A stretch of 64,000 bases of DNA from contig NZ_CP087131.1 in assembly GCF_020911865.1 (NCBI RefSeq), positions 3,596,001-3,660,000 of the forward strand, given 5' to 3'. Both the position numbers and the translations under genes were made by a program. The notes under the pieces were generated by a model, which was not told where the DNA came from, did not search any database, and was given only the letters and a program-made list of their open reading frames with translations. The DNA comes from Chryseobacterium sp. C-71. Lineage in GTDB: Bacteria > Bacteroidota > Bacteroidia > Flavobacteriales > Weeksellaceae. Position 1 is the first letter of the stretch. Every line of letters starts with the position of its first letter. Shown in pieces: positions 1 through 64,000 of the stretch.

Positions 1-62
1 GTTTGAGCAAAACCATGTTGACTGATAAACAACATGATTATTACTGTCAGTAATTTCTTCAT
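1..62 (-). CDS. 5' end of a secreted protein gene (cut by window edge)
   Basis: Reading the minus strand from the ATG at 60-62 gives a typical signal peptide start (MKKLLTVIIMLF, then SQHGFAQ), open to the window edge. It begins 5 bases after the SusD stop codon, so it is very probably the next gene of the same transcription unit. Genes placed here in SusCD operons often encode secreted enzymes or surface lipoproteins, but only about 20 codons are visible and the product cannot be named. The AQ at the end looks like a signal peptidase I site. Confidence 0.7.
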   Translation of the reverse strand, partial: MKKLLTVIIMLFISQHGFAQ

Positions 63-67
63 TACAA

Positions 68-1492
68 TTAAAATGGAACTGTTTCGTTTGTATTAAGGGT
101 TAGCTTTGGATTTTTTGTCAGTGCAGACAGCGGAAAAGGGATAATGTACAATCTTGAATCAGGCTGTAATGTGTACGTTTTTTGAGGAACGGTTTGGTTC
201 ACCAATGGAAATAATCGTGTAATCGTTTTTGCATAATCGGCTTCATTATTCAGTCTTTTAAGGTCAAAAAATCGATTAAAACCAAGAAGCAATTCTTTTC
301 TGCGTTCGTTAATGACTAATTGCATCATTGCGGTTCTGGTGGACGGAACTGTGAAATTTACATTACCTGATAAGATTCTTTTTGCTCGTAAAGTATTTAA
401 AATAGCTACAGCGTCATTGAACCTGTTTTGTCTGGCATAGCATTCGGCAAGCATCAGATAAACCTCAGTGGTTTTCATTCCGACAGTCGGATAGAAAAAT
501 TTCGTGTATTGAGTTGCCCAATAGGCTGTATTGGAACCTTGGTCGAGATTGGTAGTACTTGTAGAATTGAAAAACAAATTAAAACGCGCATCATTGTTCC
601 CAAATAGAGTACGCAGTTCAGGACTGATGATACTACTTTGAGCAAAATTCATTTCATTGTAGCCCGTCATATACATATAACTCAATACTTCAATATTGTT
701 GGCCGCAGGAACAGCAATTACGTTCGGTCCGCCTTGTGTGCTGTAAGCTACAAGATCAAATATCTGATTGTTGTAGCTTAACGATTTTTCAGATGCTGCC
801 TGAGCTTCGGCAATTTCACGTTTGAACAAATGAACTTTAGCTTTGAATGCATAGGCAAATGCCAATGACGGATGGTATACATCAAGTGGTTTTACCTGAA
901 TGTAGGGTAGCGCCTCTTCTATATCTTTCTGTATAAATTCATAAACTTGTGCTACCGTTGACTTTGATGGCTGAGCTTCCAGATCGAATTTATCCATAAT
1001 ACAAATTCCACCATCATTAGCAGCAGTCTGCGGATCATAGGCTTTTGCATAAGTGTTGACCAGCAAAAAGTGATCGTACGCTCTGTAAATTTTGGCTTCT
1101 GCTTTTGCTAGTTGTTTCGTGCCTTCATCTCCTTTGCTGTCATCGACTAATGAAATAATGGTATTCCATCGGTTGATGTACGAATATGCCTGATTGTAAA
1201 AGCTGGAAGTTTTCATCAGTGAAATTCTATCTACACTTTCATCAAAGGTAAAATTGAGAATATCGATGTTGGGCGTTTTTCCTATAACATTGGCTTCTCT
1301 CATCCATTGATCGTCTGACAGGTATTGAAAATTGTTGATGGGATACCCTCTGTTTGGAAGTGATACCATTTCGTGAAACTGGTCTGCCGTCTCTATGACC
1401 AATGCTCCTTTTGGAGTAATATCTGTGTAATCTTCGCAAGATGCTGCAGTTAACATCATTAGCGACAGCAATATAATTGTTATATATTTCAT
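68..1492 (-). CDS. SusD/RagB-family outer-membrane lipoprotein
   Basis: A 474-residue surface lipoprotein expected to cap the partner SusC channel and capture its ligand. The N-terminus is a hydrophobic signal with lipobox LTAASC and lipidation at Cys19. The body shows SusD features: an N-terminal TPR-like helical region, the segment NERRKELLLGFNRFFDLKR near the C-terminus, and a closing YIIPFPLSAL segment. The length is normal. It lies 5 bases downstream of the SusC gene, the classic order. The ligand is unknown; the upstream SCO and YHS genes make a metal complex or peptide as plausible as a glycan. That part is inference. Confidence 0.93.
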   Translation of the reverse strand: MKYITIILLSLMMLTAASCEDYTDITPKGALVIETADQFHEMVSLPNRGYPINNFQYLSDDQWMREANVIGKTPNIDILNFTFDESVDRISLMKTSSFYNQAYSYINRWNTIISLVDDSKGDEGTKQLAKAEAKIYRAYDHFLLVNTYAKAYDPQTAANDGGICIMDKFDLEAQPSKSTVAQVYEFIQKDIEEALPYIQVKPLDVYHPSLAFAYAFKAKVHLFKREIAEAQAASEKSLSYNNQIFDLVAYSTQGGPNVIAVPAANNIEVLSYMYMTGYNEMNFAQSSIISPELRTLFGNNDARFNLFFNSTSTTNLDQGSNTAYWATQYTKFFYPTVGMKTTEVYLMLAECYARQNRFNDAVAILNTLRAKRILSGNVNFTVPSTRTAMMQLVINERRKELLLGFNRFFDLKRLNNEADYAKTITRLFPLVNQTVPQKTYTLQPDSRLYIIPFPLSALTKNPKLTLNTNETVPF

Positions 1493-1497
1493 TTTTT

Positions 1498-4400
1498 TTA
1501 AAGTGTAAGATTAAAACCGAATAGGAATGTTTTTGGCAATGGCAGATTTCGTGTACCGCTGTTGACCGAATATACTTCCGGATCAATCCGATTTCCTGCG
1601 GCACTCCAGTACCAGAGATTATTGACCTGTAAAGTAAATTTAGCCGACACAACTTTACTTTCATCAGTAAAAGATTTCGGCAGATTATAACTTAATGAAA
1701 TGTTTCTAAGCTTGATGTAATCGCCGTCTACCACATTGGCAGTTGAATTTCGCCATTGACTGCTGATCGTTCCTGCATAATTTCTCACACTTTCATCAAA
1801 ATCTACAAACAATCGTACATTGCCATTTTGGTTGGCATCTGTATACCGATCAGCAATACCCGAAAGATTGACTGCATCTGAACTCATATCAAGAGTTTCC
1901 TTACGCATCACATTTCCTCCTGAGAACACAAATAGGAAATTCAAATCGAATCCTTTATATGAAAATCTTTGTGACATAGAACCTGCATAGGTGGGTGTCA
2001 AACTTCCCATATTGACCAAGGCGGCAGAATTTGTAACTGTTTTTATTGCAGTTGAAACCGGGTTTCCATTGGCATCAAAAGTAATGGATGGATTTCCATT
2101 TTCATCTAAAACATAAGGATATCCATTGATAGTTCCTCCATACTGATAAGCGTACAAACTATTGTAGGTCTCATTTTCCAAAAAGAAGTCTAGCGGAGAA
2201 CTCACATACACCGACGCATTGGATTGTGCTCTTGTTATTTTTCTAACCGTTGTATTGTTAAAACCTACAACCAGGGTAGAACCTATTCGAAATTCTCCTT
2301 TATTCAACCAATCAGAACCTATGCTGAATTCAACGCCTTTGTTGAGCAATGCTCCGGCATTAATTCTTCTGGTGAGTGCGCCAACCGTAGGATCCAGATC
2401 TGTGGTCGCTAATAGATCGGTACTGTATTTACGATAAACGTCTACGCTTCCTCTTAATTTATTTTGAAACAGGCTGTAATCCAATCCCAAATTCCTCGTT
2501 TCTGATTTTTCCCACCGTAATAAAGGATTGGGCTGAGCTATAATATCGATATACTGTACGGATTGGTACAAGTTATCATTTCTTCTTCTCGCTGTAATGT
2601 AGGGTGTTGTGGTCTGGTCTACATTTCCGTTGATGCCATAAGTAGCTCTCAGTTTAAGTCCGTTTACCCATTGGATTTCTTTCATGAAACTTTCGTTGCT
2701 CACATTCCATCCTAAACCTACAGACCACAACGGACGGTTTTTGTACCTGGGATCTACTCCAAAGAGATCGGCTCTGTCTACTCGGTAACTTCCTGTCACA
2801 TTGTATTTTGATAAAATAGTATAACCGACACTGCTAAATACCGAAAAATAACGATGCAAAATTTCTGTCTGCACTCTTGATCCGGCTGATAAGGTTCTGT
2901 TATTTCCATAAATGTAACTCGGAACGCCGGTCTGGCTCAATGCAAGACTATTGATTACTGAAGAAGTGAGGGTAACAGGATCATAACCGTATCGTAACTG
3001 TTCAACTGTTCTGGGGACGAAAGTTTCACGCATTTCGGTACCTAATAAAGCTGTAATAGAATGCTTGCCTCCATCAAGATTCTGACTGAAATCCAGTTGG
3101 TTTCTAAAAGAATAATTGTTTACCTCACTGCTCAATTGCCTGTATCGTCCTCCTGTTGAAAAACCTTCTACGTAGGTGTAGGCATTTGTTGTGGGATTAT
3201 ATCCGGTTAAAGAATTGATCGCATAACGCATCTTATAAGAATTAATATCATAATACTGCTCGTTATCGTTTCTTCTTGTTTCGTACTGAAATTGTGTGCT
3301 GAAACTTAAACCTCTCCAGATCTTGGCTTTTAGGTTGGCAAAGGCTCTCAAACTTAGCGAGTTTTGTTTTGTAATACCTTGTTGAAGCTCGTCTAAAATA
3401 TTAAAAGTGACAGGTTTAAAACCACTTAGTCCATTTATTTTTTCAGCCACTCCCGGATTGATAATCCCTCCGGAGGTAAAACCGTCACTGATACCCACAA
3501 ATGGTGATATTACTCGATTTCCATTCTCATCAGTAATACGTTCGTACCTTTTTTGAATATCATAATTTCCGTAACTGCCATCCGTAACATCTTCATTACT
3601 GTAAGTTCCGTTTAAACCAATGGTCGCATTTAGCCAGTTACTGACCTGAAAACTGCTCTTTGCATAAAGATTTAATGCACGGCTATCGTTGTTCACAATA
3701 CGCCTGTTTGCCTGATCATAATTCAATGATACATACGTATTGTACTTGTTGTTTCCAGCCGAAAATGCAATATTATAACGTTGTCTTAATTCGTTTTGCC
3801 AAACATTGTCCCGATAATCTTTATTGTAGTCATTTTTTCTCCATTGGCTAAGCGTTTTATTGTAATCAGAATTGTTAATTTTACCCTCTTCCAGATCTCT
3901 GTTAAGCTGATAAAGAGGGCTGTAATACTTGATACTGCTGTTTCCGATATCTCCATAACTATTGAACATCGTGGCAACATTGGCAAATTTCGATCGCTCT
4001 CTATTATAAACATCCTGTTCAAAATCAATCAACTCACTTGTAGAGGCATAATTCATATCCCTCAAATTGGGTCTTTCAGCAAGAAATAGATCAGAATTGA
4101 AAGTCACTTTTAAATTCCCGCTTCCTTTTTTGGTTGTTAAAACAATAATCCCATTTGCAGCTCTTGAACCATAAATAGAGGCTGCAGCTGCATCTTTAAG
4201 TACATCTATGCTTTCAATATCATAAGGGTTGATCTCATCCAATGTCAACTCAGTGGGTAAACCATCAATGACCAACAGCGGGCTGTAGCCAACCTGAAGG
4301 GAAGAAAAGGTTCCGATTCCTCTTAGAATAGGTTTGTCTCCGCCAATTCCTGCCGGATTTTTTTGAAACATCAAACCTGCAACACGTCCTTCCAGAGCAC

Positions 4401-4869
4401 TTGCCAAATTGGTATTGAGGTTTTCGTTTAAGGTTTTTTGAGAAATTTTTGTTATTGCAGCAGTGGAGGAGCTTCTGTTAAGCGTCTGATATCCTGTGAC
4501 GACGACTTCTTCCAGTAATGACACTGCTGGAGTCATTGGAATGACCATCACGGAACCTGCATTATTTTTCGTGTATTTTTCTTCCTTTCGGTCAAAACCG
4601 AAATGTGAGAATTCTAAAGTGACTTCACTAAAGTTTGTTTCGAAGGTAAAATGACCATACCGATCTGTTTTTAAGCTATTGGGAGTGCCTTTCTGCGCTA
4701 CGGTGACGCCTGGTAATCCACCGCCGTCCACATCTGTTACCATACCTTGCAGCGTATAATTGGTTTGCGCAAAAGAGGAAGTGACAGTGAAAATAGAAAT
4801 CAAAAAAAGGAATTTAACAAAGTGTTGATGTGATGGTAAGCTCCTGTTTTTTATATTTAATTTATACAT
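1498..4869 (-). CDS. SusC/RagA-family TonB-linked outer-membrane transporter
   Basis: A 1123-residue TonB-dependent receptor. After a signal peptide (cut near SSFAQ) comes a carboxypeptidase-regulatory-like domain (about residues 38-115, with GGGLPGVTVAQKGT), then the TonB box and plug start (EEVVVTGYQ near residue 120) and the plug motif IDGLP. The rest is a long 22-strand-type barrel. It pairs with the SusD gene directly downstream. No regulator of the sigma/anti-sigma type is adjacent. The 120 bases upstream are AT-rich without a convincing TAnnTTTG box, so it may be read from the promoter of the preceding small genes. Confidence 0.95.
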   Translation of the reverse strand: MYKLNIKNRSLPSHQHFVKFLFLISIFTVTSSFAQTNYTLQGMVTDVDGGGLPGVTVAQKGTPNSLKTDRYGHFTFETNFSEVTLEFSHFGFDRKEEKYTKNNAGSVMVIPMTPAVSLLEEVVVTGYQTLNRSSSTAAITKISQKTLNENLNTNLASALEGRVAGLMFQKNPAGIGGDKPILRGIGTFSSLQVGYSPLLVIDGLPTELTLDEINPYDIESIDVLKDAAAASIYGSRAANGIIVLTTKKGSGNLKVTFNSDLFLAERPNLRDMNYASTSELIDFEQDVYNRERSKFANVATMFNSYGDIGNSSIKYYSPLYQLNRDLEEGKINNSDYNKTLSQWRKNDYNKDYRDNVWQNELRQRYNIAFSAGNNKYNTYVSLNYDQANRRIVNNDSRALNLYAKSSFQVSNWLNATIGLNGTYSNEDVTDGSYGNYDIQKRYERITDENGNRVISPFVGISDGFTSGGIINPGVAEKINGLSGFKPVTFNILDELQQGITKQNSLSLRAFANLKAKIWRGLSFSTQFQYETRRNDNEQYYDINSYKMRYAINSLTGYNPTTNAYTYVEGFSTGGRYRQLSSEVNNYSFRNQLDFSQNLDGGKHSITALLGTEMRETFVPRTVEQLRYGYDPVTLTSSVINSLALSQTGVPSYIYGNNRTLSAGSRVQTEILHRYFSVFSSVGYTILSKYNVTGSYRVDRADLFGVDPRYKNRPLWSVGLGWNVSNESFMKEIQWVNGLKLRATYGINGNVDQTTTPYITARRRNDNLYQSVQYIDIIAQPNPLLRWEKSETRNLGLDYSLFQNKLRGSVDVYRKYSTDLLATTDLDPTVGALTRRINAGALLNKGVEFSIGSDWLNKGEFRIGSTLVVGFNNTTVRKITRAQSNASVYVSSPLDFFLENETYNSLYAYQYGGTINGYPYVLDENGNPSITFDANGNPVSTAIKTVTNSAALVNMGSLTPTYAGSMSQRFSYKGFDLNFLFVFSGGNVMRKETLDMSSDAVNLSGIADRYTDANQNGNVRLFVDFDESVRNYAGTISSQWRNSTANVVDGDYIKLRNISLSYNLPKSFTDESKVVSAKFTLQVNNLWYWSAAGNRIDPEVYSVNSGTRNLPLPKTFLFGFNLTL

Positions 4870-4990
4870 TACGAATTAAATTATTTGATTTGTTGGATTT
4901 TGTTGATCTTGAAATTTCGTGTACTGATACCAATAATTTAAAATTGACTATGATTGTTAAGTTATATTGATTCAGTTCTCAGCAATTAAA

Positions 4991-5686
4991 TTAAAACAGA
5001 AGAAAACCTATGAAAATGCCATAGCTGTTTTCATTGAATTTTTCCGGTCCGTAATAATCGATATTGGTTCCTAAACCAAAAGTTATTTCTTTGTAGCTTA
5101 CACCTGCACGAGCCATCAGATAGCTTCGGGTCTGCATATCGATAATGCTGCTATATTCATATAAGGCTTGAATTCGCGTGTACAAACGCCAGTTATTATT
5201 GATTTTCGGCTTGTATTCAACTAAGAACATTCCTTCTATATTGGTGTCTCTGGAGAAATCTATTCGGGAATTTGCGACGAATAACCAATCGGGGGTGGCT
5301 TTGCTGTAAATCAGTCCGGCAATCGGACGCATCCCTTTTACCGGCGTCACGTGAAAACCGGCGGCTAATTTCAGACCTTTTACAATCTCATAAGTAAGAC
5401 TGGCTTGCGTCATATAATCATTCACTTTATCTTCACCCCATTCTCCTACCAAAGAAGTAACACTGAAAAAACCGAGTTTGGGAACGCTTTTAATTTTTTT
5501 ATCAATGATCATTTGAAAAGCCAGACCGCGGTTGCTCCCTAAAACTTCTGTATTGATGGGAACACTTGATACAACGGCACTTGATTGATTCTGAGCTTTA
5601 AAACAATTAGATATTATCATAAAACAGAGTAGGGGAAAGCTTTTTATAAAACTTTTTTTTAGTAGAGTATTTGAAATGGATTTCAT
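4991..5686 (-). CDS. Putative outer-membrane beta-barrel protein
   Basis: The ATG at 5684-5686 is preferred over an upstream TTG because it directly precedes a normal signal peptide (KKSFIKSFPLLCFMIISN, cut after FKAQ). The mature part alternates hydrophobic and polar residues in short strands (LTYEIVKGLKLAAGFHV, WRLYTRIQALYEYSS) and ends in Phe, as expected for a small outer-membrane barrel of about 8-10 strands. I do not recognise a named family. It sits between a small CNGKC protein and SusC on the same strand, so it probably serves the same transport function, for example as an envelope accessory protein. Confidence 0.75.
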   Translation of the reverse strand: MKSISNTLLKKSFIKSFPLLCFMIISNCFKAQNQSSAVVSSVPINTEVLGSNRGLAFQMIIDKKIKSVPKLGFFSVTSLVGEWGEDKVNDYMTQASLTYEIVKGLKLAAGFHVTPVKGMRPIAGLIYSKATPDWLFVANSRIDFSRDTNIEGMFLVEYKPKINNNWRLYTRIQALYEYSSIIDMQTRSYLMARAGVSYKEITFGLGTNIDYYGPEKFNENSYGIFIGFLLF

Positions 5687-5846
5687 TAAATTGTTTTGGT
5701 TGATTAAGTTTCTTTGTGATTTCAATCGGAATTATACCGTCTTGCGGAGGTTTTGCGCACGGATGATAATGGCAGACATTAATAATGTTGCTACTGGGTT
5801 TAATCTAATTGCTTAAAAGTTCTCTTTTCTTAAGAATGAGAGTCAA

Positions 5847-6215
5847 TTAAACTGAAGGTGGGCGAAATATCTTTGAATGGTATTCGGAATGATAAGGATC
5901 CGTACAGAAAGTACTGATAGATTCTTGATGAACACTATCGATGTCCGAGTGGGTAAATTTGAAATCTTCGGCAACCAAAAAAGCATCAATCGAAGGAACA
6001 GAGATTTTATGACCATTTTGAGTCGTCTGTTCCTGATTTGTTTTGGTCAATTCTTTGGATACAAAGCATTTACCATTACACATCAGTTCAGGTTTTGCTT
6101 TTTTTTCACAAAGGTTTTCTACAATATAATCATAGTTTACTGCATAGTTAATCAGTGGCAATACAGGTCGCATTGTCATCGTGAAAATGATTAATATGGA
6201 AACTAAATATTTCAG
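5847..6215 (-). CDS. Small secreted CNGKC-motif protein, likely non-ATG start
   Basis: This protein is a paralogue of the one at 7297-7656. Both share VNYDYIVENLCE, a CNGKC motif followed by F-x-x-KEL, and a C-terminal aromatic-x-PP ending (here FRPPSV). The first ATG (6179) would remove the signal peptide. Reading upstream in frame gives LKYLVSILIIFTMTM, which aligns residue for residue with the signal of the paralogue and starts at a CTG (6213-6215), with an in-frame stop four codons earlier. I therefore place the start at CTG, or at a nearby ATT. The Cys pattern suggests metal or redox binding next to SCO and YHS proteins. The function is unknown. Confidence 0.7.
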   Translation of the reverse strand: MKYLVSILIIFTMTMRPVLPLINYAVNYDYIVENLCEKKAKPELMCNGKCFVSKELTKTNQEQTTQNGHKISVPSIDAFLVAEDFKFTHSDIDSVHQESISTFCTDPYHSEYHSKIFRPPSV

Positions 6216-6275
6216 AATCTTAATTCAAAAAGTGACTGTTAATAGCTGAAAATAATATTCAAATAGAATTTGAAA

Positions 6276-6965
6276 TTATTTTAGAAGCTTTCTAATATCT
6301 TCAATCAAAAGTTCTCGGTCGGGATGGTATTTTCCTTTAAGATCCGTATTGAGTCCTTCAGGATCTTCATAATTCAATCCTGAATAATAGAGGATAGGAA
6401 CATTGTTTTTACCGAAACGGCATCTTATGTTACCCTCCTGATCTACCAATGCGATCATACCACTGTGGTTCAGGCTTTCAGAATCGTCATCTTTATCACC
6501 GACATAAATATTGAACTGATCGGCAATTTTTCCGATATAGTCTCTGTCGCCTGTTAAAAGATGCCAGTTGGGAGATTTGATGCCAATTTTACTTTCGTGA
6601 GCCTTCAAAATCTCAGGGGTGTCATTTTCAGGATCGATGCTGATAGAGATCACTCCAAGATCAGGACTGTCAATTTCCTCCATTATGTGCTTCAAATTGC
6701 TATTCATAATCGGGCATATCGTAGGGCAGGTACTGTAGAAAAACTCTACCAGATACACCTTGCCCAGCATATCTTTGTTTGAAGTTTTTTTATTGTTTTG
6801 GTCGGTCAGTTCAAAATCGGGAACTTTCATGACCGAGTACAATTCTTTTTTGAAGTATCCGGTTCCAAAAGAAATAACTGCAAACAGACCTGCAAAGACC
6901 AACGTAGGAACAACAAATTTTCGAATTGCTGAGTTCCTCTTTTCTGAACGATTATTTGGCTGCAT
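6276..6965 (-). CDS. SCO1/SenC-family copper chaperone
   Basis: A 229-residue membrane-anchored thioredoxin-fold protein. One N-terminal transmembrane segment (about residues 15-36) is followed by the SCO domain with the copper-binding CxxxC (Cys80 and Cys84 in STCPTICPIM) and the distal His in LNHSGMIALVD. All three ligands are present, so copper binding is expected. SCO proteins help assemble the CuA site of cytochrome oxidase or act as thiol reductases. The start codon overlaps the end of the YHS lipoprotein gene by 14 bases, which shows translational coupling and a shared copper-related role. Confidence 0.92.
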   Translation of the reverse strand: MQPNNRSEKRNSAIRKFVVPTLVFAGLFAVISFGTGYFKKELYSVMKVPDFELTDQNNKKTSNKDMLGKVYLVEFFYSTCPTICPIMNSNLKHIMEEIDSPDLGVISISIDPENDTPEILKAHESKIGIKSPNWHLLTGDRDYIGKIADQFNIYVGDKDDDSESLNHSGMIALVDQEGNIRCRFGKNNVPILYYSGLNYEDPEGLNTDLKGKYHPDRELLIEDIRKLLK

Positions 6966-7227
6966 ATTTCTCTGGAGTTTTTTTGAATGTTTCTTTACAG
7001 CCAGATGAACAGAATCCGTAGATTTTATTTTTGTAAACTGCAGTATCTTTTAGATATTGAGCTGTTTTCATTTTACAGATGGGATCCTCTTCATTGACCA
7101 CCTTCACATTTTTTATGTCGACGCCAGCGGTCATCGATTTTTTGTGGTTAATTTTAAATTCTTCTTCTTTTTTACAAGACGTAAGGGATAATGACAGCAC
7201 TGCTATCAAAATTACTGTTGATTTCAT
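6952..7227 (-). CDS. YHS-domain lipoprotein, probable metal-binding
   Basis: A 91-residue lipoprotein with lipobox LTSC (Cys18). The C-terminal half is a YHS-like domain: DPICKMKT, then YGFCSSGCKETF and a closing PEKYA. YHS domains carry closely placed Cys residues that bind soft metals, and they occur in copper-handling proteins. It overlaps the SCO gene, so the two probably act together in the periplasm, passing or buffering copper. It could also be a heme or zinc binder; the sequence alone does not decide. Confidence 0.85.
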   Translation of the reverse strand: MKSTVILIAVLSLSLTSCKKEEEFKINHKKSMTAGVDIKNVKVVNEEDPICKMKTAQYLKDTAVYKNKIYGFCSSGCKETFKKTPEKYAAK

Positions 7228-7296
7228 TAGGTAAGATTTGTTAAATTTTGTTGAATAGTATTTTGAAAAAAATCAAAATACAAGTAATGCAATAAT

Positions 7297-7656
7297 TTAA
7301 CTGAAGAGCGGAGGATGAAAAATGGTGAAAATGTATCTTGAATGATACAAATTAATATATTCTGTAATGTATTGTACAGAATCAATGTATTCTGTTCCAC
7401 TATCGAATGAAAAAATATCATTGGGAACAAAAATATCTAAACTAATCACTTTTGCGAATGTTTGTGTGGACTGTTTTTCAGTTTTTGAAAGTTCTTTTGC
7501 TAAAAAGCACTTTCCGTTACATGATAATTCGGGTTTATCTCTATTTTCACATAAGTTCTCAACGATATAATCATAGTTGACTACATAGCTGTAGACCGGC
7601 ATGATCGGCCGTACAGCAATGGTGAAAACAATAAATAAAGATAGTAGAAGTCTCAT
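7297..7656 (-). CDS. Small secreted CNGKC-motif protein (paralogue of 5847-6215)
   Basis: A 119-residue protein with an N-terminal hydrophobic signal (MRLLLSLFIVFTIAV), the shared block VNYDYIVENLC, a CNGKCFLAKEL motif, a variable polar middle, and the ending FHPPLFS. Three Cys lie within about 15 residues, a pattern fit for metal or heme binding or disulfide exchange. It is the first gene of the minus-strand cluster that continues into YHS, SCO and SusCD. I recognise this as a type of Bacteroidota small secreted protein seen near TonB systems, but no biochemical function is established to my knowledge. Confidence 0.82.
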   Translation of the reverse strand: MRLLLSLFIVFTIAVRPIMPVYSYVVNYDYIVENLCENRDKPELSCNGKCFLAKELSKTEKQSTQTFAKVISLDIFVPNDIFSFDSGTEYIDSVQYITEYINLYHSRYIFTIFHPPLFS

Positions 7657-7757
7657 TAGATTCTGCGATGATAAAATTACTACTCTTTGGTCATATAGTA
7701 AGTATGAATATTATCAGTTGAAGTCGATTTATTTTTGATTTCTTGTTATATTAAAAA

Positions 7758-8084
7758 TTAAACAAGATGATTAAGTCCAAATGTGGCTAACTGCTCAATA
7801 ATGGGTAATGTGCTTAAGCCTTTTTCAGACAATGTATATTCTACTTTCGGCGGAATTTGAGGAAAAGATTTTTTTTGAACCAGTTCGTACTCTATCAATC
7901 TATTCAATTCCTGAATGAGCATTTTTTCACTGATTCCCGGGATTTTACGCTTTAATTCCCCGTACCTTACTTTCTGATCATTGATCTGGTATAAAATCAA
8001 TAAAGTCCATTTTCCGCTTAAAAGTTGAAGAGATTTTCGGACAGGACAGTTTTCGTCACAAATATTGATATCGCTTAAATTCAT
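7758..8084 (-). CDS. HxlR-family winged-helix transcriptional regulator
   Basis: A 108-residue single-domain DNA-binding protein with the HxlR signature: ENCPVRKSLQLLSGKW near the N-terminus, YGELKRKIPGISEKML for the recognition region, and the wing VEYTLSEKG. The Cys in CPV is conserved in redox- and electrophile-sensing HxlR proteins such as YodB and HypR, so thiol sensing is plausible. It is monocistronic with its own -7 element at 8143-8150. Two ATGTAC direct repeats lie just upstream of the start and could be an autoregulatory operator. The targets are not identifiable here. Confidence 0.9.
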   Translation of the reverse strand: MNLSDINICDENCPVRKSLQLLSGKWTLLILYQINDQKVRYGELKRKIPGISEKMLIQELNRLIEYELVQKKSFPQIPPKVEYTLSEKGLSTLPIIEQLATFGLNHLV

Positions 8085-8142
8085 TGATATAACGTATTTC
8101 TTACCTTTTGGTATGTACCTGATTATGTGTAATGTACAGTTG

Positions 8143-8150
8143 CAAAGGTA
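8143..8150 (-). promoter_or_regulatory. -7 promoter element of the HxlR gene
   Basis: On the minus strand the sequence reads TACCTTTG, an exact match to the Bacteroidota -7 consensus TAnnTTTG, about 60 bases upstream of the HxlR ATG. Between box and gene lie two ATGTAC repeats that may be the operator. Confidence 0.6.
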
Positions 8151-8293
8151 AGCTAAAATATGCTATAGTCAAATTTCAGCATGAATTGAATGGAATCTTG
8201 TAACTCGAAGAGACAATTTATGTCCTTTATCAATGCTTCCCAATTGGTTAAATACGCAGCTTAAGAATTGTTATAAATCTGTTTGTAATAAGT

Positions 8294-9151
8294 TTACACC
8301 GTGCTTAGACTTTCCAGATATTCGGAGGTAGTCATTCCTGTCTGCATTTTAAAAAATCTCATCATATGCCCCGGTTCAGCGTAGTTCAAATCAAAAGATA
8401 TTTCCGAAACTGTTTTATTAGAGTAAACCAATCGATCTTTTATTTCCGCCAATAAACGCTGTTTTAGAAGTTCTGTAGCAGTCACATTATATTGTTCCTT
8501 GACTGCCTTATTAAGGGTAATCCTGCTGATATTTAATAAAACGGTGTAATCTTCAATATTTTTTTTCTGACAGATGTGTTTCTCAAGAAGAGATTTATAT
8601 TGTACTGCATAATTTTTATCGTCCTTCTCAATCATTAGATCGTTAGCAGAGGCATACCGTCGATTTATGGTTTGTAAAAGGTAGTACAGGATCGATCTGA
8701 TAATGTGAACGCTGTCTTTTTTTGTGTGCACAAGTTCAGTTTTGATTTCTACCAGAAATTCATTGAACCTTTTCATTTCAGAATCACTCACATTGAGAAG
8801 TAACTCATGGTTGAGCTGATAAAAAAACAGCATTTTGTGAGTGAAAAATTTATCAGCAAAGAATTCATTGAGAAAGTCTTCCCTGAATATTAAAGTTTTG
8901 AACTCAAGTCCATCTTGCTTAATTTTCCAGGCTCTCTTTTGAAAAGCTGAGATAAATACGATTGAGTTATCGTGAATATTAATTTTGGTATCATTAATAT
9001 GTACTGTACCCTCAGCTTTCGAAAAAAAAACAACCTCAAAATAGTCAGTATTGTGGACATCGGTCTGCAGATAGTTGATGGTGTCCTGATTCAGAATATT
9101 GATGAAAAAATCTACACCGCATTCTGTTTTGTGAAAATTGATTGTTTTCAT
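8294..9151 (-). CDS. AraC-family transcriptional regulator
   Basis: A 285-residue regulator with an N-terminal cupin-like sensing half (about residues 1-150) and a C-terminal AraC double helix-turn-helix (about residues 185-282; LLNISRITLNKAVKEQYN, then VSEISFDLNYAEPGHMMRFF and TGMTTSEYL). It is transcribed away from the cysteine hydrolase gene at 9338, with a shared intergenic region. Four nearby promoters contain the same upstream element, so this protein is the best local candidate for their activator. That link is inferred from position only. Confidence 0.92.
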   Translation of the reverse strand: MKTINFHKTECGVDFFINILNQDTINYLQTDVHNTDYFEVVFFSKAEGTVHINDTKINIHDNSIVFISAFQKRAWKIKQDGLEFKTLIFREDFLNEFFADKFFTHKMLFFYQLNHELLLNVSDSEMKRFNEFLVEIKTELVHTKKDSVHIIRSILYYLLQTINRRYASANDLMIEKDDKNYAVQYKSLLEKHICQKKNIEDYTVLLNISRITLNKAVKEQYNVTATELLKQRLLAEIKDRLVYSNKTVSEISFDLNYAEPGHMMRFFKMQTGMTTSEYLESLSTV

Positions 9152-9167
9152 AATAACTTTAAAGAAT

Positions 9168-9175
9168 CAAAGATA
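9168..9175 (-). promoter_or_regulatory. -7 promoter element of the AraC gene
   Basis: The minus strand reads TATCTTTG, an exact TAnnTTTG match, 16 bases upstream of the AraC start codon. Confidence 0.6.
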
Positions 9176-9250
9176 CAACGAAATAGTTATGATTAGAATG
9201 AAATGCGACTTAAACCGGATATTTCACTTTCCGATACACCATAATTTCCC

Positions 9251-9316
9251 TTATCAAAATGACATTTTTTCGTAATAATTTGATATAGACACACATTCAA
9301 TCAGGTGGTAATTTTG
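9251..9316 (+). promoter_or_regulatory. Regulated promoter with conserved TTATCAAAATG element (copy 1)
   Basis: TTATCAAAATG starts at 9251, TTGATAT at 9280, and the -7 box TAATTTTG lies at 9309-9316, 22 bases before the ATG of the cysteine hydrolase. The same three parts with the same spacing (58 bases from the first base of the element to the box) recur at 10064, 11381 and 13267. This is probably an activator site plus promoter. Confidence 0.75.
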
Positions 9317-9337
9317 CGTTATAATAAATATCTAATT

Positions 9338-9895
9338 ATGAGCAAACAAGCATTAATTATCATCGATATCCAGAATGAATATTTTGAAAACGGAAATCTC
9401 ACATTGGTCAATCCTGTTGAGGCAAGCCTGAATGCTGGTAAAGTTCTTGAGCATTTTCGTGCAAAAAAGTTGCCTATTGCACACATTCAGCATCTATCGG
9501 CTGATCCCGAAGCATTGCCGATTTTTGTAGAGGGAACGCCTGGAGCTGAAATCCACGAAAATGTAAAACCCTTAGATGGAGAGCAAATCTTTCAAAAGTA
9601 TTATCCAAACAGTTTTAGAGAAACTGGGCTAGGTGAATATTTGAAAGAAAACGGCGTGACAGAAGTAATTATCACAGGAATGATGACCCATATGTGTGTT
9701 GATGCGACTACAAGAGCAGCATTTGACTTTGGTTATAAGTGTACTGTTATCGGTGATGCCTGCGCATCAAAAGATTTGGAAATCAACGGAAAGACGGTAA
9801 AGGCCGATGATGTACATCACGCTTTTTTAGCAGCATTGGAATTTTTCTACGGCGAAATAAAAACTACGGACGAGTTTTTAAATGCTGTTTCTTAA
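9338..9895 (+). CDS. Isochorismatase-like cysteine hydrolase
   Basis: The start is placed at the ATG at 9338, directly before the family start MSKQALIIIDIQNEYF. An upstream GTG lies inside the promoter. The 185-residue protein has the catalytic Asp in IIDIQNEYF (Asp10) and the nucleophile Cys in GMMTHMCVDATTRAA (about residue 118), with the cis-peptide motif TGMMTHM before it. Members hydrolyse amide or ester bonds in nicotinamide, N-carbamoyl compounds or isochorismate. The exact substrate is not clear from sequence. A terminator follows, so the gene is monocistronic and controlled by the shared upstream element. Confidence 0.9.
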   Translation: MSKQALIIIDIQNEYFENGNLTLVNPVEASLNAGKVLEHFRAKKLPIAHIQHLSADPEALPIFVEGTPGAEIHENVKPLDGEQIFQKYYPNSFRETGLGEYLKENGVTEVIITGMMTHMCVDATTRAAFDFGYKCTVIGDACASKDLEINGKTVKADDVHHAFLAALEFFYGEIKTTDEFLNAVS

Positions 9896-9925
9896 TCAGT
9901 AGAAAACATTTTCTAACAATAGAAG

Positions 9926-9961
9926 AATATCCTTGACAATTATTTTGCTGAGGATATTTTT
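9926..9961 (+). terminator. Rho-independent terminator after the cysteine hydrolase
   Basis: AATATCCT at 9926-9933 pairs with AGGATATT at 9951-9958, followed by a T run. It lies about 30 bases after the stop codon. Confidence 0.6.
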
Positions 9962-10063
9962 AATTATACACGCAGGTCAATCCAAACAGCAGAGAACAAT
10001 ATGAAGCATAAAGTGTGACTCAATCAAGGAAGAGATTTCCGGAAAAATCATTTCTCTGTCGGT

Positions 10064-10129
10064 TTATCAAAATGGTATTTCTTATCTGTTTTTTGATATC
10101 TAACTAGTTTAAGAACCGGGGTAATTTTG
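10064..10129 (+). promoter_or_regulatory. Regulated promoter with conserved TTATCAAAATG element (copy 2)
   Basis: TTATCAAAATG at 10064-10074, TTGATAT at 10093-10099, and -7 box TAATTTTG at 10122-10129, 26 bases before the LLM oxidoreductase ATG. Spacing is identical to the copy at 9251, and bases between the boxes also partly agree. Confidence 0.75.
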
Positions 10130-10154
10130 CACTATAATTTAAAATCAAGAGGTT

Positions 10155-11267
10155 ATGAAAAATACAACAGCTGATAAAAATAAAAAAACTGCTTTTTCTC
10201 CACTGTTAAAACAAGGAAATGCACCTGTACCCCTATCAATTCTCGACGTGTCTACTACAGGAAAAGGTCATTCTGCTATAGAAGCCATAGAAACGAGTAT
10301 TAAGTTGGCAAAATATGCAGACCAGCGTGGATTCGGTCGTTATTGGGTAGCAGAGCATCATGGAATGCCAGCCGTTTCTACTTCGTCGCCCGCTATATTG
10401 CTATCCAGACTTATCGGAGAAACTCAGAATATACGGTTGGGATCTGGCGGGATGATGTTACCTAACTTTCCTCCATTGGTCGTTGCTGAACAATTCGGGA
10501 TGCTTCAGGCGATGGCTCCCGGACGTATAGATCTTGGAATTGGACGTGCTCCCGGAACCAATGGGCTTACAGCGTCGGCACTTCGCCGTGGTCATATAGG
10601 TGTGGAAGATTTTCCTGAGCAGTTAGAGGAATTACTGCATTTTCTTGAAGACGATTTTCCGGCAGGAAATAAGTACAAAGAAAAAGTTTTTGCTGTTCCG
10701 GGACCCGGACAGGATAGAGAAAACGGTATTGAAAGATCTTTTGACGCACCATCTGTATGGCTTTTGGGATCATCGGGATACTCAGCTCAGTTGGCGGGTA
10801 AATTAGGTTTGCCTTTTGCATTTGCGGCACAGCTGGCTCCGGAGAATCTGTCAATTGCTTTTGATTTGTACAGGAAGAATTTCAGACCTTCAGAAATTCT
10901 GGATCAACCTTATACTATCGCATCATTTTCAGTATTTGCGGCGGACAGTGAAGAAGAAGCAAGAATCCAGACGCATTCTTTTTCGCATAGTATGCTTCGG
11001 ATGATGAAAGGTGAATCGTACGTCATCCCTTCACCTGAAGAATTAAAAAATTACAACTATTCTGAATATGAAAGCTATGTGTTGGACAGCTGGAATCAAA
11101 AAATGATTCAGGGAACTGCCGATCAGGTCGTCGCCGGACTTAATGAGTTTCAAAAGATATCGGGAGCTGATGAACTGATGATCGCTAATTTGGGATATTC
11201 GCCAGAAGGTATTTTACATTCTGCTGCATTGATAGCAGATGCTTACAATATGCCTAATATTTATTAG
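10155..11267 (+). CDS. LLM-class (luciferase-like) flavin-dependent oxidoreductase
   Basis: A 370-residue TIM-barrel flavoprotein of the bacterial luciferase-like group. Family features include LSILDVSTTGKG near the N-terminus, YWVAEHHGMPAVSTSSPA (about residues 75-92), IRLGSGGMMLPNFPP and the DLGIGRAPG loop. These match the MsnO8/YvbT-type subgroup used as FMN-dependent monooxygenases. The natural substrate is unknown. It stands alone behind its own promoter with the element shared with the neighbouring hydrolase, MBL and HAD genes, which suggests joint induction, perhaps by a xenobiotic or reactive compound. Confidence 0.93.
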   Translation: MKNTTADKNKKTAFSPLLKQGNAPVPLSILDVSTTGKGHSAIEAIETSIKLAKYADQRGFGRYWVAEHHGMPAVSTSSPAILLSRLIGETQNIRLGSGGMMLPNFPPLVVAEQFGMLQAMAPGRIDLGIGRAPGTNGLTASALRRGHIGVEDFPEQLEELLHFLEDDFPAGNKYKEKVFAVPGPGQDRENGIERSFDAPSVWLLGSSGYSAQLAGKLGLPFAFAAQLAPENLSIAFDLYRKNFRPSEILDQPYTIASFSVFAADSEEEARIQTHSFSHSMLRMMKGESYVIPSPEELKNYNYSEYESYVLDSWNQKMIQGTADQVVAGLNEFQKISGADELMIANLGYSPEGILHSAALIADAYNMPNIY

Positions 11268-11380
11268 GAGAATATTTACATATAAAAGTTAAATTGATTC
11301 AAAGAGATTAAAAAAGCATCATCTCGAATCTCATTCATTCAACATAATTAAAAGCGGTGAAATTTGGGAATATAATCAGG

Positions 11381-11446
11381 TTATCAAAATGGCGGTAAAT
11401 CGCATCATTTAGATACTGTAATGATATGTTCTTATTAAGACCTTTG
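11381..11446 (+). promoter_or_regulatory. Regulated promoter with conserved TTATCAAAATG element (copy 3)
   Basis: TTATCAAAATG at 11381-11391, TAGATAC (5 of 7 bases as in the other copies) at 11410, and GACCTTTG, a one-base variant of the -7 box, at 11439-11446. The 58-base offset is exactly that of copies 1 and 2. The MBL-fold gene starts 72 bases further on. Confidence 0.65.
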
Positions 11447-11518
11447 CAGTGTAATCATTTCTGTAAAATCGTCGCTGAAAGAATTGAGATTATTAATAAA
11501 ATATAAAAAAAGAATATT

Positions 11519-12358
11519 ATGAAAAAAGTAATTGTAGCATTTGCACTTACACTGTCATCTGTCTTTTCATTCGGACAGACAAAATCTGATACAAAACCCA
11601 CTGTCCAGTTAGTTAGAAATGCGACCCTGGTCATTGACTACGCAGGAAAAAAAATATTGGTAGATCCTATGCTGTCTCAGAAAGGGGCAATTGATTCATG
11701 GGCGGGTATTCAAAAAAATCCTACGGTTGAGCTGACAATGCCTGTGGAAGAAATTGTGAAGGACATTGATCTTGTTATTGTTACCCATACTCACGAAGAT
11801 CATTTTGACAAGCCAGCAAGCAGCACCCTAAATAAATCTGTAGAATTGATCATGCAACCTGCCGATAAAGAATTTTTCAAAAAAGAAGGCTTTATCAATG
11901 CTACTGTTGTAGAGGGTCAAAAAGTATGGAACGGCATCACTATAAACCGTGTGGAAGGAAAACATGGTTCCGGTAAGGTGTTAGAAATGATGGGTAAAAC
12001 ATCAGGATTTGTTTTACAAGCTAAGAACCAGCCTACGGTTTACATTGTAGGAGATACGATCTGGAATGAAGATATTAAAAAAGATATTGAAAAATTCAAA
12101 CCCGATTATATTATTGTTAATTCTGGAGGAGCGCTGATGAAAGACTTTAGTGATACACCGATCATTATGAATGAAGTGCAGACGATGGCTTTGATAGCTG
12201 CCAGTGGAAAAGCAAAAGTAATAGCAGTTCACATGGATGCATTGGATCATTGCTTTACGACCAGAGCCATTCTGAAAAAGAAAGCTTCAGAATTGAAGAT
12301 CGGACAAGATAAATTGATCATTCCCGAAGACGGAGAAAAACTGATTCTATCTCTTTAG
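11519..12358 (+). CDS. Exported MBL-fold metallohydrolase (UlaG-like)
   Basis: A 279-residue protein with a signal peptide cut after FSFGQ (residue 20). The metallo-beta-lactamase fold is shown by the metal motif HTHEDH (His90, His92, Asp94, His95), a later VGDTIW with the bridging Asp, and AVHMDALDHC carrying the final His. It resembles UlaG-like and YcbL-like periplasmic hydrolases rather than beta-lactamases. The substrate is unknown. It is monocistronic, bounded by a strong bidirectional terminator and driven by the third copy of the shared promoter element. Confidence 0.9.
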   Translation: MKKVIVAFALTLSSVFSFGQTKSDTKPTVQLVRNATLVIDYAGKKILVDPMLSQKGAIDSWAGIQKNPTVELTMPVEEIVKDIDLVIVTHTHEDHFDKPASSTLNKSVELIMQPADKEFFKKEGFINATVVEGQKVWNGITINRVEGKHGSGKVLEMMGKTSGFVLQAKNQPTVYIVGDTIWNEDIKKDIEKFKPDYIIVNSGGALMKDFSDTPIIMNEVQTMALIAASGKAKVIAVHMDALDHCFTTRAILKKKASELKIGQDKLIIPEDGEKLILSL

Positions 12359-12388
12359 TCGTACAGCATAAAATTGATGAATACAAGA

Positions 12389-12421
12389 GACAAAACCTAC
12401 TTTAATTGAGTAGGTTTTGTC
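12389..12421. terminator. Bidirectional terminator between convergent genes
   Basis: GACAAAACCTACT at 12389-12401 pairs perfectly over 13 bases with AGTAGGTTTTGTC at 12409-12421, with a 7-base loop. T-rich sequence on both sides serves the MBL gene on plus and the lipoprotein gene on minus. Confidence 0.85.
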
Positions 12422-12435
12422 TTTTAATATTTTGG

Positions 12436-13008
12436 TTATTTTACGACTTTGATCAAGCTGATATATTTCAATCCACATTCAGCAAACTTTTCATAATCAT
12501 TCATTGCGTTGCCATAGTTTTGAATCATAATTCCATTTTTATCCAATGATCCCTGAATCTCGTCAGGAAGAGAAAGATTCTTGTCAATGGCATTTCCCTC
12601 TGGATCTACCACACCAATATTTTTACTCCATTTTATATTTTTTAGCGTAACAAAATAGCGCTCTTTTTTCTCATCCAATGTTAAAGTAGCGAAGTCTGTA
12701 CGTGTCTGATTATCCGTTGTTAAATCATATTTTAATTTTCCTTCCGAATAATATAATTTCAGATCCATTTTACAACTGGCATTGTCTTTAGATTGATACA
12801 GTCCTTCGATAGCAAAAAGCAGATCATTATTTTCAGTAATATTTTTTTGAGAAGAATCACGTTGTAAGCTATCATTTTGTTTTGTAAGCGAATCAGTTAA
12901 GGTTGCATCAACCCTTGCTGTATTTTCAATTTGTTTATCGTCTTTTTTAACGCAAGATTGTATTGCGAGTGTAAAAATGAGCGTAAAGATAATCGTGGCT
13001 TTTTTCAT
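12436..13008 (-). CDS. Hypothetical lipoprotein
   Basis: A 190-residue predicted lipoprotein: hydrophobic signal MKKATIIFTLIFTLAIQSC with Cys19 as lipidation site, then a Lys/Asp/Ser-rich linker (about residues 20-60) with several QN and DS steps, and a compact C-terminal domain with short strands (CKMDLKLYYSEGKLKYDLTT). I do not recognise the family. It converges on the MBL-fold gene and shares its terminator, so it is a separate unit. Confidence 0.8.
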   Translation of the reverse strand: MKKATIIFTLIFTLAIQSCVKKDDKQIENTARVDATLTDSLTKQNDSLQRDSSQKNITENNDLLFAIEGLYQSKDNASCKMDLKLYYSEGKLKYDLTTDNQTRTDFATLTLDEKKERYFVTLKNIKWSKNIGVVDPEGNAIDKNLSLPDEIQGSLDKNGIMIQNYGNAMNDYEKFAECGLKYISLIKVVK

Positions 13009-13426
13009 TTATTAAAAGATGTATTGTGAAGATTTGTTTTATTTAATGGACATTTACCAACAAAGGTTAATGTTTTGAAAGTAATGCGGAAATTTTTATC
13101 AGTTAAATAGTTACGGATATTCAATGATGAAAGATACAGCCAAACAGCGAGAAATAAATTTTAATATTAGAAGATTCTCAACTATTTTGATATTAAGAAA
13201 AGAAGGCCTTTTGAAAATTCATTATAATAATAAAATAGGATCGAAGGAGTGTAGAAAAGATGATACTTATCAAAATGATATTTAAATAAGCGGTTTTGGT
13301 ATATCATAATCAATCCGTGAATTCTATTTTTGACTTAAATACACGTTTTACCAGAAGTGGATATATAAATTTTAGTAGATATTCAAAATGATCAATTTTG
13401 GAAAATATGTAATTAATTGATAAAAT
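13009..13426. other. Intergenic region with regulatory sequence only
   Basis: AT-rich, with no ORF that looks coding on either strand. It contains the divergent promoters of the lipoprotein gene (minus) and HAD gene (plus), including the fourth copy of the TTATCAAAATG promoter element. The HAD leader is about 94 bases long after its -7 box. Confidence 0.6.
13267..13332 (+). promoter_or_regulatory. Regulated promoter with conserved TTATCAAAATG element (copy 4)
   Basis: TTATCAAAATG at 13267-13277, TTGGTAT (6 of 7 bases as in the other copies) at 13296, and an exact -7 box TATTTTTG at 13325-13332. The offset is again 58 bases. It drives the HAD gene at 13427. Confidence 0.7.
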
Positions 13427-14107
13427 ATGACAAACAATAAATTAGATCTCAAGGCGATCATTTTTGATATGGATGGGGTTTTGATCAATACAGAACCGCA
13501 ATATGAAAATTTTTGGAGAACCGCTGCCAAGAAATATAATGTTTACTTCGAAGGCTTTGAAAAACAGATCCGCGGAATGACAGTGAAAAAATTATTTGAA
13601 GCACAATTCAGAGATATTGGCGAGGTCAAGAAAGAGAATCTTTTAAAAGAATTTAAAGCATTTGAAGATCAGATGTCTTTTCCTGAAATTCCGGGAATTG
13701 CTACATTGTTACCGCATTTAAAAGAATCAAAAATAAAATTAGGATTGGTAACAAGCTCGGATCTGGAAAAACTAACCAGAGTCATCACACAAAAGAACTT
13801 AGATCTGTATTTTGATGTGATGATTACAGCCAACGATGTTGTTGACGGTAAACCATCGCCTGAATGCTATTTAAAGGCTGCCGATAAGTTAGGCGTCGAG
13901 CCGGTAAATTGTATTGTATTTGAAGATTCGTTCGCGGGTATTTACGCAGCGACATCCGCAGGAATGGTCGTGGTGGGAGTTTCTTCTTCACATTCAAAAA
14001 ATGAATTAATGAATGAATGTAATAATGTGGTCGGAGATTTCCAGAGAATAGGATTAAAGGAAATAGTAGATTTTTATGAATCTGCAGAGCTAGAATCTGA
14101 ATTCTAA
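13427..14107 (+). CDS. HAD-superfamily hydrolase (beta-phosphoglucomutase-like)
   Basis: A 226-residue haloacid-dehalogenase-type phosphatase or phosphomutase. Motif I is DMDGVL (Asp14 nucleophile, Asp16), motif II is VTSSDLEK, motif III uses the Lys in DGKPSPECY, and motif IV is VFEDSFAGI. The C1-type cap between motifs I and II puts it with beta-phosphoglucomutase and phosphoglycolate phosphatase relatives. The substrate is not decided. The Crp/Fnr gene starts 56 bases later on the same strand and may be co-transcribed. Confidence 0.9.
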   Translation: MTNNKLDLKAIIFDMDGVLINTEPQYENFWRTAAKKYNVYFEGFEKQIRGMTVKKLFEAQFRDIGEVKKENLLKEFKAFEDQMSFPEIPGIATLLPHLKESKIKLGLVTSSDLEKLTRVITQKNLDLYFDVMITANDVVDGKPSPECYLKAADKLGVEPVNCIVFEDSFAGIYAATSAGMVVVGVSSSHSKNELMNECNNVVGDFQRIGLKEIVDFYESAELESEF

Positions 14108-14163
14108 ACAGTTTTCTTGGAAAAATTAAAGAGAATTTGGCTTAAGTTTACAATTTAATAATT

Positions 14164-14793
14164 ATGGAAAAATCGGTATTGGCTTCGGAATTTAAATCAT
14201 CAAGTGATTTGGTGGAAAAATTATATCAAAACGGCTTTATCAAAAAGTATCAGCAAGGCGATATTATTTTAGACGAAAATGCATCAATCCGTGCAATACC
14301 CATCGTGATGAAAGGAATGATGAAGGTCATCCGGACTGAGGAAGATGGTAGGGAAATTCTACTGTACTTCATCAAGGCCGGTGAAAGCTGTATTATGTCT
14401 TTCCTTGGCGGGATCCACGATGAGAAAAGCATCCTGAAAGCAGAAATTGAAGAGGAATCCGAGATCTTGTTTTTGCCTGTAGAAAAAGCATCTCTTTTTA
14501 TGAAGGACTATCCGGAATGGGTAGATTATATTTTCCGTCTGTATCACAAGCGTTTTGAAGAATTACTTGACATCATCAATGCCATCGCTTTCAAAAAAGT
14601 GGATGAAAGATTACTACAACTGCTTGAGAAAAAGTCTGAAATTTCTCAATCTAAAACCATTGTCACGACTCACGAGCAACTCGCCAATGAGCTTGGTACA
14701 GCCAGAGTAGTGGTTTCAAGACTTCTTAAACAACTCGAAGATGCCGGTAAATTAAAACTAGGAAGAAATAAAATTGTTCTTTCGGATTCCTAG
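14164..14793 (+). CDS. Crp/Fnr-family transcriptional regulator
   Basis: A 209-residue regulator with an N-terminal cyclic-nucleotide-binding-like beta roll (about residues 15-125; GDIILDENASIRAIPIV), a linking helix, and a C-terminal winged helix (about 150-205; THEQLANELGTARVVVSRLL as recognition unit). It lacks the N-terminal Cys cluster of FNR. It precedes the sulfur-transport genes, and an 18-base element repeated upstream of two of them is a good candidate for its operator. A role in sensing sulfur or redox state is inference. Confidence 0.9.
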   Translation: MEKSVLASEFKSSSDLVEKLYQNGFIKKYQQGDIILDENASIRAIPIVMKGMMKVIRTEEDGREILLYFIKAGESCIMSFLGGIHDEKSILKAEIEEESEILFLPVEKASLFMKDYPEWVDYIFRLYHKRFEELLDIINAIAFKKVDERLLQLLEKKSEISQSKTIVTTHEQLANELGTARVVVSRLLKQLEDAGKLKLGRNKIVLSDS

Positions 14794-14802
14794 TAACTTT
14801 CC

Positions 14803-14850
14803 TTATGTAACAAAAGTAGCGGTGCAGCAATTCTAATATTTCCACTTTTG
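14803..14850 (+). promoter_or_regulatory. Repeated operator-promoter upstream of TauE (copy 1)
   Basis: TTATGTAACAAAAGTAGC at 14803-14820 is repeated exactly at 15686-15703. A -7-like box CACTTTTG follows after 22 bases (14843-14850). The second copy has the same 22-base gap. The position upstream of the promoter fits activation, most simply by the adjacent Crp/Fnr regulator. Confidence 0.65.
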
Positions 14851-14868
14851 CGTTATTAAAGTTAAAGA

Positions 14869-15660
14869 ATGGAAATATTTGGATATATAGCATCTGTTTT
14901 TATCGGGATTTCGCTAGGATTGCTGGGTGGCGGAGGAAGTATTCTTACTGTTCCGGTTTTGGTTTATCTTTTTGGGATTGATGTTTTTCTTGCGACAGAA
15001 TATTCGCTTTTTATTGTAGGAATCAGTAGTTTGGTAGGCTCCTTTTCTTATTTTAAAAATGGTTTGGTCAACATAAGAACAGCGTTGGTTTTTGGAATCC
15101 CATCAGTTATTTCTATTTTCATCACAAGAAATTTTCTCTTGCCTCTGATTCCTGATCAAGTATTTGCTGTGGGCGGTTTTCTGCTAACCAAGAATCTGCT
15201 TTTATTATTAATTTTTGCAGCTTTAATGATTATCGCCTCCTATAAAATGATTCAAAAAAAAGGGGATTCGAACGAGAAAAATATCACATCCAAAAACAAG
15301 ACAGTTCTGGCAGCAGGACAAGGCTCAGCTGTGGGAATCATTACAGGTTTACTTGGGGCAGGCGGCGGATTTTTGATCATCCCGGCATTGGTCAATTTGT
15401 TGAAAACGCCGATAAAAGTCGCCATCGGAACTTCATTGGTAATTGTTTCATTCAATTCTTTGATTGGATTTTTTTCATCAATGAACAGTGTTGGTATCAA
15501 TTGGAATTTTTTAGGGACTATTTCAGCAATTTCTATAATAGGAATTCTCATAGGTACTGAATTATCTAAAAAAATTGACGGCAAAAAGCTGAAACCTGTC
15601 TTTGGATATTTCATTCTCATAATGGGAATTTACATTATCATTAAAGAAGTTTTGTTTTAA
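14869..15660 (+). CDS. TauE/SafE-family sulfite or organosulfonate exporter
   Basis: A 263-residue inner-membrane protein with about eight hydrophobic segments arranged as two repeats. The repeat signature G-x-GGG appears at LLGGGGSILTVPVLVYLFG (about residues 20-38) and again at LLGAGGGFLIIPALVNLL (about 161-178). Family members export sulfite, sulfoacetate or other sulfur anions. Position before the YeeE/YedE pair and persulfide enzymes supports a sulfur role. It has its own promoter with the repeated operator. Confidence 0.92.
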   Translation: MEIFGYIASVFIGISLGLLGGGGSILTVPVLVYLFGIDVFLATEYSLFIVGISSLVGSFSYFKNGLVNIRTALVFGIPSVISIFITRNFLLPLIPDQVFAVGGFLLTKNLLLLLIFAALMIIASYKMIQKKGDSNEKNITSKNKTVLAAGQGSAVGIITGLLGAGGGFLIIPALVNLLKTPIKVAIGTSLVIVSFNSLIGFFSSMNSVGINWNFLGTISAISIIGILIGTELSKKIDGKKLKPVFGYFILIMGIYIIIKEVLF

Positions 15661-15685
15661 ATTAATAAAACAGAAGATAAAATTC

Positions 15686-15733
15686 TTATGTAACAAAAGT
15701 AGCTGTAGAAAAGAATGAGAAGATCGAAATTTG
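15686..15733 (+). promoter_or_regulatory. Repeated operator-promoter upstream of YeeE (copy 2)
   Basis: An exact second copy of TTATGTAACAAAAGTAGC lies at 15686-15703, with a -7-like box GAAATTTG at 15726-15733 after the same 22-base gap as upstream of TauE. The YeeE start codon is 79 bases further on. Confidence 0.65.
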
Positions 15734-15812
15734 TACTTCATAAAGAATTGGTTAAGAATCGTCAATACATACTTTCAAAAAAAAGTTTCAAAATAAATTA
15801 AAAAAATAATTA

Positions 15813-16376
15813 ATGATAGAAATTATAAGAGAACCCTGGCCTTGGTATATTGCGGGTCCTTTGGTAGGTCTCACTGTTCCAATTTTACTGATCTTAGGTA
15901 ACAAATCTTTCGGAATCAGCTCGTCTTTGCGGCATATCTGTGCAGCATGTGTGCCTGCCAATATCAACTTCTTCAAATACGACTGGAAGAAAGAAGTATG
16001 GAACTTGTTTTTTGTCTTCGGAATTTTATTAGGCGGATTGGTTGCCTCTCAATTTCTGATGAATCCGGGAGAAATTATCGTAAATCCAAATCTTAAATCT
16101 GAATTGAGCGGCTACGGAATCACCAATTACAGCAATCTCGTTCCTGTTCAGTTGATGAATTTTGCGAATCTTTTAACTCTAAAAGGCTTCATCATTATGA
16201 TTGGCGGTGGTTTTTTGGTGGGTTTCGGAACCCGCTATGCAGGCGGCTGTACAAGTGGTCATGCCATTATGGGATTGTCCAATCTTCAGTGGCCATCGTT
16301 AGTTGCGACGATTTGTTTTATGGCTGGAGGGTTTCTGATGGCAAATGTGATTTTACCAATTATTCTTTCACTTTAA
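15813..16376 (+). CDS. YeeE/YedE-family transporter, first half
   Basis: A 187-residue membrane protein, the N-terminal half of a split thiosulfate-type YeeE/YedE transporter. It shows about four or five hydrophobic segments, an ICAAC pair (Cys43, Cys46), and the hallmark GGCTSGH near the C-terminus (Cys146), which in TsuA-type proteins lines the thiosulfate path. The partner half follows 13 bases later. Import of thiosulfate or a related anion for the downstream persulfide enzymes is the likely role. Confidence 0.9.
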
Positions 16377-16389
16377 ATTTTTAATTATT

Positions 16390-16872
16390 ATGAAAAAAGA
16401 AAAAAACACATTGCGTAAGGATGGTGTAAACGTTACAGGAAACCCGGCGAAAGATCACTGGTCTTACCAAATAAAATACCTTGTAGTAGGAATTTTATTC
16501 GGAATTGTTTTCGTCAAGTCTGAAGTGATCAGCTGGTTCAGAATTCAGGAAATGTTCCGCCTTCAGTCATTTCATATGTTTGGCATTATCGGAAGTGCAA
16601 TAGTTACAGGAATGATCTCAATTTGGCTGATCAAGAAATTCAATATCAAAACCCTCGATGGAGAAACTATTACCATTGCACCGAAAAAATTCAATAAAGG
16701 ACAAATTTATGGCGGTATTATCTTTGGTTTTGGTTGGGCAATTACCGGCGCTTGTCCCGGACCGTTGTTCGCGCAGATCGGAACAGGATCATTGGTTGTG
16801 ATCGTTACATTAATAAGTGCCATTTTTGGAACTTGGGTCTACGGATATTACAGAGAAAAACTACCACATTAG
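16390..16872 (+). CDS. YeeE/YedE-family transporter, second half (DUF6691-type)
   Basis: A 160-residue membrane protein that completes the split YeeE/YedE transporter. After a charged N-terminus (about 25 residues) there are four hydrophobic segments and the family motif GWAITGACPGPLF with Cys122. The first-half gene ends 13 bases upstream, so the two are co-translated. Split two-gene forms are common in Bacteroidota. The downstream MBL-rhodanese gene follows after about 100 bases. Confidence 0.9.
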   Translation: MKKEKNTLRKDGVNVTGNPAKDHWSYQIKYLVVGILFGIVFVKSEVISWFRIQEMFRLQSFHMFGIIGSAIVTGMISIWLIKKFNIKTLDGETITIAPKKFNKGQIYGGIIFGFGWAITGACPGPLFAQIGTGSLVVIVTLISAIFGTWVYGYYREKLPH

Positions 16873-16970
16873 AAGTAGATCGGCAGGTTTTCTATCGAGA
16901 GAAGCTTTTAAAGAGTTTATTCTGCACTTTCGCTTAACATATAAAATTAAGTTTAATAAAAATAAAAGTT

Positions 16971-18371
16971 ATGTTTTTTCAACATATTTACGATAAGAGC
17001 CTAGCGCAGGCAAGTTACCTGATCGGTTGTCAGGCAAAAGGAGAAGCGATTGTTATCGATGCAAAAAGAGATATTGATACCTACCTTCAGATAGCAAAAG
17101 AAAATAATCTTAAAATAACACATATCACAGAAACCCATATTCACGCAGATTTTCTGTCCGGCTCACGTGAGCTTGCCGCAGTGACTGGTGCTGATCTTTA
17201 TCTTTCTGATGAAGGCGGTGATGATTGGCAATATCAGTTTCCACATATCGGTTTAAGGAACGGCGATGAAATAAAAGTTGGAAACCTGACTTTAAAAGTA
17301 ATTCATACACCCGGACATACACCTGAAAGCATCAGTTTTTTGCTGACCGATCATCCGGCTACAGATGAGCCGGTTATTATATTCACCGGAGATTTTGTTT
17401 TTGTAGGCGATGTCGGAAGACCGGATCTTTTGGAAAAAGCAGCCGGAATTGAAGGAACTCAGGAAAAGGGAGCGAAAGAAATGTATCAGTCGGTACAGGA
17501 TTTCAGCAGGCTTCCTTCATATATTCAGGTTTGGCCTGGACACGGTGCCGGTTCTGCGTGCGGGAAATCTCTTGGAGCAGTTCCAAGTTCTACCATTGGC
17601 TATGAAAAGATCCGTAATTGGGCATTTCAATATAAAGATGATGAAGATGGTTTCATTGACTACTTATTGGAAGGGCAACCTGAACCGCCAAAGTATTTTG
17701 CAATGATGAAAAAACTCAATAAAGAGGACAGGCCTTTATTGACAGAAGTTCCAAAACAAAAGAAACTTTCCAGAGAAGAATTTCTCAAAGCATATTCTGA
17801 AGATGTGACCGTCATTGATACAAGAGATAAAGTGGATTTTGCAAACGGTTTTATTCCTAAAAGTATCAATATTCAGGGTAATAATTCTTTTTCAACGTGG
17901 ATGGGTTGGATTTTAGATTACTCTCAACCATTTATTCTGATTGCCGAACAAGACAAGATAGATGATCTTACAAGAAAACTAATGCGAATTGGTATGGATC
18001 AAATGATGGGATATATTGAAGATGTAAATGATTTTGGTTTAGATTTGCTGACTTCTGATATCATTGATATTAATGAGTTTAAAACCTATATAGATCGAGA
18101 TGATGTACAGATTGTGGATGTAAGAAACAAAACAGAGTATGAAGAAGCTCACATACAAAACGCAGACAATGTTTTTGTCGGTACAATGGAAGACCATCTT
18201 GACAAAATTTCTAAAGATAAAACGGTGATCATTCATTGCCAGAGCGGTGACAGGGCAGCGATCGCATATTCACTTCTAAGAAAGAATGGTTTTGAAAGAG
18301 TGAAAAATTTTTCTGGCGGAATGAGAGAGTGGCAGGCTGCAAACGGTGCAACTTCTAATTGTAATATCTGA
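16971..18371 (+). CDS. MBL-fold protein with two rhodanese domains (persulfide dioxygenase-like)
   Basis: A 466-residue cytoplasmic protein. The MBL domain (about residues 1-250) has THIHADFLSG (His56, His58, Asp60), GHTPESISF and FTGDFVFVGDVGRPDL, the pattern of ETHE1-type persulfide dioxygenases. Two rhodanese-like domains follow. The first (about 265-365) lacks the active Cys and is probably structural. The second (about 372-466) has the active loop HCQSGDRAA. The protein would oxidise glutathione or other persulfides and shuttle sulfane sulfur, consistent with the neighbouring transporters. Confidence 0.92.
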   Translation: MFFQHIYDKSLAQASYLIGCQAKGEAIVIDAKRDIDTYLQIAKENNLKITHITETHIHADFLSGSRELAAVTGADLYLSDEGGDDWQYQFPHIGLRNGDEIKVGNLTLKVIHTPGHTPESISFLLTDHPATDEPVIIFTGDFVFVGDVGRPDLLEKAAGIEGTQEKGAKEMYQSVQDFSRLPSYIQVWPGHGAGSACGKSLGAVPSSTIGYEKIRNWAFQYKDDEDGFIDYLLEGQPEPPKYFAMMKKLNKEDRPLLTEVPKQKKLSREEFLKAYSEDVTVIDTRDKVDFANGFIPKSINIQGNNSFSTWMGWILDYSQPFILIAEQDKIDDLTRKLMRIGMDQMMGYIEDVNDFGLDLLTSDIIDINEFKTYIDRDDVQIVDVRNKTEYEEAHIQNADNVFVGTMEDHLDKISKDKTVIIHCQSGDRAAIAYSLLRKNGFERVKNFSGGMREWQAANGATSNCNI

Positions 18372-18406
18372 AATCACTAAATTGAAACAAAATAAAAAAC
18401 ATTAAT

Positions 18407-19045
18407 ATGGAAGATCATAAAGTAAACGATCTGTGGACTTCGAGATGGGATGACCGATATAGCAAGGAAGAGTTTGCTTATGGTGAAGAACCCAATAATT
18501 ATTTAAAAGAACAATTGTCAAAACTAACGGTTGGTTCCATTCTTTTCCCTGCAGAAGGGGAAGGACGAAATGCCGTTTTTGCCGCCAAAAGAGGTTGGAA
18601 TGTTTCTGCGTTCGACATTAGTGTTGAAGGTAAAAACAAAGCGGTTAAACTTGCTAACAAAAATGATGTGACAATCAATTACAAAGTTGGTGAATTGGAA
18701 ACATTTGATTTTGAAAATGAACAATTTGATGCAATCGCTTTGATCTACGCACATTTTCCTCCAACTATCAAATCGCTTTACCATCAAACATTTGACAGAT
18801 TACTGAAAAAAAATGGAACCATCATCTTTGAAGCATTTAGTAAAAAACATATCGATTATGTTACGGCAGACGATAAAGTAGGTGGACCAAAAGATATTGA
18901 AAGTTTATTTTCAATAGAAGAGATCAGATCAGACTTTCCAAACTATGAAATTATTGAATTATCTGAACTGGAAATTGAACTAAGTGAAGGATTTTATCAC
19001 AATGGAGTAGGCTCGGTAATAAGGTTCGTTGGAAGAAAAAAGTGA
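18407..19045 (+). CDS. Class I SAM-dependent methyltransferase (TehB/thiol methyltransferase-like)
   Basis: A 212-residue Rossmann-fold methyltransferase. The start [10 protein letters not shown] and YGEEPNNYL are typical of the small TehB-like group, and the SAM-binding loop is PAEGEGRN (about residues 48-55), followed by the acidic FDIS. It lies 35 bases after the persulfide dioxygenase-like gene, so it probably belongs to the same operon. Methylation of sulfide or thiols, or of an oxyanion such as tellurite, would fit. The exact acceptor cannot be read from the sequence. Confidence 0.85.
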
Positions 19046-19155
19046 TTGGATGCAGGGAATCATTTTGTATAAGGAGTTGTAAAATGTTGCGTGACCCAAT
19101 TCAAGACTACAAATTGATGATATTTTTAAATGATAATGAAGTAAAATAGTAGAAA

Positions 19156-19860
19156 ATGTATAAAAAATTGATCACAGTATTTCTGGTACTTGTTGTACCA
19201 GGAGTTCTCATAGCACAGAATAAAACTGAACAAAAAAGTCTACCGGCTAAAGAGTTCTACAAAAAAATAGAAACTGCTAAAGATGCTCAGCTCGTCGATG
19301 TAAGAACTCCAGATGAATTCCTGAACGGACATCTTATCAACGCAATGAATATCGATTGGAAAGCAGATGATTTCGAAGAGAAATCTAAAGCTTTGGACAA
19401 GAACAAACCGGTGTATGTTTATTGTATGAGCGGACCGAGAAGCACTGCTGCTAGTACAAAATTGCAGGAAATGGGTTTTAAGAAAGTCTATGTAATGGAA
19501 GGTGGAATGATGAAATGGAGAAACGCAGATCTCCCGGAGATAAAAAAGTCCAACACTGCAGGAATGAGTCTTGCGCAATACAATGAATTATTGGATAGTG
19601 AAACTCTTGTTCTGGTAGATTTCTATGCAGAATGGTGCGCCCCCTGCAGAAAAATGGAGCCATACCTCAAAAAAATAGGATCTGAATTGTCAGACAAAGT
19701 AAAAGTCGTAAGAATCAATGCTGATGAAAAAACTCAACTATGTAAAGAACTGAATGTTTCTGCACTTCCTGTTTTAAAATTATACAAAAACAAAATTGTG
19801 ATCTGGGAAAATCTGGGATTTGTGGAGGAAGCAGAAGTAAGAAAACAAATTTTGCAATAA
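19156..19860 (+). CDS. Exported rhodanese-thioredoxin fusion protein
   Basis: A 234-residue protein with a signal peptide (cut near VLIAQ, residue 21). An active rhodanese domain (about residues 30-128, catalytic Cys90 in YCMSGPRS) is followed by a thioredoxin domain (about 135-234, WCAPC at 160-164). The pair would transfer sulfane sulfur from thiosulfate or persulfide and release it by thiol reduction in the periplasm. It lies 16 bases before the TlpA gene, which could supply or consume the electrons. The fusion fits the sulfur theme of the operon. Confidence 0.92.
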   Translation: MYKKLITVFLVLVVPGVLIAQNKTEQKSLPAKEFYKKIETAKDAQLVDVRTPDEFLNGHLINAMNIDWKADDFEEKSKALDKNKPVYVYCMSGPRSTAASTKLQEMGFKKVYVMEGGMMKWRNADLPEIKKSNTAGMSLAQYNELLDSETLVLVDFYAEWCAPCRKMEPYLKKIGSELSDKVKVVRINADEKTQLCKELNVSALPVLKLYKNKIVIWENLGFVEEAEVRKQILQ

Positions 19861-19876
19861 GCATTACTATATAAAA

Positions 19877-20479
19877 ATGGAAAAATTCAAAATATGGCTC
19901 AAAAAAAACTGGAGTACTGTACTTTTCGTGGGAATATTTATTCTCCTCTTGGTCAGTCCGGATGCGAAAGCCTGGCTGATGCGACAAATCATTTCTACAG
20001 GTCTACTGAATTCAAAAATTGAGAAAAAAAGTGTTGGAAAACCCTTAGAGGAAATGAATCCATCCATCTCTGAAAGCTTTACTGTAAAAGATGAAAACGG
20101 AAAGATCATCAATGTTTCTGGACTGAAGGGTAAAGTGGTCTTTATTAATTTCTGGGCGTCTTGGTGTCCTCCTTGCAGAGCTGAATTTCCTTCAATTCAG
20201 AAGTTTTTTGAAAAATACAGAAGCAGAGATGAGCTCGTTTTCCTCACTGTAAATCTGGATGAAGATCTGGATGCTGGAAAAATGTTCCTTGAAAAAGAAA
20301 AATTCACAGTGCCGTTTTTATTTCCAAATGGAAATATCCCAAAGGAATACTTTAGTGGCTCATTACCTACAAGTGTAGTTTTGGACAAGACAGGAAAGAT
20401 AAGAATGAAACACGAAGGAATGGCAGACTACAGCAAAGATTCTTTCTATGAAGAAATCAATCAGCTTTTGAAAGAATAA
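19877..20479 (+). CDS. TlpA-family membrane-anchored thiol-disulfide oxidoreductase
   Basis: A 200-residue thioredoxin-fold protein with one N-terminal transmembrane anchor (about residues 13-29) and the active site WASWCPPC (about residues 94-101), followed by the strand SLPTSVVLDKTGKI. It faces the periplasm. It is the last gene of the sulfur operon, 16 bases after the rhodanese-thioredoxin fusion, and probably keeps that partner reduced. A decayed copy of the C-terminal part of such a gene lies at 25331-25528. Confidence 0.92.
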   Translation: MEKFKIWLKKNWSTVLFVGIFILLLVSPDAKAWLMRQIISTGLLNSKIEKKSVGKPLEEMNPSISESFTVKDENGKIINVSGLKGKVVFINFWASWCPPCRAEFPSIQKFFEKYRSRDELVFLTVNLDEDLDAGKMFLEKEKFTVPFLFPNGNIPKEYFSGSLPTSVVLDKTGKIRMKHEGMADYSKDSFYEEINQLLKE

Positions 20480-20700
20480 AATGGATTGACATTAATTAAT
20501 CAAAGGTACTATAAGAAAGATCAATATACAGTCTAAGATTGGAACGGAGGGTCAAATTGACCAGCTAATCTCGGAGTAAATTCGATTGCAGCAATCTTGG
20601 ACTCTTTGTGAAAATTTAGTTCCAAGAGAATAATTACCTTGATTGGAATTCGATTTATACTCACATTTTATAAAAGTGTCTTTTAAATTAGTCTGCGGCC

Positions 20701-20859
20701 TTATTTGTTGATTATTCTTTTACTTAAATTTGGTGAACAGCTGTTTCCACGGCATTTTCCCTTATTTCCCAATGCCACCACTATTAAAATCGCTCCAAGA
20801 ACTGAAATATAAATTTTTGTCGATAATTCGATAGCAATGAAAAGTAGTCCGAATGCTAT
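20701..20859 (-). pseudogene. Remnant of a small membrane protein
   Basis: The minus-strand frame encodes AFGLLFIAIELSTKIY, then a second hydrophobic stretch (ISVLGAILIVVALG) and the tail GNKGKCRGNSCS, ending at a TAA at 20701-20703. There is no start codon: an in-frame stop lies two codons before. A neighbouring frame just upstream reads GYFINFPLMGLI, which would fit as the missing N-terminal part, so one frameshift seems to have broken the gene. The family is not recognised. Confidence 0.45.
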
Positions 20860-20941
20860 TTAATCAGTCCCATCAAGGGAAAATTTATAAAGTAACCTAT
20901 CAAATTTTATAGCTGCTGTGAGTGAAATATGGAAATACTCT

Positions 20942-20949
20942 TATCTTTG
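20942..20949 (+). promoter_or_regulatory. -7 promoter element of the AraC gene at 20988
   Basis: TATCTTTG is an exact match to TAnnTTTG, 38 bases before the start codon. Confidence 0.6.
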
Positions 20950-20987
20950 TTCAACGCATACATTAAATATAAACTGAAGGTAATTAT

Positions 20988-21890
20988 ATGAAAAAGAAGG
21001 AAAAGGAAGCTATTAACGAATATCATTTATATGCTGATTTTCCAGATAAAATGCAGTTTGAGATCCGGTCTTTATCAGATTTGATACAAGAACATCGGGA
21101 AGATATGGCCAAACCACATATCCACAGTTTCTATCAAGTTATCTGGTTCAAGTCAGTTACTGGAAAGCATTTTGTTGATTTCAATGAATACGATGTATCG
21201 GAAAACACGATCTTCTTTATTGCTAAAAACCAGGTTCATGCTTTTGATCATAATACGGATTATGAAGGGTTTGTTATCAATTTTTCCGAAGATTTTTTGG
21301 TTCAAAAGGAAAACGATGTTGATTTTTTCCTCAAGTGCAGCATGTTCAATAATCCCTATCAGATTCCTTCTTGCTGTGTAGGAAGCGGAAATGAGTACAA
21401 ATTGGATGAGTATATTGTCCAGATGCAGACTGAGCTTAAAGAGCATGATAAATACGGTCAGGAAGAATTGCTGAGGCTATATCTGAAAGCATTTTTGATT
21501 CAGGTTCAACGCCGCAAATATGAACTTGAACAACTCAATAAGGGACTTTCGCCTTTTATTGTGGATGAGAAACGTACCCAGTTGATCCATTTTGTAAATC
21601 TGATAGAAGAAAACTATACCAAAGGAATTCCTGCATCTCAATATGCCGAAATGCTTTTTGTTTCCCTGAGAACCTTGTCAAATCTTACGCTGCAACTGCT
21701 CAATAAAAAACCATCCGAAATGATCCATGAAAGGATTGTATTGGAAGCAAAAAGACTCTTGCTTCATTCTGAATTCAATGTCAATCAGATCGCGGATAAA
21801 ATAGGTTTTGAAGATTCATCTTATTTTATCCGATACTTCAAAAAATATACTGGTCAATCACCCACATCTTTCCGAAAATCCTTTCAATAG
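20988..21890 (+). CDS. AraC-family transcriptional regulator
   Basis: A 300-residue regulator with an N-terminal cupin domain (about residues 35-110; KPHIHSFYQVIWF with a His typical of the fold, and NTIFFIAKNQVHAFD) and a C-terminal AraC HTH pair (about 200-300; EMLFVSLRTLSNLTL, then VNQIADKIGFEDSSYFIRYFKKYTGQSPTSFR). A hypothetical gene follows 27 bases later, probably in the same transcript. The OsmC, thioredoxin and DsbA genes beyond are plausible targets, which would make it a regulator of thiol or electrophile stress; this is inference. Confidence 0.92.
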   Translation: MKKKEKEAINEYHLYADFPDKMQFEIRSLSDLIQEHREDMAKPHIHSFYQVIWFKSVTGKHFVDFNEYDVSENTIFFIAKNQVHAFDHNTDYEGFVINFSEDFLVQKENDVDFFLKCSMFNNPYQIPSCCVGSGNEYKLDEYIVQMQTELKEHDKYGQEELLRLYLKAFLIQVQRRKYELEQLNKGLSPFIVDEKRTQLIHFVNLIEENYTKGIPASQYAEMLFVSLRTLSNLTLQLLNKKPSEMIHERIVLEAKRLLLHSEFNVNQIADKIGFEDSSYFIRYFKKYTGQSPTSFRKSFQ

Positions 21891-21917
21891 TTAGCAGACA
21901 GGAGATTCTATTGCGAT

Positions 21918-22466
21918 ATGGATATTGTAAAACACATCAGCCAGCATACCCGGAACTTGATCGAAGGACTGGTACCTTCTTCCTTGGAGCAAAGAAAAAG
22001 TTTAGTTATAGCCCTGTTGGGCTTTTATAGTCAATTGCCGAACTTTAAAGGGACGCTGAATCAATACCTCCATATCAATATAAATAAACGACAGTTAATC
22101 TCCGATATCCGTACTGGCCATCTTCAAATTTACTTAGAGGCGATCGAAAAAAGTAACGCTGATGCAGACGTGTATGCGGACAACTATGAAGAACCGGAGC
22201 CAATCGAACTCTTGATCTTAGATGCATTTGCTGGTATGACTTCTGATTTGAAGTTCTCTACTCCTTTAGTTCCACTTCTTATTGGAATTATTGACACCTT
22301 GGACTATTATGAAAATTTTTCGAATCGTCCTGAGTTTTGGCACCAGTTGTTAGAGAAAGAGGTACAGTTTCAAAATGAAATTTTGATTCAGCTCAGGTCA
22401 GGTCTTATTCTCCAAGCTTCGATGTATGAAAAAAGATATGAACATGTAAAGTTTAATCAACTGTGA
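21918..22466 (+). CDS. Conserved-looking hypothetical protein
   Basis: A 182-residue soluble protein without signal peptide or membrane segment. It is mostly helical by composition, with an acidic middle (YADNYEEPEPIELLILDAF) and a C-terminal helix. There are no Cys residues and no motif I recognise. It starts 27 bases after the AraC stop codon, so the two genes are likely an operon and it may modulate that regulator or act in the same thiol-stress response. I cannot assign a function. Confidence 0.75.
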   Translation: MDIVKHISQHTRNLIEGLVPSSLEQRKSLVIALLGFYSQLPNFKGTLNQYLHININKRQLISDIRTGHLQIYLEAIEKSNADADVYADNYEEPEPIELLILDAFAGMTSDLKFSTPLVPLLIGIIDTLDYYENFSNRPEFWHQLLEKEVQFQNEILIQLRSGLILQASMYEKRYEHVKFNQL

Positions 22467-22831
22467 ATTGATTTCTGATCAGCTGAAATTAGGGCACTTA
22501 TGGAATTTCAGATATAGCGCTGAAGTAATTTGATTTACCCTTGTTCTTTATCTATCTAACTTTAGATCTTTGATTATTTCGATCTGGACGATCACGTGTT
22601 GTTATAGATGAACAAGTATTATCAGGTATCTCTAAACGATCAAGATTTATCTTTTGTTAAGACTTAGTTATTCATTTCTAAAAAGGTTGCATTTTCTTCT
22701 GCAAAAAAACATTCTTGTCATCCACTTAAACGAATTCGAATCAATAAGTGCTATTTGTTTTCAGTTTTGTCCATTTTCTTGAAGCTTTCTAGCCAGTACC
22801 TTTGTAGTACAAAATTTAAAAACAATCGGTT
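22467..22831. other. Intergenic region, promoter only
   Basis: These 365 bases show no coding frame on either strand. The last third holds the promoter for the OsmC gene. I see no clear hairpin or repeat. Confidence 0.5.
22797..22804 (+). promoter_or_regulatory. -7 promoter element of the OsmC gene at 22832
   Basis: TACCTTTG is an exact TAnnTTTG match, 28 bases before the ATG. It is followed by TAGTAC, similar to the TACCTTTG promoter of the alcohol dehydrogenase at 47625. Confidence 0.65.
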
Positions 22832-23380
22832 ATGTTAAACAATGTAAATTTAGAAGCATTAGGAAATTATATAGAAGTGATTACTAACAAACCTGCTGAA
22901 GCAATTGCTGCATTAGGGGTAACCGCAACCTGGAAAGGTGGTGTGAATACTGAAATCACCACGCACAGTAAAAAGATAGGAAGCGCTTTCGTTGAAAAAC
23001 AATTCAAATACCAGATCGGGGAGCCTGCAGAATTGTTGGGAGACAACCTGCACCCGAATCCTCAGGATTATATTTTAGGAGGTTTAGCAGGATGTATGAT
23101 GGTTGGTTTTGTCGCAGGGGCTACCAGTAAAGGAATCAAGCTTGACAGTGTTAACCTTACCATTGTAGGGAATCTTGATCTACGCGGGTTTTTGGAAGTT
23201 GATCCGAATGTTTCGGTTGGATTTGAAGAACTTCAATTCAATTTTGAAGTTAGTGGTAGTGGAACCGAAGAGGAGTATGCTGCTATTGCAGAACATGTAC
23301 GTAAGGTATCTCCGGGATACAGAACCATTGCAGAACCCGTAAAGATTAGTATCAATAAGAGCTTAAATGCTGTGGTCTAA
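22832..23380 (+). CDS. OsmC-family protein with a single conserved cysteine
   Basis: A 182-residue OsmC/Ohr-fold protein. The peroxidatic Cys is in LAGCMM (Cys88), placed on the central helix (YILGGLAGCMMVGFVAG). The second, resolving Cys of OsmC peroxidases, normally in a CP motif, is replaced: the sequence reads KVSPGYRT. It may therefore act with an external thiol or as a non-peroxidase OsmC-like thiol binder. The thioredoxin gene directly downstream could supply the missing thiol. It is the first gene of a thiol-redox operon. Confidence 0.9.
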   Translation: MLNNVNLEALGNYIEVITNKPAEAIAALGVTATWKGGVNTEITTHSKKIGSAFVEKQFKYQIGEPAELLGDNLHPNPQDYILGGLAGCMMVGFVAGATSKGIKLDSVNLTIVGNLDLRGFLEVDPNVSVGFEELQFNFEVSGSGTEEEYAAIAEHVRKVSPGYRTIAEPVKISINKSLNAVV

Positions 23381-23452
23381 TTTAATGTATTACAACAGCG
23401 GTGTTCCTAATCGAAATGTTGCTGTTGTTCTCCATTTTAAAATATCAAAAAA

Positions 23453-23746
23453 ATGAATTTAGCTAACAAAATAGAATCTGATCAATTAACAATGATCAAT
23501 TTTCACGCCTCTTGGTGTGGTCCATGTATTGCCATGAAGCCGCACCTCGATCAAACCATAGAAAATTATAGCGAGGCGATCCATTACGAACGGGTCGATA
23601 TTGATCAGAACCCGGGCCTAGCTGAAATATTCGAGATTAGAGGTGTACCTACGACGATGCTGTTTAAAAAAGGCCAAATGAAATGGAGACATTCCGGTGT
23701 ACTTTCATCTGAGCAACTTGCAGAAATCGTGAATAACAATCTTTAA
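23453..23746 (+). CDS. Thioredoxin-family protein
   Basis: A 97-residue cytoplasmic thioredoxin with the classic active site WCGPC (Cys22, Cys25), the cis-Pro in RGVPTTMLF, and no signal peptide. It is slightly shorter than Escherichia coli thioredoxin but complete in fold elements. It lies between an OsmC gene and a DsbA/FrnE gene on the same strand, so it probably reduces one or both. Confidence 0.93.
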   Translation: MNLANKIESDQLTMINFHASWCGPCIAMKPHLDQTIENYSEAIHYERVDIDQNPGLAEIFEIRGVPTTMLFKKGQMKWRHSGVLSSEQLAEIVNNNL

Positions 23747-23769
23747 ATAACTTTAAAAATAACAAGACA

Positions 23770-24468
23770 ATGAAAATACAGGTATGGTCGGACATCATGT
23801 GTCCTTTCTGCTACATCGCAAAGAAGAATTTTGAGCAAGCATTAGCAGATTCTTCGTTTAAAGATCAAGTGGAAGTAGAGTGGAAAAGCTTCCAGTTGGA
23901 TCCTACTTTAAAAGAAAGCTCCGGAACTTTGAGTATCAGCGAGTATATGATGAATCGTAAAGGTTTTTCTAAGGCTCACCTTGATCAGTTTTTGAATCAA
24001 TTAAAAGAAATGGGAAAAAATGCCGGTGTCACTTTTAATTACGATCAGGTCATTGCTGCTGATACTTTTCCAGCTCATAAATTATTGCATTTGGCGAAAG
24101 AAAATGGTAAAGCCGATGAGATGGAGGAGGCTTTGTTTAAAGCTCACTTTGTTGACGGAAAAAATATTGCGGATGTTGAATTTTTAGTCTCCCTTGCTGA
24201 GGAACTCGGCTTAGACCAATCCCAGACGCGAAAAGTATTAGCTGAAGATGATTACAACTATGAAGTAAAACAGGATATCATGGAGGCACAAAATCTAGGA
24301 ATAACAGGTGTGCCATATTATATTCTTGATGGTAAATATGCCGTTTCAGGAGCACAACCTGTGGGAATTTTTGCAAAAGCGCTTTCACAGACCTACCAGG
24401 AAAGCATTGTTGATCTGTCAAAGGAATCAGGAGACAATATGTGTGGAATTGATGGATGTAGCATCTAA
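23770..24468 (+). CDS. DsbA/FrnE-family oxidoreductase
   Basis: A 232-residue thioredoxin-fold protein with helical insertion. The active site is CPFC (Cys11, Cys14) in WSDIMCPFCYIAKKNFE, and the cis-Pro loop is ITGVPYYILDG. It lacks a signal peptide, so it is cytoplasmic, like FrnE of Deinococcus and polyketide-related isomerases. The C-terminus adds CGIDGC, a second Cys pair also known in FrnE-type proteins. It starts 23 bases after the thioredoxin gene. Confidence 0.92.
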   Translation: MKIQVWSDIMCPFCYIAKKNFEQALADSSFKDQVEVEWKSFQLDPTLKESSGTLSISEYMMNRKGFSKAHLDQFLNQLKEMGKNAGVTFNYDQVIAADTFPAHKLLHLAKENGKADEMEEALFKAHFVDGKNIADVEFLVSLAEELGLDQSQTRKVLAEDDYNYEVKQDIMEAQNLGITGVPYYILDGKYAVSGAQPVGIFAKALSQTYQESIVDLSKESGDNMCGIDGCSI

Positions 24469-24846
24469 TTCCAACATAAAATTCATTTCGTATTCACTCT
24501 CACAAATTGAAATAACCTGTCACAAATAATAGAACAAGAAGGCGGACAAGTAGGAACAATCCGTTTGAATTTATTCTTTGACAAGGAATATACTTCAAAG
24601 AAATCATCGAGCATGCGGCAAAAAACTTATGTCACGTAGAAAACAGCCTTAATCCTTCAATCATAAAAATTACGAATGCTTTTACGGAACAAAATAAAGA
24701 ATAAATCTTTTAGTGATCTGAAAATTAGAAAAGATTGATTTACAACTGAATGTTATGCGTTCACCAATAGACATGGGAGCAGATGTAGCGTAAATGGTGT
24801 CCGCATTTGCATTCCAAATTAAGTATTAATAGTAAAATTTAAAAAG
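24469..24846. other. Gap holding an OsmC pseudogene and a promoter
   Basis: No intact gene. The middle of this gap contains the decayed OsmC copy listed separately; the last 140 bases carry the leader of the intact OsmC gene. Confidence 0.5.
24517..24704 (+). pseudogene. Broken OsmC-family gene, 3' part
   Basis: The frame from about 24517 reads EQEGGQVGTIRLNLFFDKE, and after a one-base frame change near 24600 it continues as IIEHAAKNLCHVENSLNPS to a stop at 24702-24704. Both parts match the intact OsmC protein just downstream (EGGKVGTINVKLFFDKE and SAKNLCHVGNSLNPA). The N-terminal half and start codon are gone. It is a decayed tandem copy. Confidence 0.8.
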
Positions 24847-25236
24847 ATGTCCAAATTAATAGAAACTACCTATAAAGGTAGATATAGTTCAAACACAAAA
24901 ACAGCAGCGGATACGGATCCAATCAAAGTAGATATGAAATTCAGTCCTGTTGATCTTCTTATGAGTTCTTATGCAAGCTGTATGTTAGCAACCGTTGATT
25001 TTTATGCCAGAAAAAAAGATTTCGAAGTAAACGGCTCAAGAAGCGAGTTATCTTATGAAATGTCCGCAGAAGGAGGAAAAGTAGGAACAATCAATGTTAA
25101 GCTGTTCTTTGATAAAGAAGACTATACAGCAGAACAAAAGGAGTGGATGGAAAATTCAGCAAAGAATTTATGTCATGTGGGGAACAGTCTTAACCCTGCA
25201 ATTGTGAAAAATTATGAATTTACTTACGGAGCTTAA
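24847..25236 (+). CDS. OsmC-family peroxidase-like protein
   Basis: A 129-residue OsmC/Ohr-fold protein with both expected cysteines: Cys45 in SSYASCMLAT and Cys109 in KNLCHVGNSLNP. It should therefore be able to reduce organic or sulfur-based peroxides, unlike the single-Cys OsmC at 22832. The start ATG lies in an A-rich leader. It follows a broken copy of the same family, evidence of tandem duplication with loss of one copy. Confidence 0.9.
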   Translation: MSKLIETTYKGRYSSNTKTAADTDPIKVDMKFSPVDLLMSSYASCMLATVDFYARKKDFEVNGSRSELSYEMSAEGGKVGTINVKLFFDKEDYTAEQKEWMENSAKNLCHVGNSLNPAIVKNYEFTYGA

Positions 25237-25266
25237 TACGAAATTAACATCTTAAAAAAGATAAAA

Positions 25267-25347
25267 ATGAAACAAACATTAATTGTAGTTGGTTCAACCG
25301 GAATAGGCAAAGCCACAGCAGAATTATTAAATGGATCTAAAAAATGA
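25267..25347 (+). pseudogene. 5' fragment of a short-chain dehydrogenase gene
   Basis: ATG at 25267 begins MKQTLIVVGSTGIGKATAEL, the nucleotide-binding start (G-x-x-GIG) of a short-chain dehydrogenase/reductase, but the frame stops after 26 codons. Directly beyond it the sequence becomes the 3' part of a TlpA-like gene. A deletion joined the two. Confidence 0.75.
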
Positions 25348-25528
25348 AAATTTTTCGATTCCATTTTTCAAAGCAACGGATCCTGTTCCCGTTGTAATCT
25401 ACAATGGAGCATTGCCCAAAATAGTTGTACTTGATAAGAACGGCAACATTAGACTTCATCACGAAGGTTTTGCAGATTATAGTTCTGAGAAATTCATGAA
25501 ACAAATCGAAGACTTGATAAAAGAATAG
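25331..25528 (+). pseudogene. 3' fragment of a TlpA-like thioredoxin gene
   Basis: The frame reads NFSIPFF, ALPKIVVLDKNGNIRLHHEG and ends with QIEDLIKE. It aligns with the last 60 residues of the intact TlpA at 19877-20479 (SLPTSVVLDKTGKIRMKHEG, then QLLKE). The active-site half is missing. It may still be translated from the ATG at 25331, but it cannot be a working oxidoreductase. Confidence 0.8.
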
Positions 25529-25534
25529 GGTTTT

Positions 25535-25566
25535 AAATGAACTTTGTCGTTGGGCACAGTTCATTT
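25535..25566 (+). terminator. Terminator-like hairpin after the TlpA fragment
   Basis: AAATGAACT at 25535-25543 pairs perfectly with AGTTCATTT at 25558-25566, followed by a T-rich stretch. It probably ended the transcript of the original TlpA copy. Confidence 0.55.
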
Positions 25567-25859
25567 TCTTTGTAGGTTATAACGGTTCCAATAATAGTTG
25601 TAATCCGTTAATTGTTAAAAGACTCGGATATGTATGTAGCATGTCCTGTTTTTAATTTATGAGACGTGAACAAAAATTGCAAACCAGCTTTTCTTTTCAA
25701 ACAATCGAATCAAGCAATATATATTCTTATCATTATTGCAAACTGTCAATCAATAATATAAAAAAACAAAGCATAAGAGCATTGTAATTTTTTATCGCTT
25801 AAACTAGTTTTAATCTTTTTTTATTTGACTGTTTTTAAAATAAAACTAAAAATATATTG

Positions 25860-25867
25860 TATTTTTG
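25860..25867 (+). promoter_or_regulatory. -7 promoter element of the His/Cys protein and receptor operon
   Basis: TATTTTTG is an exact TAnnTTTG match, only 11 bases before the chosen ATG at 25879. This gives a nearly leaderless transcript and argues against the upstream start at 25825. Confidence 0.6.
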
Positions 25868-25878
25868 TACCCTTCGAT

Positions 25879-26220
25879 ATGCAAAAAACTTTCAGAAACT
25901 TTTTTGTTTTCTCTTTATTGCTGATGTTTTTTTATAATGTCAGTGGTTTGGGTACATACATAGAACATACCCAACACAGCAAAAACATTTCTGCAAAATC
26001 AAAAAATTCTAAGACCGAAAAACACTCGTCTATTTCTCAGGATGACGAATGTCAGTGTGCGCTTCACATGCAGATGAATCACATTATGATAACAGATTCT
26101 TTCTCGCTCGAATTTCCTATAAACAATCTTATTAATCAAGAGATCCCTCATACGAAGGCGATTAGTTATCGTTGTTTGCTCGACTATTTCAGTTCCAGAG
26201 CACCGCCATCATTGTCTTAA
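25879..26220 (+). CDS. Small secreted His/Cys-rich protein
   Basis: The ATG at 25879 is chosen because the promoter box lies between it and the upstream GTG/ATG options, and because it starts a normal signal peptide (MQKTFRNFFVFSLLLMFF). The mature part of the 113-residue protein is polar, with HTQHSKN and a metal-binding-like cluster ECQCALHMQMNH (two Cys, two His, three Met nearby), and ends with RAPPSLS. Small proteins of this kind precede metal TonB receptors in Bacteroidota. Periplasmic binding of copper, zinc or heme is inferred. Confidence 0.78.
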   Translation: MQKTFRNFFVFSLLLMFFYNVSGLGTYIEHTQHSKNISAKSKNSKTEKHSSISQDDECQCALHMQMNHIMITDSFSLEFPINNLINQEIPHTKAISYRCLLDYFSSRAPPSLS

Positions 26221-26352
26221 TTCTGCAGTATAATATTCTGTATTTACTCCAACCAACCCATGCAGGTTTTCTGATCTGTAAGACAATATCTGTGGACTTT
26301 TTGTATTAAATCACTACAATAGCTCCTTTTACTAATAGTTGACATAATAACG

Positions 26353-28695
26353 ATGTCAGTCTCATTCATTTATTCAATGACAACCAAAAATTGCATTAAT
26401 TTGGGAATAATTTATTTTATTTCCACAAAAAAAATAAGGCTACCTGCTGCCGCTTTTATCTTCATATCTCCTTTTTTTAATGCGCAGAAATCTAAAATCG
26501 ATTCGGTTTCTGCGACCATACAAACAGTAGAGATCATCGGTCGAAAATCCAAAGGATATACTTCCGATTATTCATTCGTCGCCACCAAAATAGCGATCAA
26601 AAACAAAGATCTCCCATTAACTTTGAATACGGTCACCAAAGAATTGATGAATGACCGGCAGGCTTTCCAGCTTGGTGATGTGATGAAAAATGTAAGCGGT
26701 GTTTCTCCTTCCAGCTATTATAATCAGTACAACATCCGCGGTATCAGTCAAAATGAAGAGGGACAGATCGTCAACGGATTGCGGACGAGACAATTCTATT
26801 TTCTCCAGCCAATGACCTCTAATATCGAAAGGGTTGAGGTCTTCAAAGGTCCCGCAAGTATTACGATGTCCAGCGTAGATCCCGGAGGCACGATCAATAT
26901 GGTGACCAAAAAGCCATTGCTCAATTCTCTTCATGAGGTCAGTTTTTCTGGCGGAAGTTTTGATACCTACCGTGCGACAGCGGATCTTACAGGTCCTCTT
27001 AATAAGAATAAAACTTTATTATACCGCTTCAACGGCGCTTATCAAGATGCAGGTTCATTTCGGGACAATGTAAATAATAATGGCATTTTAATTTCTCCAT
27101 CCATAAGTTACGTTCCGAACGAAAAAACATCCTTAAATGTAGAATTGATCTTCAATAACCTTCACGGAAATCTTGACCGTGGCCAGCCCATTTTTGGAGC
27201 TGTGGCTGGAAAGACCGATTTGAAAAGTACTCCGAAAAGCTTAAATCTGGGTGCTCCCGCTGATTATTTTAAAACAAAAGAACTGATCATCATGGGTTCT
27301 TTTGCGCATCATTTCAACAAAAACATAAGTTTCAATGCTTCCTACATGAAACAGTTTTGGCGTGAAGATCTGCAAGAGCATCGTACAACTAATGCTTTCG
27401 CTCCCGACATTGACAATCAACCAATTCCCAGTCTGGCAATGATGCAGTTTATCCAAAGAAGGCAAAGTTGGGAAGTTGACAATGTAAATGCCTACTTCAA
27501 TTTTGATTTTAAGACAGGAAAAGTCGAGCACCAGACCTTGATAGGTTATGATACACAGATCTGGGAAAAAAGGGATGGCGGACAACAGAATGCCGCAAGA
27601 GGTTTCCTATTGAAGGATGGTTCTGTCGCCTCTTCATATGATTCTACTAAGGCAGACAATTATCAACTGGTCAATTACAATGGATCACTGATGCCAAAAC
27701 TCAATGTTTCACCATTTGACCTGACGCCGGGAGCACAGAATCATCAGGGTGTTGATTTTTATCATATGAATGTGATGACCGCCTTACCGTCTGCACTTAC
27801 AACCACGCATGCAGCGTATATTCAGCATCTTTTGACTTGGAAAAGATTCAAAATACTATCTGGAGTTCGGCAGGAATGGTTTCAGGATATTACCAACTTC
27901 AAAAAGTCCAATGAAACATCTTTTGATAATGCTAAATTACTTTACAGATTAGGGATCACCTACAGCATCACAGATGAGATCAATATTTACGGAACCTATC
28001 TTACAGGCTATCAGCCGCAGTCTAATACGGTGACACTGATGCCAAATACGGGAAGTTTTAGCGGTTCGAATTCGGCTGCAAGATTCAAGCCTTTAACTTC
28101 TGACCTGAAGGAATTTGGAATGAAGGCACAATTATTTGGAAGGATCGCGGTGAATCTGGCTTTGTATGAGATCAATCAAAGGAATATTCTGATCAATGCC
28201 AACAATCCCGCAGAGCCGGACGAACTGATACAGCGTGGCGCGGACCGAAGCCGAGGTTTCGAAGCTGAATTCACAGGATACATTGTACCACAATGGCATA
28301 TCTACGGTGGATACAGCTACATTGATGCTAAGGTCTTAAATGATTCTAATGCTGACCTGAACGGGAAACGGAAAGAAAATACTTCCAAAAACTCCGTCAA
28401 TATCTGGACAAGATATAATTTTTCCAATATCAAAGCTCTGAAGAATTTCGGAGTTGGATTGGGAATGTTGTATCAAAGTTCAAAAGTCCCTTGGTTCACC
28501 AGAAGTTTTGAGCTTCCTTCCTATGCAACCGTGGACGTCGCTTTATATTACTCACCTTTTAGATCAAAAGTTCAATTCTCAATCAACGTGAATAACATAA
28601 CCAACACCTCCTATTGGATAGGCGCCCAAAATTATTTGAGGTTATTTCCCGGCGCTCCAAGAAATTATTTAATAACGGCTACTTATAAATTTTAA
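26353..28695 (+). CDS. TonB-dependent siderophore-type receptor
   Basis: A 780-residue outer-membrane receptor. The N-terminus is unusually long before the signal core (KKIRLPAAAFIFISPFF, cut after NAQ). The plug follows (about residues 60-190; SPSSYYNQYNIRGIS, then VFKGPASITMSSVDPGGTINMVTKKP), typical of the FpvA/FhuA siderophore branch, without the carboxypeptidase-like domain of SusC proteins. The barrel ends in YLITATYKF with terminal Phe. The two permease genes and the ATPase follow with almost no spacing, so receptor and ABC system are one operon. The ligand could be a metal-chelate or peptide. Confidence 0.93.
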   Translation: MSVSFIYSMTTKNCINLGIIYFISTKKIRLPAAAFIFISPFFNAQKSKIDSVSATIQTVEIIGRKSKGYTSDYSFVATKIAIKNKDLPLTLNTVTKELMNDRQAFQLGDVMKNVSGVSPSSYYNQYNIRGISQNEEGQIVNGLRTRQFYFLQPMTSNIERVEVFKGPASITMSSVDPGGTINMVTKKPLLNSLHEVSFSGGSFDTYRATADLTGPLNKNKTLLYRFNGAYQDAGSFRDNVNNNGILISPSISYVPNEKTSLNVELIFNNLHGNLDRGQPIFGAVAGKTDLKSTPKSLNLGAPADYFKTKELIIMGSFAHHFNKNISFNASYMKQFWREDLQEHRTTNAFAPDIDNQPIPSLAMMQFIQRRQSWEVDNVNAYFNFDFKTGKVEHQTLIGYDTQIWEKRDGGQQNAARGFLLKDGSVASSYDSTKADNYQLVNYNGSLMPKLNVSPFDLTPGAQNHQGVDFYHMNVMTALPSALTTTHAAYIQHLLTWKRFKILSGVRQEWFQDITNFKKSNETSFDNAKLLYRLGITYSITDEINIYGTYLTGYQPQSNTVTLMPNTGSFSGSNSAARFKPLTSDLKEFGMKAQLFGRIAVNLALYEINQRNILINANNPAEPDELIQRGADRSRGFEAEFTGYIVPQWHIYGGYSYIDAKVLNDSNADLNGKRKENTSKNSVNIWTRYNFSNIKALKNFGVGLGMLYQSSKVPWFTRSFELPSYATVDVALYYSPFRSKVQFSINVNNITNTSYWIGAQNYLRLFPGAPRNYLITATYKF

Positions 28696-28698
28696 ACG

Positions 28699-30144
28699 AT
28701 GGCAAGATCCACTTTACAACTCATCATCAGCAAAACCCGGCAGGACCTGATGAAAGGACAACAAAACCTGCTGATCACCGCAACCATACTTCTGTTTTGC
28801 TTCTTGAGTATCGGAGTTGGTTTCATTAAATATAATGACACAAGTGCTCAGATTGGAAAATATAGGAAAGAAGTGCGGGAACAGTGGGAACACAGACCTG
28901 CAAAACATCCGCATAGAATGGCACATTACGGCTATCTTGTTTTCAGACTGGGACATCCGCTGAGTATTTTTGATAATGGATTGGATGATTATTTAGGAAA
29001 TGTCATATTTCTTGAAGCCCATAAACAAAATTCTGCCAATCTTTCGGAGGCGGGAAGCTCTGGAACCTTGGTACGTTTCGGCACGTTTAGCAGTGCATTT
29101 ATCCTTCAGTGTCTCGTACCGCTGATCATTTTATTTTTAGGTTTTGGGCTTGTAGCAAAGGAGAGGGAAGATGCAACACTTAAGATTCTTAGTACCCAGG
29201 GCGCATCTGGAAGAGAAATTATCTGGGGTAAGGTATTGGGACTTTGGCAATTCTCATTATTGTTCTTAGTACCGGTACTACCTGTTGTCTTTTTTGTTGC
29301 GGTCGTTTCAGAAGCCGTTGTTTGGACTGATGTTGTATTTAGACTTCTGACTATTCTCCCAGCATATATGGTGTATTATTTTTTTATTTCCAGTTTGACT
29401 ATTTTCATTTCTGCAAACAGTAGAACAGCGTCATCTGCATTGGTAGGTCTAATAGGTTTTTGGCTGGTATTAGTTATTTTTTTACCGAAAGGAATTCAGT
29501 TTGCTGCACAAAATCTGTATCCAATACCTTCCAGGATCGCGTTTGAGACCGTCTTGGAAAAAGATATTCTGAAGGCCGGAGACAGTCATAATCCAGATGA
29601 TCCTCATTTTAAAAATATCAAAGATTCTCTTTTGGCTCGTTACAAAGTAGGCTCGACAAATGAATTGCCTTTCAATTACAGTGGTTTTGTGATGAAGGAA
29701 GGTGAGCGCATAAGTTCGCAGATCTACATCTCCCATCAAAAAGAATTGGAAAAAACCTATCGTGATCAGCAACGGTTTTCTGATATCAGTGCGTTTGTTG
29801 ATCCGATGGTTGCCATCCGGAATTTCTCGATGATCGCAGCCGGAACAGATTATTATTCATATACCCAATTTCAGAAGCAGGCAGAGGACTACCGTTACAA
29901 AATGGCACAGAAGCTTAATGACCTTCAGATTGAAAAGATCAGCAATATAAAGCCTGAGAAAGGTGGTCCGCCAGCCATCATCGAAGGTGATAACTGGAAG
30001 AAATTTCCGGATTTCGAATACCGTTTTACTTCATTTTCTAAAAGTATTCAGCAACAATGGATGCCGGCTGCAGCCCTTATTTTTTGGTTGACAATATGTG
30101 TTTTAATGATTGAAATATCTGGTCGAAACTTAAAATTAATTTAA
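28699..30144 (+). CDS. ABC-2-type transporter permease
   Basis: A 481-residue inner-membrane protein with an N-terminal transmembrane helix (about residues 24-44), a large periplasmic loop (about 45-130) containing HRPAKHPHRMAHYG, and a C-terminal group of helices (about 133-262 and 449-468). The loop sequence KEREDATLKIL after the second helix is typical of ABC-2 permeases. It begins 3 bases after the receptor stop codon and ends directly at the next permease start. The His-rich loop might contact a metal or the receptor. Confidence 0.88.
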   Translation: MARSTLQLIISKTRQDLMKGQQNLLITATILLFCFLSIGVGFIKYNDTSAQIGKYRKEVREQWEHRPAKHPHRMAHYGYLVFRLGHPLSIFDNGLDDYLGNVIFLEAHKQNSANLSEAGSSGTLVRFGTFSSAFILQCLVPLIILFLGFGLVAKEREDATLKILSTQGASGREIIWGKVLGLWQFSLLFLVPVLPVVFFVAVVSEAVVWTDVVFRLLTILPAYMVYYFFISSLTIFISANSRTASSALVGLIGFWLVLVIFLPKGIQFAAQNLYPIPSRIAFETVLEKDILKAGDSHNPDDPHFKNIKDSLLARYKVGSTNELPFNYSGFVMKEGERISSQIYISHQKELEKTYRDQQRFSDISAFVDPMVAIRNFSMIAAGTDYYSYTQFQKQAEDYRYKMAQKLNDLQIEKISNIKPEKGGPPAIIEGDNWKKFPDFEYRFTSFSKSIQQQWMPAAALIFWLTICVLMIEISGRNLKLI

Positions 30145-31491
30145 ATGAAAAATTATTTATACAAACAGTTTTATCGAAATAAAGCTTACACCATAGCACT
30201 TCTTTTTTTATTTTTAGCTGGTATGATGGCCATCTACACGGGAAAGAAGTTCCTGGACAAAAATCAGGAGATCATCTCGAAAACTGAGCAGTATCAGAAA
30301 GAAAGTATTGATAAAAATGTAAAATATCACAAAGACGATCTGGGATTGATCTTATATTACATCAAATTTAATCTGATCAACGAAACACCAAAATTAGCGG
30401 CGCTTAACATCGGGATGCGTGATATCAAGCCATCAATTCAGGGCGTTACAATCAGAAATCTGGAAGAACAGCGCTATAATGCTGATTTTTATAATCCCGC
30501 AAATGCAGCAGTCGGTAATTTTGATTTCAGTTTCGTATTGGTCTTTCTATTTCCGCTCATTATTGTTGCATTCTGTTACAATTTGATCTCTGAAGAAGAG
30601 GAGAGTGGCAGATGGAAATTGCTGTCTGTCCAAAGCAGTCATTTGGGAAAATTAGTGGACGCGAAACTGCTGATTCGGTTTTTGGCTGTCAGTACGATCT
30701 ATCTGGTATTGATAGCAATAGCAATCGTTTGGATTTCAATCCCTCTAAATTTACCATTGATAGTTTTCATTCTTTCAGGTTGGTTGTATATCTTGTTTTG
30801 GTTTGTTCTTTGTCGCTGGATCATCTCATTCAGGAGATCATCAGCTCAAAATGCATTGATCTTATTGATTGTTTGGGTAGGGATGAATTTCATTATTCCA
30901 ATGGGAAGCAACATCCTGATCCAAAAATATTATCCCGTTCAGGAATCTTTAAAAGCCGTGATGCAGCAGAGAGAAGGTTATCATAACAAATGGGACGAGG
31001 AAAAACTACCAACCATGGAAAAGTTCTACACTGCATATCCTCAATTTAAAGGTTTTAAAGTAGAGGAAAATGATGAATTTACGTGGACCTGGTATTACGC
31101 CATGCAACATATGGGAGACCTGGAAGCTTCATCGTCCTCCAAGCAGTATACAGAGAAAATGCAGAAGCGAAATAAAACTGCGGAAATTTTGGGGTATTTT
31201 CTACCAAATGTCCATACTCAACTTACCGAAGCTCAATTGGCGGAAACCGGCATTAATAATCAATTGGAGTATGGTAGGGCTTTGCAGAAATTTCACGAGG
31301 AAAAACGACTGTCATTTTATCCGTTGATATTTTCCGGTCAAAATGCGGATGCTGTCAACTGGAATTTACAAACCACAAAATCTTTTACGAATCATCTGAG
31401 TATTGATTTTTTAAAGATCTTTTTACCTTATCTCATTCTTATCATTTCACTCACCATTCTTTCACAATTTAAATTTAGAAAACTATGCTAA
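30145..31491 (+). CDS. ABC-2-type permease with DUF3526-like region
   Basis: A 448-residue membrane protein with the same layout as the preceding permease: one N-terminal helix (about residues 13-31), a periplasmic loop, several helices in the middle (about 130-270), a long soluble loop, and a last helix near the C-terminus (about 424-442). The segment ISEEEESGRWKLLSVQ matches the ABC-2 coupling region. It starts at the base after the previous stop codon and overlaps the ATPase gene by 7 bases, so the three are tightly co-translated. Confidence 0.88.
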   Translation: MKNYLYKQFYRNKAYTIALLFLFLAGMMAIYTGKKFLDKNQEIISKTEQYQKESIDKNVKYHKDDLGLILYYIKFNLINETPKLAALNIGMRDIKPSIQGVTIRNLEEQRYNADFYNPANAAVGNFDFSFVLVFLFPLIIVAFCYNLISEEEESGRWKLLSVQSSHLGKLVDAKLLIRFLAVSTIYLVLIAIAIVWISIPLNLPLIVFILSGWLYILFWFVLCRWIISFRRSSAQNALILLIVWVGMNFIIPMGSNILIQKYYPVQESLKAVMQQREGYHNKWDEEKLPTMEKFYTAYPQFKGFKVEENDEFTWTWYYAMQHMGDLEASSSSKQYTEKMQKRNKTAEILGYFLPNVHTQLTEAQLAETGINNQLEYGRALQKFHEEKRLSFYPLIFSGQNADAVNWNLQTTKSFTNHLSIDFLKIFLPYLILIISLTILSQFKFRKLC

Positions 31492-32180
31492 AGACAATTA
31501 ATCTACATAAAAAATACAATGATTTCACAGCGCTAAGATCACTTGATCTTGAAGTGGGAAAAGGGGAAATATTCGCTTTGCTGGGCCAAAACGGAGCGGG
31601 AAAAAGTACCACGATCAATATTCTGCTGGGACTTATCAAAGCAACTTCCGGAGATGCTTTTATCAACGGGATCTCTGTGAACGAAAATCCTCAGGAGATC
31701 AAAAAACATTTGGCGTACATCCCGGAAACAGTATTGCTCTATCCCAAACTCAGCGGGATAGAAAATCTGGATTTCTTTTCGAAGATTGCAGGTTTCAATT
31801 ACAGTAAAGATGAACTGTCATCCTTCTTGATACGAACAGGACTTCAGGAGAGTGCGCATCACAAAGATCTTGGAGGATATTCCAAAGGGATGCGCCAAAA
31901 GGTCGGAATTGCCATCGCGTTGGCCAAGGATGCAAAAGTGCTGTTGCTGGATGAGCCGACCAGCGGACTGGATCCCATTGCTACGGCAGAATTTACAGAA
32001 ATTGTCCGCCAGTTCGGGAAAGAAGGCAGAACGGTCTTTATGGCAACCCACGATATTTTTAATGCAGTGAGTGTAGCGACCAATATTGGTATTATGAAGC
32101 ACGGTCAGCTGGTGCATAATGTACATTCCAAAGCATTTACAGCAGAAGAACTACAGGAACTTTATCTTAAAACAATCTAG
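31485..32180 (+). CDS. ABC transporter ATP-binding protein
   Basis: A 231-residue ATPase with Walker A GQNGAGKST (residues 34-42), signature GGYSKGMRQKVGIA, Walker B VLLLDEPTSGLDP and the switch His in ATHD. It belongs to the CcmA/NosF-like group that works with ABC-2 permeases. It overlaps the upstream permease gene by 7 bases. In Bacteroidota such export-type ABC units next to a TonB receptor may energise assembly or export of a cofactor; the cargo is unknown. Confidence 0.94.
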   Translation: MLKTINLHKKYNDFTALRSLDLEVGKGEIFALLGQNGAGKSTTINILLGLIKATSGDAFINGISVNENPQEIKKHLAYIPETVLLYPKLSGIENLDFFSKIAGFNYSKDELSSFLIRTGLQESAHHKDLGGYSKGMRQKVGIAIALAKDAKVLLLDEPTSGLDPIATAEFTEIVRQFGKEGRTVFMATHDIFNAVSVATNIGIMKHGQLVHNVHSKAFTAEELQELYLKTI

Positions 32181-32183
32181 TTT

Positions 32184-32312
32184 ATGTTAGTACAGATCAT
32201 TGGATATTTAATACTAACGCTTGCAAGTTCTATTCTAATATCAAATTGCCTACATAATCGAATCGCAAAGATCATGAATTGGAAAAATAAAGTGTCATTC
32301 TTTTTAAAATAA
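32184..32312 (+). CDS. Possible 42-residue single-span membrane protein
   Basis: ATG at 32184 lies 3 bases after the ATPase stop codon. The product has one hydrophobic helix (VQIIGYLILTLASSILI) followed by a basic tail (HNRIAKIMNWKNK). The frame ends exactly before a hairpin at 32313. Tight spacing after the ABC operon and a terminator right behind it favour a real small subunit, but no family is recognised and it may be chance. Confidence 0.4.
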   Translation: MLVQIIGYLILTLASSILISNCLHNRIAKIMNWKNKVSFFLK

Positions 32313-32335
32313 AATAGCATCGCTATTATTTTAGT
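32313..32335 (+). terminator. Terminator-like hairpin after the ABC operon
   Basis: AATAGC at 32313-32318 pairs with GCTATT at 32322-32327 over a 3-base loop, followed by ATTTTAGTT. The stem is short, so termination strength is uncertain. Confidence 0.45.
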
Positions 32336-32584
32336 TGAGAAGAATATGCAAATGAAGAAAGTTCTTAAAAAGTAGTCATTGTAATGGCTACAAAAAATTA
32401 TTATAGGCTTACTCAGTTTACTAAAGATGAATGCCGTCTTGATCGAATTAATTTTATTTGTACGACCAATAAAATTGCATGTACTGTCTTCAAAAACTTT
32501 TTCTAAAATAATTTAGTGAACAAAAAAATAATTCAATATGTTATGCTAAACATTATTATAATTATAAACGGAAGTTTTTATTTG

Positions 32585-32815
32585 ATATATAAAAATACTA
32601 AAACTCAAATGTGATTTTTAAAGCTAGAGAATGAAAGGTTAAAGTCATTTGACGAGCAAAATCTTCAGAATCAATCAGGCGATCATCTAAAAGCAATTAA
32701 TCCAATATCTGAGAATACAGAAAGTATCATTCTTTCTAAATTGGATGTATTTGAAAAAAGTAAAGGATTAACTGATAAGAATTTATCTTTTAAAAAAATG
32801 GCTTGGTCTCATCAG
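32585..32815 (+). pseudogene. Remnant of a TPR/AraC-type regulator
   Basis: A broken plus-strand frame reads LIYKNTKTQM, then after a frame change KLENERLKSFDEQNLQNQ and later ILSKLDVFEKSKGLTDKN, followed by LSFKKMAW. This resembles the membrane-coiled-coil-to-HTH linker of Bacteroidota TPR-AraC regulators, where a KLxxFExSKxFL block precedes the HTH. The sensory N-terminus and the HTH are missing. Confidence 0.55.
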
Positions 32816-33138
32816 GAGTGTTATCTGCACAGACAATCACTACTGATACTACAGTTCCGGGTAATCCTGCAACGGAAAACAGCATTTTGGAATACTGGTA
32901 TTGGGCTTATGGTATCTCAATTACCGGAAGTGGAAATTGGAAATATTGAAAGAGGGAAAGAATATAAGATGACGGTTAAAGGAAGAACAAACGGGATCTT
33001 TCAAAGTACGCACCTTTAGTGCTTTTATAGATTGCAACCAAAAAGGTATTCTTGATAACGAAAATGAAATGTACAGAATAGGTTTTGTAAAAGGAAGTAA
33101 CGGTGTCATTAGGCTTTGCCGAAAACTATTCAATCTTT
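32813..33138 (+). pseudogene. Remnant of a secreted GEVED-domain protein
   Basis: In a second frame the sequence reads VLSAQTITTDTTVPGNPATE and then, after frame breaks, VRTFSAFIDCNQKGILDNEN, which matches the GEVED pattern (a WIDxNQDGxFxDxxE-like segment) of Bacteroidota secreted proteins with type IX sorting signals. Stop codons interrupt it several times. It is fused directly to the AraC-like remnant upstream. Confidence 0.55.
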
Positions 33139-33338
33139 AATTGTAAGCGTATTGTCAGCTATATTGTTGTATGAACCTGAGAGAAAATATTTTTAGTAGA
33201 AGATGCTAGTGAAATCACAAGGGGATAATTAGACATAATATAACCTTAATTGTAATATTTTGGTTGAGTTGGTCTGTTTATTGCTTCATTGTGAAGCGAT
33301 TCTCATGTTTAATTTGAGTTTTCATGGTTATTAGTTTT

Positions 33339-33361
33339 ACCCAGCCTCGGCTGGGTTTTTT
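33339..33361 (+). terminator. Strong Rho-independent terminator
   Basis: ACCCAGCC at 33339-33346 pairs with GGCTGGGT at 33349-33356, followed by a run of T to 33361. It is oriented on plus and probably belonged to the decayed GEVED gene; now it isolates the LacI gene from upstream reading. Confidence 0.85.
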
Positions 33362-33388
33362 GTGACCATCCATTATTTGTAAAGTAGA

Positions 33389-34360
33389 TTATAGGTAGTG
33401 ACTTTGGTTAGAATTTTCTGAAACTTTGGATCTATCATTCATCAGTTTTTCCATTAACCTTTTTGCAGCGAAACTTCCCATCTGGTGACCATCGTTGATC
33501 TGATATTCGTAAGTTTCATCGAGAAATTTTGGAAGTGTTCCTTCACTTATTGCCACCACCTTTTTGTTGGTATTATTGAGATTTCGTTTGATCAGTGAAC
33601 TGTGCAATCCCATTAGTGTTTCATCACTCATGGCAAAGAAACCATCAAATGAACGGTCATCTAAAAGCAGGTCCAATTTTTCTTTGACCTGATCGGCGGA
33701 TTTACAGAAAATGATTGTCAGATCTATTGCTGGAGATTGTCTTATCCTGGTTTCAAAAGAATTCAATCGGCTTTGGGTAATTTCCAGATTTTCATCACCG
33801 AAGATCGCCAGGATATTTTGACAGCCATGATCGATCAATCTATCTGCTGACAGTTCGGAATTTTTCACATTGTCAAATACAACAGATTCAAAAATATCCT
33901 GTGGAACCGTTTTATCAAAGATGACAACCGGAATTTCCATGTCTACTAATTTACGCAGATGTTTACAGTCCTTGGTCTCTTTCGTCAGGGAGATCAGAAT
34001 GCCGTCTACTCTTGAGTTGATGCAGGTCTCGATATGTTCCTTTTCTGTTTCATAGGAATCACCGGATGATAGTGTGAAAAACCGATAGCCTTCCTTATTA
34101 AGAATGGAAGAAATCCCGTTTATAATTGACGGAAGGAAGAACATCGATATTTCCGGAACAATAAGACCAATAACTTTAGATGACTTGTTTCTAAAGTTGA
34201 TGGCAAAATCGTTGGGGACGTAATTAAATGTTTCGGCAGCTTCCCTGACCTTGAGCTTAACAGAACTACTGATGTCAGGATGATCCTTCAATGCTCTGGA
34301 GACTGTAGAAGTGCTTATATTAAGCATTTCTGCGAGGTCTTTTATTGTAGTTCTTTTCAT
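33389..34360 (-). CDS. LacI/GalR-family transcriptional regulator
   Basis: The ATG at 34358-34360 is chosen because it starts the canonical MKRTTIKDLAEMLNIS; the longer TTG form adds six residues not typical of the family. The 323-residue protein has the LacI HTH (IKDLAEMLNISTSTVSRAL), the hinge helix region, and a periplasmic-binding-protein-like effector domain (SKVIGLIVPEISMFFLPSI). It is divergent from the TonB receptor gene, with a LacI-type operator between them. It should repress the sugar locus and perhaps itself. Confidence 0.93.
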   Translation of the reverse strand: MKRTTIKDLAEMLNISTSTVSRALKDHPDISSSVKLKVREAAETFNYVPNDFAINFRNKSSKVIGLIVPEISMFFLPSIINGISSILNKEGYRFFTLSSGDSYETEKEHIETCINSRVDGILISLTKETKDCKHLRKLVDMEIPVVIFDKTVPQDIFESVVFDNVKNSELSADRLIDHGCQNILAIFGDENLEITQSRLNSFETRIRQSPAIDLTIIFCKSADQVKEKLDLLLDDRSFDGFFAMSDETLMGLHSSLIKRNLNNTNKKVVAISEGTLPKFLDETYEYQINDGHQMGSFAAKRLMEKLMNDRSKVSENSNQSHYL

Positions 34361-34486
34361 TTTGATTTCTCGTGTCAATTATTAGGAGAAATTAAGAATA
34401 ATTTTCGATTATTATTTTGTTAATATTTGTTAAATAAACGATTGTAATTTCTTAATAAAAAGTTAATTTATTTTTAAGTTATCAAC

Positions 34487-34500
34487 CGCAACCGTTTGCG
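34487..34500. promoter_or_regulatory. LacI-type operator
   Basis: CGCAACCGTTTGCG is a near-palindrome with CG at the centre and perfect CGCAA/TTGCG arms, the usual form of LacI-family sites. A second partial copy CGCAATCGTTTG follows at 34499-34510. It lies between the divergent LacI and TonB receptor genes. Confidence 0.7.
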
Positions 34501-34602
34501 CAATCGTTTGAAATTAATACAGGGTTAACAGTGTGTTCAAAATCAATTTTTGATACCCTAAAAAAAATACTTTTGAGACATAACAAAAAACTCAGAAATA
34601 TT

Positions 34603-37020
34603 ATGGAATCAAAAGTAGTAAAGAAATTGCTGGTTTTCGGAACCATGAACATAGCGGCATTTATGTTCTCTCAAAACACGGTAACGGATACAATATCCCC
34701 CAAAGACAAGGTGATCGATGAGGTGGTTATTACAGGTAACTCAAACCCTAAAAATTCTATTAAGACCAGTACATCCATTTCTACTTTGAAATCTGCTGAT
34801 ATTATCAATTCAGCCCCGCGCACTACCGCTGAGATCTTCAGAACGATTCCGGGAATTCGTGCGGAATCTTCAGGCGGTGAGGGTAATTCAAATATAACAG
34901 TAAGAGGTGTTCCTGTATCTGCAGGAGGTTCAAGATATTTATTAATTCAGGAAGATGGTCTTCCGGTTATGCAGTTTGGTGACATTGCGTTTGGAACGCA
35001 GGATCAGTTCACAAGATTTGATTCTTTCGTATCCCGTGTTGAAGCATTACGAGGGGGGTCTGCATCTGTTTTTGCTTCCAACTCACCGGCAGGGATCATC
35101 AACTTTATTACAAAAACAGGTGAGCAAGAAGGCGGAAGCATCACGCAGCAAATAGGATTGAATTATCAGAATTTCAGAACAGATATAGACTATGGAACAC
35201 CATTGGGTAAAGATTTTTATATCGGTGTAGGCGGATTCTACAGAGGCGGAGATGGTCCCAGAAAAACAGGATATACCTCTAATAACGGAGGGCAGTTCCG
35301 TTTGTCTTTATTAAAGAAATTAGAGAAGGGTAGTATCAGATTGTATGGTAAATACCTGGACGACCGGACAGCGGCTTATATGCCGATGCCTATCGCCGTT
35401 TCAGGTTCAGATTCAAATCCTGATTACAGCTCTTTAAATAACTTTGACATCCTAACAGCTGCTTTGCAGTCTTCCAATTTTAAAAATGATGTTACGCTTG
35501 GGGCAAACGGGCAGATCCTGAAAAGTGATATCCGTGATGGAATGCATTCAGTTTCTAAAACCGTTGGAGCCGAGTTTAACTACGATTTAGGATCCGGATG
35601 GAAACTGGATGCAAAAGCAAGATACGCTGCCAATGACGGTCAGTTTTTAGCGCCTTTTCCTGCTTCCGTAGGAAGCAAGTCTGAAATCCTAGAATCTGTT
35701 ACTGATTATGGAAGTGCGGTGTATGCGGGAACCAATACAGAAGTTGACAGCAATGCAAAATACATGAAAACAGTTCTGTTCAATACCAAACTAAACAATC
35801 TCAATAATTTCTTCAGCGATGTCAATATCAGCAAAAAATGGAATACAGTGAAAATGAACGCAGGTGTTTACAACAGTTCTCAAAACATCAACATTTCATG
35901 GAACTGGAATACGTATCTGATGGAAGTTTCTGATAACAATGCACGTTTAGTAGATATTATCAGCAATACAGGAACTAAAATCACAGACAACGGACTTCTG
36001 AACTACGGTGTTCCGGCTTTTGGCGGAGTTAATAGAAATTATGACACCAAATATTCGGTGATCGCACCACATGCGCAGGTCGAAATCAATCCTATTGAAA
36101 AATTAACTTTGGATCTTGGTGCAAGATATGATTTTGGGAATGTCTCAGGAAGTTTTTCAGGAACACAAAACACAAGGAGAGTTATTGATATCAACCAAAA
36201 CGGCACTTTTGAAACACCGGAATATGCAGTAGAAGTGGTGAGTGGAACTGTACCTGTTGATTATCAATACGGCATTTTCGGGTATTCATTTGGAGCTAAC
36301 TATGCCTTAAATTCACGTAATGCATTATTTGCGAGAGTAAGCCAGGGTGGAAGTGCTTCTGCCGACCGAATTCTATTCGCAGGTTACAACTATACCAACA
36401 ATGATGACCCTGCTTTAGACGCTGTAAAAGTTAATAAATTAAATCAGATTGAAGTAGGATATAAACTTAGAGGACCAAATTATTATCTCAATACAACCTT
36501 GTTTCAGGCAAGAACGATTGAAGCAAATTATGAAGCGACCACGCAGCTCAGAACAGAAAATAAATATGAATCATTTGGTGTAGAGCTGGACGGATTCTTT
36601 AAACTCAATAAACACTTTGACATCAAAGCAGGATTGACTTACACGCATGCTGAAATTAAAAATGCGATTGACCAGACCATCATAGGAAATATGCCGAGAA
36701 GAACGCCGAAATTCATGTATTCTTTCAACCCCAATGTGAATATTGAAAAATTAAGCTTTGGTTTCTTTGCAGTGGGGTCTACAAAAGCATTTACACAGGA
36801 CAGTAATAAGCTGGTCATGCCGGGCTATGTGACTGTAAATCCATACATTTCTTACAGATTATTGAAAAATTTAACGCTGAATGTCAATGCCAACAACGTA
36901 TTCAATGCATTGGCCATTACAGAGGCAGAAGAAGGAACTTTACAAGGAACGAACGGAATTGTAAGAGCGAGAACGCTGCCGGGAAGAACTATGGGCGCAA
37001 GTGTAAAGTTTGATTTCTAA
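34603..37020 (+). CDS. TonB-dependent receptor of a sugar locus
   Basis: The ATG at 34603 is chosen since it starts a normal signal peptide (MESKVVKKLLVFGTMNIAAF, cut after MFSQ). The 805-residue receptor has a plug with VIDEVVITGN as TonB-box region, SNITVRGVPVSAGG and VEALRGGSASVFASNSPAGI, and a barrel ending in ASVKFDF. It has no partner SusD gene. Its place after a LacI regulator and before an invertase-like enzyme suggests uptake of an oligosaccharide, plausibly sucrose. Confidence 0.93.
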   Translation: MESKVVKKLLVFGTMNIAAFMFSQNTVTDTISPKDKVIDEVVITGNSNPKNSIKTSTSISTLKSADIINSAPRTTAEIFRTIPGIRAESSGGEGNSNITVRGVPVSAGGSRYLLIQEDGLPVMQFGDIAFGTQDQFTRFDSFVSRVEALRGGSASVFASNSPAGIINFITKTGEQEGGSITQQIGLNYQNFRTDIDYGTPLGKDFYIGVGGFYRGGDGPRKTGYTSNNGGQFRLSLLKKLEKGSIRLYGKYLDDRTAAYMPMPIAVSGSDSNPDYSSLNNFDILTAALQSSNFKNDVTLGANGQILKSDIRDGMHSVSKTVGAEFNYDLGSGWKLDAKARYAANDGQFLAPFPASVGSKSEILESVTDYGSAVYAGTNTEVDSNAKYMKTVLFNTKLNNLNNFFSDVNISKKWNTVKMNAGVYNSSQNINISWNWNTYLMEVSDNNARLVDIISNTGTKITDNGLLNYGVPAFGGVNRNYDTKYSVIAPHAQVEINPIEKLTLDLGARYDFGNVSGSFSGTQNTRRVIDINQNGTFETPEYAVEVVSGTVPVDYQYGIFGYSFGANYALNSRNALFARVSQGGSASADRILFAGYNYTNNDDPALDAVKVNKLNQIEVGYKLRGPNYYLNTTLFQARTIEANYEATTQLRTENKYESFGVELDGFFKLNKHFDIKAGLTYTHAEIKNAIDQTIIGNMPRRTPKFMYSFNPNVNIEKLSFGFFAVGSTKAFTQDSNKLVMPGYVTVNPYISYRLLKNLTLNVNANNVFNALAITEAEEGTLQGTNGIVRARTLPGRTMGASVKFDF

Positions 37021-37073
37021 ATGTATTACAAAAAGCTTTATTTAAATTATTATCATTTCAAAAAAAATAGTAG

Positions 37074-38195
37074 ATGTTTACACAAAAAGCCTTGCAGGTT
37101 ATAGAACGGGCGATCTCAGAACAAGGAATTCTTGCATCTTCTGAAAAGAAAGACAATTATGCGAGAGTCTGGTCGAGAGATTCTATGATGACGGGAATTA
37201 CGGGCATTTTTATCAAAAACCAAATGATCGTTGATGGTCTGGAAAGATCGATCAAAACCCTAGCAGGTCATCAGGCGGAGAACGGACAGATTCCTTCAAA
37301 TGTTTATGGAGATAAAGCAAGTTACGGGACGCTTGTCGGGAGAACAGATGCAACAATCTGGTGGATCATCGGAGCTTGTGAATACATAACATATTCTAAA
37401 GGTGAAGTATTAAAAGATGCTTTAAAAGAGAAAATATACAAAGCATTTTCTTGTTTAAAGACCTGGGAATTTAACCAGCGGGGTTTATTGTACAGTCCGT
37501 TAGGCGGCAACTGGGCAGACGAATATGTGACGTCGGGTTATGTTCTGTATGACAACGTTCTCGGGTATTGGGCTTTGAAAAATGCAGCGGAGTTGTATGA
37601 AGATGAAAATCTGAAATCTCTTGCTGAAACCAAAAAAAAACTGATCGAAAATAATTTCAGGAAGAACAGTTTTGATGGAAGTAAATATCATCCAACAGCC
37701 TATCAGAAAGCCAGAGAAAAACCCTACTTGTGGGCATCCTTGAATGCCAACGGGTACGATGAACGCTTCGATCTTGCTGGAAATGCTTTAGCGATCTTTT
37801 TAGGATTTGATGTAGAGCTGGATGGTTTCACTCATTTTTTAGAAGACTTGAATAAAGAGTTTCAACACTGGATGCTTCCTGTTTTTTATCCGATCATCTT
37901 TCCAAAGGATGCTGACTGGAATTTACTTGAAAACAATTACAGTTATGACTTCAAAAATGAGCCCTATCAATTCCATAACGGAGGTTCATGGCCCATCTAT
38001 CTCGGATGGCTATGTGTCGGATTGAAGAAAAGAGGATATGGTGAAATTCCTGAAAAGATTGTCAACCAGTATGAAAAACTTCTGACGGAGAAAGGTTCAA
38101 GTTTCAGAGAATATTATTCGACGGATCAGTTGATCCCTTCCGGCACAGATCAATTGTGCTTTTCAGCATCTGGTTATCTTTTGATGAAAATATAA
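37074..38195 (+). CDS. Neutral-invertase-like (GH100-type) glycoside hydrolase
   Basis: A 373-residue cytoplasmic enzyme of the (alpha/alpha)6-barrel type. NYARVWSRDSMMTG near residue 28 matches the NY-x-VF-x-RD motif of alkaline/neutral invertases and related debranching-type hydrolases, and later GRTDATIWWIIGA, NWADEYVTSGYVLYDN and FHNGGSWPIYLGWL fit the barrel repeats. It has no signal peptide, so substrate must be imported by the transporter at 38890. Sucrose is the likeliest substrate; other glucosides are possible. Confidence 0.7.
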   Translation: MFTQKALQVIERAISEQGILASSEKKDNYARVWSRDSMMTGITGIFIKNQMIVDGLERSIKTLAGHQAENGQIPSNVYGDKASYGTLVGRTDATIWWIIGACEYITYSKGEVLKDALKEKIYKAFSCLKTWEFNQRGLLYSPLGGNWADEYVTSGYVLYDNVLGYWALKNAAELYEDENLKSLAETKKKLIENNFRKNSFDGSKYHPTAYQKAREKPYLWASLNANGYDERFDLAGNALAIFLGFDVELDGFTHFLEDLNKEFQHWMLPVFYPIIFPKDADWNLLENNYSYDFKNEPYQFHNGGSWPIYLGWLCVGLKKRGYGEIPEKIVNQYEKLLTEKGSSFREYYSTDQLIPSGTDQLCFSASGYLLMKI

Positions 38196-38247
38196 AGATG
38201 AAAATTGATCATTACAAAAAAACTATTATTTAAAAACAGATTAGAAC

Positions 38248-38886
38248 ATGATTGGAGATATAATTAATTTGGAGAAGAGACATTTGGAGACCGCAGAAAA
38301 TATCTATAAGATCTTAGGACAAAATAATATTCACACTAAAAAATGGGCAGTCGGAATATGCGGGGAGAGTGGCAGTGGAAAGTCGGTTACTGCCTTCGCT
38401 TTGAAAAAAGTATTGGAAGAACATGGGATCGGGAGTTTTGTGATTCAAATGGATGACTATTTTAAGTTTCCACCGAAAACCAATCATGAGAACCGTCAAA
38501 AGAGTTTTGACAATATCGGAATGCATGAAGTTCAGTTGGAATTGATCGAAGAAAACATCAAAGATTTTAAAAAGGGGAGTTCTTCTATCAAAAAGCCTTT
38601 GGTTCATTATCAGAACAACTCTGTATCACAGGAAATTCTCGACCTTGATGACATCCAGGTTCTTATTATTGAGGGAACCTATATATTGAGCATTGATGAG
38701 TTTGATTTCAGTATATTCATAGACCGGAATTACAAGGATACCTATGAAAACAGAATCCAGAGAAACCGTGATGAGCAGAGTGAATTCATTGAAAAGGTTT
38801 TGGGTATTGAGCATAACATCATTCGTCAATTGAAGGAAAAGGCAGATATCGTGCTTGGAAAAGATTATCAAATTGTAAAGCCGTAA
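38248..38886 (+). CDS. Uridine-kinase-like P-loop kinase
   Basis: A 212-residue P-loop kinase with Walker A GESGSGKS (residues 39-46), a substrate loop QMDDYFKFPPKTN, and a Walker-B-like VLIIEGTYIL. It resembles uridine kinase and phosphoribulokinase relatives. Inside a sugar operon (the hydrolase 52 bases upstream, the transporter 3 bases downstream) it more likely phosphorylates a sugar, for instance a hexose released from sucrose, than a nucleoside. This is an inference from position. Confidence 0.8.
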   Translation: MIGDIINLEKRHLETAENIYKILGQNNIHTKKWAVGICGESGSGKSVTAFALKKVLEEHGIGSFVIQMDDYFKFPPKTNHENRQKSFDNIGMHEVQLELIEENIKDFKKGSSSIKKPLVHYQNNSVSQEILDLDDIQVLIIEGTYILSIDEFDFSIFIDRNYKDTYENRIQRNRDEQSEFIEKVLGIEHNIIRQLKEKADIVLGKDYQIVKP

Positions 38887-38889
38887 ATT

Positions 38890-40296
38890 ATGAATAAAAA
38901 AATAATACCTAAGCTTAGTTTCTGGCAGATCTGGAATATGAATGTCGGCTTCTTTGGTATTCAATACAGTTTTGGTCTTCAGCAGACCGCTGTCAATCCT
39001 TTGTATTCCTTTTTGGGAGCTCACGCAGATCAGCTTCCTATCCTTAATCTGGCAGGTCCTGTAACAGGATTGCTCATTCAACCACTCATCGGAGCCATCA
39101 GTGATAAGACCTGGAGCGTGAAATGGGGAAGGCGGAAACCATTCTTTCTGTTGGGTGCTGTATTCTGCAGCTTAGCTTTGTTTGTATTTCCGTTCAGTTC
39201 TTCGATCTGGATGGCAGTAGGTCTATTGTGGATTCTGGATGCTGCGAACAATACAGCCATGGAACCTTACCGGGCTTTTATCGGGGATAAACTTCCCGAG
39301 GAGCAGCAAACCTATGGTTTTCAGATGCAGAGTCTGTTTGTCGGTGGTGGAATTACGCTGGCCAATCTCTCTCTGTTTGCTTTTCAAAAATACTTTGGAG
39401 GAAGTTCAGAACCCGGAGGCATACCTGCATGGGTCTATTATTCGTTTTTCTTAGGCTCTTTCTGTTCGATTGCATCCGTGGTATGGTCGGTGTATAAGAC
39501 CCCGGAAATTCCTCCGACTGAAGAAGAACTGATCAAGCTAAAAGCAGAAAAAGAAAATGATACGGTCTTCACTCCGTTTGTGGATATTTTTACTGCGATC
39601 ATCAAAATGCCCAAAATACTTTGGCAGTTGGCACTGGTCTATCTGTTTCAGTGGTATGCGCTTTTCTGTTACTGGCAGTTTGTAACCCCGATGATCAAGC
39701 AGACCCTGTATCATGTTTCTGAAAGTGATGAGCAACAGGCCAATCATTTCATTGAACTTTCAAAAAATGGACTTTCAGTATCACAGAGTGATATGTCCTG
39801 GGCTAAGAACATACTGAATCTGGTAGAGACAGCAGTCGGACAAACCGGATTGATGAATGGTTTCTATAATTTCATCACCATGATATCAGCATTGATGCTC
39901 ATTCCTTTTGCACTAAAATATTCCTCAAAAAATGTCTACGTTTTTTGTCTTTGGGCAACAGGCATTTCTTTACTGATTTTACCATTCATCCACAATGAAT
40001 ATTTAATATTGCTGCCGATGATCCTTTTTGGAATTGGATGGGCCGCTATGATGGGACTGCCATATTCAATGGTTTCGCCATCCATTCCTGCGGAAAAAAG
40101 AGGTGTTTATATGGGAGTGATCAATATGATGATCGTTATCCCGATGTTGATTCAGACAGTTTCATTTGGTTTTATCTATAAAAATTTTCTGGGAAGCGAT
40201 CCTTCAAATGCTATCACAATGGCCGGTACCTTATTTTTACTGGCATCTATTTCAGTGATGTTGATCCAGGTCAAAAGATCAACTGATCAATCATAA
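38890..40296 (+). CDS. GPH/SUC-type sugar transporter of the MFS
   Basis: A 468-residue, 12-helix permease. The start FFGIQYSFGLQQTAVNPLYS, the loop KWGRRKPFFLLGA between helices 2 and 3, and NTAMEPYRAFIGDKLP resemble SLC45 and plant SUC transporters and bacterial GPH sugar importers. It should bring disaccharide into the cytoplasm for the invertase-like enzyme. It starts 3 bases after the kinase stop codon. It ends opposite the DnaE2-like gene, with about 45 bases between the two stop codons. Confidence 0.88.
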   Translation: MNKKIIPKLSFWQIWNMNVGFFGIQYSFGLQQTAVNPLYSFLGAHADQLPILNLAGPVTGLLIQPLIGAISDKTWSVKWGRRKPFFLLGAVFCSLALFVFPFSSSIWMAVGLLWILDAANNTAMEPYRAFIGDKLPEEQQTYGFQMQSLFVGGGITLANLSLFAFQKYFGGSSEPGGIPAWVYYSFFLGSFCSIASVVWSVYKTPEIPPTEEELIKLKAEKENDTVFTPFVDIFTAIIKMPKILWQLALVYLFQWYALFCYWQFVTPMIKQTLYHVSESDEQQANHFIELSKNGLSVSQSDMSWAKNILNLVETAVGQTGLMNGFYNFITMISALMLIPFALKYSSKNVYVFCLWATGISLLILPFIHNEYLILLPMILFGIGWAAMMGLPYSMVSPSIPAEKRGVYMGVINMMIVIPMLIQTVSFGFIYKNFLGSDPSNAITMAGTLFLLASISVMLIQVKRSTDQS

Positions 40297-40342
40297 AAAA
40301 GCGATAAATAAACATATAAATATATACTATTTGTCTCGTGGA

Positions 40343-43300
40343 TTACTTCATCTTGCTTCTCGGCAGTCCGATCTCCTGTTCTTGTGGATAAGGTTTCCTT
40401 AAGGTCATACTCACATCTTCTCGGAGACTTCTTTCAATTTCCTGGGACTTTTCCTGATCCATAGAATAACGTGGATCAGCAATCAGTGGCATCTTGGCCA
40501 TTTTTGTGATAGTGATGGTGGGAAAGTGATAGTCAATCTCTACAGTCCCCAATAACAGATAGATACCGCCTTCTTTAAAGGGGAACTTTCTCAGGCTGTC
40601 AGGAAAATGGGCGGTATCAAAATATTCCCCTTCGGCATCGATCCAGGTTCCGAAGTACATATCATCTCTCTTTCCGGGATGATTTTTATTTTTAATGGGC
40701 ACATGTTTTCTCGAGATCAGATAGGCCAGCATCTTTACCTGCTTCTTATGATACTTCAAAAGATCCTGTACCATGACATGGCCTCTGTACTTTGTTTTAA
40801 GAAGATCAAATATAGAAAAGGAAACGGGAAAACCCAGGATCTCAATTTCATCGAAAGCATCTTCAAATTGATTCCTTTCAATAACCGGCAGTTGATAATC
40901 TTTTTGTGGCTCAGCGAATAAAGAAATGACCTTCGTTCTATATTGTCCTTTAGACAACAAGAATCTGGCTTCGATCAGCAATTCATGTTTTTGTTTTCCT
41001 GTACATCTGAAAGCACCGATGAAAATAAGGGTCTGCAATGTTTCTATACCGATGGATACCCTTTTGACAAAGTCTTCAAGTGACCTGTAGTCCCCGTTGT
41101 TCTTTCTTTCTTCGGGAATGACCTGCTTAATCGTTGCTTCCAGTTTTTCAATGTGCATAAAGCCTAAGTACACATCTGTTCCATAGACTGTCGTCTGAAA
41201 TTCACTAAGGTTGACACAGGGATTATGAATGGTCGCTCCTGCCATTTTTGCCTCGTGAACATATACTTCTGTTCTGTAAAATCCACCACCATTATTGATG
41301 GCTGAGACCATAAATTCAATAGGGTAGTAGACTTTGAGATAGAGACTCTGATAACTTTCCACTGCATAGGAAGCAGAGTGTGCCTTGCAGAATGAATATC
41401 CCGCAAACGATTCGATCTGCCGATAGACTTCCTGAGATAATTGTTCAGGATGCCCTTTTTTACTGCAAGACTCAAAGAAGTCATCTTTTAATTTCTGTAA
41501 TGCAGATAAAGAACGGCCTTTACCGCTCATCGCTCTGCGCAAGACATCCCCATTTTCCGCAGAAACACCGCCAAAATGCAAAGCGATCTTGATGACATCT
41601 TCCTGGTATACCATAATGCCATAGGTCTCACCAAGTTCTTTCTCAAAGACCTCGTGAAAATATTCAAACTGGTCAGGATGGTTATGCCGGAATATATATT
41701 CCCGCATCATGCCGCTCTGTGCTACTCCTGGGCGTATAATGGATGAGCCGGCGACCAGTACTTTGTAGTTATCGCATTTCAATCTTCTCAATAAACCCCG
41801 CATCGCAGGCGATTCAATATAGAAACAGCCAATCGTCTTTCCGATACTCAGATACTCATTGCACTTGGCCTCATTTTTTGAGATCCTTGTATCCTCAATA
41901 TCTACAATGATCCCTCTTTTTTCTTCGATCAAATTAACGGTGTCCTTGATGGTTCCCAATCCTCTTTGTGAAAGGATGTCAAACTTTTCCAGACCAATTT
42001 CCTCTGCCGTATGCATATCGAATTGTACAATGGGGAACTCCTTGGGCGGAAATTCCAAAGCAGAATAATTGGTGATAGGCTCTTCAGAGATCAGGATCCC
42101 ACAGGAATGCATGCTTCTTTGATTAGGGAAACCGATCAGTAACTTTTCATACTTGTAGATCTCCTCAACAATGGAATTCTGATCATGCTGATCTTTCGGT
42201 CTTTTGGAGAGCTGATCTAATTCTTCCTTTGGCAGTCCGAATACTTTGCCCAGTTCCCTGAACCTTGACCTGCTTTTAAACTCCACATTGGTTCCACAAA
42301 AAGCCACATGGTCTTTTCCATATTTTTTAAAGATATATTCCAATATGGTATCTCTGTTCTTCCAGCTCCAGTCAATATCAAAGTCAGGTGGGGTTTTTCG
42401 GTTAAGATTCAGAAACCTTTCAAAGTAGAGATCCAATTCCAAGGGACAGATGTCAGTAATTCCGATGCAATAGCTGACAATGGAGTTGGCACCGCTTCCT
42501 CTTCCGACGTGCATAAATCCCATCCGTTTGCTGTACTGGATGATATCCCATGTAATTAAAAAGTAACCACAGAAATTCAACTGGTCAATCACCGCCAGTT
42601 CTTTCTCTACCCTTGCTTTGGCTTGTATATCATCAACAGAATACTTGGTATGCAGTCCATCAAAAGCCAATTGTTTCAGCAATTCAAAATCACTCTCTTT
42701 GCTTTCTGTAAAATATTTTTTGTTTTTGGGAGTTTTAAAATCAAAATCAAAACTGCATTCATCGACGATATATCTGGTGTTTTCAATGATCTCCGGATAT
42801 TGGGAATACTTCCTTAATAGTTCTCTTTTACCAATAAATTTCTCATTGCTTTTACAGTAATCATCTTCTGTCAGTTTGCTGAATAAAGTATTTCCAGCTA
42901 TTGCCCTTAAAACTTTATGAAGTTCATATTCTTCATCAGTTTTGAAGGTTATTGGATGCAGGATAACCATTTTATGGGTCAAGGACTTTAGCTCAGGAGC
43001 ATATAACAGATTTAACTCATCGTGTCTTATTCCGATAAATTCATGTTCAAGCAGTTTTTCAGGAATATTCTTTAAAGGATAGATCACAAAAGTATTTTCA
43101 AGTTCAGGATTAGCTTTAGGAATCTCAATTCCCTCACAATTATAATTGGTCAGAAGCCTGTTGATCTCTGCGATACCTTCAGGATTTTTGGCCAGGCAAA
43201 TATAATATTGATTTTCAACTCTAACATCAACCCCAAGGATTGGTTTGATCCCTGCACTCTGACAAAGCTTATAAAATTGATAGATACCGGTAACCGTATT

Positions 43301-43414
43301 GATGTCAGTCAATGCCAAGACCTTGAGTCTATGATCAACAGCTTTCTGGACCAGGTCTTCGACAGAGATGGTCCCATAACGCAGACTGTGATATGAATGG
43401 CAATTGAGAAACAT
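40343..43414 (-). CDS. Error-prone DNA polymerase III alpha subunit (DnaE2/ImuC-like)
   Basis: A 1023-residue C-family polymerase, shorter than a replicative DnaE (about 1160 residues). It has a PHP domain (NCHSYHSLRYG at the start, then LALTDINTVTGIY), the polymerase core with the catalytic PPDFDIDWSW (near residue 345), the third Asp region, and an HhH/OB C-terminal part. It lies 9 bases after the Y-family polymerase gene. With that gene and the LexA-like repressor it forms the mutagenic-repair cassette typical of many Bacteroidota, comparable to imuB-dnaE2. Confidence 0.92.
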   Translation of the reverse strand: MFLNCHSYHSLRYGTISVEDLVQKAVDHRLKVLALTDINTVTGIYQFYKLCQSAGIKPILGVDVRVENQYYICLAKNPEGIAEINRLLTNYNCEGIEIPKANPELENTFVIYPLKNIPEKLLEHEFIGIRHDELNLLYAPELKSLTHKMVILHPITFKTDEEYELHKVLRAIAGNTLFSKLTEDDYCKSNEKFIGKRELLRKYSQYPEIIENTRYIVDECSFDFDFKTPKNKKYFTESKESDFELLKQLAFDGLHTKYSVDDIQAKARVEKELAVIDQLNFCGYFLITWDIIQYSKRMGFMHVGRGSGANSIVSYCIGITDICPLELDLYFERFLNLNRKTPPDFDIDWSWKNRDTILEYIFKKYGKDHVAFCGTNVEFKSRSRFRELGKVFGLPKEELDQLSKRPKDQHDQNSIVEEIYKYEKLLIGFPNQRSMHSCGILISEEPITNYSALEFPPKEFPIVQFDMHTAEEIGLEKFDILSQRGLGTIKDTVNLIEEKRGIIVDIEDTRISKNEAKCNEYLSIGKTIGCFYIESPAMRGLLRRLKCDNYKVLVAGSSIIRPGVAQSGMMREYIFRHNHPDQFEYFHEVFEKELGETYGIMVYQEDVIKIALHFGGVSAENGDVLRRAMSGKGRSLSALQKLKDDFFESCSKKGHPEQLSQEVYRQIESFAGYSFCKAHSASYAVESYQSLYLKVYYPIEFMVSAINNGGGFYRTEVYVHEAKMAGATIHNPCVNLSEFQTTVYGTDVYLGFMHIEKLEATIKQVIPEERKNNGDYRSLEDFVKRVSIGIETLQTLIFIGAFRCTGKQKHELLIEARFLLSKGQYRTKVISLFAEPQKDYQLPVIERNQFEDAFDEIEILGFPVSFSIFDLLKTKYRGHVMVQDLLKYHKKQVKMLAYLISRKHVPIKNKNHPGKRDDMYFGTWIDAEGEYFDTAHFPDSLRKFPFKEGGIYLLLGTVEIDYHFPTITITKMAKMPLIADPRYSMDQEKSQEIERSLREDVSMTLRKPYPQEQEIGLPRSKMK

Positions 43415-43423
43415 AATAAAAAA

Positions 43424-44566
43424 TTAAAATAACAAGCCTGATGCTCTGCCAACACTTGAGGTACCGAATCGGTTTTTGATCTTATCCATTGTCTCATATA
43501 ATGAAATGAGTTCTTCCGTATCTTCGAAAAGATCCATTTGATGACAGCCGTGAACCAAACCGGTAAACCTTACACCGATCAACCGTATCCTCATTCTTCG
43601 TGTATAGACTTTGTTGAATAGTTCCAGGACATACCTGAGTAAAGTATGATCAGCCGATGTATAGGGAATTCTGCACTGTTTGGTCTCCGTATCAAAATTT
43701 GAATACCTGATCTTAACTGAAACCGTTGAGGTCAGCCATTTTTCATGTCTCAGCTGATAACAAAGTTTTTCAACCATTCCTGATAAAACACTCCTGATAT
43801 TCTGAATATCAATGGTGTCCTGGGAAAAAGTGTTCTCCGTAGAGATCGACTTTCTTTCGGAGTAGGGAACGACGGGGGTTTCATCGATGCCGTGGGCTTT
43901 TTTCCAAAGGGTAGTGCCGTTCTTTCCGACAAGCTCCTGCAATACATCGACCGGCATCTCAGAAAGGGTCTTAATGGTTTTGACACCTAACCTTGAAAAC
44001 AGCTGAAAGGTCTCTGGCCCGACCATGGGGATCTTTTTGATAGACAACGGATTTAAAAAAGGTTGGACATCCAAAGCCCTGACCTCCAGTTTTCCAATGG
44101 GTTTGGATTCACCCGTCCCGATTTTGGACACTGTCTTATTGGTGGAAAGGGCAAAACTGATTGGCAGACCTGTATTTTTCATCACAGCATCGGCAACTTC
44201 GTTTGTCCACTGATAACAGCCAAAGAACTTGTCCATTCCGGAAAGATCCAGATAAAATTCATCGATGCTGGCCTTTTCAAGCACCGGTACTTTTTCCTGA
44301 ATGACCTCGGTCACCAGATGTGACATATTGGAATAATATTCCATATCACCTTTGATCACCCTAGCCTCAGGGCACAACCTCAAAGCCATCCTGATGGGCA
44401 TCGCCGAGCGGACACCGAATTCTCTCGCCTCATACGAGCATGATGCCACCACACCACGGTCACCGCCTCCAATGATCACGGGCTGTTTCTCCAACACAGA
44501 GTTTTTCAGCCGCTCACAGGAGACAAAAAATGTGTCCAGATCCATATGTGCAATTGCTCTTTCCAT
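43424..44566 (-). CDS. Y-family (DinB/UmuC-type) DNA polymerase
   Basis: A 380-residue translesion polymerase. Catalytic carboxylates are visible in AHMDLDTFF (Asp9) and KASIDEFYLDL (Asp102, Glu103), so it is predicted active, unlike ImuB proteins that lack them. Palm, fingers, thumb and little-finger regions appear complete. Near the C-terminus QMDLF (residues 343-347) matches the beta-clamp-binding consensus. It diverges from the S24 repressor gene and precedes the DnaE2-like gene by 9 bases, so both polymerases should be induced together by DNA damage. Confidence 0.94.
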   Translation of the reverse strand: MERAIAHMDLDTFFVSCERLKNSVLEKQPVIIGGGDRGVVASCSYEAREFGVRSAMPIRMALRLCPEARVIKGDMEYYSNMSHLVTEVIQEKVPVLEKASIDEFYLDLSGMDKFFGCYQWTNEVADAVMKNTGLPISFALSTNKTVSKIGTGESKPIGKLEVRALDVQPFLNPLSIKKIPMVGPETFQLFSRLGVKTIKTLSEMPVDVLQELVGKNGTTLWKKAHGIDETPVVPYSERKSISTENTFSQDTIDIQNIRSVLSGMVEKLCYQLRHEKWLTSTVSVKIRYSNFDTETKQCRIPYTSADHTLLRYVLELFNKVYTRRMRIRLIGVRFTGLVHGCHQMDLFEDTEELISLYETMDKIKNRFGTSSVGRASGLLF

Positions 44567-44570
44567 ACTG

Positions 44571-44578
44571 CAAACTTA
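44571..44578 (-). promoter_or_regulatory. -7 promoter element of the mutagenic polymerase operon
   Basis: The minus strand reads TAAGTTTG, an exact TAnnTTTG match, 4 bases before the start codon. The transcript would be practically leaderless. The palindrome at 44610-44628 lies about 31 bases upstream and could block this promoter too. Confidence 0.6.
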
Positions 44579-44601
44579 GTCACGTTTTTAAACAAAATGT
44601 G

Positions 44602-44609
44602 TATATTTG
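44602..44609 (+). promoter_or_regulatory. -7 promoter element of the S24 repressor gene
   Basis: TATATTTG is an exact TAnnTTTG match, immediately followed by the 19-base operator palindrome that covers the start codon. Confidence 0.65.
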
Positions 44610-44628
44610 TTGTCATAAATTATGACAA
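44610..44628. promoter_or_regulatory. Palindromic operator over the repressor start codon
   Basis: TTGTCATAAATTATGACAA is a perfect inverted repeat (9-base arms, one central base). It touches the -7 box on its left and includes the ATG at 44622. Bound repressor would shut off its own transcription. Confidence 0.75.
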
Positions 44629-45407
44629 TGTCAATTTTTGCAGATAACATCGTGTTTTTGAGAGGTCAAAAAAATCTGACCCAGCATAAGCTGGCAGATG
44701 AACTCATCCTTACCAGATCGAGATATGTTTCATATGAGTATGGGAATGCAGAACCTCCTATTGAAGTATTGATAAGGATCTCCAAGTATTACAATATCAG
44801 CATTGATCTGCTGGTTACGGTTGATATAAGAAAGTATCCTTTGGACAAAATGGTCAACCTCCCGGGGAATAAGATATTGCTGCCGGTAGTAGTAGACACC
44901 GAAGGAAACAAGTATATTGAAATTGTCCCCCAGAAAGCTTCAATGGGCTATCTGAACGGATTCAGTGATCCGGAATATATTGAAAGTCTTCCCAGGATTC
45001 AGTTGCCATTTCTGGGTCATGGCATATTCAGGGGTTTTATGGCTGATGGTGATTCAATGCCGCCATTTGCAGACGGAACCTGTGTGATCGGTGAATATGT
45101 TGAACAGCTGGATGATCTTAAAAAGGGGAAGGAATATATGTTCATCACGTCTGAAGGCTATACGTTCAAAACCTTTGTGAAAAGAAATAAAGATACGCTT
45201 ACGGTAGCTGCAGATAACACATTCTATAACCCGTATGATATTCCTTTAACAAATATCGTTCAGATATGGCGTTATGTTAGAGGAATATTACCACAGGATT
45301 ATAAACCCTATTATATGCCTGGTCATGCAAATCTAAAGTATCTGGTCGATGAGGCTAAACGCAGTATCAGTAATCTTGAGAACGGAATTTTAAAATTCAA
45401 TTCATAA
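44622..45407 (+). CDS. LexA-like XRE/S24-family repressor
   Basis: A 261-residue protein with an N-terminal XRE-type HTH (about residues 8-65; LTQHKLADELILTRSRYVSY) and a C-terminal S24 peptidase domain: GDSM with nucleophile Ser145 and the general-base Lys183 in TFKTF. Both catalytic residues are present. No Ala-Gly or Cys-Gly cleavage pair is evident at the usual place; LGHGIFRG (about 131-138) is the nearest candidate. The gene diverges from the two polymerases, so it is the likely SOS-type repressor of this cassette. The ATG at 44628 is an alternative start. Confidence 0.92.
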   Translation: MTMSIFADNIVFLRGQKNLTQHKLADELILTRSRYVSYEYGNAEPPIEVLIRISKYYNISIDLLVTVDIRKYPLDKMVNLPGNKILLPVVVDTEGNKYIEIVPQKASMGYLNGFSDPEYIESLPRIQLPFLGHGIFRGFMADGDSMPPFADGTCVIGEYVEQLDDLKKGKEYMFITSEGYTFKTFVKRNKDTLTVAADNTFYNPYDIPLTNIVQIWRYVRGILPQDYKPYYMPGHANLKYLVDEAKRSISNLENGILKFNS

Positions 45408-45502
45408 AAAATTTCACTGAGGGAAGTTAAAAACAGAAATGATGAAAAATAAATGTCCTGTAGAAATGGAATGGTTTAAAAATAATTGTTAAAAGAAATT
45501 GC

Positions 45503-46114
45503 ATGAACCAGTTGAGTTTATTTGATGCAGAGGAGTTTTACGAGTTTCCAAAAGATCTTTTGGAGTATAAAGAAAATTTCCTGAGCAGTGAAGAGGCAGA
45601 TCAGTTAAAACACCATCTGCTTCAAACAGCTCCGTGGGAACAGCGCACCCAGAAAATGTATGATAAGACAGTTGTAACACCGCGACTGACTGCATGGTAT
45701 GGTGATGACAAGCAGTCGTACGAATCGGCTGATAGCAATACATCAAGTATTAACGCCTGGACTCCAGACTTGTTATCTCTAAAAGAAAGAATTGAAAAAG
45801 AGTTCGGTTATCGGTTCAACGGTGTACTGCTCAATCTGTACAGAGACAACAATGACTCAGTTGCCTGGCACCGGGATAAGGAAAGCAGGTATGGAAAGCG
45901 TCCCGTGATTGCGTCCGTCAGTCTCGGGCAAACCAGGAATTTTGATTTCAGAAAAAAAGACCATCATCAAAGCAAATACAGCCTGCCACTTCCCAATGGC
46001 TCACTACTCATCATGAAAGGAGACCTTCAGGAGAACTGGGAACACCGGATCGCCAAATCGATGATACCTATGAAAGAAAGAATTAATCTTACATTTCGGC
46101 TGATACGTGGATGA
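45503..46114 (+). CDS. AlkB-family DNA alkylation-repair dioxygenase
   Basis: A 203-residue Fe(II)/2-oxoglutarate dioxygenase. The iron ligands are His123 and Asp125 (WHRDKE) and His181 (EHRIAK); Arg193 and Arg199 (ERINLTFR) bind 2-oxoglutarate. It removes methyl lesions such as 1-methyladenine and 3-methylcytosine. The extreme N-terminus reads NQLSLFD, a near-perfect beta-clamp-binding motif (QLSLF, residues 3-7), which would tether it to replication forks. It lies 95 bases after the repressor gene and probably belongs to the damage response. Confidence 0.93.
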   Translation: MNQLSLFDAEEFYEFPKDLLEYKENFLSSEEADQLKHHLLQTAPWEQRTQKMYDKTVVTPRLTAWYGDDKQSYESADSNTSSINAWTPDLLSLKERIEKEFGYRFNGVLLNLYRDNNDSVAWHRDKESRYGKRPVIASVSLGQTRNFDFRKKDHHQSKYSLPLPNGSLLIMKGDLQENWEHRIAKSMIPMKERINLTFRLIRG

Positions 46115-46220
46115 TAAATTTGTTTAAGTACCACAACTTTAAATTTTTCTTTCAAGGATCAAAATAACTAATGAAGCCAATCACTACTGAACTACAACAT
46201 TTTAATAAAAATTAAGCAAT

Positions 46221-46433
46221 ATGCCTATTTCGTACTACGATTTTAAAAATATGACCAATCAATCTCAATATGAAATGGTTGTGAAGGAAGGACGGATCAT
46301 CAATGAAACCCATAAGGATGGATTAAAGTTTGTCCTATATGAAATGTCAAGTTTTTCCGTTGAGATCGTTTATAATATGAACGATAATAAAATTGCAAGC
46401 CTCAGTGCCTTTCAGAATAATGGAAATCTATGA
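46221..46433 (+). CDS. Small hypothetical protein
   Basis: A 70-residue soluble protein: YYDFKNMTNQSQYEMVV, then GLKFVLYEMSSFSVEIVYN. It has no Cys, signal peptide or membrane span. The alternation of charged and hydrophobic residues and the lack of stop-rich surroundings suggest that it is real, a compact beta-rich domain. The family is not recognised. It lies 106 bases behind AlkB with no terminator in between, so it may be part of that transcript. Confidence 0.6.
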   Translation: MPISYYDFKNMTNQSQYEMVVKEGRIINETHKDGLKFVLYEMSSFSVEIVYNMNDNKIASLSAFQNNGNL

Positions 46434-46480
46434 TCTGCTTTTTTTATATCAATTATCATAAATTTGACAGGAAATTTAAA

Positions 46481-46680
46481 ATGATCAACGAAAGGAAATT
46501 TATTAATTTTCAGGATCGTATATTGCAAAGTATCACTGATGCTGCCGAGGAAAGATATGTTAATTTTCAAAGGGATTTCCCTTAATTAATAGACTGCCAA
46601 ACACGCAGATCGCTTCCTACTTAGGGATCACATCAGAATTTTTAAGTAAAATACGGAAGAATATAGTTGGGAAAAGTTAA
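46481..46680 (+). pseudogene. Broken Crp/Fnr-family regulator gene, 3' part
   Basis: The frame from 46481 reads ILQSITDAAEERYVNFQ and stops after RDFP. One frame over, it continues as LPNTQIASYLGITSEFLSKI, then RKNIVGKS and a stop at 46678-46680. Together these are the linker and HTH of the common Bacteroidota Crp/Fnr type. The sensory domain is missing and the frame is broken, so this is a relic. Confidence 0.75.
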
Positions 46681-46716
46681 CTTGATCAATCAATGGTCAC
46701 TTAGAAAAATTACAAT

Positions 46717-47589
46717 TTGAAACGTTTAGAAATAAAAAAGAATATTCAAAAACCGGAAGATCAAAATCTTTCTTTTCGCGCATTTGACCTGAGCTTGTCA
46801 GGTCTCGAGAATTACCTTTTGCCTCATAAAAAAGATCACTTTTGCATTCTGATGTTAGAATCAGGAGAAATAGAAATTCAGATCGAGGACCAAAAATTTA
46901 AACTTAGTTCAGGCAAAATATCAATTATTTTTCCTGAACAGATTTCTTCTGTTACAAGTACATCTTCCGACGTTTCGGGAAAGATCATTTTGTTTGAGGA
47001 AGTACTATTCTGTTCTGACATTCTTAAAAACGAACTTCTTTCCTATAATGTTGATCTTGCTACTCATCTCAATTGTGTCTTTTTATCACCTTCAGAATTT
47101 GAACAGTCAAAAAAGCTCGCGATTGATATTGAGAACGTATATCTTAACCCAAGTCTTGTCCGAAAAGAGCAGGCGCGTTTTTATATCAAGATCTTCCTCT
47201 TGGGATTGATTGAGTTGGTTCACGGTCAGCATCCTGTTTTACAGCACGAAACAGATAAAACGCTATACATTCGTTTCAAAAAAATGCTGAATGAGCGTTA
47301 CAAAAATGAGCGTACCGTTCAGTATTACGCATCTAAACTAGCAATCACTACCAAAAAACTGAACAATATTACGAAGAAGCATTGTGACGAGACTGCTATC
47401 AATGCAATTCACAACCGTATTCTACAGGAAATCAAAAGACTGTTGTTGTTTTCTGACCTTTCTCATAAGCAGATATCGATGGAACTGGGATTCAGTTCGC
47501 CTTCTGCACTCAATAAATTCGTAAAAACGAAACTAAAAGAAACTCCGACGGAACTTCAGGAGGAACTGGCTCAAATTTATAACAGATAA
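46717..47589 (+). CDS. AraC-family transcriptional regulator (TTG start)
   Basis: A 290-residue regulator starting at TTG (46717); no in-frame ATG is close enough to keep the cupin domain. The N-terminal half is a cupin (about residues 35-110; HFCILMLESGEIEIQ), and the C-terminal half the AraC HTH pair (about 190-285; YYASKLAITTKKLNNIT, then HKQISMELGFSSPSALNKF). It ends 75 bases before the alcohol dehydrogenase gene, which has its own promoter. Activation of that gene in response to aldehyde or quinone is plausible but inferred. Confidence 0.88.
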   Translation: MKRLEIKKNIQKPEDQNLSFRAFDLSLSGLENYLLPHKKDHFCILMLESGEIEIQIEDQKFKLSSGKISIIFPEQISSVTSTSSDVSGKIILFEEVLFCSDILKNELLSYNVDLATHLNCVFLSPSEFEQSKKLAIDIENVYLNPSLVRKEQARFYIKIFLLGLIELVHGQHPVLQHETDKTLYIRFKKMLNERYKNERTVQYYASKLAITTKKLNNITKKHCDETAINAIHNRILQEIKRLLLFSDLSHKQISMELGFSSPSALNKFVKTKLKETPTELQEELAQIYNR

Positions 47590-47624
47590 ACCCAATTGTA
47601 TAACACTTCGCTTTCTACCTGACC

Positions 47625-47632
47625 TACCTTTG
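47625..47632 (+). promoter_or_regulatory. -7 promoter element of the alcohol dehydrogenase gene
   Basis: TACCTTTG is an exact TAnnTTTG match, 32 bases before the ATG, followed by TACTATAAT, close to the same context upstream of the LLM oxidoreductase. Confidence 0.65.
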
Positions 47633-47664
47633 TACTATAATTTTAACGTAAAATATAATACAGA

Positions 47665-48840
47665 ATGAGCAAGTTATTTGTTGCAGGAGAAGTATTCCAC
47701 GGAGCGGGAAGTCTTGAAGAATTAAAAAATATCAAAGGTAAAAAAGCAGTTTTGGTGACTGGAGGAAGCTCGATGAAAAAAAGCGGGACTTTGGATAAAG
47801 CAGTCGCTTACCTGAATGAAGCGGGAATAGAAACCAAGATCTATGAAGGAGTAGAAGAAGATCCGTCATCAGAAACTTGTTTCAAAGGTGCAGAATTGAT
47901 GAAGGAATTTCAGCCTGACTGGATCGTAGGGATCGGTGGCTGTTCAGCAATCGATGCGGCAAAAATGATGTGGGTTTTCTACGAATATCCGGATGCTGAT
48001 TTCGAAGTGATGATCAAACCTTTCAGTGTTCCGACTTTAAGAAAAAAAGCGAAATTCATTGCCATCCCATCAACCAGCGGAACAGGAACTGAAACTACAG
48101 GTCTTGCCGTAATCACAGACCGTGAAAAAGGTGTAAAATATCCAATCGTTTCTTATGAATTGACTCCTGATGTGGCAATTATCGACGGCGAGATCTGTGC
48201 ATCGATGCCGGCTCACGTTACATCAAACACAGGATTGGATGCTTTGACACATTGCGTCGAAGCTTATGTTTCAAACATCGACAATAATTTTGCAGATGCA
48301 CTTTCCAAAGGTGGTTTAAAAATCGTTTTTGATAATCTGAAAGAAGCGGTAAAAAATCCAAATAATATCACAGCCCGTCAGAATATGCATGATGCTTCAT
48401 TTATGGGAGGTCTTGCTTTCAACAATGCGTGGTTGGGAATTGTACATTCATTATCTCACCAGGTAGGAGCTTTGTTTGGCGTTCCTCACGGTGCTTGTAA
48501 TGCGATTTTCTTACCGAATGTGATTCGATTTAATGAAAAAGAAAGCAGTCGTTTTCCGGATCTGGCAAAAGTGATCGGTAAAGAAACCACTGAAGAATTG
48601 GCTCAGGCTATTGAAACTTTGAGATCAGAAGTGAACAACCAATCTGCAATAAAAGAATTCGGGATCTCTCGTGAAGACTGGGATAAAAATCTGGACTTTA
48701 TGGCAAACAATGCATTTTTAGACCCTTGTACAGGATTCAACCCTAGAAAACCAACCGTTGAAGAGTTGAAAGATATTTATAATGCTTGTTATGAAGGTCT
48801 TGTTTATTCAGAGGAAAAGGTTTTAAATGCAGCTTTATAA
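47665..48840 (+). CDS. Iron-containing alcohol dehydrogenase
   Basis: A 391-residue group III dehydrogenase. The NAD(P)-binding part shows GGSSMKKSG and GIGGCSAIDAAKMM (about residues 90-105). The metal site appears in GLDALTHCVEAYVS, HSLSHQVGALFG and VPHGACNAIFLP. It reduces aldehydes or oxidises alcohols in the cytoplasm. The length is normal. It is monocistronic behind its own promoter, with a strong terminator downstream, and is probably controlled by the adjacent AraC protein. Confidence 0.94.
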   Translation: MSKLFVAGEVFHGAGSLEELKNIKGKKAVLVTGGSSMKKSGTLDKAVAYLNEAGIETKIYEGVEEDPSSETCFKGAELMKEFQPDWIVGIGGCSAIDAAKMMWVFYEYPDADFEVMIKPFSVPTLRKKAKFIAIPSTSGTGTETTGLAVITDREKGVKYPIVSYELTPDVAIIDGEICASMPAHVTSNTGLDALTHCVEAYVSNIDNNFADALSKGGLKIVFDNLKEAVKNPNNITARQNMHDASFMGGLAFNNAWLGIVHSLSHQVGALFGVPHGACNAIFLPNVIRFNEKESSRFPDLAKVIGKETTEELAQAIETLRSEVNNQSAIKEFGISREDWDKNLDFMANNAFLDPCTGFNPRKPTVEELKDIYNACYEGLVYSEEKVLNAAL

Positions 48841-49376
48841 CTCAAATTAAGTAAACAATCCAATTTGTATAAACCCTTAAACTAGTTTAAGGGTTTTTCT
48901 TAAGCTTGTTTATTGAGTGCCGTGAACCATTAAAGTTAGTTCTGTCATAATATTTAATTATGAAAAAACAGCAATAACTGCACTTGCGGTGTTCGTCCTT
49001 CAATGGGATTCTCTTCCACAGTGAATGCAAAAAAACAAAATATTAAGGCAAATAATTTTTAAATATTTGTGTTTGTTTACTAAAATGCTAATATTGTTAA
49101 ATTTCCAAGTACGTGCATTTTATTCTCTGATGAATTATTTTTTTTTTGTAACTCATCATCTAAAATATGGGGATATTTTGTTCTATAGCAAACTAATATC
49201 TTAATTGCTGCAATAAAATATGTGAAGTTATATTGTATATTCTTTTTTTAAGGATTGGTATATATACATATTTTATTTCAACACTTACTTCGCCAAGATA
49301 TTATTAAGAACGCTGTTTTATTTTAGTTCAATTAACAATATCTTTGGAATGCTTTTTTAAAAAGACAGTCAATCAC
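48841..49376. other. Intergenic region with terminator and a signal-peptide remnant
   Basis: After the terminator, the only coding trace is a short frame at 48960 reading KTAITALAVFVLQ, broken by a frameshift and ending as STVNAKKQNIKANNF at 49062. It resembles the signal region of a lost secreted protein. The rest is strongly AT-rich and marks the left edge of the accessory region. Confidence 0.5.
48871..48896. terminator. Terminator after the alcohol dehydrogenase
   Basis: A perfect 26-base palindrome: AAACCCTTAAAC at 48871-48882 pairs with GTTTAAGGGTTT at 48885-48896, followed by further T. It can act on both strands. Confidence 0.85.
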
Positions 49377-50720
49377 ATGGACGATCAAGATGTAACATAT
49401 CCGATCTATTCACCAGCCTCAGTCATTGGGATTTTCAGCAATGCCCTGAAGCTCAATGCTACGGTCAATCTCATCTATCTTAAAGGAAGGTATGCGTATG
49501 GTGGCGGTAAATCCTATGGAAACTATTATTATGATCTACTGTTCTCAGAAGGTGATCATACTTCGATCGGCATTCGTATTTCTTCATTACTCAGGAGCAA
49601 GATTACCAATAATGAGATGTATACGCTCAGAGGCTTTATTGAGAAAAGCATTAAGAATTCTTCGATTGAATTACGTTTTGTTGTGGACGAGATCGTTCAG
49701 CAGGAAGAAAGATCGATATCTGAAGAGGAACTGGAAAGGTACGCACTGATCCAGAAAAAACTCGAGACAGGGTCAAAAGACCTTGAAACTCTTATCAGGG
49801 ATAAGATGCTGAAAGATGAAAAGGTAAGGGTCGCTAACATTTATGGAAACAATGCGATCGTGCAAAAGGACTTTTTTGAAGGATTGGATGTTTCCCGAAA
49901 ATATTTTCATATTTCCGATCACAGCTGCAACATCACGTCGTCTACTGCTATCATTTCGATACTGAACGAAGTTTCTGCTTTGGATTATGATATCGTTGCT
50001 TTGGTAAGGGGAGGAGGAGACCGTCAGAGTATGGAAACCTTCAATGATATAACCTTATCAGAGTTATTCATTAAGATGAACATGGTTACTGTGACTGCCA
50101 TAGGTCATACGGTTGATGAGACCTTATTGGATAAGCTGGCTGACAAGCGTTTTCATTTGCCACACGATTATGGGGCTGGATTACATGCCATTGCTGAAAA
50201 ATTATCCCATGAAAGATCCAATTCAAGGGCTCTTCTCATAGATGAGGTCAAAAAGGATGTCACCAAGCAGTTTTCGGAGCAGGTAGAAACTTTGGAAAAA
50301 CAGCTGAAGAAAAAAAATGAGGAATTTGCAGAAGCCCAGAAAACATACAAGGAACAAAGCGAGGCGCATAACAAGACCTTTTCAGATCAGCTTAAGGTAA
50401 GGAATGAAGAGTTTCAGAAACTTCAGATAACATCAGGGAAACAGTTGGAAGATCTGCAGAAGAATTTTCAGGAGCAGCAAAAACAGCGACAGGCAGAAAT
50501 GGAGAGCTATAAAAAAGAGATCGCTGTTCTGCACGAAAAGAATGTACAGTCTGCCATCAATGAAAAGACTTCGTCTTTGCAGATCAATCTGGAAACATTG
50601 AAACAGGAAAATGTCAGGTTGAATCTGGAGGTTCAAAATAAAAAAACTGATTATGTCAAGATCATTATTGCATTTGTTCTGGCACTCATTATTGGATTTG
50701 TGGTGGCGAAAATCCTGTAA
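49377..50720 (+). CDS. Membrane-anchored exonuclease VII large-subunit-like protein
   Basis: The ATG at 49377 is preferred over the TTG at 49344. The 447-residue protein has an N-terminal OB-fold region (about residues 10-105), the XseA core with ALVRGGGDRQSMETFND (209-225) and TAIGHTVDETLLDKLADKR (240-258), a long coiled coil (about 270-420), and one C-terminal transmembrane helix (about 428-446). These are XseA landmarks in order, but real XseA has no membrane anchor, and no XseB gene is nearby. It may be a membrane-tethered nuclease acting on foreign DNA. Confidence 0.85.
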   Translation: MDDQDVTYPIYSPASVIGIFSNALKLNATVNLIYLKGRYAYGGGKSYGNYYYDLLFSEGDHTSIGIRISSLLRSKITNNEMYTLRGFIEKSIKNSSIELRFVVDEIVQQEERSISEEELERYALIQKKLETGSKDLETLIRDKMLKDEKVRVANIYGNNAIVQKDFFEGLDVSRKYFHISDHSCNITSSTAIISILNEVSALDYDIVALVRGGGDRQSMETFNDITLSELFIKMNMVTVTAIGHTVDETLLDKLADKRFHLPHDYGAGLHAIAEKLSHERSNSRALLIDEVKKDVTKQFSEQVETLEKQLKKKNEEFAEAQKTYKEQSEAHNKTFSDQLKVRNEEFQKLQITSGKQLEDLQKNFQEQQKQRQAEMESYKKEIAVLHEKNVQSAINEKTSSLQINLETLKQENVRLNLEVQNKKTDYVKIIIAFVLALIIGFVVAKIL

Positions 50721-50846
50721 TTATTTAACATGATGCTTTTTGTTTATTAGTGTGTAAATTTTAAAAAATTAGTAATTTGTTCGTTAATGGTCTGTCAAAT
50801 CGTAAATAAACTATTTTTAGTGTTAAAGTATAAAGATTAGTAAATT

Positions 50847-51506
50847 CTATTTTAAACGTACATCCCAAACTAAAAGCTTTGTTTCTTTTTCTATATGATT
50901 TGCAGTAAGAGTTTCATTATAGACCAATCTACTTTCAAAACTTCTATTAAGCGGTTGGAAAACATTGAGAAATCTTTTATCAAATTTATTAGTTCTTTGT
51001 TGAAGTTGATAATCGATAATATCATTTGTTATTAGATAGTCTGCTGGAAATCTGTCTACGATTCCGCTTCTGATTTGATGACCAAGCATTTTGCTGTCTG
51101 CAACACAAATAAATAATCCATTTGTGTTATTAAAGTGAGATTCTAGAGATACTCTCACCATATCATTTAAAAGTTTTACAAGACGCGCTGTTTTGTTTAT
51201 AGTTCCATTTTCATTACTGTTTTGGCGAAAAAGTCCGAATTCAACAGATAGTTTAAAATCCTTTTCGTCAACAACTAGATCGATCAAAGGCTTTTCATTT
51301 CTAAAAGATATTTTTTCTTTTGCTGGGATGAAACATTGGTGATTAATAGGAACTTCAATATGAATTTGAGAAGCCCTAAATTTATAGGTATCCATTAGAC
51401 TTATAAAAAAATCATATCTTATAGAGTCTTCGCCAATTGACAATAAAGGCTTTGTGTCTAATCTCTCTTCTAATAAAGTCTTATAGTTCTGAAATAGCTC
51501 TTGCAT
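50847..51506 (-). CDS. PD-(D/E)xK-like nuclease-fold protein of a CBASS-like operon
   Basis: A 219-residue soluble protein. GEDSIRYDFF (Glu26), IHIEVP (Glu51), PLIDLVV (Asp76) and SVEFGLF (Glu89) follow the order of PD-(D/E)xK nuclease families that begin with an EDSxRY helix. The usual ExK Lys is replaced by Gly (Glu-Phe-Gly), so the catalytic state is uncertain. It starts 26 bases after the E2-like gene and is the last of three co-directional genes, the position expected for an effector or accessory. It could instead be an uncharacterised cofactor. Confidence 0.65.
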   Translation of the reverse strand: MQELFQNYKTLLEERLDTKPLLSIGEDSIRYDFFISLMDTYKFRASQIHIEVPINHQCFIPAKEKISFRNEKPLIDLVVDEKDFKLSVEFGLFRQNSNENGTINKTARLVKLLNDMVRVSLESHFNNTNGLFICVADSKMLGHQIRSGIVDRFPADYLITNDIIDYQLQQRTNKFDKRFLNVFQPLNRSFESRLVYNETLTANHIEKETKLLVWDVRLK

Positions 51507-51532
51507 AAATTTTCATTTGTTAAAAAATTAAT

Positions 51533-52528
51533 TTATAAACACGTTTTGTAATATTCCAGCAATTTAGTTGTTTGGGAAAAAATAAAACGATCAGAGTTTG
51601 TAAACATAAATGAATTTAGTTCGTTTATTTTTTTTTCATCAAGTTTTTCTAAAATATATTTTTCTTTTGGGTTTTTATCATAATTGATAATTAGTGCTAA
51701 TCGGGGATTTATAGGATAGTAAACCCTAAAATTTATTACTTTAAAGAGGGGAATCACTTTTCCATAATGTTTCTGTTGACATTTCTGTTGGAAGTTATAG
51801 AGCATTATAATGATTTGCTGAGGAAGATCAAGTTCTGTCCAAATTGTTTTTGCAAATCGGTTATAAGTTGCTGGAGGACTATCCCTAAAAAGATAAATCC
51901 CTTCTAAATCTGTAGGTTGACTTAGGTAAAATTCATTCCAGGAGCAGTTCTTATTTACTTTTAAAACTGATTCAAAATATTTAACGTAAAAATTTCTGAT
52001 GTGCTCATCTTTGTACTTACCGTCATTTAATAATGATAGTTTTACAATTCCAATCTCTCCATCTACAAACTCCTTATCTGTTTCTGTAAATGTAAATGAG
52101 TATCTGCTTCCATTTAATGACAGATCATTTACTACGAGATGCTCATATTTTAGATCCTTCTCTTTATTGATGAAATATTTTTGAATCCAATCTTTGAGAG
52201 AATGGAAGTCGATCCAGATTTTTTCTTCAACATTTTCACTGTGTGCCGTGTGAATACAAATGTTGCCATTCTGCATTACGTGACTGTATTGAATCAATTC
52301 AAGGTTGAAAAAAGTAATTGATTCCGAATCATGTGTCTTTAATGGATACTCTGGTGTTATTACAAAATCGAACAATAGAGGGGCTTCTAATTCAGGAAAT
52401 GCAATCTTAATGTTACCCGTAATCAAAAAATCCCCAAGTTCTATATTATTAATATTACTTACGAAGGGAATTTCTAATATGGTTGACCTGATTTTTTCGA
52501 ATCTTGCCCTATCCAAAACGTTGGTCAT
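51533..52528 (-). CDS. E2-like ubiquitin-conjugating-fold protein of a CBASS-like operon
   Basis: A 331-residue protein. Residues about 30-125 follow the E2/UBC pattern: FDFVITPEYPLKT (P-x-YP-type), then YSHVMQNGNICIHTAH with the candidate catalytic Cys91 and a following tryptophan-rich segment. No E1 or JAB domain is fused, which fits the short type II CBASS organisation with E2 alone; this is known to regulate or prime the cyclase by conjugation. The C-terminal two-thirds are of unknown fold. The start codon overlaps the end of the CD-NTase gene by 20 bases. Confidence 0.72.
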   Translation of the reverse strand: MTNVLDRARFEKIRSTILEIPFVSNINNIELGDFLITGNIKIAFPELEAPLLFDFVITPEYPLKTHDSESITFFNLELIQYSHVMQNGNICIHTAHSENVEEKIWIDFHSLKDWIQKYFINKEKDLKYEHLVVNDLSLNGSRYSFTFTETDKEFVDGEIGIVKLSLLNDGKYKDEHIRNFYVKYFESVLKVNKNCSWNEFYLSQPTDLEGIYLFRDSPPATYNRFAKTIWTELDLPQQIIIMLYNFQQKCQQKHYGKVIPLFKVINFRVYYPINPRLALIINYDKNPKEKYILEKLDEKKINELNSFMFTNSDRFIFSQTTKLLEYYKTCL

Positions 52529-53459
52529 TTTTTGGAATTGATAGACCGGAAGATCCTTTCAGTCCATATGATTCTGATTTTTCAAAATCTTTATTAACAG
52601 GAAAATATGTTTTAATGTTTTCAGAATTGTCAGTGATCCTGTCAATTATATTTTTCATTTTATCAGATAGATTCTGACGTTCCCACTGCTCAAAATTTTT
52701 AATCAGATCATTGCTTTGATTTCCCGGATCCTTTAAGGTGAAGTCCTCCTTTGTAACATTGTCCTTAATGTACGTCAATACACCTTCAAGTTTCTCCCAA
52801 AGATTTCCGGTGATGATTGATTTATCAAACGCTTTTAATGTCAAAAGCTCTAATAAAAATGATTTATAGGACTCGCTATTCGTATTTTTCCAGATTTTAA
52901 GCAACCTGATTATTTTTCTTTCATCATCTCTTGACTTAATAGTATCAATTTGTGATTGAATATTTGTCTTCATATAAGTGCCTTTGCTAAAACCCCACTT
53001 ATCTTCATTGAAATATATGTTAAGATCCCTAATGTCTACATAAGAATTTTCGCTAATCTCTCTGCCTGGTACAACGTCAATGCCTATTTGATCACCGTCT
53101 TTATCTGCATTGAACAATACGCCGATTGAAACCTTTTGTTTTCGCACTACTGCAATACCTGTTTTATGGTATTTTTCATACAAGAAATCATGCATGCCAT
53201 TGTACATATCTTCAATTGTAGAAAAGCTGTATCTCTTGAATGGAACAACAATATCAAGGTCAAACTTAGTATTGATTGCCGTATGTTTTCCAAAGGATCC
53301 GGAATTGAGAGGACTGTAGATATCAGAATTGTATTTTGCTTCTAAAGCTTCTTTTATCTCACCCCGTTTGTCTTTATATTTATTAACTAAACTACTGATA
53401 TGACTCATTCGATGAGTCTCTAATACATTCGCTAAATGTTCACTTCTGTTAACTGCCAT
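52509..53459 (-). CDS. CD-NTase (cGAS/DncV-like cyclase) of a CBASS-like operon
   Basis: A 316-residue nucleotidyltransferase. The active site is NSGSFGKHTAI (Gly54, Ser55), FDLDIVVPF (Asp67, Asp69) and GIDVVPG (Asp128), all three acidic residues intact. Helical C-terminal half follows. Such enzymes make cyclic di- or trinucleotides on phage infection and activate an effector. It is the first gene of the three-gene minus-strand operon, and its gene overlaps the E2-like gene by 20 bases. The clade and product nucleotide cannot be decided by eye. Confidence 0.85.
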   Translation of the reverse strand: MAVNRSEHLANVLETHRMSHISSLVNKYKDKRGEIKEALEAKYNSDIYSPLNSGSFGKHTAINTKFDLDIVVPFKRYSFSTIEDMYNGMHDFLYEKYHKTGIAVVRKQKVSIGVLFNADKDGDQIGIDVVPGREISENSYVDIRDLNIYFNEDKWGFSKGTYMKTNIQSQIDTIKSRDDERKIIRLLKIWKNTNSESYKSFLLELLTLKAFDKSIITGNLWEKLEGVLTYIKDNVTKEDFTLKDPGNQSNDLIKNFEQWERQNLSDKMKNIIDRITDNSENIKTYFPVNKDFEKSESYGLKGSSGLSIPKNDQRFG

Positions 53460-53488
53460 AATAAAAGGTTTATTAATTTTTATAATGA

Positions 53489-53538
53489 ATATTTGTCAAA
53501 TAGAATACCGAGTCTTTTGAATAATATGATATTTGTCA
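53489..53538. promoter_or_regulatory. Two direct repeats upstream of the CD-NTase gene
   Basis: ATATTTGTCA occurs at 53489-53498 and again at 53529-53538, exactly 40 bases apart, about four helical turns. They lie 30 to 79 bases upstream of the cyclase start codon and could bind a regulator. Confidence 0.4.
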
Positions 53539-53885
53539 TATTTTTGGTAAGTAGGACAGGATGTCTTATTTTTTATTATAAAATGTTGTTTTTCAAACAG
53601 TTGTTTAGGGTTTTGATAAGCCTTTATGACAATTTTACAGGTCACATCCTATATACATAATACTATTTCTTCTGATAGTATAAATTCAAATTAGTGTATG
53701 TAAAACGGAACTTTTTGCAGAAATTTTTCAGACCAATCCTGTGGACAGTAATTCAACCGTATCTCTCACAACATTCTTTTGATTTATTATTCTAACACAA
53801 GTAGATCATATTTCAAGCTAACATCATTCCTTTTGAGGCTAACTGATTTTCTATAGCAAATATATTCCGTGGTCACTGCGGAAAA

Positions 53886-53939
53886 AAATCTTTTTGGGTA
53901 TCCGGGATCGGAGATCCCAGAACCTCCACAAAAAGATTT
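53886..53939. repeat. Large nested inverted repeat
   Basis: Outer arms AAATCTTTTTG (53886-53896) and CAAAAAGATTT (53929-53939) are perfect over 11 bases. Inside, GGGATC (53904-53909) pairs with GATCCC (53913-53918) across a 3-base loop. It could be a structured RNA, a terminator or a cruciform. Confidence 0.65.
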
Positions 53940-54092
53940 CAAGCTTTCATCAATGTTCTTTCTTATTGTTTTCAAGGTATTGATTGCAGTTTTCCTTGTG
54001 CCTGCCTGAATGGTTATCCGCATAGAAAAAGTCAGAAACCTCACAAGATGCAATTGCAGTTCATTGAAATTTTGATCCTTATTTATTCTCTT

Positions 54093-54192
54093 GATATAAA
54101 TCATCTCATAAGATGTTGATATAAATCAATTGATCAGATTCTTATATAAACCACTTCGTCAGATGTTAGTATAAATCAATTTATCATACGAT
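54093..54192. repeat. Four tandem 25-base repeats (iteron-like)
   Basis: Four adjacent imperfect copies start at 54093, 54118, 54143 and 54168. The shared frame is ATATAAAYCA in the first half and TCAGATgTT-like in the second. Copies follow without spacers. They precede the RadC-like gene by about 110 bases and resemble protein-binding iterons of a mobile element. Confidence 0.75.
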
Positions 54193-54303
54193 ACGACCGA
54201 GTAAAAGAATAGAAAAAGTCAAAGTTTCCTTCAAGCTGCAATTCACGGGTTTTAATTTAAGTGCGGGAAAAACAGGTCTCCGCCGTACTCGGAGCAGGAA
54301 ATT

Positions 54304-54747
54304 ATGAAATTCAATATAGTCAACGAAATTAAATTGAGCTACTCAAGAAAGGGAAATTGTGAAAGGTCTATATCATCATCAGCGGATGCAGCGGATGTTT
54401 TCAGGGCACATTTTGATGCGGAAGAAATGGACTACAGGGAATCGTTCTTTGCGCTGTATCTGGATCAGGCGAATAAGGTGCTGGGAATTAAGAAAATATC
54501 TGAATGCGGCATCTCTTCGACTTTGGTCGACGTCAGAATCATTATGCAGGCGGCTCTTCTTTGCAATGCTTCAGGGATCATCGTTTCCCACAATCATCCT
54601 TCGGGAAATCTTAAACCGTCATCCGCTGATATTAAGATGACCGCAGAGATTAAAGAAGCTGCGAAAATTCTGAAAATGTCACTGCTTGACCACGTCATCC
54701 TGACATCGGAATCACATTTTTCATTTGCGGATGATGGAATAATCTGA
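54304..54747 (+). CDS. RadC-like JAB-domain protein
   Basis: A 147-residue JAMM-domain protein with the metal motif SHNHPSGNLKPSSAD (His96, His98, Asp109) and the typical LLDHVILT near the end. It lacks the N-terminal helix-hairpin-helix region of full RadC (about 220 residues). Short forms like this are markers of Bacteroidota conjugative elements and genomic islands, with unknown function. It is followed 60 bases later by a DUF4099/DUF3945 protein, a common partner in such elements. Confidence 0.92.
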   Translation: MKFNIVNEIKLSYSRKGNCERSISSSADAADVFRAHFDAEEMDYRESFFALYLDQANKVLGIKKISECGISSTLVDVRIIMQAALLCNASGIIVSHNHPSGNLKPSSADIKMTAEIKEAAKILKMSLLDHVILTSESHFSFADDGII

Positions 54748-54807
54748 GTATAAAATAATAAGCAATCAAAAAAGTAATAGTATCAAATAATATCTAAAAT
54801 AATCATC

Positions 54808-56088
54808 ATGAACAAAATAGGAAATCATACAGCAATTTCAGAGGTGAGTACTTTATTGGTACTTCGTCACAGTAAAAATTCTATCGGAATTGTACAGGGA
54901 ATCGAAAACAACGGAAATCTTATAGACGTTCCTCCGAACCGTACCAACATTCATTCCGTAATGAGGATCGATTCTTCGGAGTATTCTTTTACGGACTTCT
55001 ATTCGGATTTTTATCATCAGCTCAAAGATCCCTCTGAATATTCATTTTTTAAGGTAAGGGAATTCGAGGCGCACGATACAGCTATCAATTTACAGGAATA
55101 TATTAATTGTTTATCAGATGTAGAAAGACAGGATCTGAAATCGGTTGAAGTGTCTATTGAAGCGGTCAATGCGATCAGAAATAAGAAAACCAATGAAAAG
55201 GAGACTTCTTTTTTGAAGAAGGGTTTTAGTAACGGGTCACTTACTATTAATAGTAGTTCTCAATACCGCTATCAGATTGAGGATGTTCCATGGGACACGA
55301 TGGCTGAATTGGGTCTTAACAGGGAAACGTTGGAAGAAATCGGTGCGTTGGATACTCTGTTGAAAGGCTATAAAACACCAATGTTGATTCCGATACTTTT
55401 TAATGATGGGGAAGAGGTAAGCCAGATTGATGCACGCTTACAGTTGCGGATCGATGATGATGGAGAATTAATTGTGAAGGTGCATCGGGTTCTTAAGAAA
55501 GTGGATTTCAGAAAGAAGTTTAAAAGTCACAAGTTTACAAAAGAGGATAGGGTCAATCTTTTAAATTCGGGGAATATGGGCAGAGTGGTGGATCTTACTG
55601 ATACAGTTACAGGAGAGATAATTTCTTCACTGATAAGTTTGGACAGGCTGACCAATGAGCTGATTTCTTTGCGGATGGAATTTGTGAGGATTCCTGATGT
55701 GCTTTGCGGTGTGAAATTGGATTTGGAGAAGAAGAAGGTGCTTCGTGATGGGAAAGCTTTGTTTATTGAAAATATGGTATCGAAGAAAGGGAAGCTTTTT
55801 TCTGCAACCGTTCAGTTCAATGCGGACAGGCAGTGGGTGGAGTTTATGTTTGAGAATAAGTTTAGAAGTTCTGGTTTTAGCAGAGTGAATCATTCTGAGC
55901 GGGAAGTTCCTTCACATTTCAGAGGGGTAAAGCTTCGTCAATGGCAGATGGATCAGTTAAAGGCTGGGGAGACGGCATATATCAAGGGACTGGAAAGCAG
56001 AAAGGGTAAGACTTATCAGGGTTATATCCAATTTGATAAGACGACAGGAAGGATTGTGTTTTCTTTTAAGGATCCTAAGAATAAATAG
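54808..56088 (+). CDS. DUF4099/DUF3945-domain mobile-element protein
   Basis: A 426-residue soluble protein. The middle (about residues 155-240) has the DUF4099 pattern (VPWDTMAELGLNRETLEEIG, then GYKTPMLIPILF), and the C-terminal part has two DUF3945-type repeats (KSHKFTKEDRVNLLNSGNMG near 248, and LRQWQMDQLKAGETAYIKG near 379). These proteins are typical of Bacteroidota conjugative transposons. The role is unknown. Together with RadC it marks this segment as part of an integrated element. Confidence 0.9.
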   Translation: MNKIGNHTAISEVSTLLVLRHSKNSIGIVQGIENNGNLIDVPPNRTNIHSVMRIDSSEYSFTDFYSDFYHQLKDPSEYSFFKVREFEAHDTAINLQEYINCLSDVERQDLKSVEVSIEAVNAIRNKKTNEKETSFLKKGFSNGSLTINSSSQYRYQIEDVPWDTMAELGLNRETLEEIGALDTLLKGYKTPMLIPILFNDGEEVSQIDARLQLRIDDDGELIVKVHRVLKKVDFRKKFKSHKFTKEDRVNLLNSGNMGRVVDLTDTVTGEIISSLISLDRLTNELISLRMEFVRIPDVLCGVKLDLEKKKVLRDGKALFIENMVSKKGKLFSATVQFNADRQWVEFMFENKFRSSGFSRVNHSEREVPSHFRGVKLRQWQMDQLKAGETAYIKGLESRKGKTYQGYIQFDKTTGRIVFSFKDPKNK

Positions 56089-56154
56089 GGGAGTCTTTAA
56101 AATGTTTTGGAACTCTGGAAAAAGGGAGTAAGTAAATTGATGTAATTTTTTAGT

Positions 56155-56184
56155 AACCTGCAAGGTCGATTGACTTTGCAGGTT
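56155..56184 (+). terminator. Terminator after the DUF3945 gene
   Basis: AACCTGCAAGGTC (56155-56167) pairs with GACTTTGCAGGTT (56172-56184) over 13 positions, one of them a G-U pair, with a 4-base loop and a T-rich stretch behind. Confidence 0.75.
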
Positions 56185-56229
56185 GCTTTGTTTGGGTTTT
56201 CGATGGAAATGCGTGATGAAAATCGGGCG

Positions 56230-56272
56230 GCAAAAATGCAATTCCTCCCTATGGTCGGAAATGCATTTTTGC
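56230..56272. repeat. Nested palindrome, possible att or recognition site
   Basis: GCAAAAATGCA (56230-56240) pairs perfectly with TGCATTTTTGC (56262-56272). After one mismatch TTCC (56242-56245) pairs with GGAA (56257-56260), and CC/GG pair again around TAT. It is a strong 43-base hairpin behind the mobile-element genes, without a T tract fit for termination. Confidence 0.7.
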
Positions 56273-56440
56273 GGAATTTGGAGCAACCCCATTTCTAAAA
56301 CATTGCCGATCTTGGCTTTCCTATGTTTTTGAAAAAAGGTTGTGGAGATTTAGAATATCAATATTTTAATAGTCAATATATAGATGTATAGTATAAAATG
56401 AAATAGTAACAACATTAGTTTTATCCTGATGATTTGATTA

Positions 56441-57094
56441 CTATGAATTATAAAAACTCCAACTAATGTTCCATTTCATCTCCTTCTTAAAGTTAGTAAG
56501 TTTTTTTATAATTCCTTTTTTGTGATCAGTTCCACAAATTAAAATTGCATTATTATAAGGGTATTTAATACTGTAGTTATAAATATTATTTAAAATTTCT
56601 GTTTCTCGTAAATCATGAATAAATGTTTCCTGTTGATATTTTTCTAAAAGAATTTTTGGAGCATTTTCCTTCAGTACTTTAAGTTCTAATGACTTTAATT
56701 CTGAGATCAGTTCAGTACATGCAGGACTATTTAAAAAATTAAATCCAAAATCTGCCACAGATCTTATAAGCTTTTCAAATACTTTATGATATGATTCACT
56801 TCGCTCAACAATAAAATCGTAGTCCGAAAATAATTCATGTAAATCAAACTCATATGTATCCACAGGGAAATGTTTAATGTCATAATTTCTAATGTAAACA
56901 CTTATAGCTTTTGACTCAACCGTTTGCGGCGGTCTTTGACCAGAATAGATTGAATGAAAAACATGGGCAGGTAGTTCCTCAAAAATGACGTCTGGTTTTA
57001 TATTCTCAAGAATTTTGTATAACTCATGAGGATTGCATTTTCCTACTTCCATATGAAAAGACGATAGGAGTGTGATGTTAGAAGTAAAGTTCAT
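56441..57094 (-). CDS. Putative TraB/TIKI-like protein
   Basis: A 217-residue soluble protein. LSSFHMEVGK near the start, KPDVIFEELPAH (about residues 33-44) and ILICGTDHKKGI near the end give the order of His, Glu and GxxH elements seen in the TraB/PrgY/TIKI superfamily, which includes metalloprotease-like and regulatory proteins. The match is weak, so the assignment is tentative. It is the last gene of the minus-strand operon after the HNH gene, separated from it by about 430 bases, so membership in that unit is not certain. Confidence 0.5.
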   Translation of the reverse strand: MNFTSNITLLSSFHMEVGKCNPHELYKILENIKPDVIFEELPAHVFHSIYSGQRPPQTVESKAISVYIRNYDIKHFPVDTYEFDLHELFSDYDFIVERSESYHKVFEKLIRSVADFGFNFLNSPACTELISELKSLELKVLKENAPKILLEKYQQETFIHDLRETEILNNIYNYSIKYPYNNAILICGTDHKKGIIKKLTNFKKEMKWNISWSFYNS

Positions 57095-57521
57095 TTTTTT
57101 TAGTATTAATAAATATTACTGACAAAAAATTAAAATTTTAACATTGTAAAATTAAATTAAAAGCTTGTAATATTTAAATAAACACTATAAAGCTTTAACT
57201 TATTGATGAAGATGATATAATAATTTCATACTATGTATATAACAATAGTAATAGCTATGATGTAATGATTATCAAACTTAAAGATTGATATGCAGATATC
57301 ATGAATCAGATAACAATACCTCAAATATCTTTCTTTTAATGATAGTATTTTCGAAAACTATCAAAACATCACACAGTTCCTTATTCCTAAAAGACTTGCC
57401 AAACTCTAGAAAGGAAGAAATGATTTTTCACATCATTCTGATGCAAATTTTTCAGATGGAGTCATTTAAATATTTTGTAGGTTATTAATAGTTTATCATT
57501 TGTAAAGCATTTGCTAAAAAT
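57095..57521. other. AT-rich intergenic region
   Basis: These 427 bases between two minus-strand genes are very AT-rich. A 67-codon plus-strand frame at 57285-57488 has no recognisable features and is probably chance. I see no clear promoter or terminator. Confidence 0.5.
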
Positions 57522-58187
57522 TTAATCAAATGTAAAACCTTCAGGATATACGATTCCAATGAATTCTGCGTGCTCATAGAAATCCATAAATATTGTGAAT
57601 AGACCTTGTGCCGCAAAGTATTTATATCTGAATACTTCGGGATTATTATATTCACCCTCTTTAACAAGTGCCGGATGCAGGTCTTCCTTTAAAAAATCAA
57701 CTGCAGCAATGGTGTTGAAACCTTCGTAAACAATTCTTTTTGAAACACTGTGAATAATTCCTTTTGCAGGTTTTTCATGATGATAGAAATAAACACCTCT
57801 AATGATTTTTTCAATAAACATTTCTGCTTCATTTTCCTTTAATGAAAGAAAGAAATGTGATTTTCCATATATCGTACCAGATCTAGCATTTTCTTCCAAA
57901 TCTTGTATGAAACTTTGTTTTTCCTTTCTTCTCAAGCCTCGTAGAACTCTTTCTTCCAAATCTTTTTTTGCTACAGCATTTGTCTTGAAGGCTTTGATAA
58001 AGAATTGGAATTTATCATCGAGTTCCGAAAAACTGTTGTTATGTTTTTTGCAAGCAGGTACTGTCATCAGATTATTTCTGTGACCTGTCGGAAAAAAAGC
58101 TAATGGTGGCACGTGCTCCTTACTTGCCAGCTGGTCTGTCAAAGGACATCCGCACCAATAGCATATTTTAGGAAGTTTATTTTTCAA
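57522..58187 (-). CDS. HNH-type nuclease-like protein
   Basis: A 221-residue protein. The N-terminus has the zinc and HNH pattern ICYWCG (Cys9, Cys12), SKEHVPP (Glu24, His25), and VPACKKHNNSFSELDDKF (Cys46, His49, Asn50). This is the form of HNH proteins where EHxPP precedes a CxxHN motif. The C-terminal part is helical and unassigned. It lies between the CPxC fragment and the TraB-like gene, downstream of the caspase fusion gene, and might be a DNA-cleaving partner. Confidence 0.8.
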   Translation of the reverse strand: MKNKLPKICYWCGCPLTDQLASKEHVPPLAFFPTGHRNNLMTVPACKKHNNSFSELDDKFQFFIKAFKTNAVAKKDLEERVLRGLRRKEKQSFIQDLEENARSGTIYGKSHFFLSLKENEAEMFIEKIIRGVYFYHHEKPAKGIIHSVSKRIVYEGFNTIAAVDFLKEDLHPALVKEGEYNNPEVFRYKYFAAQGLFTIFMDFYEHAEFIGIVYPEGFTFD

Positions 58188-58541
58188 TTAATTGTTAAGC
58201 TTTAAGTATTGTTAATTAAACTTAGAAATTATTAAATGAACCGCTCAATTTCCGTTTCAAGTTCTAAGATTTTATCAAAAATTTTTAAAATAGTTTTCCC
58301 CAATTCCCACAACACTCTGCACTTAGGACATTCGTTAACAGTAATGTTATTTTTTTTGATCTCCTTTGCAACTTCTCTGATCGTCTCGTCAGTATGTAAT
58401 TGAATTAGAGATATCTATAGATATTAAGGAAAAAATAATCGAGATACAGATTTACTATGCAACCATTTTTAGATTCTTCAATCCAGTATCTGAATTCTCT
58501 CAGAAAATGTTCTATTTACTATTCTACTTAAATGATTTATT
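58188..58541. other. Gap with a small cysteine-rich ORF
   Basis: Between the HNH gene and the caspase fusion gene. The only coding content is the CPxC frame at 58232-58414; the remainder near 58420-58541 is AT-rich with no signal seen. Confidence 0.5.
58232..58414 (-). CDS. Small CPxC-motif protein, start unclear or truncated
   Basis: The minus-strand frame of 60 codons encodes LHTDETIREVAKEIKKNN, then ITVNECPKCRVLWELGKTI, and the helical tail ILKIFDKILELETEIERFI before the stop at 58232. The codon pattern and the CPKC motif look like real protein sequence, but no ATG, GTG or TTG is in frame: a stop lies directly before it. It is either a fragment or a small gene with an unusual start. It could be a zinc-ribbon-like partner of the neighbouring genes. 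Confidence 0.45.
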   Translation of the reverse strand: MSLIQLHTDETIREVAKEIKKNNITVNECPKCRVLWELGKTILKIFDKILELETEIERFI

Positions 58542-61500
58542 CTATAATTTTAAAATTACATTTTCATAACTAGAATCGAGGATGGCTTTAGGATTTTGAT
58601 CTTTTCTTAGTTCGTCTTTTGCAAATTTCGCTACGCTGGTAGAGAGGTAATCTCTAAGCAGCCTGTCTGTTATATAGTTATCTCCTTTTATCACATCTGG
58701 AACGTTGCCTCCTAAAGCATTTACGAGATGATATGTCCATATTCCATTTTCTAAAGTATCGCTAGAATATGAACTTTGACCTGATTGGCAAGAAAGAAAT
58801 GTAATGTAAGTCGGGTGATCAACAGAAAGTAGTATTAGTTCTTCTTCATCAATGTTAGAAATGTGACTTCTCTCGTTTTCATCTATAAAACTTTGTGCGC
58901 AAGCATCTATAAATATTAATGCATTTTTACACTTTGATTTTTGTAAAGGATCTATTAATAGTGATCTTAGTGAAACAGATGTCTCCGGGATATTACTTAT
59001 ATGCATGTCGTAAGTCGATAAATAATTAGTTATACCGCTATGGAAACCATGGCCTACATAATAAAAAATCAGTCTGTCATCTTTTTCCAATGAATGAAAT
59101 AACGACTTTAGATTGTATTCAATTGAACTTTTAAGAGCTTCCTCATTCAAGAACATATAAATCTCCTCTTCCTCAACACCGAAATCTTCCAGTAACATCT
59201 TTTTGAACTTTAAAGAATCTGAATTTGCATATTTAACTGGAAATATGTTGTTTTTTGGATAGTAGTTTTCAATACCAATAATAATTGCGACTGTTTTTCT
59301 AAATTTTGGAATATTTAATATTGTTCGCAATGTTTCTTTGGTACCTTCTACAAGAGACTCTGAATCCTCTCTTACATATTTTTTATTTTCAAACAAAATA
59401 TCATTATCAGATTTATTAGTTTGAATCATATAGATGGACCTATCTCCAATTCGTACCCAGTCATAATGTACAGAGGGAATCGGATGAAGTAAGGATATTG
59501 CTTTTTTTGTTATTTCATCAATTCTAAAATCATTGCTGATACCAACTATTTCATTGTTATTAGGGCTTATTTCTTTAACTCCAAAAATTATTGATCCACC
59601 GTTAGTATTTGCAAATGATGAAATAATCCGAGCAATTTTTTGGGGCACGAAAGGAACAGCACTTAATTCTAATTCGTTACTTCTTGCTGTAGTTAATAAT
59701 TTGTCAATATTAGAACTGGAAATATTTGTATTTCCAACTGGTATTCTATTAATACCAGTTTTTTTAAGTAGTTGCCCCAAGGTTATTTGTCTTGGTGCAT
59801 TATTACCGTCTTCGTACCATAATTCTGCATCAACATATTCTAAAACATCAAATTCAGAACTATAATATAAGAGTATAAAATCTTTGTCAGATGGTCTTGC
59901 CACAAGTGTTATTTCATTTCCATTTTTCGTGATGCCGCCAATAATACTTTCTGCAATGATGTAATTATTGCTCAGATCATATTCAGGAAAGGTCGAAAGA
60001 TAATTAATAACATTTGTTACTGCTCTTGCTATGATATTTTTAGTATAGTTTAATAAGTCAAAATCAGGTCTTGATAAATGATAGAACTCAGAAGTTATCA
60101 CGGTATTATCAGGTATTTTAATTATTTCTGTTGAATAATCACCATCTAGGATGCTAGGAAGGTCAATATCTGATGTAGTAACCATACCTAAAATTTCTGT
60201 AGGTATATTGATATTTTCTTGCTTGAAATGCTGATGTATCTCTTCCTGGGATGACCTTAATAAAAATTCTAATTTCTTATCATATCCCAGTAGGTAAAAA
60301 TATCTACATAGAACTTCAGGTAGCCTTAATAACACACTATTGCTAGTCCATGGCTTTGTGACAAATAGATCTGGCCTATCAAAATGAACATTAACATTCT
60401 TGACAAAATCTATATCGGTATATTTAATTTTTAGCTCATCCGCTTGATAAATATTTAGAGTATTGATTTTATGTTCAAGACTTTCCAGTGATTCATTAAT
60501 TTTGTAATCAATTGATTCGGCTTCAATCCATATTTTAAAGTGGGGAATAATAGTCTTAAGCTTGGTTATCAAATCGGAACAATTTTCTTTGTGAGAATAA
60601 CTCAGTTCAAAATCACTTTCTCTTAGTATTTTTATTTTTAAGCATTCTAACAGGAACTCTAAATCCGGATGCTTTTTGTTGTCTGAATTGATAGCTAAAA
60701 ATGAAAATTGATCTTGAAAAATTGATTCATTCCCATCGATGAAAAATTTAAGAGAACTACATTCAAGAAAGATATTTTTTGTCGTTAATAAATAACCTTC
60801 AGCTGCCCAATCTCCAACTTTTAAAATGTCTCCTTCACTCCAATTCCTGCATTGATCCAACAAAATTTTGTATATAGATTGAATACGTGTTATATTCTCT
60901 TTTTTCACCTTGCCATCAATGTTAAGATCAGAAGAAACCTTTCTTAATATTTCCAAATAATCATCTAGTTGTAGTTGTGTCCTAAAATTGAAAAAAGCTT
61001 TCCAATTTGTTGATAATTGCTCCCCAGAGAAAACAGGAAGGTAATTACCTGAGAGTTCAATAATATTTTCTGAATTAAGGTAAATTTCATTGGCCTTTTT
61101 TACAGTTTTCATTACATTTGGCAAGCAATCTACATTTTTAATGTACCAAGCAATGTAATTTGCGACTTCATCCCCTTTGGTTCTTCCATCTCTTCCCCTA
61201 TCGCCCCAATACGCTATAGAAGATGTGTTCAAGTCATCTAAGCTTATGTTTTTAATAACGTCGTCCCAAAACATTTTTGCAAATTTGAAATCTGAAGATT
61301 GTGAGAGGAAGCTTAGTACTATTAAATTTGAGTACTGATCTGCATTAAATCTTGTCAGCCATGGCTTAAAATACTTATCTTCATCAACGAAAAACTCGTT
61401 TTTTAAGTCATGATTATTTACTAATGCAATCCTGCTTTCATCATTATAAATTACTGGCACAATCCCCTCCATCACACCCATCATTTTAAAGAAGCGTTTC

Positions 61501-63572
61501 CATTCGTTTTTATCTGATTTTTCTAACAGGTATTTTTCGCTTATAAAAATGTCGTCGCTTATTTCATTTTCTAATTTTAGTCGCGGTTCAAAAGAATCTG
61601 AAAAATAACAGCAGTGTGCTGGCAATAGGGTTTCTTTAGTGGTCAATATTTTTAATTCAGATAGGGCACCTAATTCTTCCCTCCCAATATCACTTTTTAA
61701 GTAGAGGCTATAGATGGTCGATATTGTATCGAATGTGTTTTCTGTAGTGCCATAAGTAGAAGCGTTAGCGATTATTGTTTTTCTAAGGTATGAAAGGTCT
61801 GTTTTCTCTATTACCCCTAGATTTTCTAACCAATTTCTTGTATCAGGGTTTTGCAGTAAAAAAGATTGAATGTCAGAATGAAGAAAAGAAATCTCACTAT
61901 CTGGATCATTCCAAGTCTCATCGTCAGGCGTGGGAAAGTAAATATTATTTGGACGCTGTAATTTTCCTTTGTGATCTAGTATAAATGACCAATCCCTTAT
62001 TATGTTTTCAGTAATGTTCTTTTGTTTTTCAATTTCACATTCTTGCTTTAAAAATTGAATTAACTGAATGTTGCTTGTGGAATAATGACTTTTTAAAAAT
62101 AAATTAGACTCTAATAATTTAGGTAGATCCGCCCAATCAAAAATGCTTACCCCAACATTTTTAAAAGTATTACTGTATATAGTGTGTGGTAGAAACGGAT
62201 GTGAATGTATTCGTTTGCTGCTGTTTTTATCAATTATGTATTCACGTGCAGTATTTTCTGTAATAAAAGTATTTTTTGCAATCAAAGTAAAATCAATAAT
62301 TGCTTGATTGATCCTAAGCAGCTCCTGCTGGTTTGATAAAATAAATGGTATCGATTCGAGCGCATTTGCTACCCCTTTGCTATACTGTGTGCCTAAAACA
62401 TTGCTAATGATGGATTTGGTTGGTACCAGTTCGTAAGCGCTTTGTCCATATTGCCCTGTTATTAATTCTGAAACCCATTTCAATAATTCAGCAGGAATAT
62501 TATTGAATAGCCATTGGTTCCATTTTGAATCTTCATGCAATGTTTCCCTATTTGCACTCATTACAAAGCTGCTATTAACTAAAACGGGAACGGCATATTT
62601 TCTTTCTTCAGTAGGAAGGTAAGAATAAAGAAGCCTTTCATCAATATCAAGTTTTTGAATACTGTCCTGATATATTTTTGCGGCAAACGTCAATTCTGTA
62701 TCGGTTGCATTCAAAAGTTTATCTGGGATATTCTTTTCTTCCTTTAGCTTCGATCTTATTTCAGCCGGAACTTGTAACCTTATGGTTCTCAATATCCAAG
62801 AGAATTTAGAATGTCCGTTTTGCTTAATGTCGACTGTTCCGTCTTGCTCCCTATGAAGAGTAATAAGATTTGATGTTCCTAAATTAAAATCCAATTCTTG
62901 TATGTTTTTTAGAAATAAAAACATATTTACGTTTGCAGATAGTTCGTCCAATGCTTTTTTTACATCGTCTTTGCCTTTTGATAATAATATAATTGTTGCC
63001 ACAGTAAATTCCCCCTCATTTATGAAGTCAATTATTCTTTCATCAACATTTTCATTGCTTGTGTATATAGGTATAATTTGCCACGGAAAAGAAAATAGCC
63101 GGTCATTTTCTAATTCCCAATTATGCTGATCAGTTCCCCATTTAGTATTCCACTCAAAAGGATAACCTGCGTCAAATCTGAAAAACTCCTTATCTGAATA
63201 AATCAGCACTTTTTCTGATTGTCCAAAAACAGCTTTAAAACCTATTCCCTTATAACCGGTTTTTTCAACAGATTTTTTTTTGGTTCCGTCACTGACACCG
63301 CAGATCCCCCTTAGGTCCCTATTGTCAAAAGGCTTACCGGTATGTCCAACCACTAGGAAGTCGTTAAAAAGTCTTATCCCGACCCTTACAGGAATATTTG
63401 AAATTACTGAGTCATCGGCATTTTGAAGCAGCTCGTAGACAAACCTTTTTGAATCAGTATATAAATCAACGGATAAAGATTTTAATGATTCTGCTTGATT
63501 TATGGCATGCTCTGGCTCAGCATAACCTGTATTCTTTTTGAAAATATCCTGAATGTCGCTTTTAAGGCTCAT
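58542..63572 (-). CDS. Sacsin/HSP90-type ATPase, AlbA_2 and caspase-like fusion protein
   Basis: A 1676-residue protein in three parts. The N-terminal GHKL ATPase (about residues 30-250) shows FVYELLQNADD (Glu47, Asn51), the GHTGKPFDNRDLRGIC block and TGYKGIGFKAVF (105-116), the sacsin-type ATP-binding signature. A long helical middle follows (about 250-1290). An AlbA_2/Schlafen-like domain (about 1295-1420) has FANTNGGSIIFGV. The C-terminal caspase-like domain (about 1425-1640) has YYVGHGFHSG (His1508) and FIDACAQSF (Cys1558), so the dyad is intact. An ATP- or nucleic-acid-triggered protease for abortive infection is the likely role; this is inferred. Confidence 0.85.
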   Translation of the reverse strand: MSLKSDIQDIFKKNTGYAEPEHAINQAESLKSLSVDLYTDSKRFVYELLQNADDSVISNIPVRVGIRLFNDFLVVGHTGKPFDNRDLRGICGVSDGTKKKSVEKTGYKGIGFKAVFGQSEKVLIYSDKEFFRFDAGYPFEWNTKWGTDQHNWELENDRLFSFPWQIIPIYTSNENVDERIIDFINEGEFTVATIILLSKGKDDVKKALDELSANVNMFLFLKNIQELDFNLGTSNLITLHREQDGTVDIKQNGHSKFSWILRTIRLQVPAEIRSKLKEEKNIPDKLLNATDTELTFAAKIYQDSIQKLDIDERLLYSYLPTEERKYAVPVLVNSSFVMSANRETLHEDSKWNQWLFNNIPAELLKWVSELITGQYGQSAYELVPTKSIISNVLGTQYSKGVANALESIPFILSNQQELLRINQAIIDFTLIAKNTFITENTAREYIIDKNSSKRIHSHPFLPHTIYSNTFKNVGVSIFDWADLPKLLESNLFLKSHYSTSNIQLIQFLKQECEIEKQKNITENIIRDWSFILDHKGKLQRPNNIYFPTPDDETWNDPDSEISFLHSDIQSFLLQNPDTRNWLENLGVIEKTDLSYLRKTIIANASTYGTTENTFDTISTIYSLYLKSDIGREELGALSELKILTTKETLLPAHCCYFSDSFEPRLKLENEISDDIFISEKYLLEKSDKNEWKRFFKMMGVMEGIVPVIYNDESRIALVNNHDLKNEFFVDEDKYFKPWLTRFNADQYSNLIVLSFLSQSSDFKFAKMFWDDVIKNISLDDLNTSSIAYWGDRGRDGRTKGDEVANYIAWYIKNVDCLPNVMKTVKKANEIYLNSENIIELSGNYLPVFSGEQLSTNWKAFFNFRTQLQLDDYLEILRKVSSDLNIDGKVKKENITRIQSIYKILLDQCRNWSEGDILKVGDWAAEGYLLTTKNIFLECSSLKFFIDGNESIFQDQFSFLAINSDNKKHPDLEFLLECLKIKILRESDFELSYSHKENCSDLITKLKTIIPHFKIWIEAESIDYKINESLESLEHKINTLNIYQADELKIKYTDIDFVKNVNVHFDRPDLFVTKPWTSNSVLLRLPEVLCRYFYLLGYDKKLEFLLRSSQEEIHQHFKQENINIPTEILGMVTTSDIDLPSILDGDYSTEIIKIPDNTVITSEFYHLSRPDFDLLNYTKNIIARAVTNVINYLSTFPEYDLSNNYIIAESIIGGITKNGNEITLVARPSDKDFILLYYSSEFDVLEYVDAELWYEDGNNAPRQITLGQLLKKTGINRIPVGNTNISSSNIDKLLTTARSNELELSAVPFVPQKIARIISSFANTNGGSIIFGVKEISPNNNEIVGISNDFRIDEITKKAISLLHPIPSVHYDWVRIGDRSIYMIQTNKSDNDILFENKKYVREDSESLVEGTKETLRTILNIPKFRKTVAIIIGIENYYPKNNIFPVKYANSDSLKFKKMLLEDFGVEEEEIYMFLNEEALKSSIEYNLKSLFHSLEKDDRLIFYYVGHGFHSGITNYLSTYDMHISNIPETSVSLRSLLIDPLQKSKCKNALIFIDACAQSFIDENERSHISNIDEEELILLSVDHPTYITFLSCQSGQSSYSSDTLENGIWTYHLVNALGGNVPDVIKGDNYITDRLLRDYLSTSVAKFAKDELRKDQNPKAILDSSYENVILKL

Positions 63573-63631
63573 GTTAGTTTTTTTATTTATCTAATTGGTT
63601 AACTATAATAATATCAACGTTGCAAACCCTT
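63573..63631. other. Short operon gap upstream of the caspase fusion
   Basis: A gap of 59 AT-rich bases lies between the partial gene at the window edge and the large fusion gene, both on minus. No terminator is visible, so co-transcription is likely. Confidence 0.5.
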
Positions 63632-64000
63632 TCATTTATTTTTTAAAATTATTCTAAATTGAGCTGATCCATCCGGTATTTCATTAATGTCATAATATTC
63701 ATCTTCCCCTTTTGTCTTTGCATCATCATAAAATATTCGCCGATATCCGTAAGTTTCTATATCTTCCTTTTTAAACGATTGGATACCAGGCGAAAATTCT
63801 GATTGACAACAAAATAATTTCCTAATTGAATCAATATGATTAGGAAAGACATATTCAAAATAAAATTGCTGGGATTTTGTAAGGGTATTGGATCTTATAT
63901 CAGATATTATATTTGTCTCGACAATTCCAAGGCCGAGTTCGTTTATACTTGGAATACCTATGCAGTCTAATCTTGTTGGATTGGCTGACAATGGCCTCAG
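63632..64000 (-). CDS. C-terminal part of an unknown protein (cut by window edge)
   Basis: The minus-strand frame is open from the window edge to the stop at 63632, and the TTG at 63991 is inside the gene rather than its start, since the frame continues as LRPLSANPTRLD upstream of it. The visible 122 residues contain GIPSINELGLGIVETNIIS, YFEYVFPNHIDSIRKLF and an acidic KTKGEDEYYDINEI, with no recognised domain. It lies 59 bases before the caspase fusion gene on the same strand, so it is likely its operon partner. Confidence 0.6.
   Translation of the reverse strand: MRPLSANPTRLDCIGIPSINELGLGIVETNIISDIRSNTLTKSQQFYFEYVFPNHIDSIRKLFCCQSEFSPGIQSFKKEDIETYGYRRIFYDDAKTKGEDEYYDINEIPDGSAQFRIILKNK

Follow-up and report, generated by a model that had tools for sequence, protein, structure and literature searches.

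A sacsin/Hsp90-like ATPase fused to a caspase in Chryseobacterium: a possible single-gene infection alarm

Introduction

Tiamat (TmtA; PADLOC profile PDLC03972) is frequent in the island hotspots of Pseudomonas according to the accessible text of PMC12629846, and its mechanism is listed as unknown in the openly available parts of a review (PMC12926258) and a survey (PMC10482375). The protein described here, from Chryseobacterium sp. C-71, is like Tiamat in starting with a sacsin-type GHKL ATPase, in matching the profile over its body with 923 bits and, probably, in working as a single gene. It is unlike Tiamat at its C-terminus, which consists of a domain that we call X, an AlbA_2 domain and a caspase, whereas two relatives with full profile matches (L006 and L008) end in NOV_C; a Pfam scan (E ≤ 1) found no NOV_C in the 1676-residue protein. 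It also differs from sacsin, as the same scan gave no DnaJ, UBL or HEPN match at this threshold. The word ‘sacsin’ occurs twice alongside phage terms in the accessible text of a paper on AbiA (PMC11077055).

Caspase conflict systems have been described by Kaur et al. (2020, 2021; PMC7159879, PMC8195603). In the accessible text of these papers the EACC1/EACC2 systems use a caspase as a built-in signalling protease, as may the present protein, but join it to EACC domains and to C-terminal regions that vary; our caspase scores 43.9 with the NCBIfam model of EACC1-associated caspases (NF047832), below the cut-off of 140. As far as the two main texts are accessible, ‘HSP90’ and ‘AlbA’ occur in neither, and ‘sacsin’ occurs once, in PMC8195603, in an animal context. 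In the canu (caspase–nuclease) loci a MALT1-like caspase serves in defence (PMC12799240), and our caspase is MALT1-like by structure match. However, in canu as described in the accessible text the MBL-fold pro-nuclease is a separate protein and the caspase is followed by an Ig-like domain, whereas our chain ends with the caspase; that text mentions no Hsp90-like ATPase, and the words Tiamat, Hsp90, AlbA and sacsin are absent from it. Type IV Thoeris and bacterial NLRs with proteases, both named there, couple infection sensing to a caspase-like protease. The chain described here may do the same. Type IV Thoeris and the bacterial NLRs rely, however, on TIR signalling or on STAND ATPases and not on a GHKL ATPase fused to the protease.

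An earlier note on this DNA knew of no described system with this order of domains, which holds within the openly searchable literature: searches there showed no description of a TmtA-type sensor combined with a caspase (PMC10952713, PMC12409349 and PMC12839542 included, as far as their text is accessible), a weak negative since most subscription papers and bioRxiv lie outside it. As no description was found, what we count as new is the apparent TmtA-type sensor carrying a caspase effector; TmtA and caspase conflict systems were already known.

Results

The gene lies on the minus strand at 58542..63572 of the window, by which we mean the whole stretch of 64 000 nucleotides that was analysed. 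It is an uninterrupted open reading frame with an ATG start, coding for 1676 residues, and its full length is conserved across the family. The genome (one contig of 4,219,626 bases) has a single full-length copy and one more place with a weak match to residues 1414–1511. Pfam places SACS at residues 37–229 and SLFN_AlbA_2 at 1311–1404, both over the cut-off, and the NCBIfam model of the sacsin N-terminal ATP-binding region gives 71.7 bits (cut-off 50); the PADLOC caspase match is weak (39 bits) and a single-sequence search of the PDB returned nothing at E ≤ 1. The domain scans and the intact frame bear out what the earlier note saw, a sacsin/HSP90 ATPase followed in one chain by AlbA_2 and a caspase; to its three domains we add a conserved fourth, X (residues 1157–1280). 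Upstream, 13 promoter-like sites were found against 12.0 expected; no terminator was found, there are no Rfam families in window positions 48000–64000 and there are no tRNAs in the whole window.

Homologues number at least 278 (query residues 1280–1676, E ≤ 1e-3). Conservation was counted in the best 120 of these, using the 106 longer than 1500 residues and leaving out the 14 of 1500 residues or less; the 106 are referred to below as the full-length relatives. The names among these best 120 of 278 include Belliella, Myroides, Flavobacterium, Sphingobacterium, Tenacibaculum and Marivirga, and also Clostridium, Bacillus, Paenibacillus, Cohnella and Alkaliphilus, and the NCBI protein names of these members are generic. 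Among 148 genomes of the genus, the C-terminal query has a match in 10 (E ≤ 1e-10), and the full-length gene is found in its own genome only. One congener (G489, L056:10126-10749) retains a 3′ remnant of the gene in a frame of 207 residues, and Chryseobacterium ginsenosidimutans has a 376-residue piece (P0131) that is 97% identical to residues 1130–1503 and ends ahead of the catalytic His. The distribution of the gene is thus sporadic, and sporadic gain with decayed remnants fits an accessory defence gene. A scan of genome contigs with six short peptide patterns, which is not a census, confirmed three loci among 11 candidate stretches. As for a home on mobile elements, no relative was confirmed in viral contigs (one phage record had a match covering 6%), and 22 plasmid records matched, none with 80% coverage.

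By PADLOC profile match alone, residues 1–1127 (60192..63572, minus strand) form a TmtA/Tiamat-like body, the 923-bit match covering profile positions 1–1103 of 1302; the last 200 or so (1104–1302) have no match in the protein. As a specificity control, the profile also fires in seven of 14 well-known genomes (scores not shown), so that weak matches to it mean little; the present score is far higher. In our own genome it gives 20.4 bits for another frame of 634 residues, which is perhaps HtpG. The ATPase domain (residues 18–240; 62853..63521, minus strand) has an Hsp90/sacsin fold match, and the SACS domain is accompanied by ATP-binding motifs. In the N-box ELLQNADD (residues 47–54; 63411..63434, minus strand), E47 is kept in 104 and N51 in 105 of the 106 full-length relatives (best 120 of at least 278); in the glycine-rich motif GYKGIG (residues 106–111; 63240..63257, minus strand), G106, G109 and G111 are each kept in all 106. 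The ATP-lid region (94–104) is of low confidence in the structure model, and the glycine-1 motif carries a His (H77). Hsp90 has an Asp at this position and sacsins differ there too; with H77 in place of the Asp, ATPase activity is not certain.

The caspase domain (residues 1426–1676; 58545..59297, minus strand) has a caspase fold with a His/Cys dyad and resembles the metacaspase/paracaspase type. The dyad had been called intact, and it is: His1508 (59049..59051, minus strand) and Cys1558 (58899..58901, minus strand) are each kept in 106/106 full-length relatives (best 120 of at least 278) and in 41/41 of a wider caspase set with identity down to 28%. Set A1 comprised the stretch from our protein and 40 of 61 related proteins, and set A2 eight sequences. 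The same counts (106/106, best 120 of at least 278, and 41/41) hold for Asp1452 (59217..59219, minus strand), which aligns with the metacaspase nD motif, and for Asp1556 of the DxC motif (58905..58907, minus strand), both in the predicted S1 pocket. The DxC motif and the upstream Asp are the acidic S1 residues of metacaspases and paracaspases, and because Asp1452 and Asp1556 match these the protease is predicted to prefer Arg or Lys at P1. Arg1568 (58869..58871, minus strand), ten residues past the catalytic Cys in a low-confidence loop of the structure model, is kept just as widely (106/106, best 120 of at least 278; 41/41). Caspases have an activation site in the loop after the catalytic Cys; Arg1568 is a candidate self-cleavage site or else a structural residue.

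Related caspases occur in other company. In P0158 (600 residues) and P0160 (590 residues) a member of the same subfamily, 46–47% identical, follows an N6/N4 DNA methylase domain, possibly a restriction-like system in which a protease replaces the nuclease. On an Agrobacterium plasmid (L011:7078-9500) a caspase of 39% identity lies directly 3′ of a pPIWI-associating nuclease gene (PADLOC Aga_Nuclease, 346 bits), and the same stretch holds N-6 DNA methylase, AbiE and restriction endonuclease genes. P0157 (639 residues) has a caspase, about 51% identical, behind a pentapeptide-type domain (PF13576), while P0155 (271 residues; name from Dickeya fangzhongdai), also about 51% identical, is a nearly bare caspase.

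The AlbA_2 domain spans about residues 1299–1410 (59343..59678, minus strand; Pfam SLFN_AlbA_2, 45.3 bits over 1311–1404). Three acidic positions were mapped on it from an alignment and from the Slfn13 positions, which include an E-x4-E motif. Residue 1302 is acidic in 105/106 and residue 1334 is Glu in 100/106 of the full-length relatives (best 120 of at least 278), but the first acidic position of E-x4-E is Lys in 97 and Arg in six, 103/106 together, which makes a Schlafen-type RNase look unlikely. A reading in which AlbA_2 nevertheless acts as the effector, namely as an RNase of Schlafen type switched on by the caspase, could call on the two acids that are kept and on bacterial Schlafen-linked systems, described as anti-phage RNases in the accessible text of PMC12839542; given the basic residue at the first position, we hold it to be highly improbable. 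AlbA_2 may instead have nucleic acid as its ligand, or may just keep the caspase in place. In Bacteroidota genomes (L019, L025, L026 and L027) proteins of 361–364 residues start with a similar AlbA_2, the match being confined to that domain.

Domain X (59733..60104, minus strand) has no Pfam model match, and the structure matches for the model containing it span only model residues 283–546, so that X is barely covered. Five of its residues (K1216, R1226, E1240, E1250 and W1252) are each kept in 106/106 full-length relatives (best 120 of at least 278). Cyanobacterial TmtA proteins of PADLOC group PDLC03967 (Calothrix, L012, and Dolichospermum, L013) end in X at 34–41% identity, and the Dolichospermum X used as a query returned 21 proteins. 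X is found on three TmtA groups, as the X-bearing proteins P0202, P0200 and P0201 fall into PDLC03972, PDLC03966 and PDLC03967, respectively. P0200 has another sacsin body and its alignment with our protein is confined to X, pointing to X as the connection with AlbA_2–caspase. The two open reading frames scanned on the 3′ side of the Calothrix and Dolichospermum genes gave no Pfam match and no AlbA_2 or caspase match, and X is therefore not always paired with this effector.

The two halves of the protein also occur apart. P0202 (1266 residues) is 43% identical to residues 1–1279 and ends there, right after X, and AlbA_2–caspase stands alone in P0143–P0148 (391–399 residues; 46–48% identity over 95–100%, starting in register), of which P0146 (391 residues) shows 45.5% identity to residues 1289–1676. 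P0202 and P0146 come with a single contig each, both 18400 bases long, and for both P0200 and P0148 the longest contig is of 8352 bases. From these equal sizes, the sensor and the protease of the split form apparently lie on one contig and are encoded together, and we infer that our protein is the fused form of such a pair.

Conversely, the body occurs with other C-termini. Among 395 Bacteroidota genomes searched at E ≤ 1e-60, four match: our own over the full length and three (G013, G194 and G316) over the body only. The proteins from G013 (L006; 1613.8 bits) and G316 (L008; 1175.7 bits) match PDLC03972 end to end and have a C-terminal NOV_C (E 2.1e-18 and 1.7e-12, respectively); one of three matches in 395 genomes of the order (G613, L060) shows a NOV_C-like C-terminal pattern by eye. 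The G194 protein (L007/L058) has SACS alone in Pfam, and the next gene encodes an SF1 helicase with a PIN domain. In this locus (L058:8163-15012) the TmtA-like body protein is of 1531 residues and the helicase–PIN protein of 755, possibly a third effector type. Judged from these domain architectures, the variety points to one sensor body that can be combined with different effectors (NOV_C, helicase–PIN or caspase), as NLRs do.

The accessory setting claimed for the gene is supported by its neighbours: defence genes adjoin it in all three intact loci that were read (our own, L003 and L004; L005 is cut off), three being too few for enrichment statistics. Our own island has a CBASS-type cyclase and E1–E2 protein (267 bits each; 51533-53459) and, on the other side, Vsr and a TdeIII-type restriction enzyme with two cytosine methyltransferase frames (named by eye), with HD-CE beside an ORC-CDC6-like gene and DUF4917 (PDC-S21) also on the Vsr side. 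In Cohnella (L003), the Lamassu genes LmuA, LmuC and LmuB (166, 51 and 420 bits) end 335 bp upstream. In Flavobacterium (L004), a four-gene cassette of MksBEFG/Wadjet type starts 46 bp downstream, with MksE at 90.7 bits and a MukB N-terminal match at 31.2 bits; Pfam matched neither of the remaining two genes, and for two of the four PADLOC gave no hit. On the upstream side, this locus has a helicase gene that ends at a distance of 104 bp, and a serine recombinase (by eye) is near.

Some further genes were seen along the way. The CBASS-like set of the window (50847-53459, minus strand) consists of the cyclase, the E1–E2 protein and a 219-residue protein with no match, and next to it (49344-50720, plus strand) lies an exonuclease VII large-subunit-like gene (72.6 bits) whose product has, by eye, a coiled coil and a hydrophobic C-terminus. 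At L009:7942-11748, an HD-CE protein, an ORC-CDC6-like ATPase and a 317-residue protein with no Pfam match follow one another and may make up a defence system of their own.

The defence genes nearby bear on a reading that gives phage no particular part, in which the protein is a quality-control or stress-death factor whose chaperone-like ATPase senses misfolded or damaged protein and triggers the protease. The Hsp90/sacsin fold agrees with such a role, and animal sacsin has been connected with protein quality control; the sporadic presence with remnants in relatives, the defence genes at 3/3 loci and the homology to TmtA all speak against it, and we regard it as quite improbable.

The three intact loci have no neighbour in common, and the gene is therefore probably a one-gene system. 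The proposal that operon neighbours may be parts of the system found no support: the 256-residue gene (same strand, 59 bp upstream), the 226-residue gene beyond it and the downstream HNH-like gene (weak HNH_5 match) have no counterpart in L003, L004 or L005 (tblastn, E ≤ 1), nor any match in L056 at the same threshold. The only non-self tblastn matches were two, both ignored, one of 20 residues of the 256-residue protein in L058 (E 0.26) and one of a G489 neighbour to L013 (E 0.029). These results also weigh on the idea that the caspase is an initiator and not an executioner, activating one pro-effector (a canu-like nuclease or a pore former) that does the damage. Canu loci operate in this way according to the accessible text of PMC12799240, and the 256-residue gene is a candidate pro-effector by its strand and position; yet it has no counterpart in L003, L004 or L005 and its DUF6615 match is below the cut-off (17.1 of 23.8), and domain scans found no MBL-fold match in the genes adjoining ours. 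We consider an initiator role unlikely. Unlike in canu, the lack of a common neighbour points to a host substrate more than to a dedicated pro-effector.

Discussion

We think it rather probable, judging from the sequence comparisons, that the protein is a one-gene anti-phage (or anti-mobile-element) receptor with sensor and executioner in a single chain, in which an ATPase-triggered caspase stops the infected cell. In this mechanism the sacsin/Hsp90-type body (residues 1–1127) would detect a trigger and close, change shape or dimerize with its ATP cycle, and X and AlbA_2 would couple the body to the C-terminal caspase. The caspase would be turned on by proximity, possibly with self-cleavage at Arg1568, and would then cut host (or phage) proteins after Arg or Lys, so that cleavage would end the infection together with the cell; the order of these steps is likewise what we would expect. 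A more specific proposal, offered tentatively, is a prokaryotic inflammasome whose switch is of the chaperone type, in which a GHKL clamp (not STAND/NLR) would sense infection and activate the Arg/Lys caspase through X, acting as a plug that fits different TmtA sensor groups.

The fusion of an Hsp90/sacsin-like ATPase to a caspase may thus be a self-contained infection alarm that shuts down the cell, and it has a parallel in animals, where immune receptors trigger caspases. A recognizable protease effector gives a direct handle on Tiamat, whose mechanism is listed as unknown. If the proposal is true, a GHKL, chaperone-type ATPase would join the switches that drive bacterial caspases, and Tiamat-like systems would be a modular receptor superfamily, with one kind of sensor body and NOV_C, helicase–PIN or a caspase as its effector, the GHKL analogue of NLR immunity.
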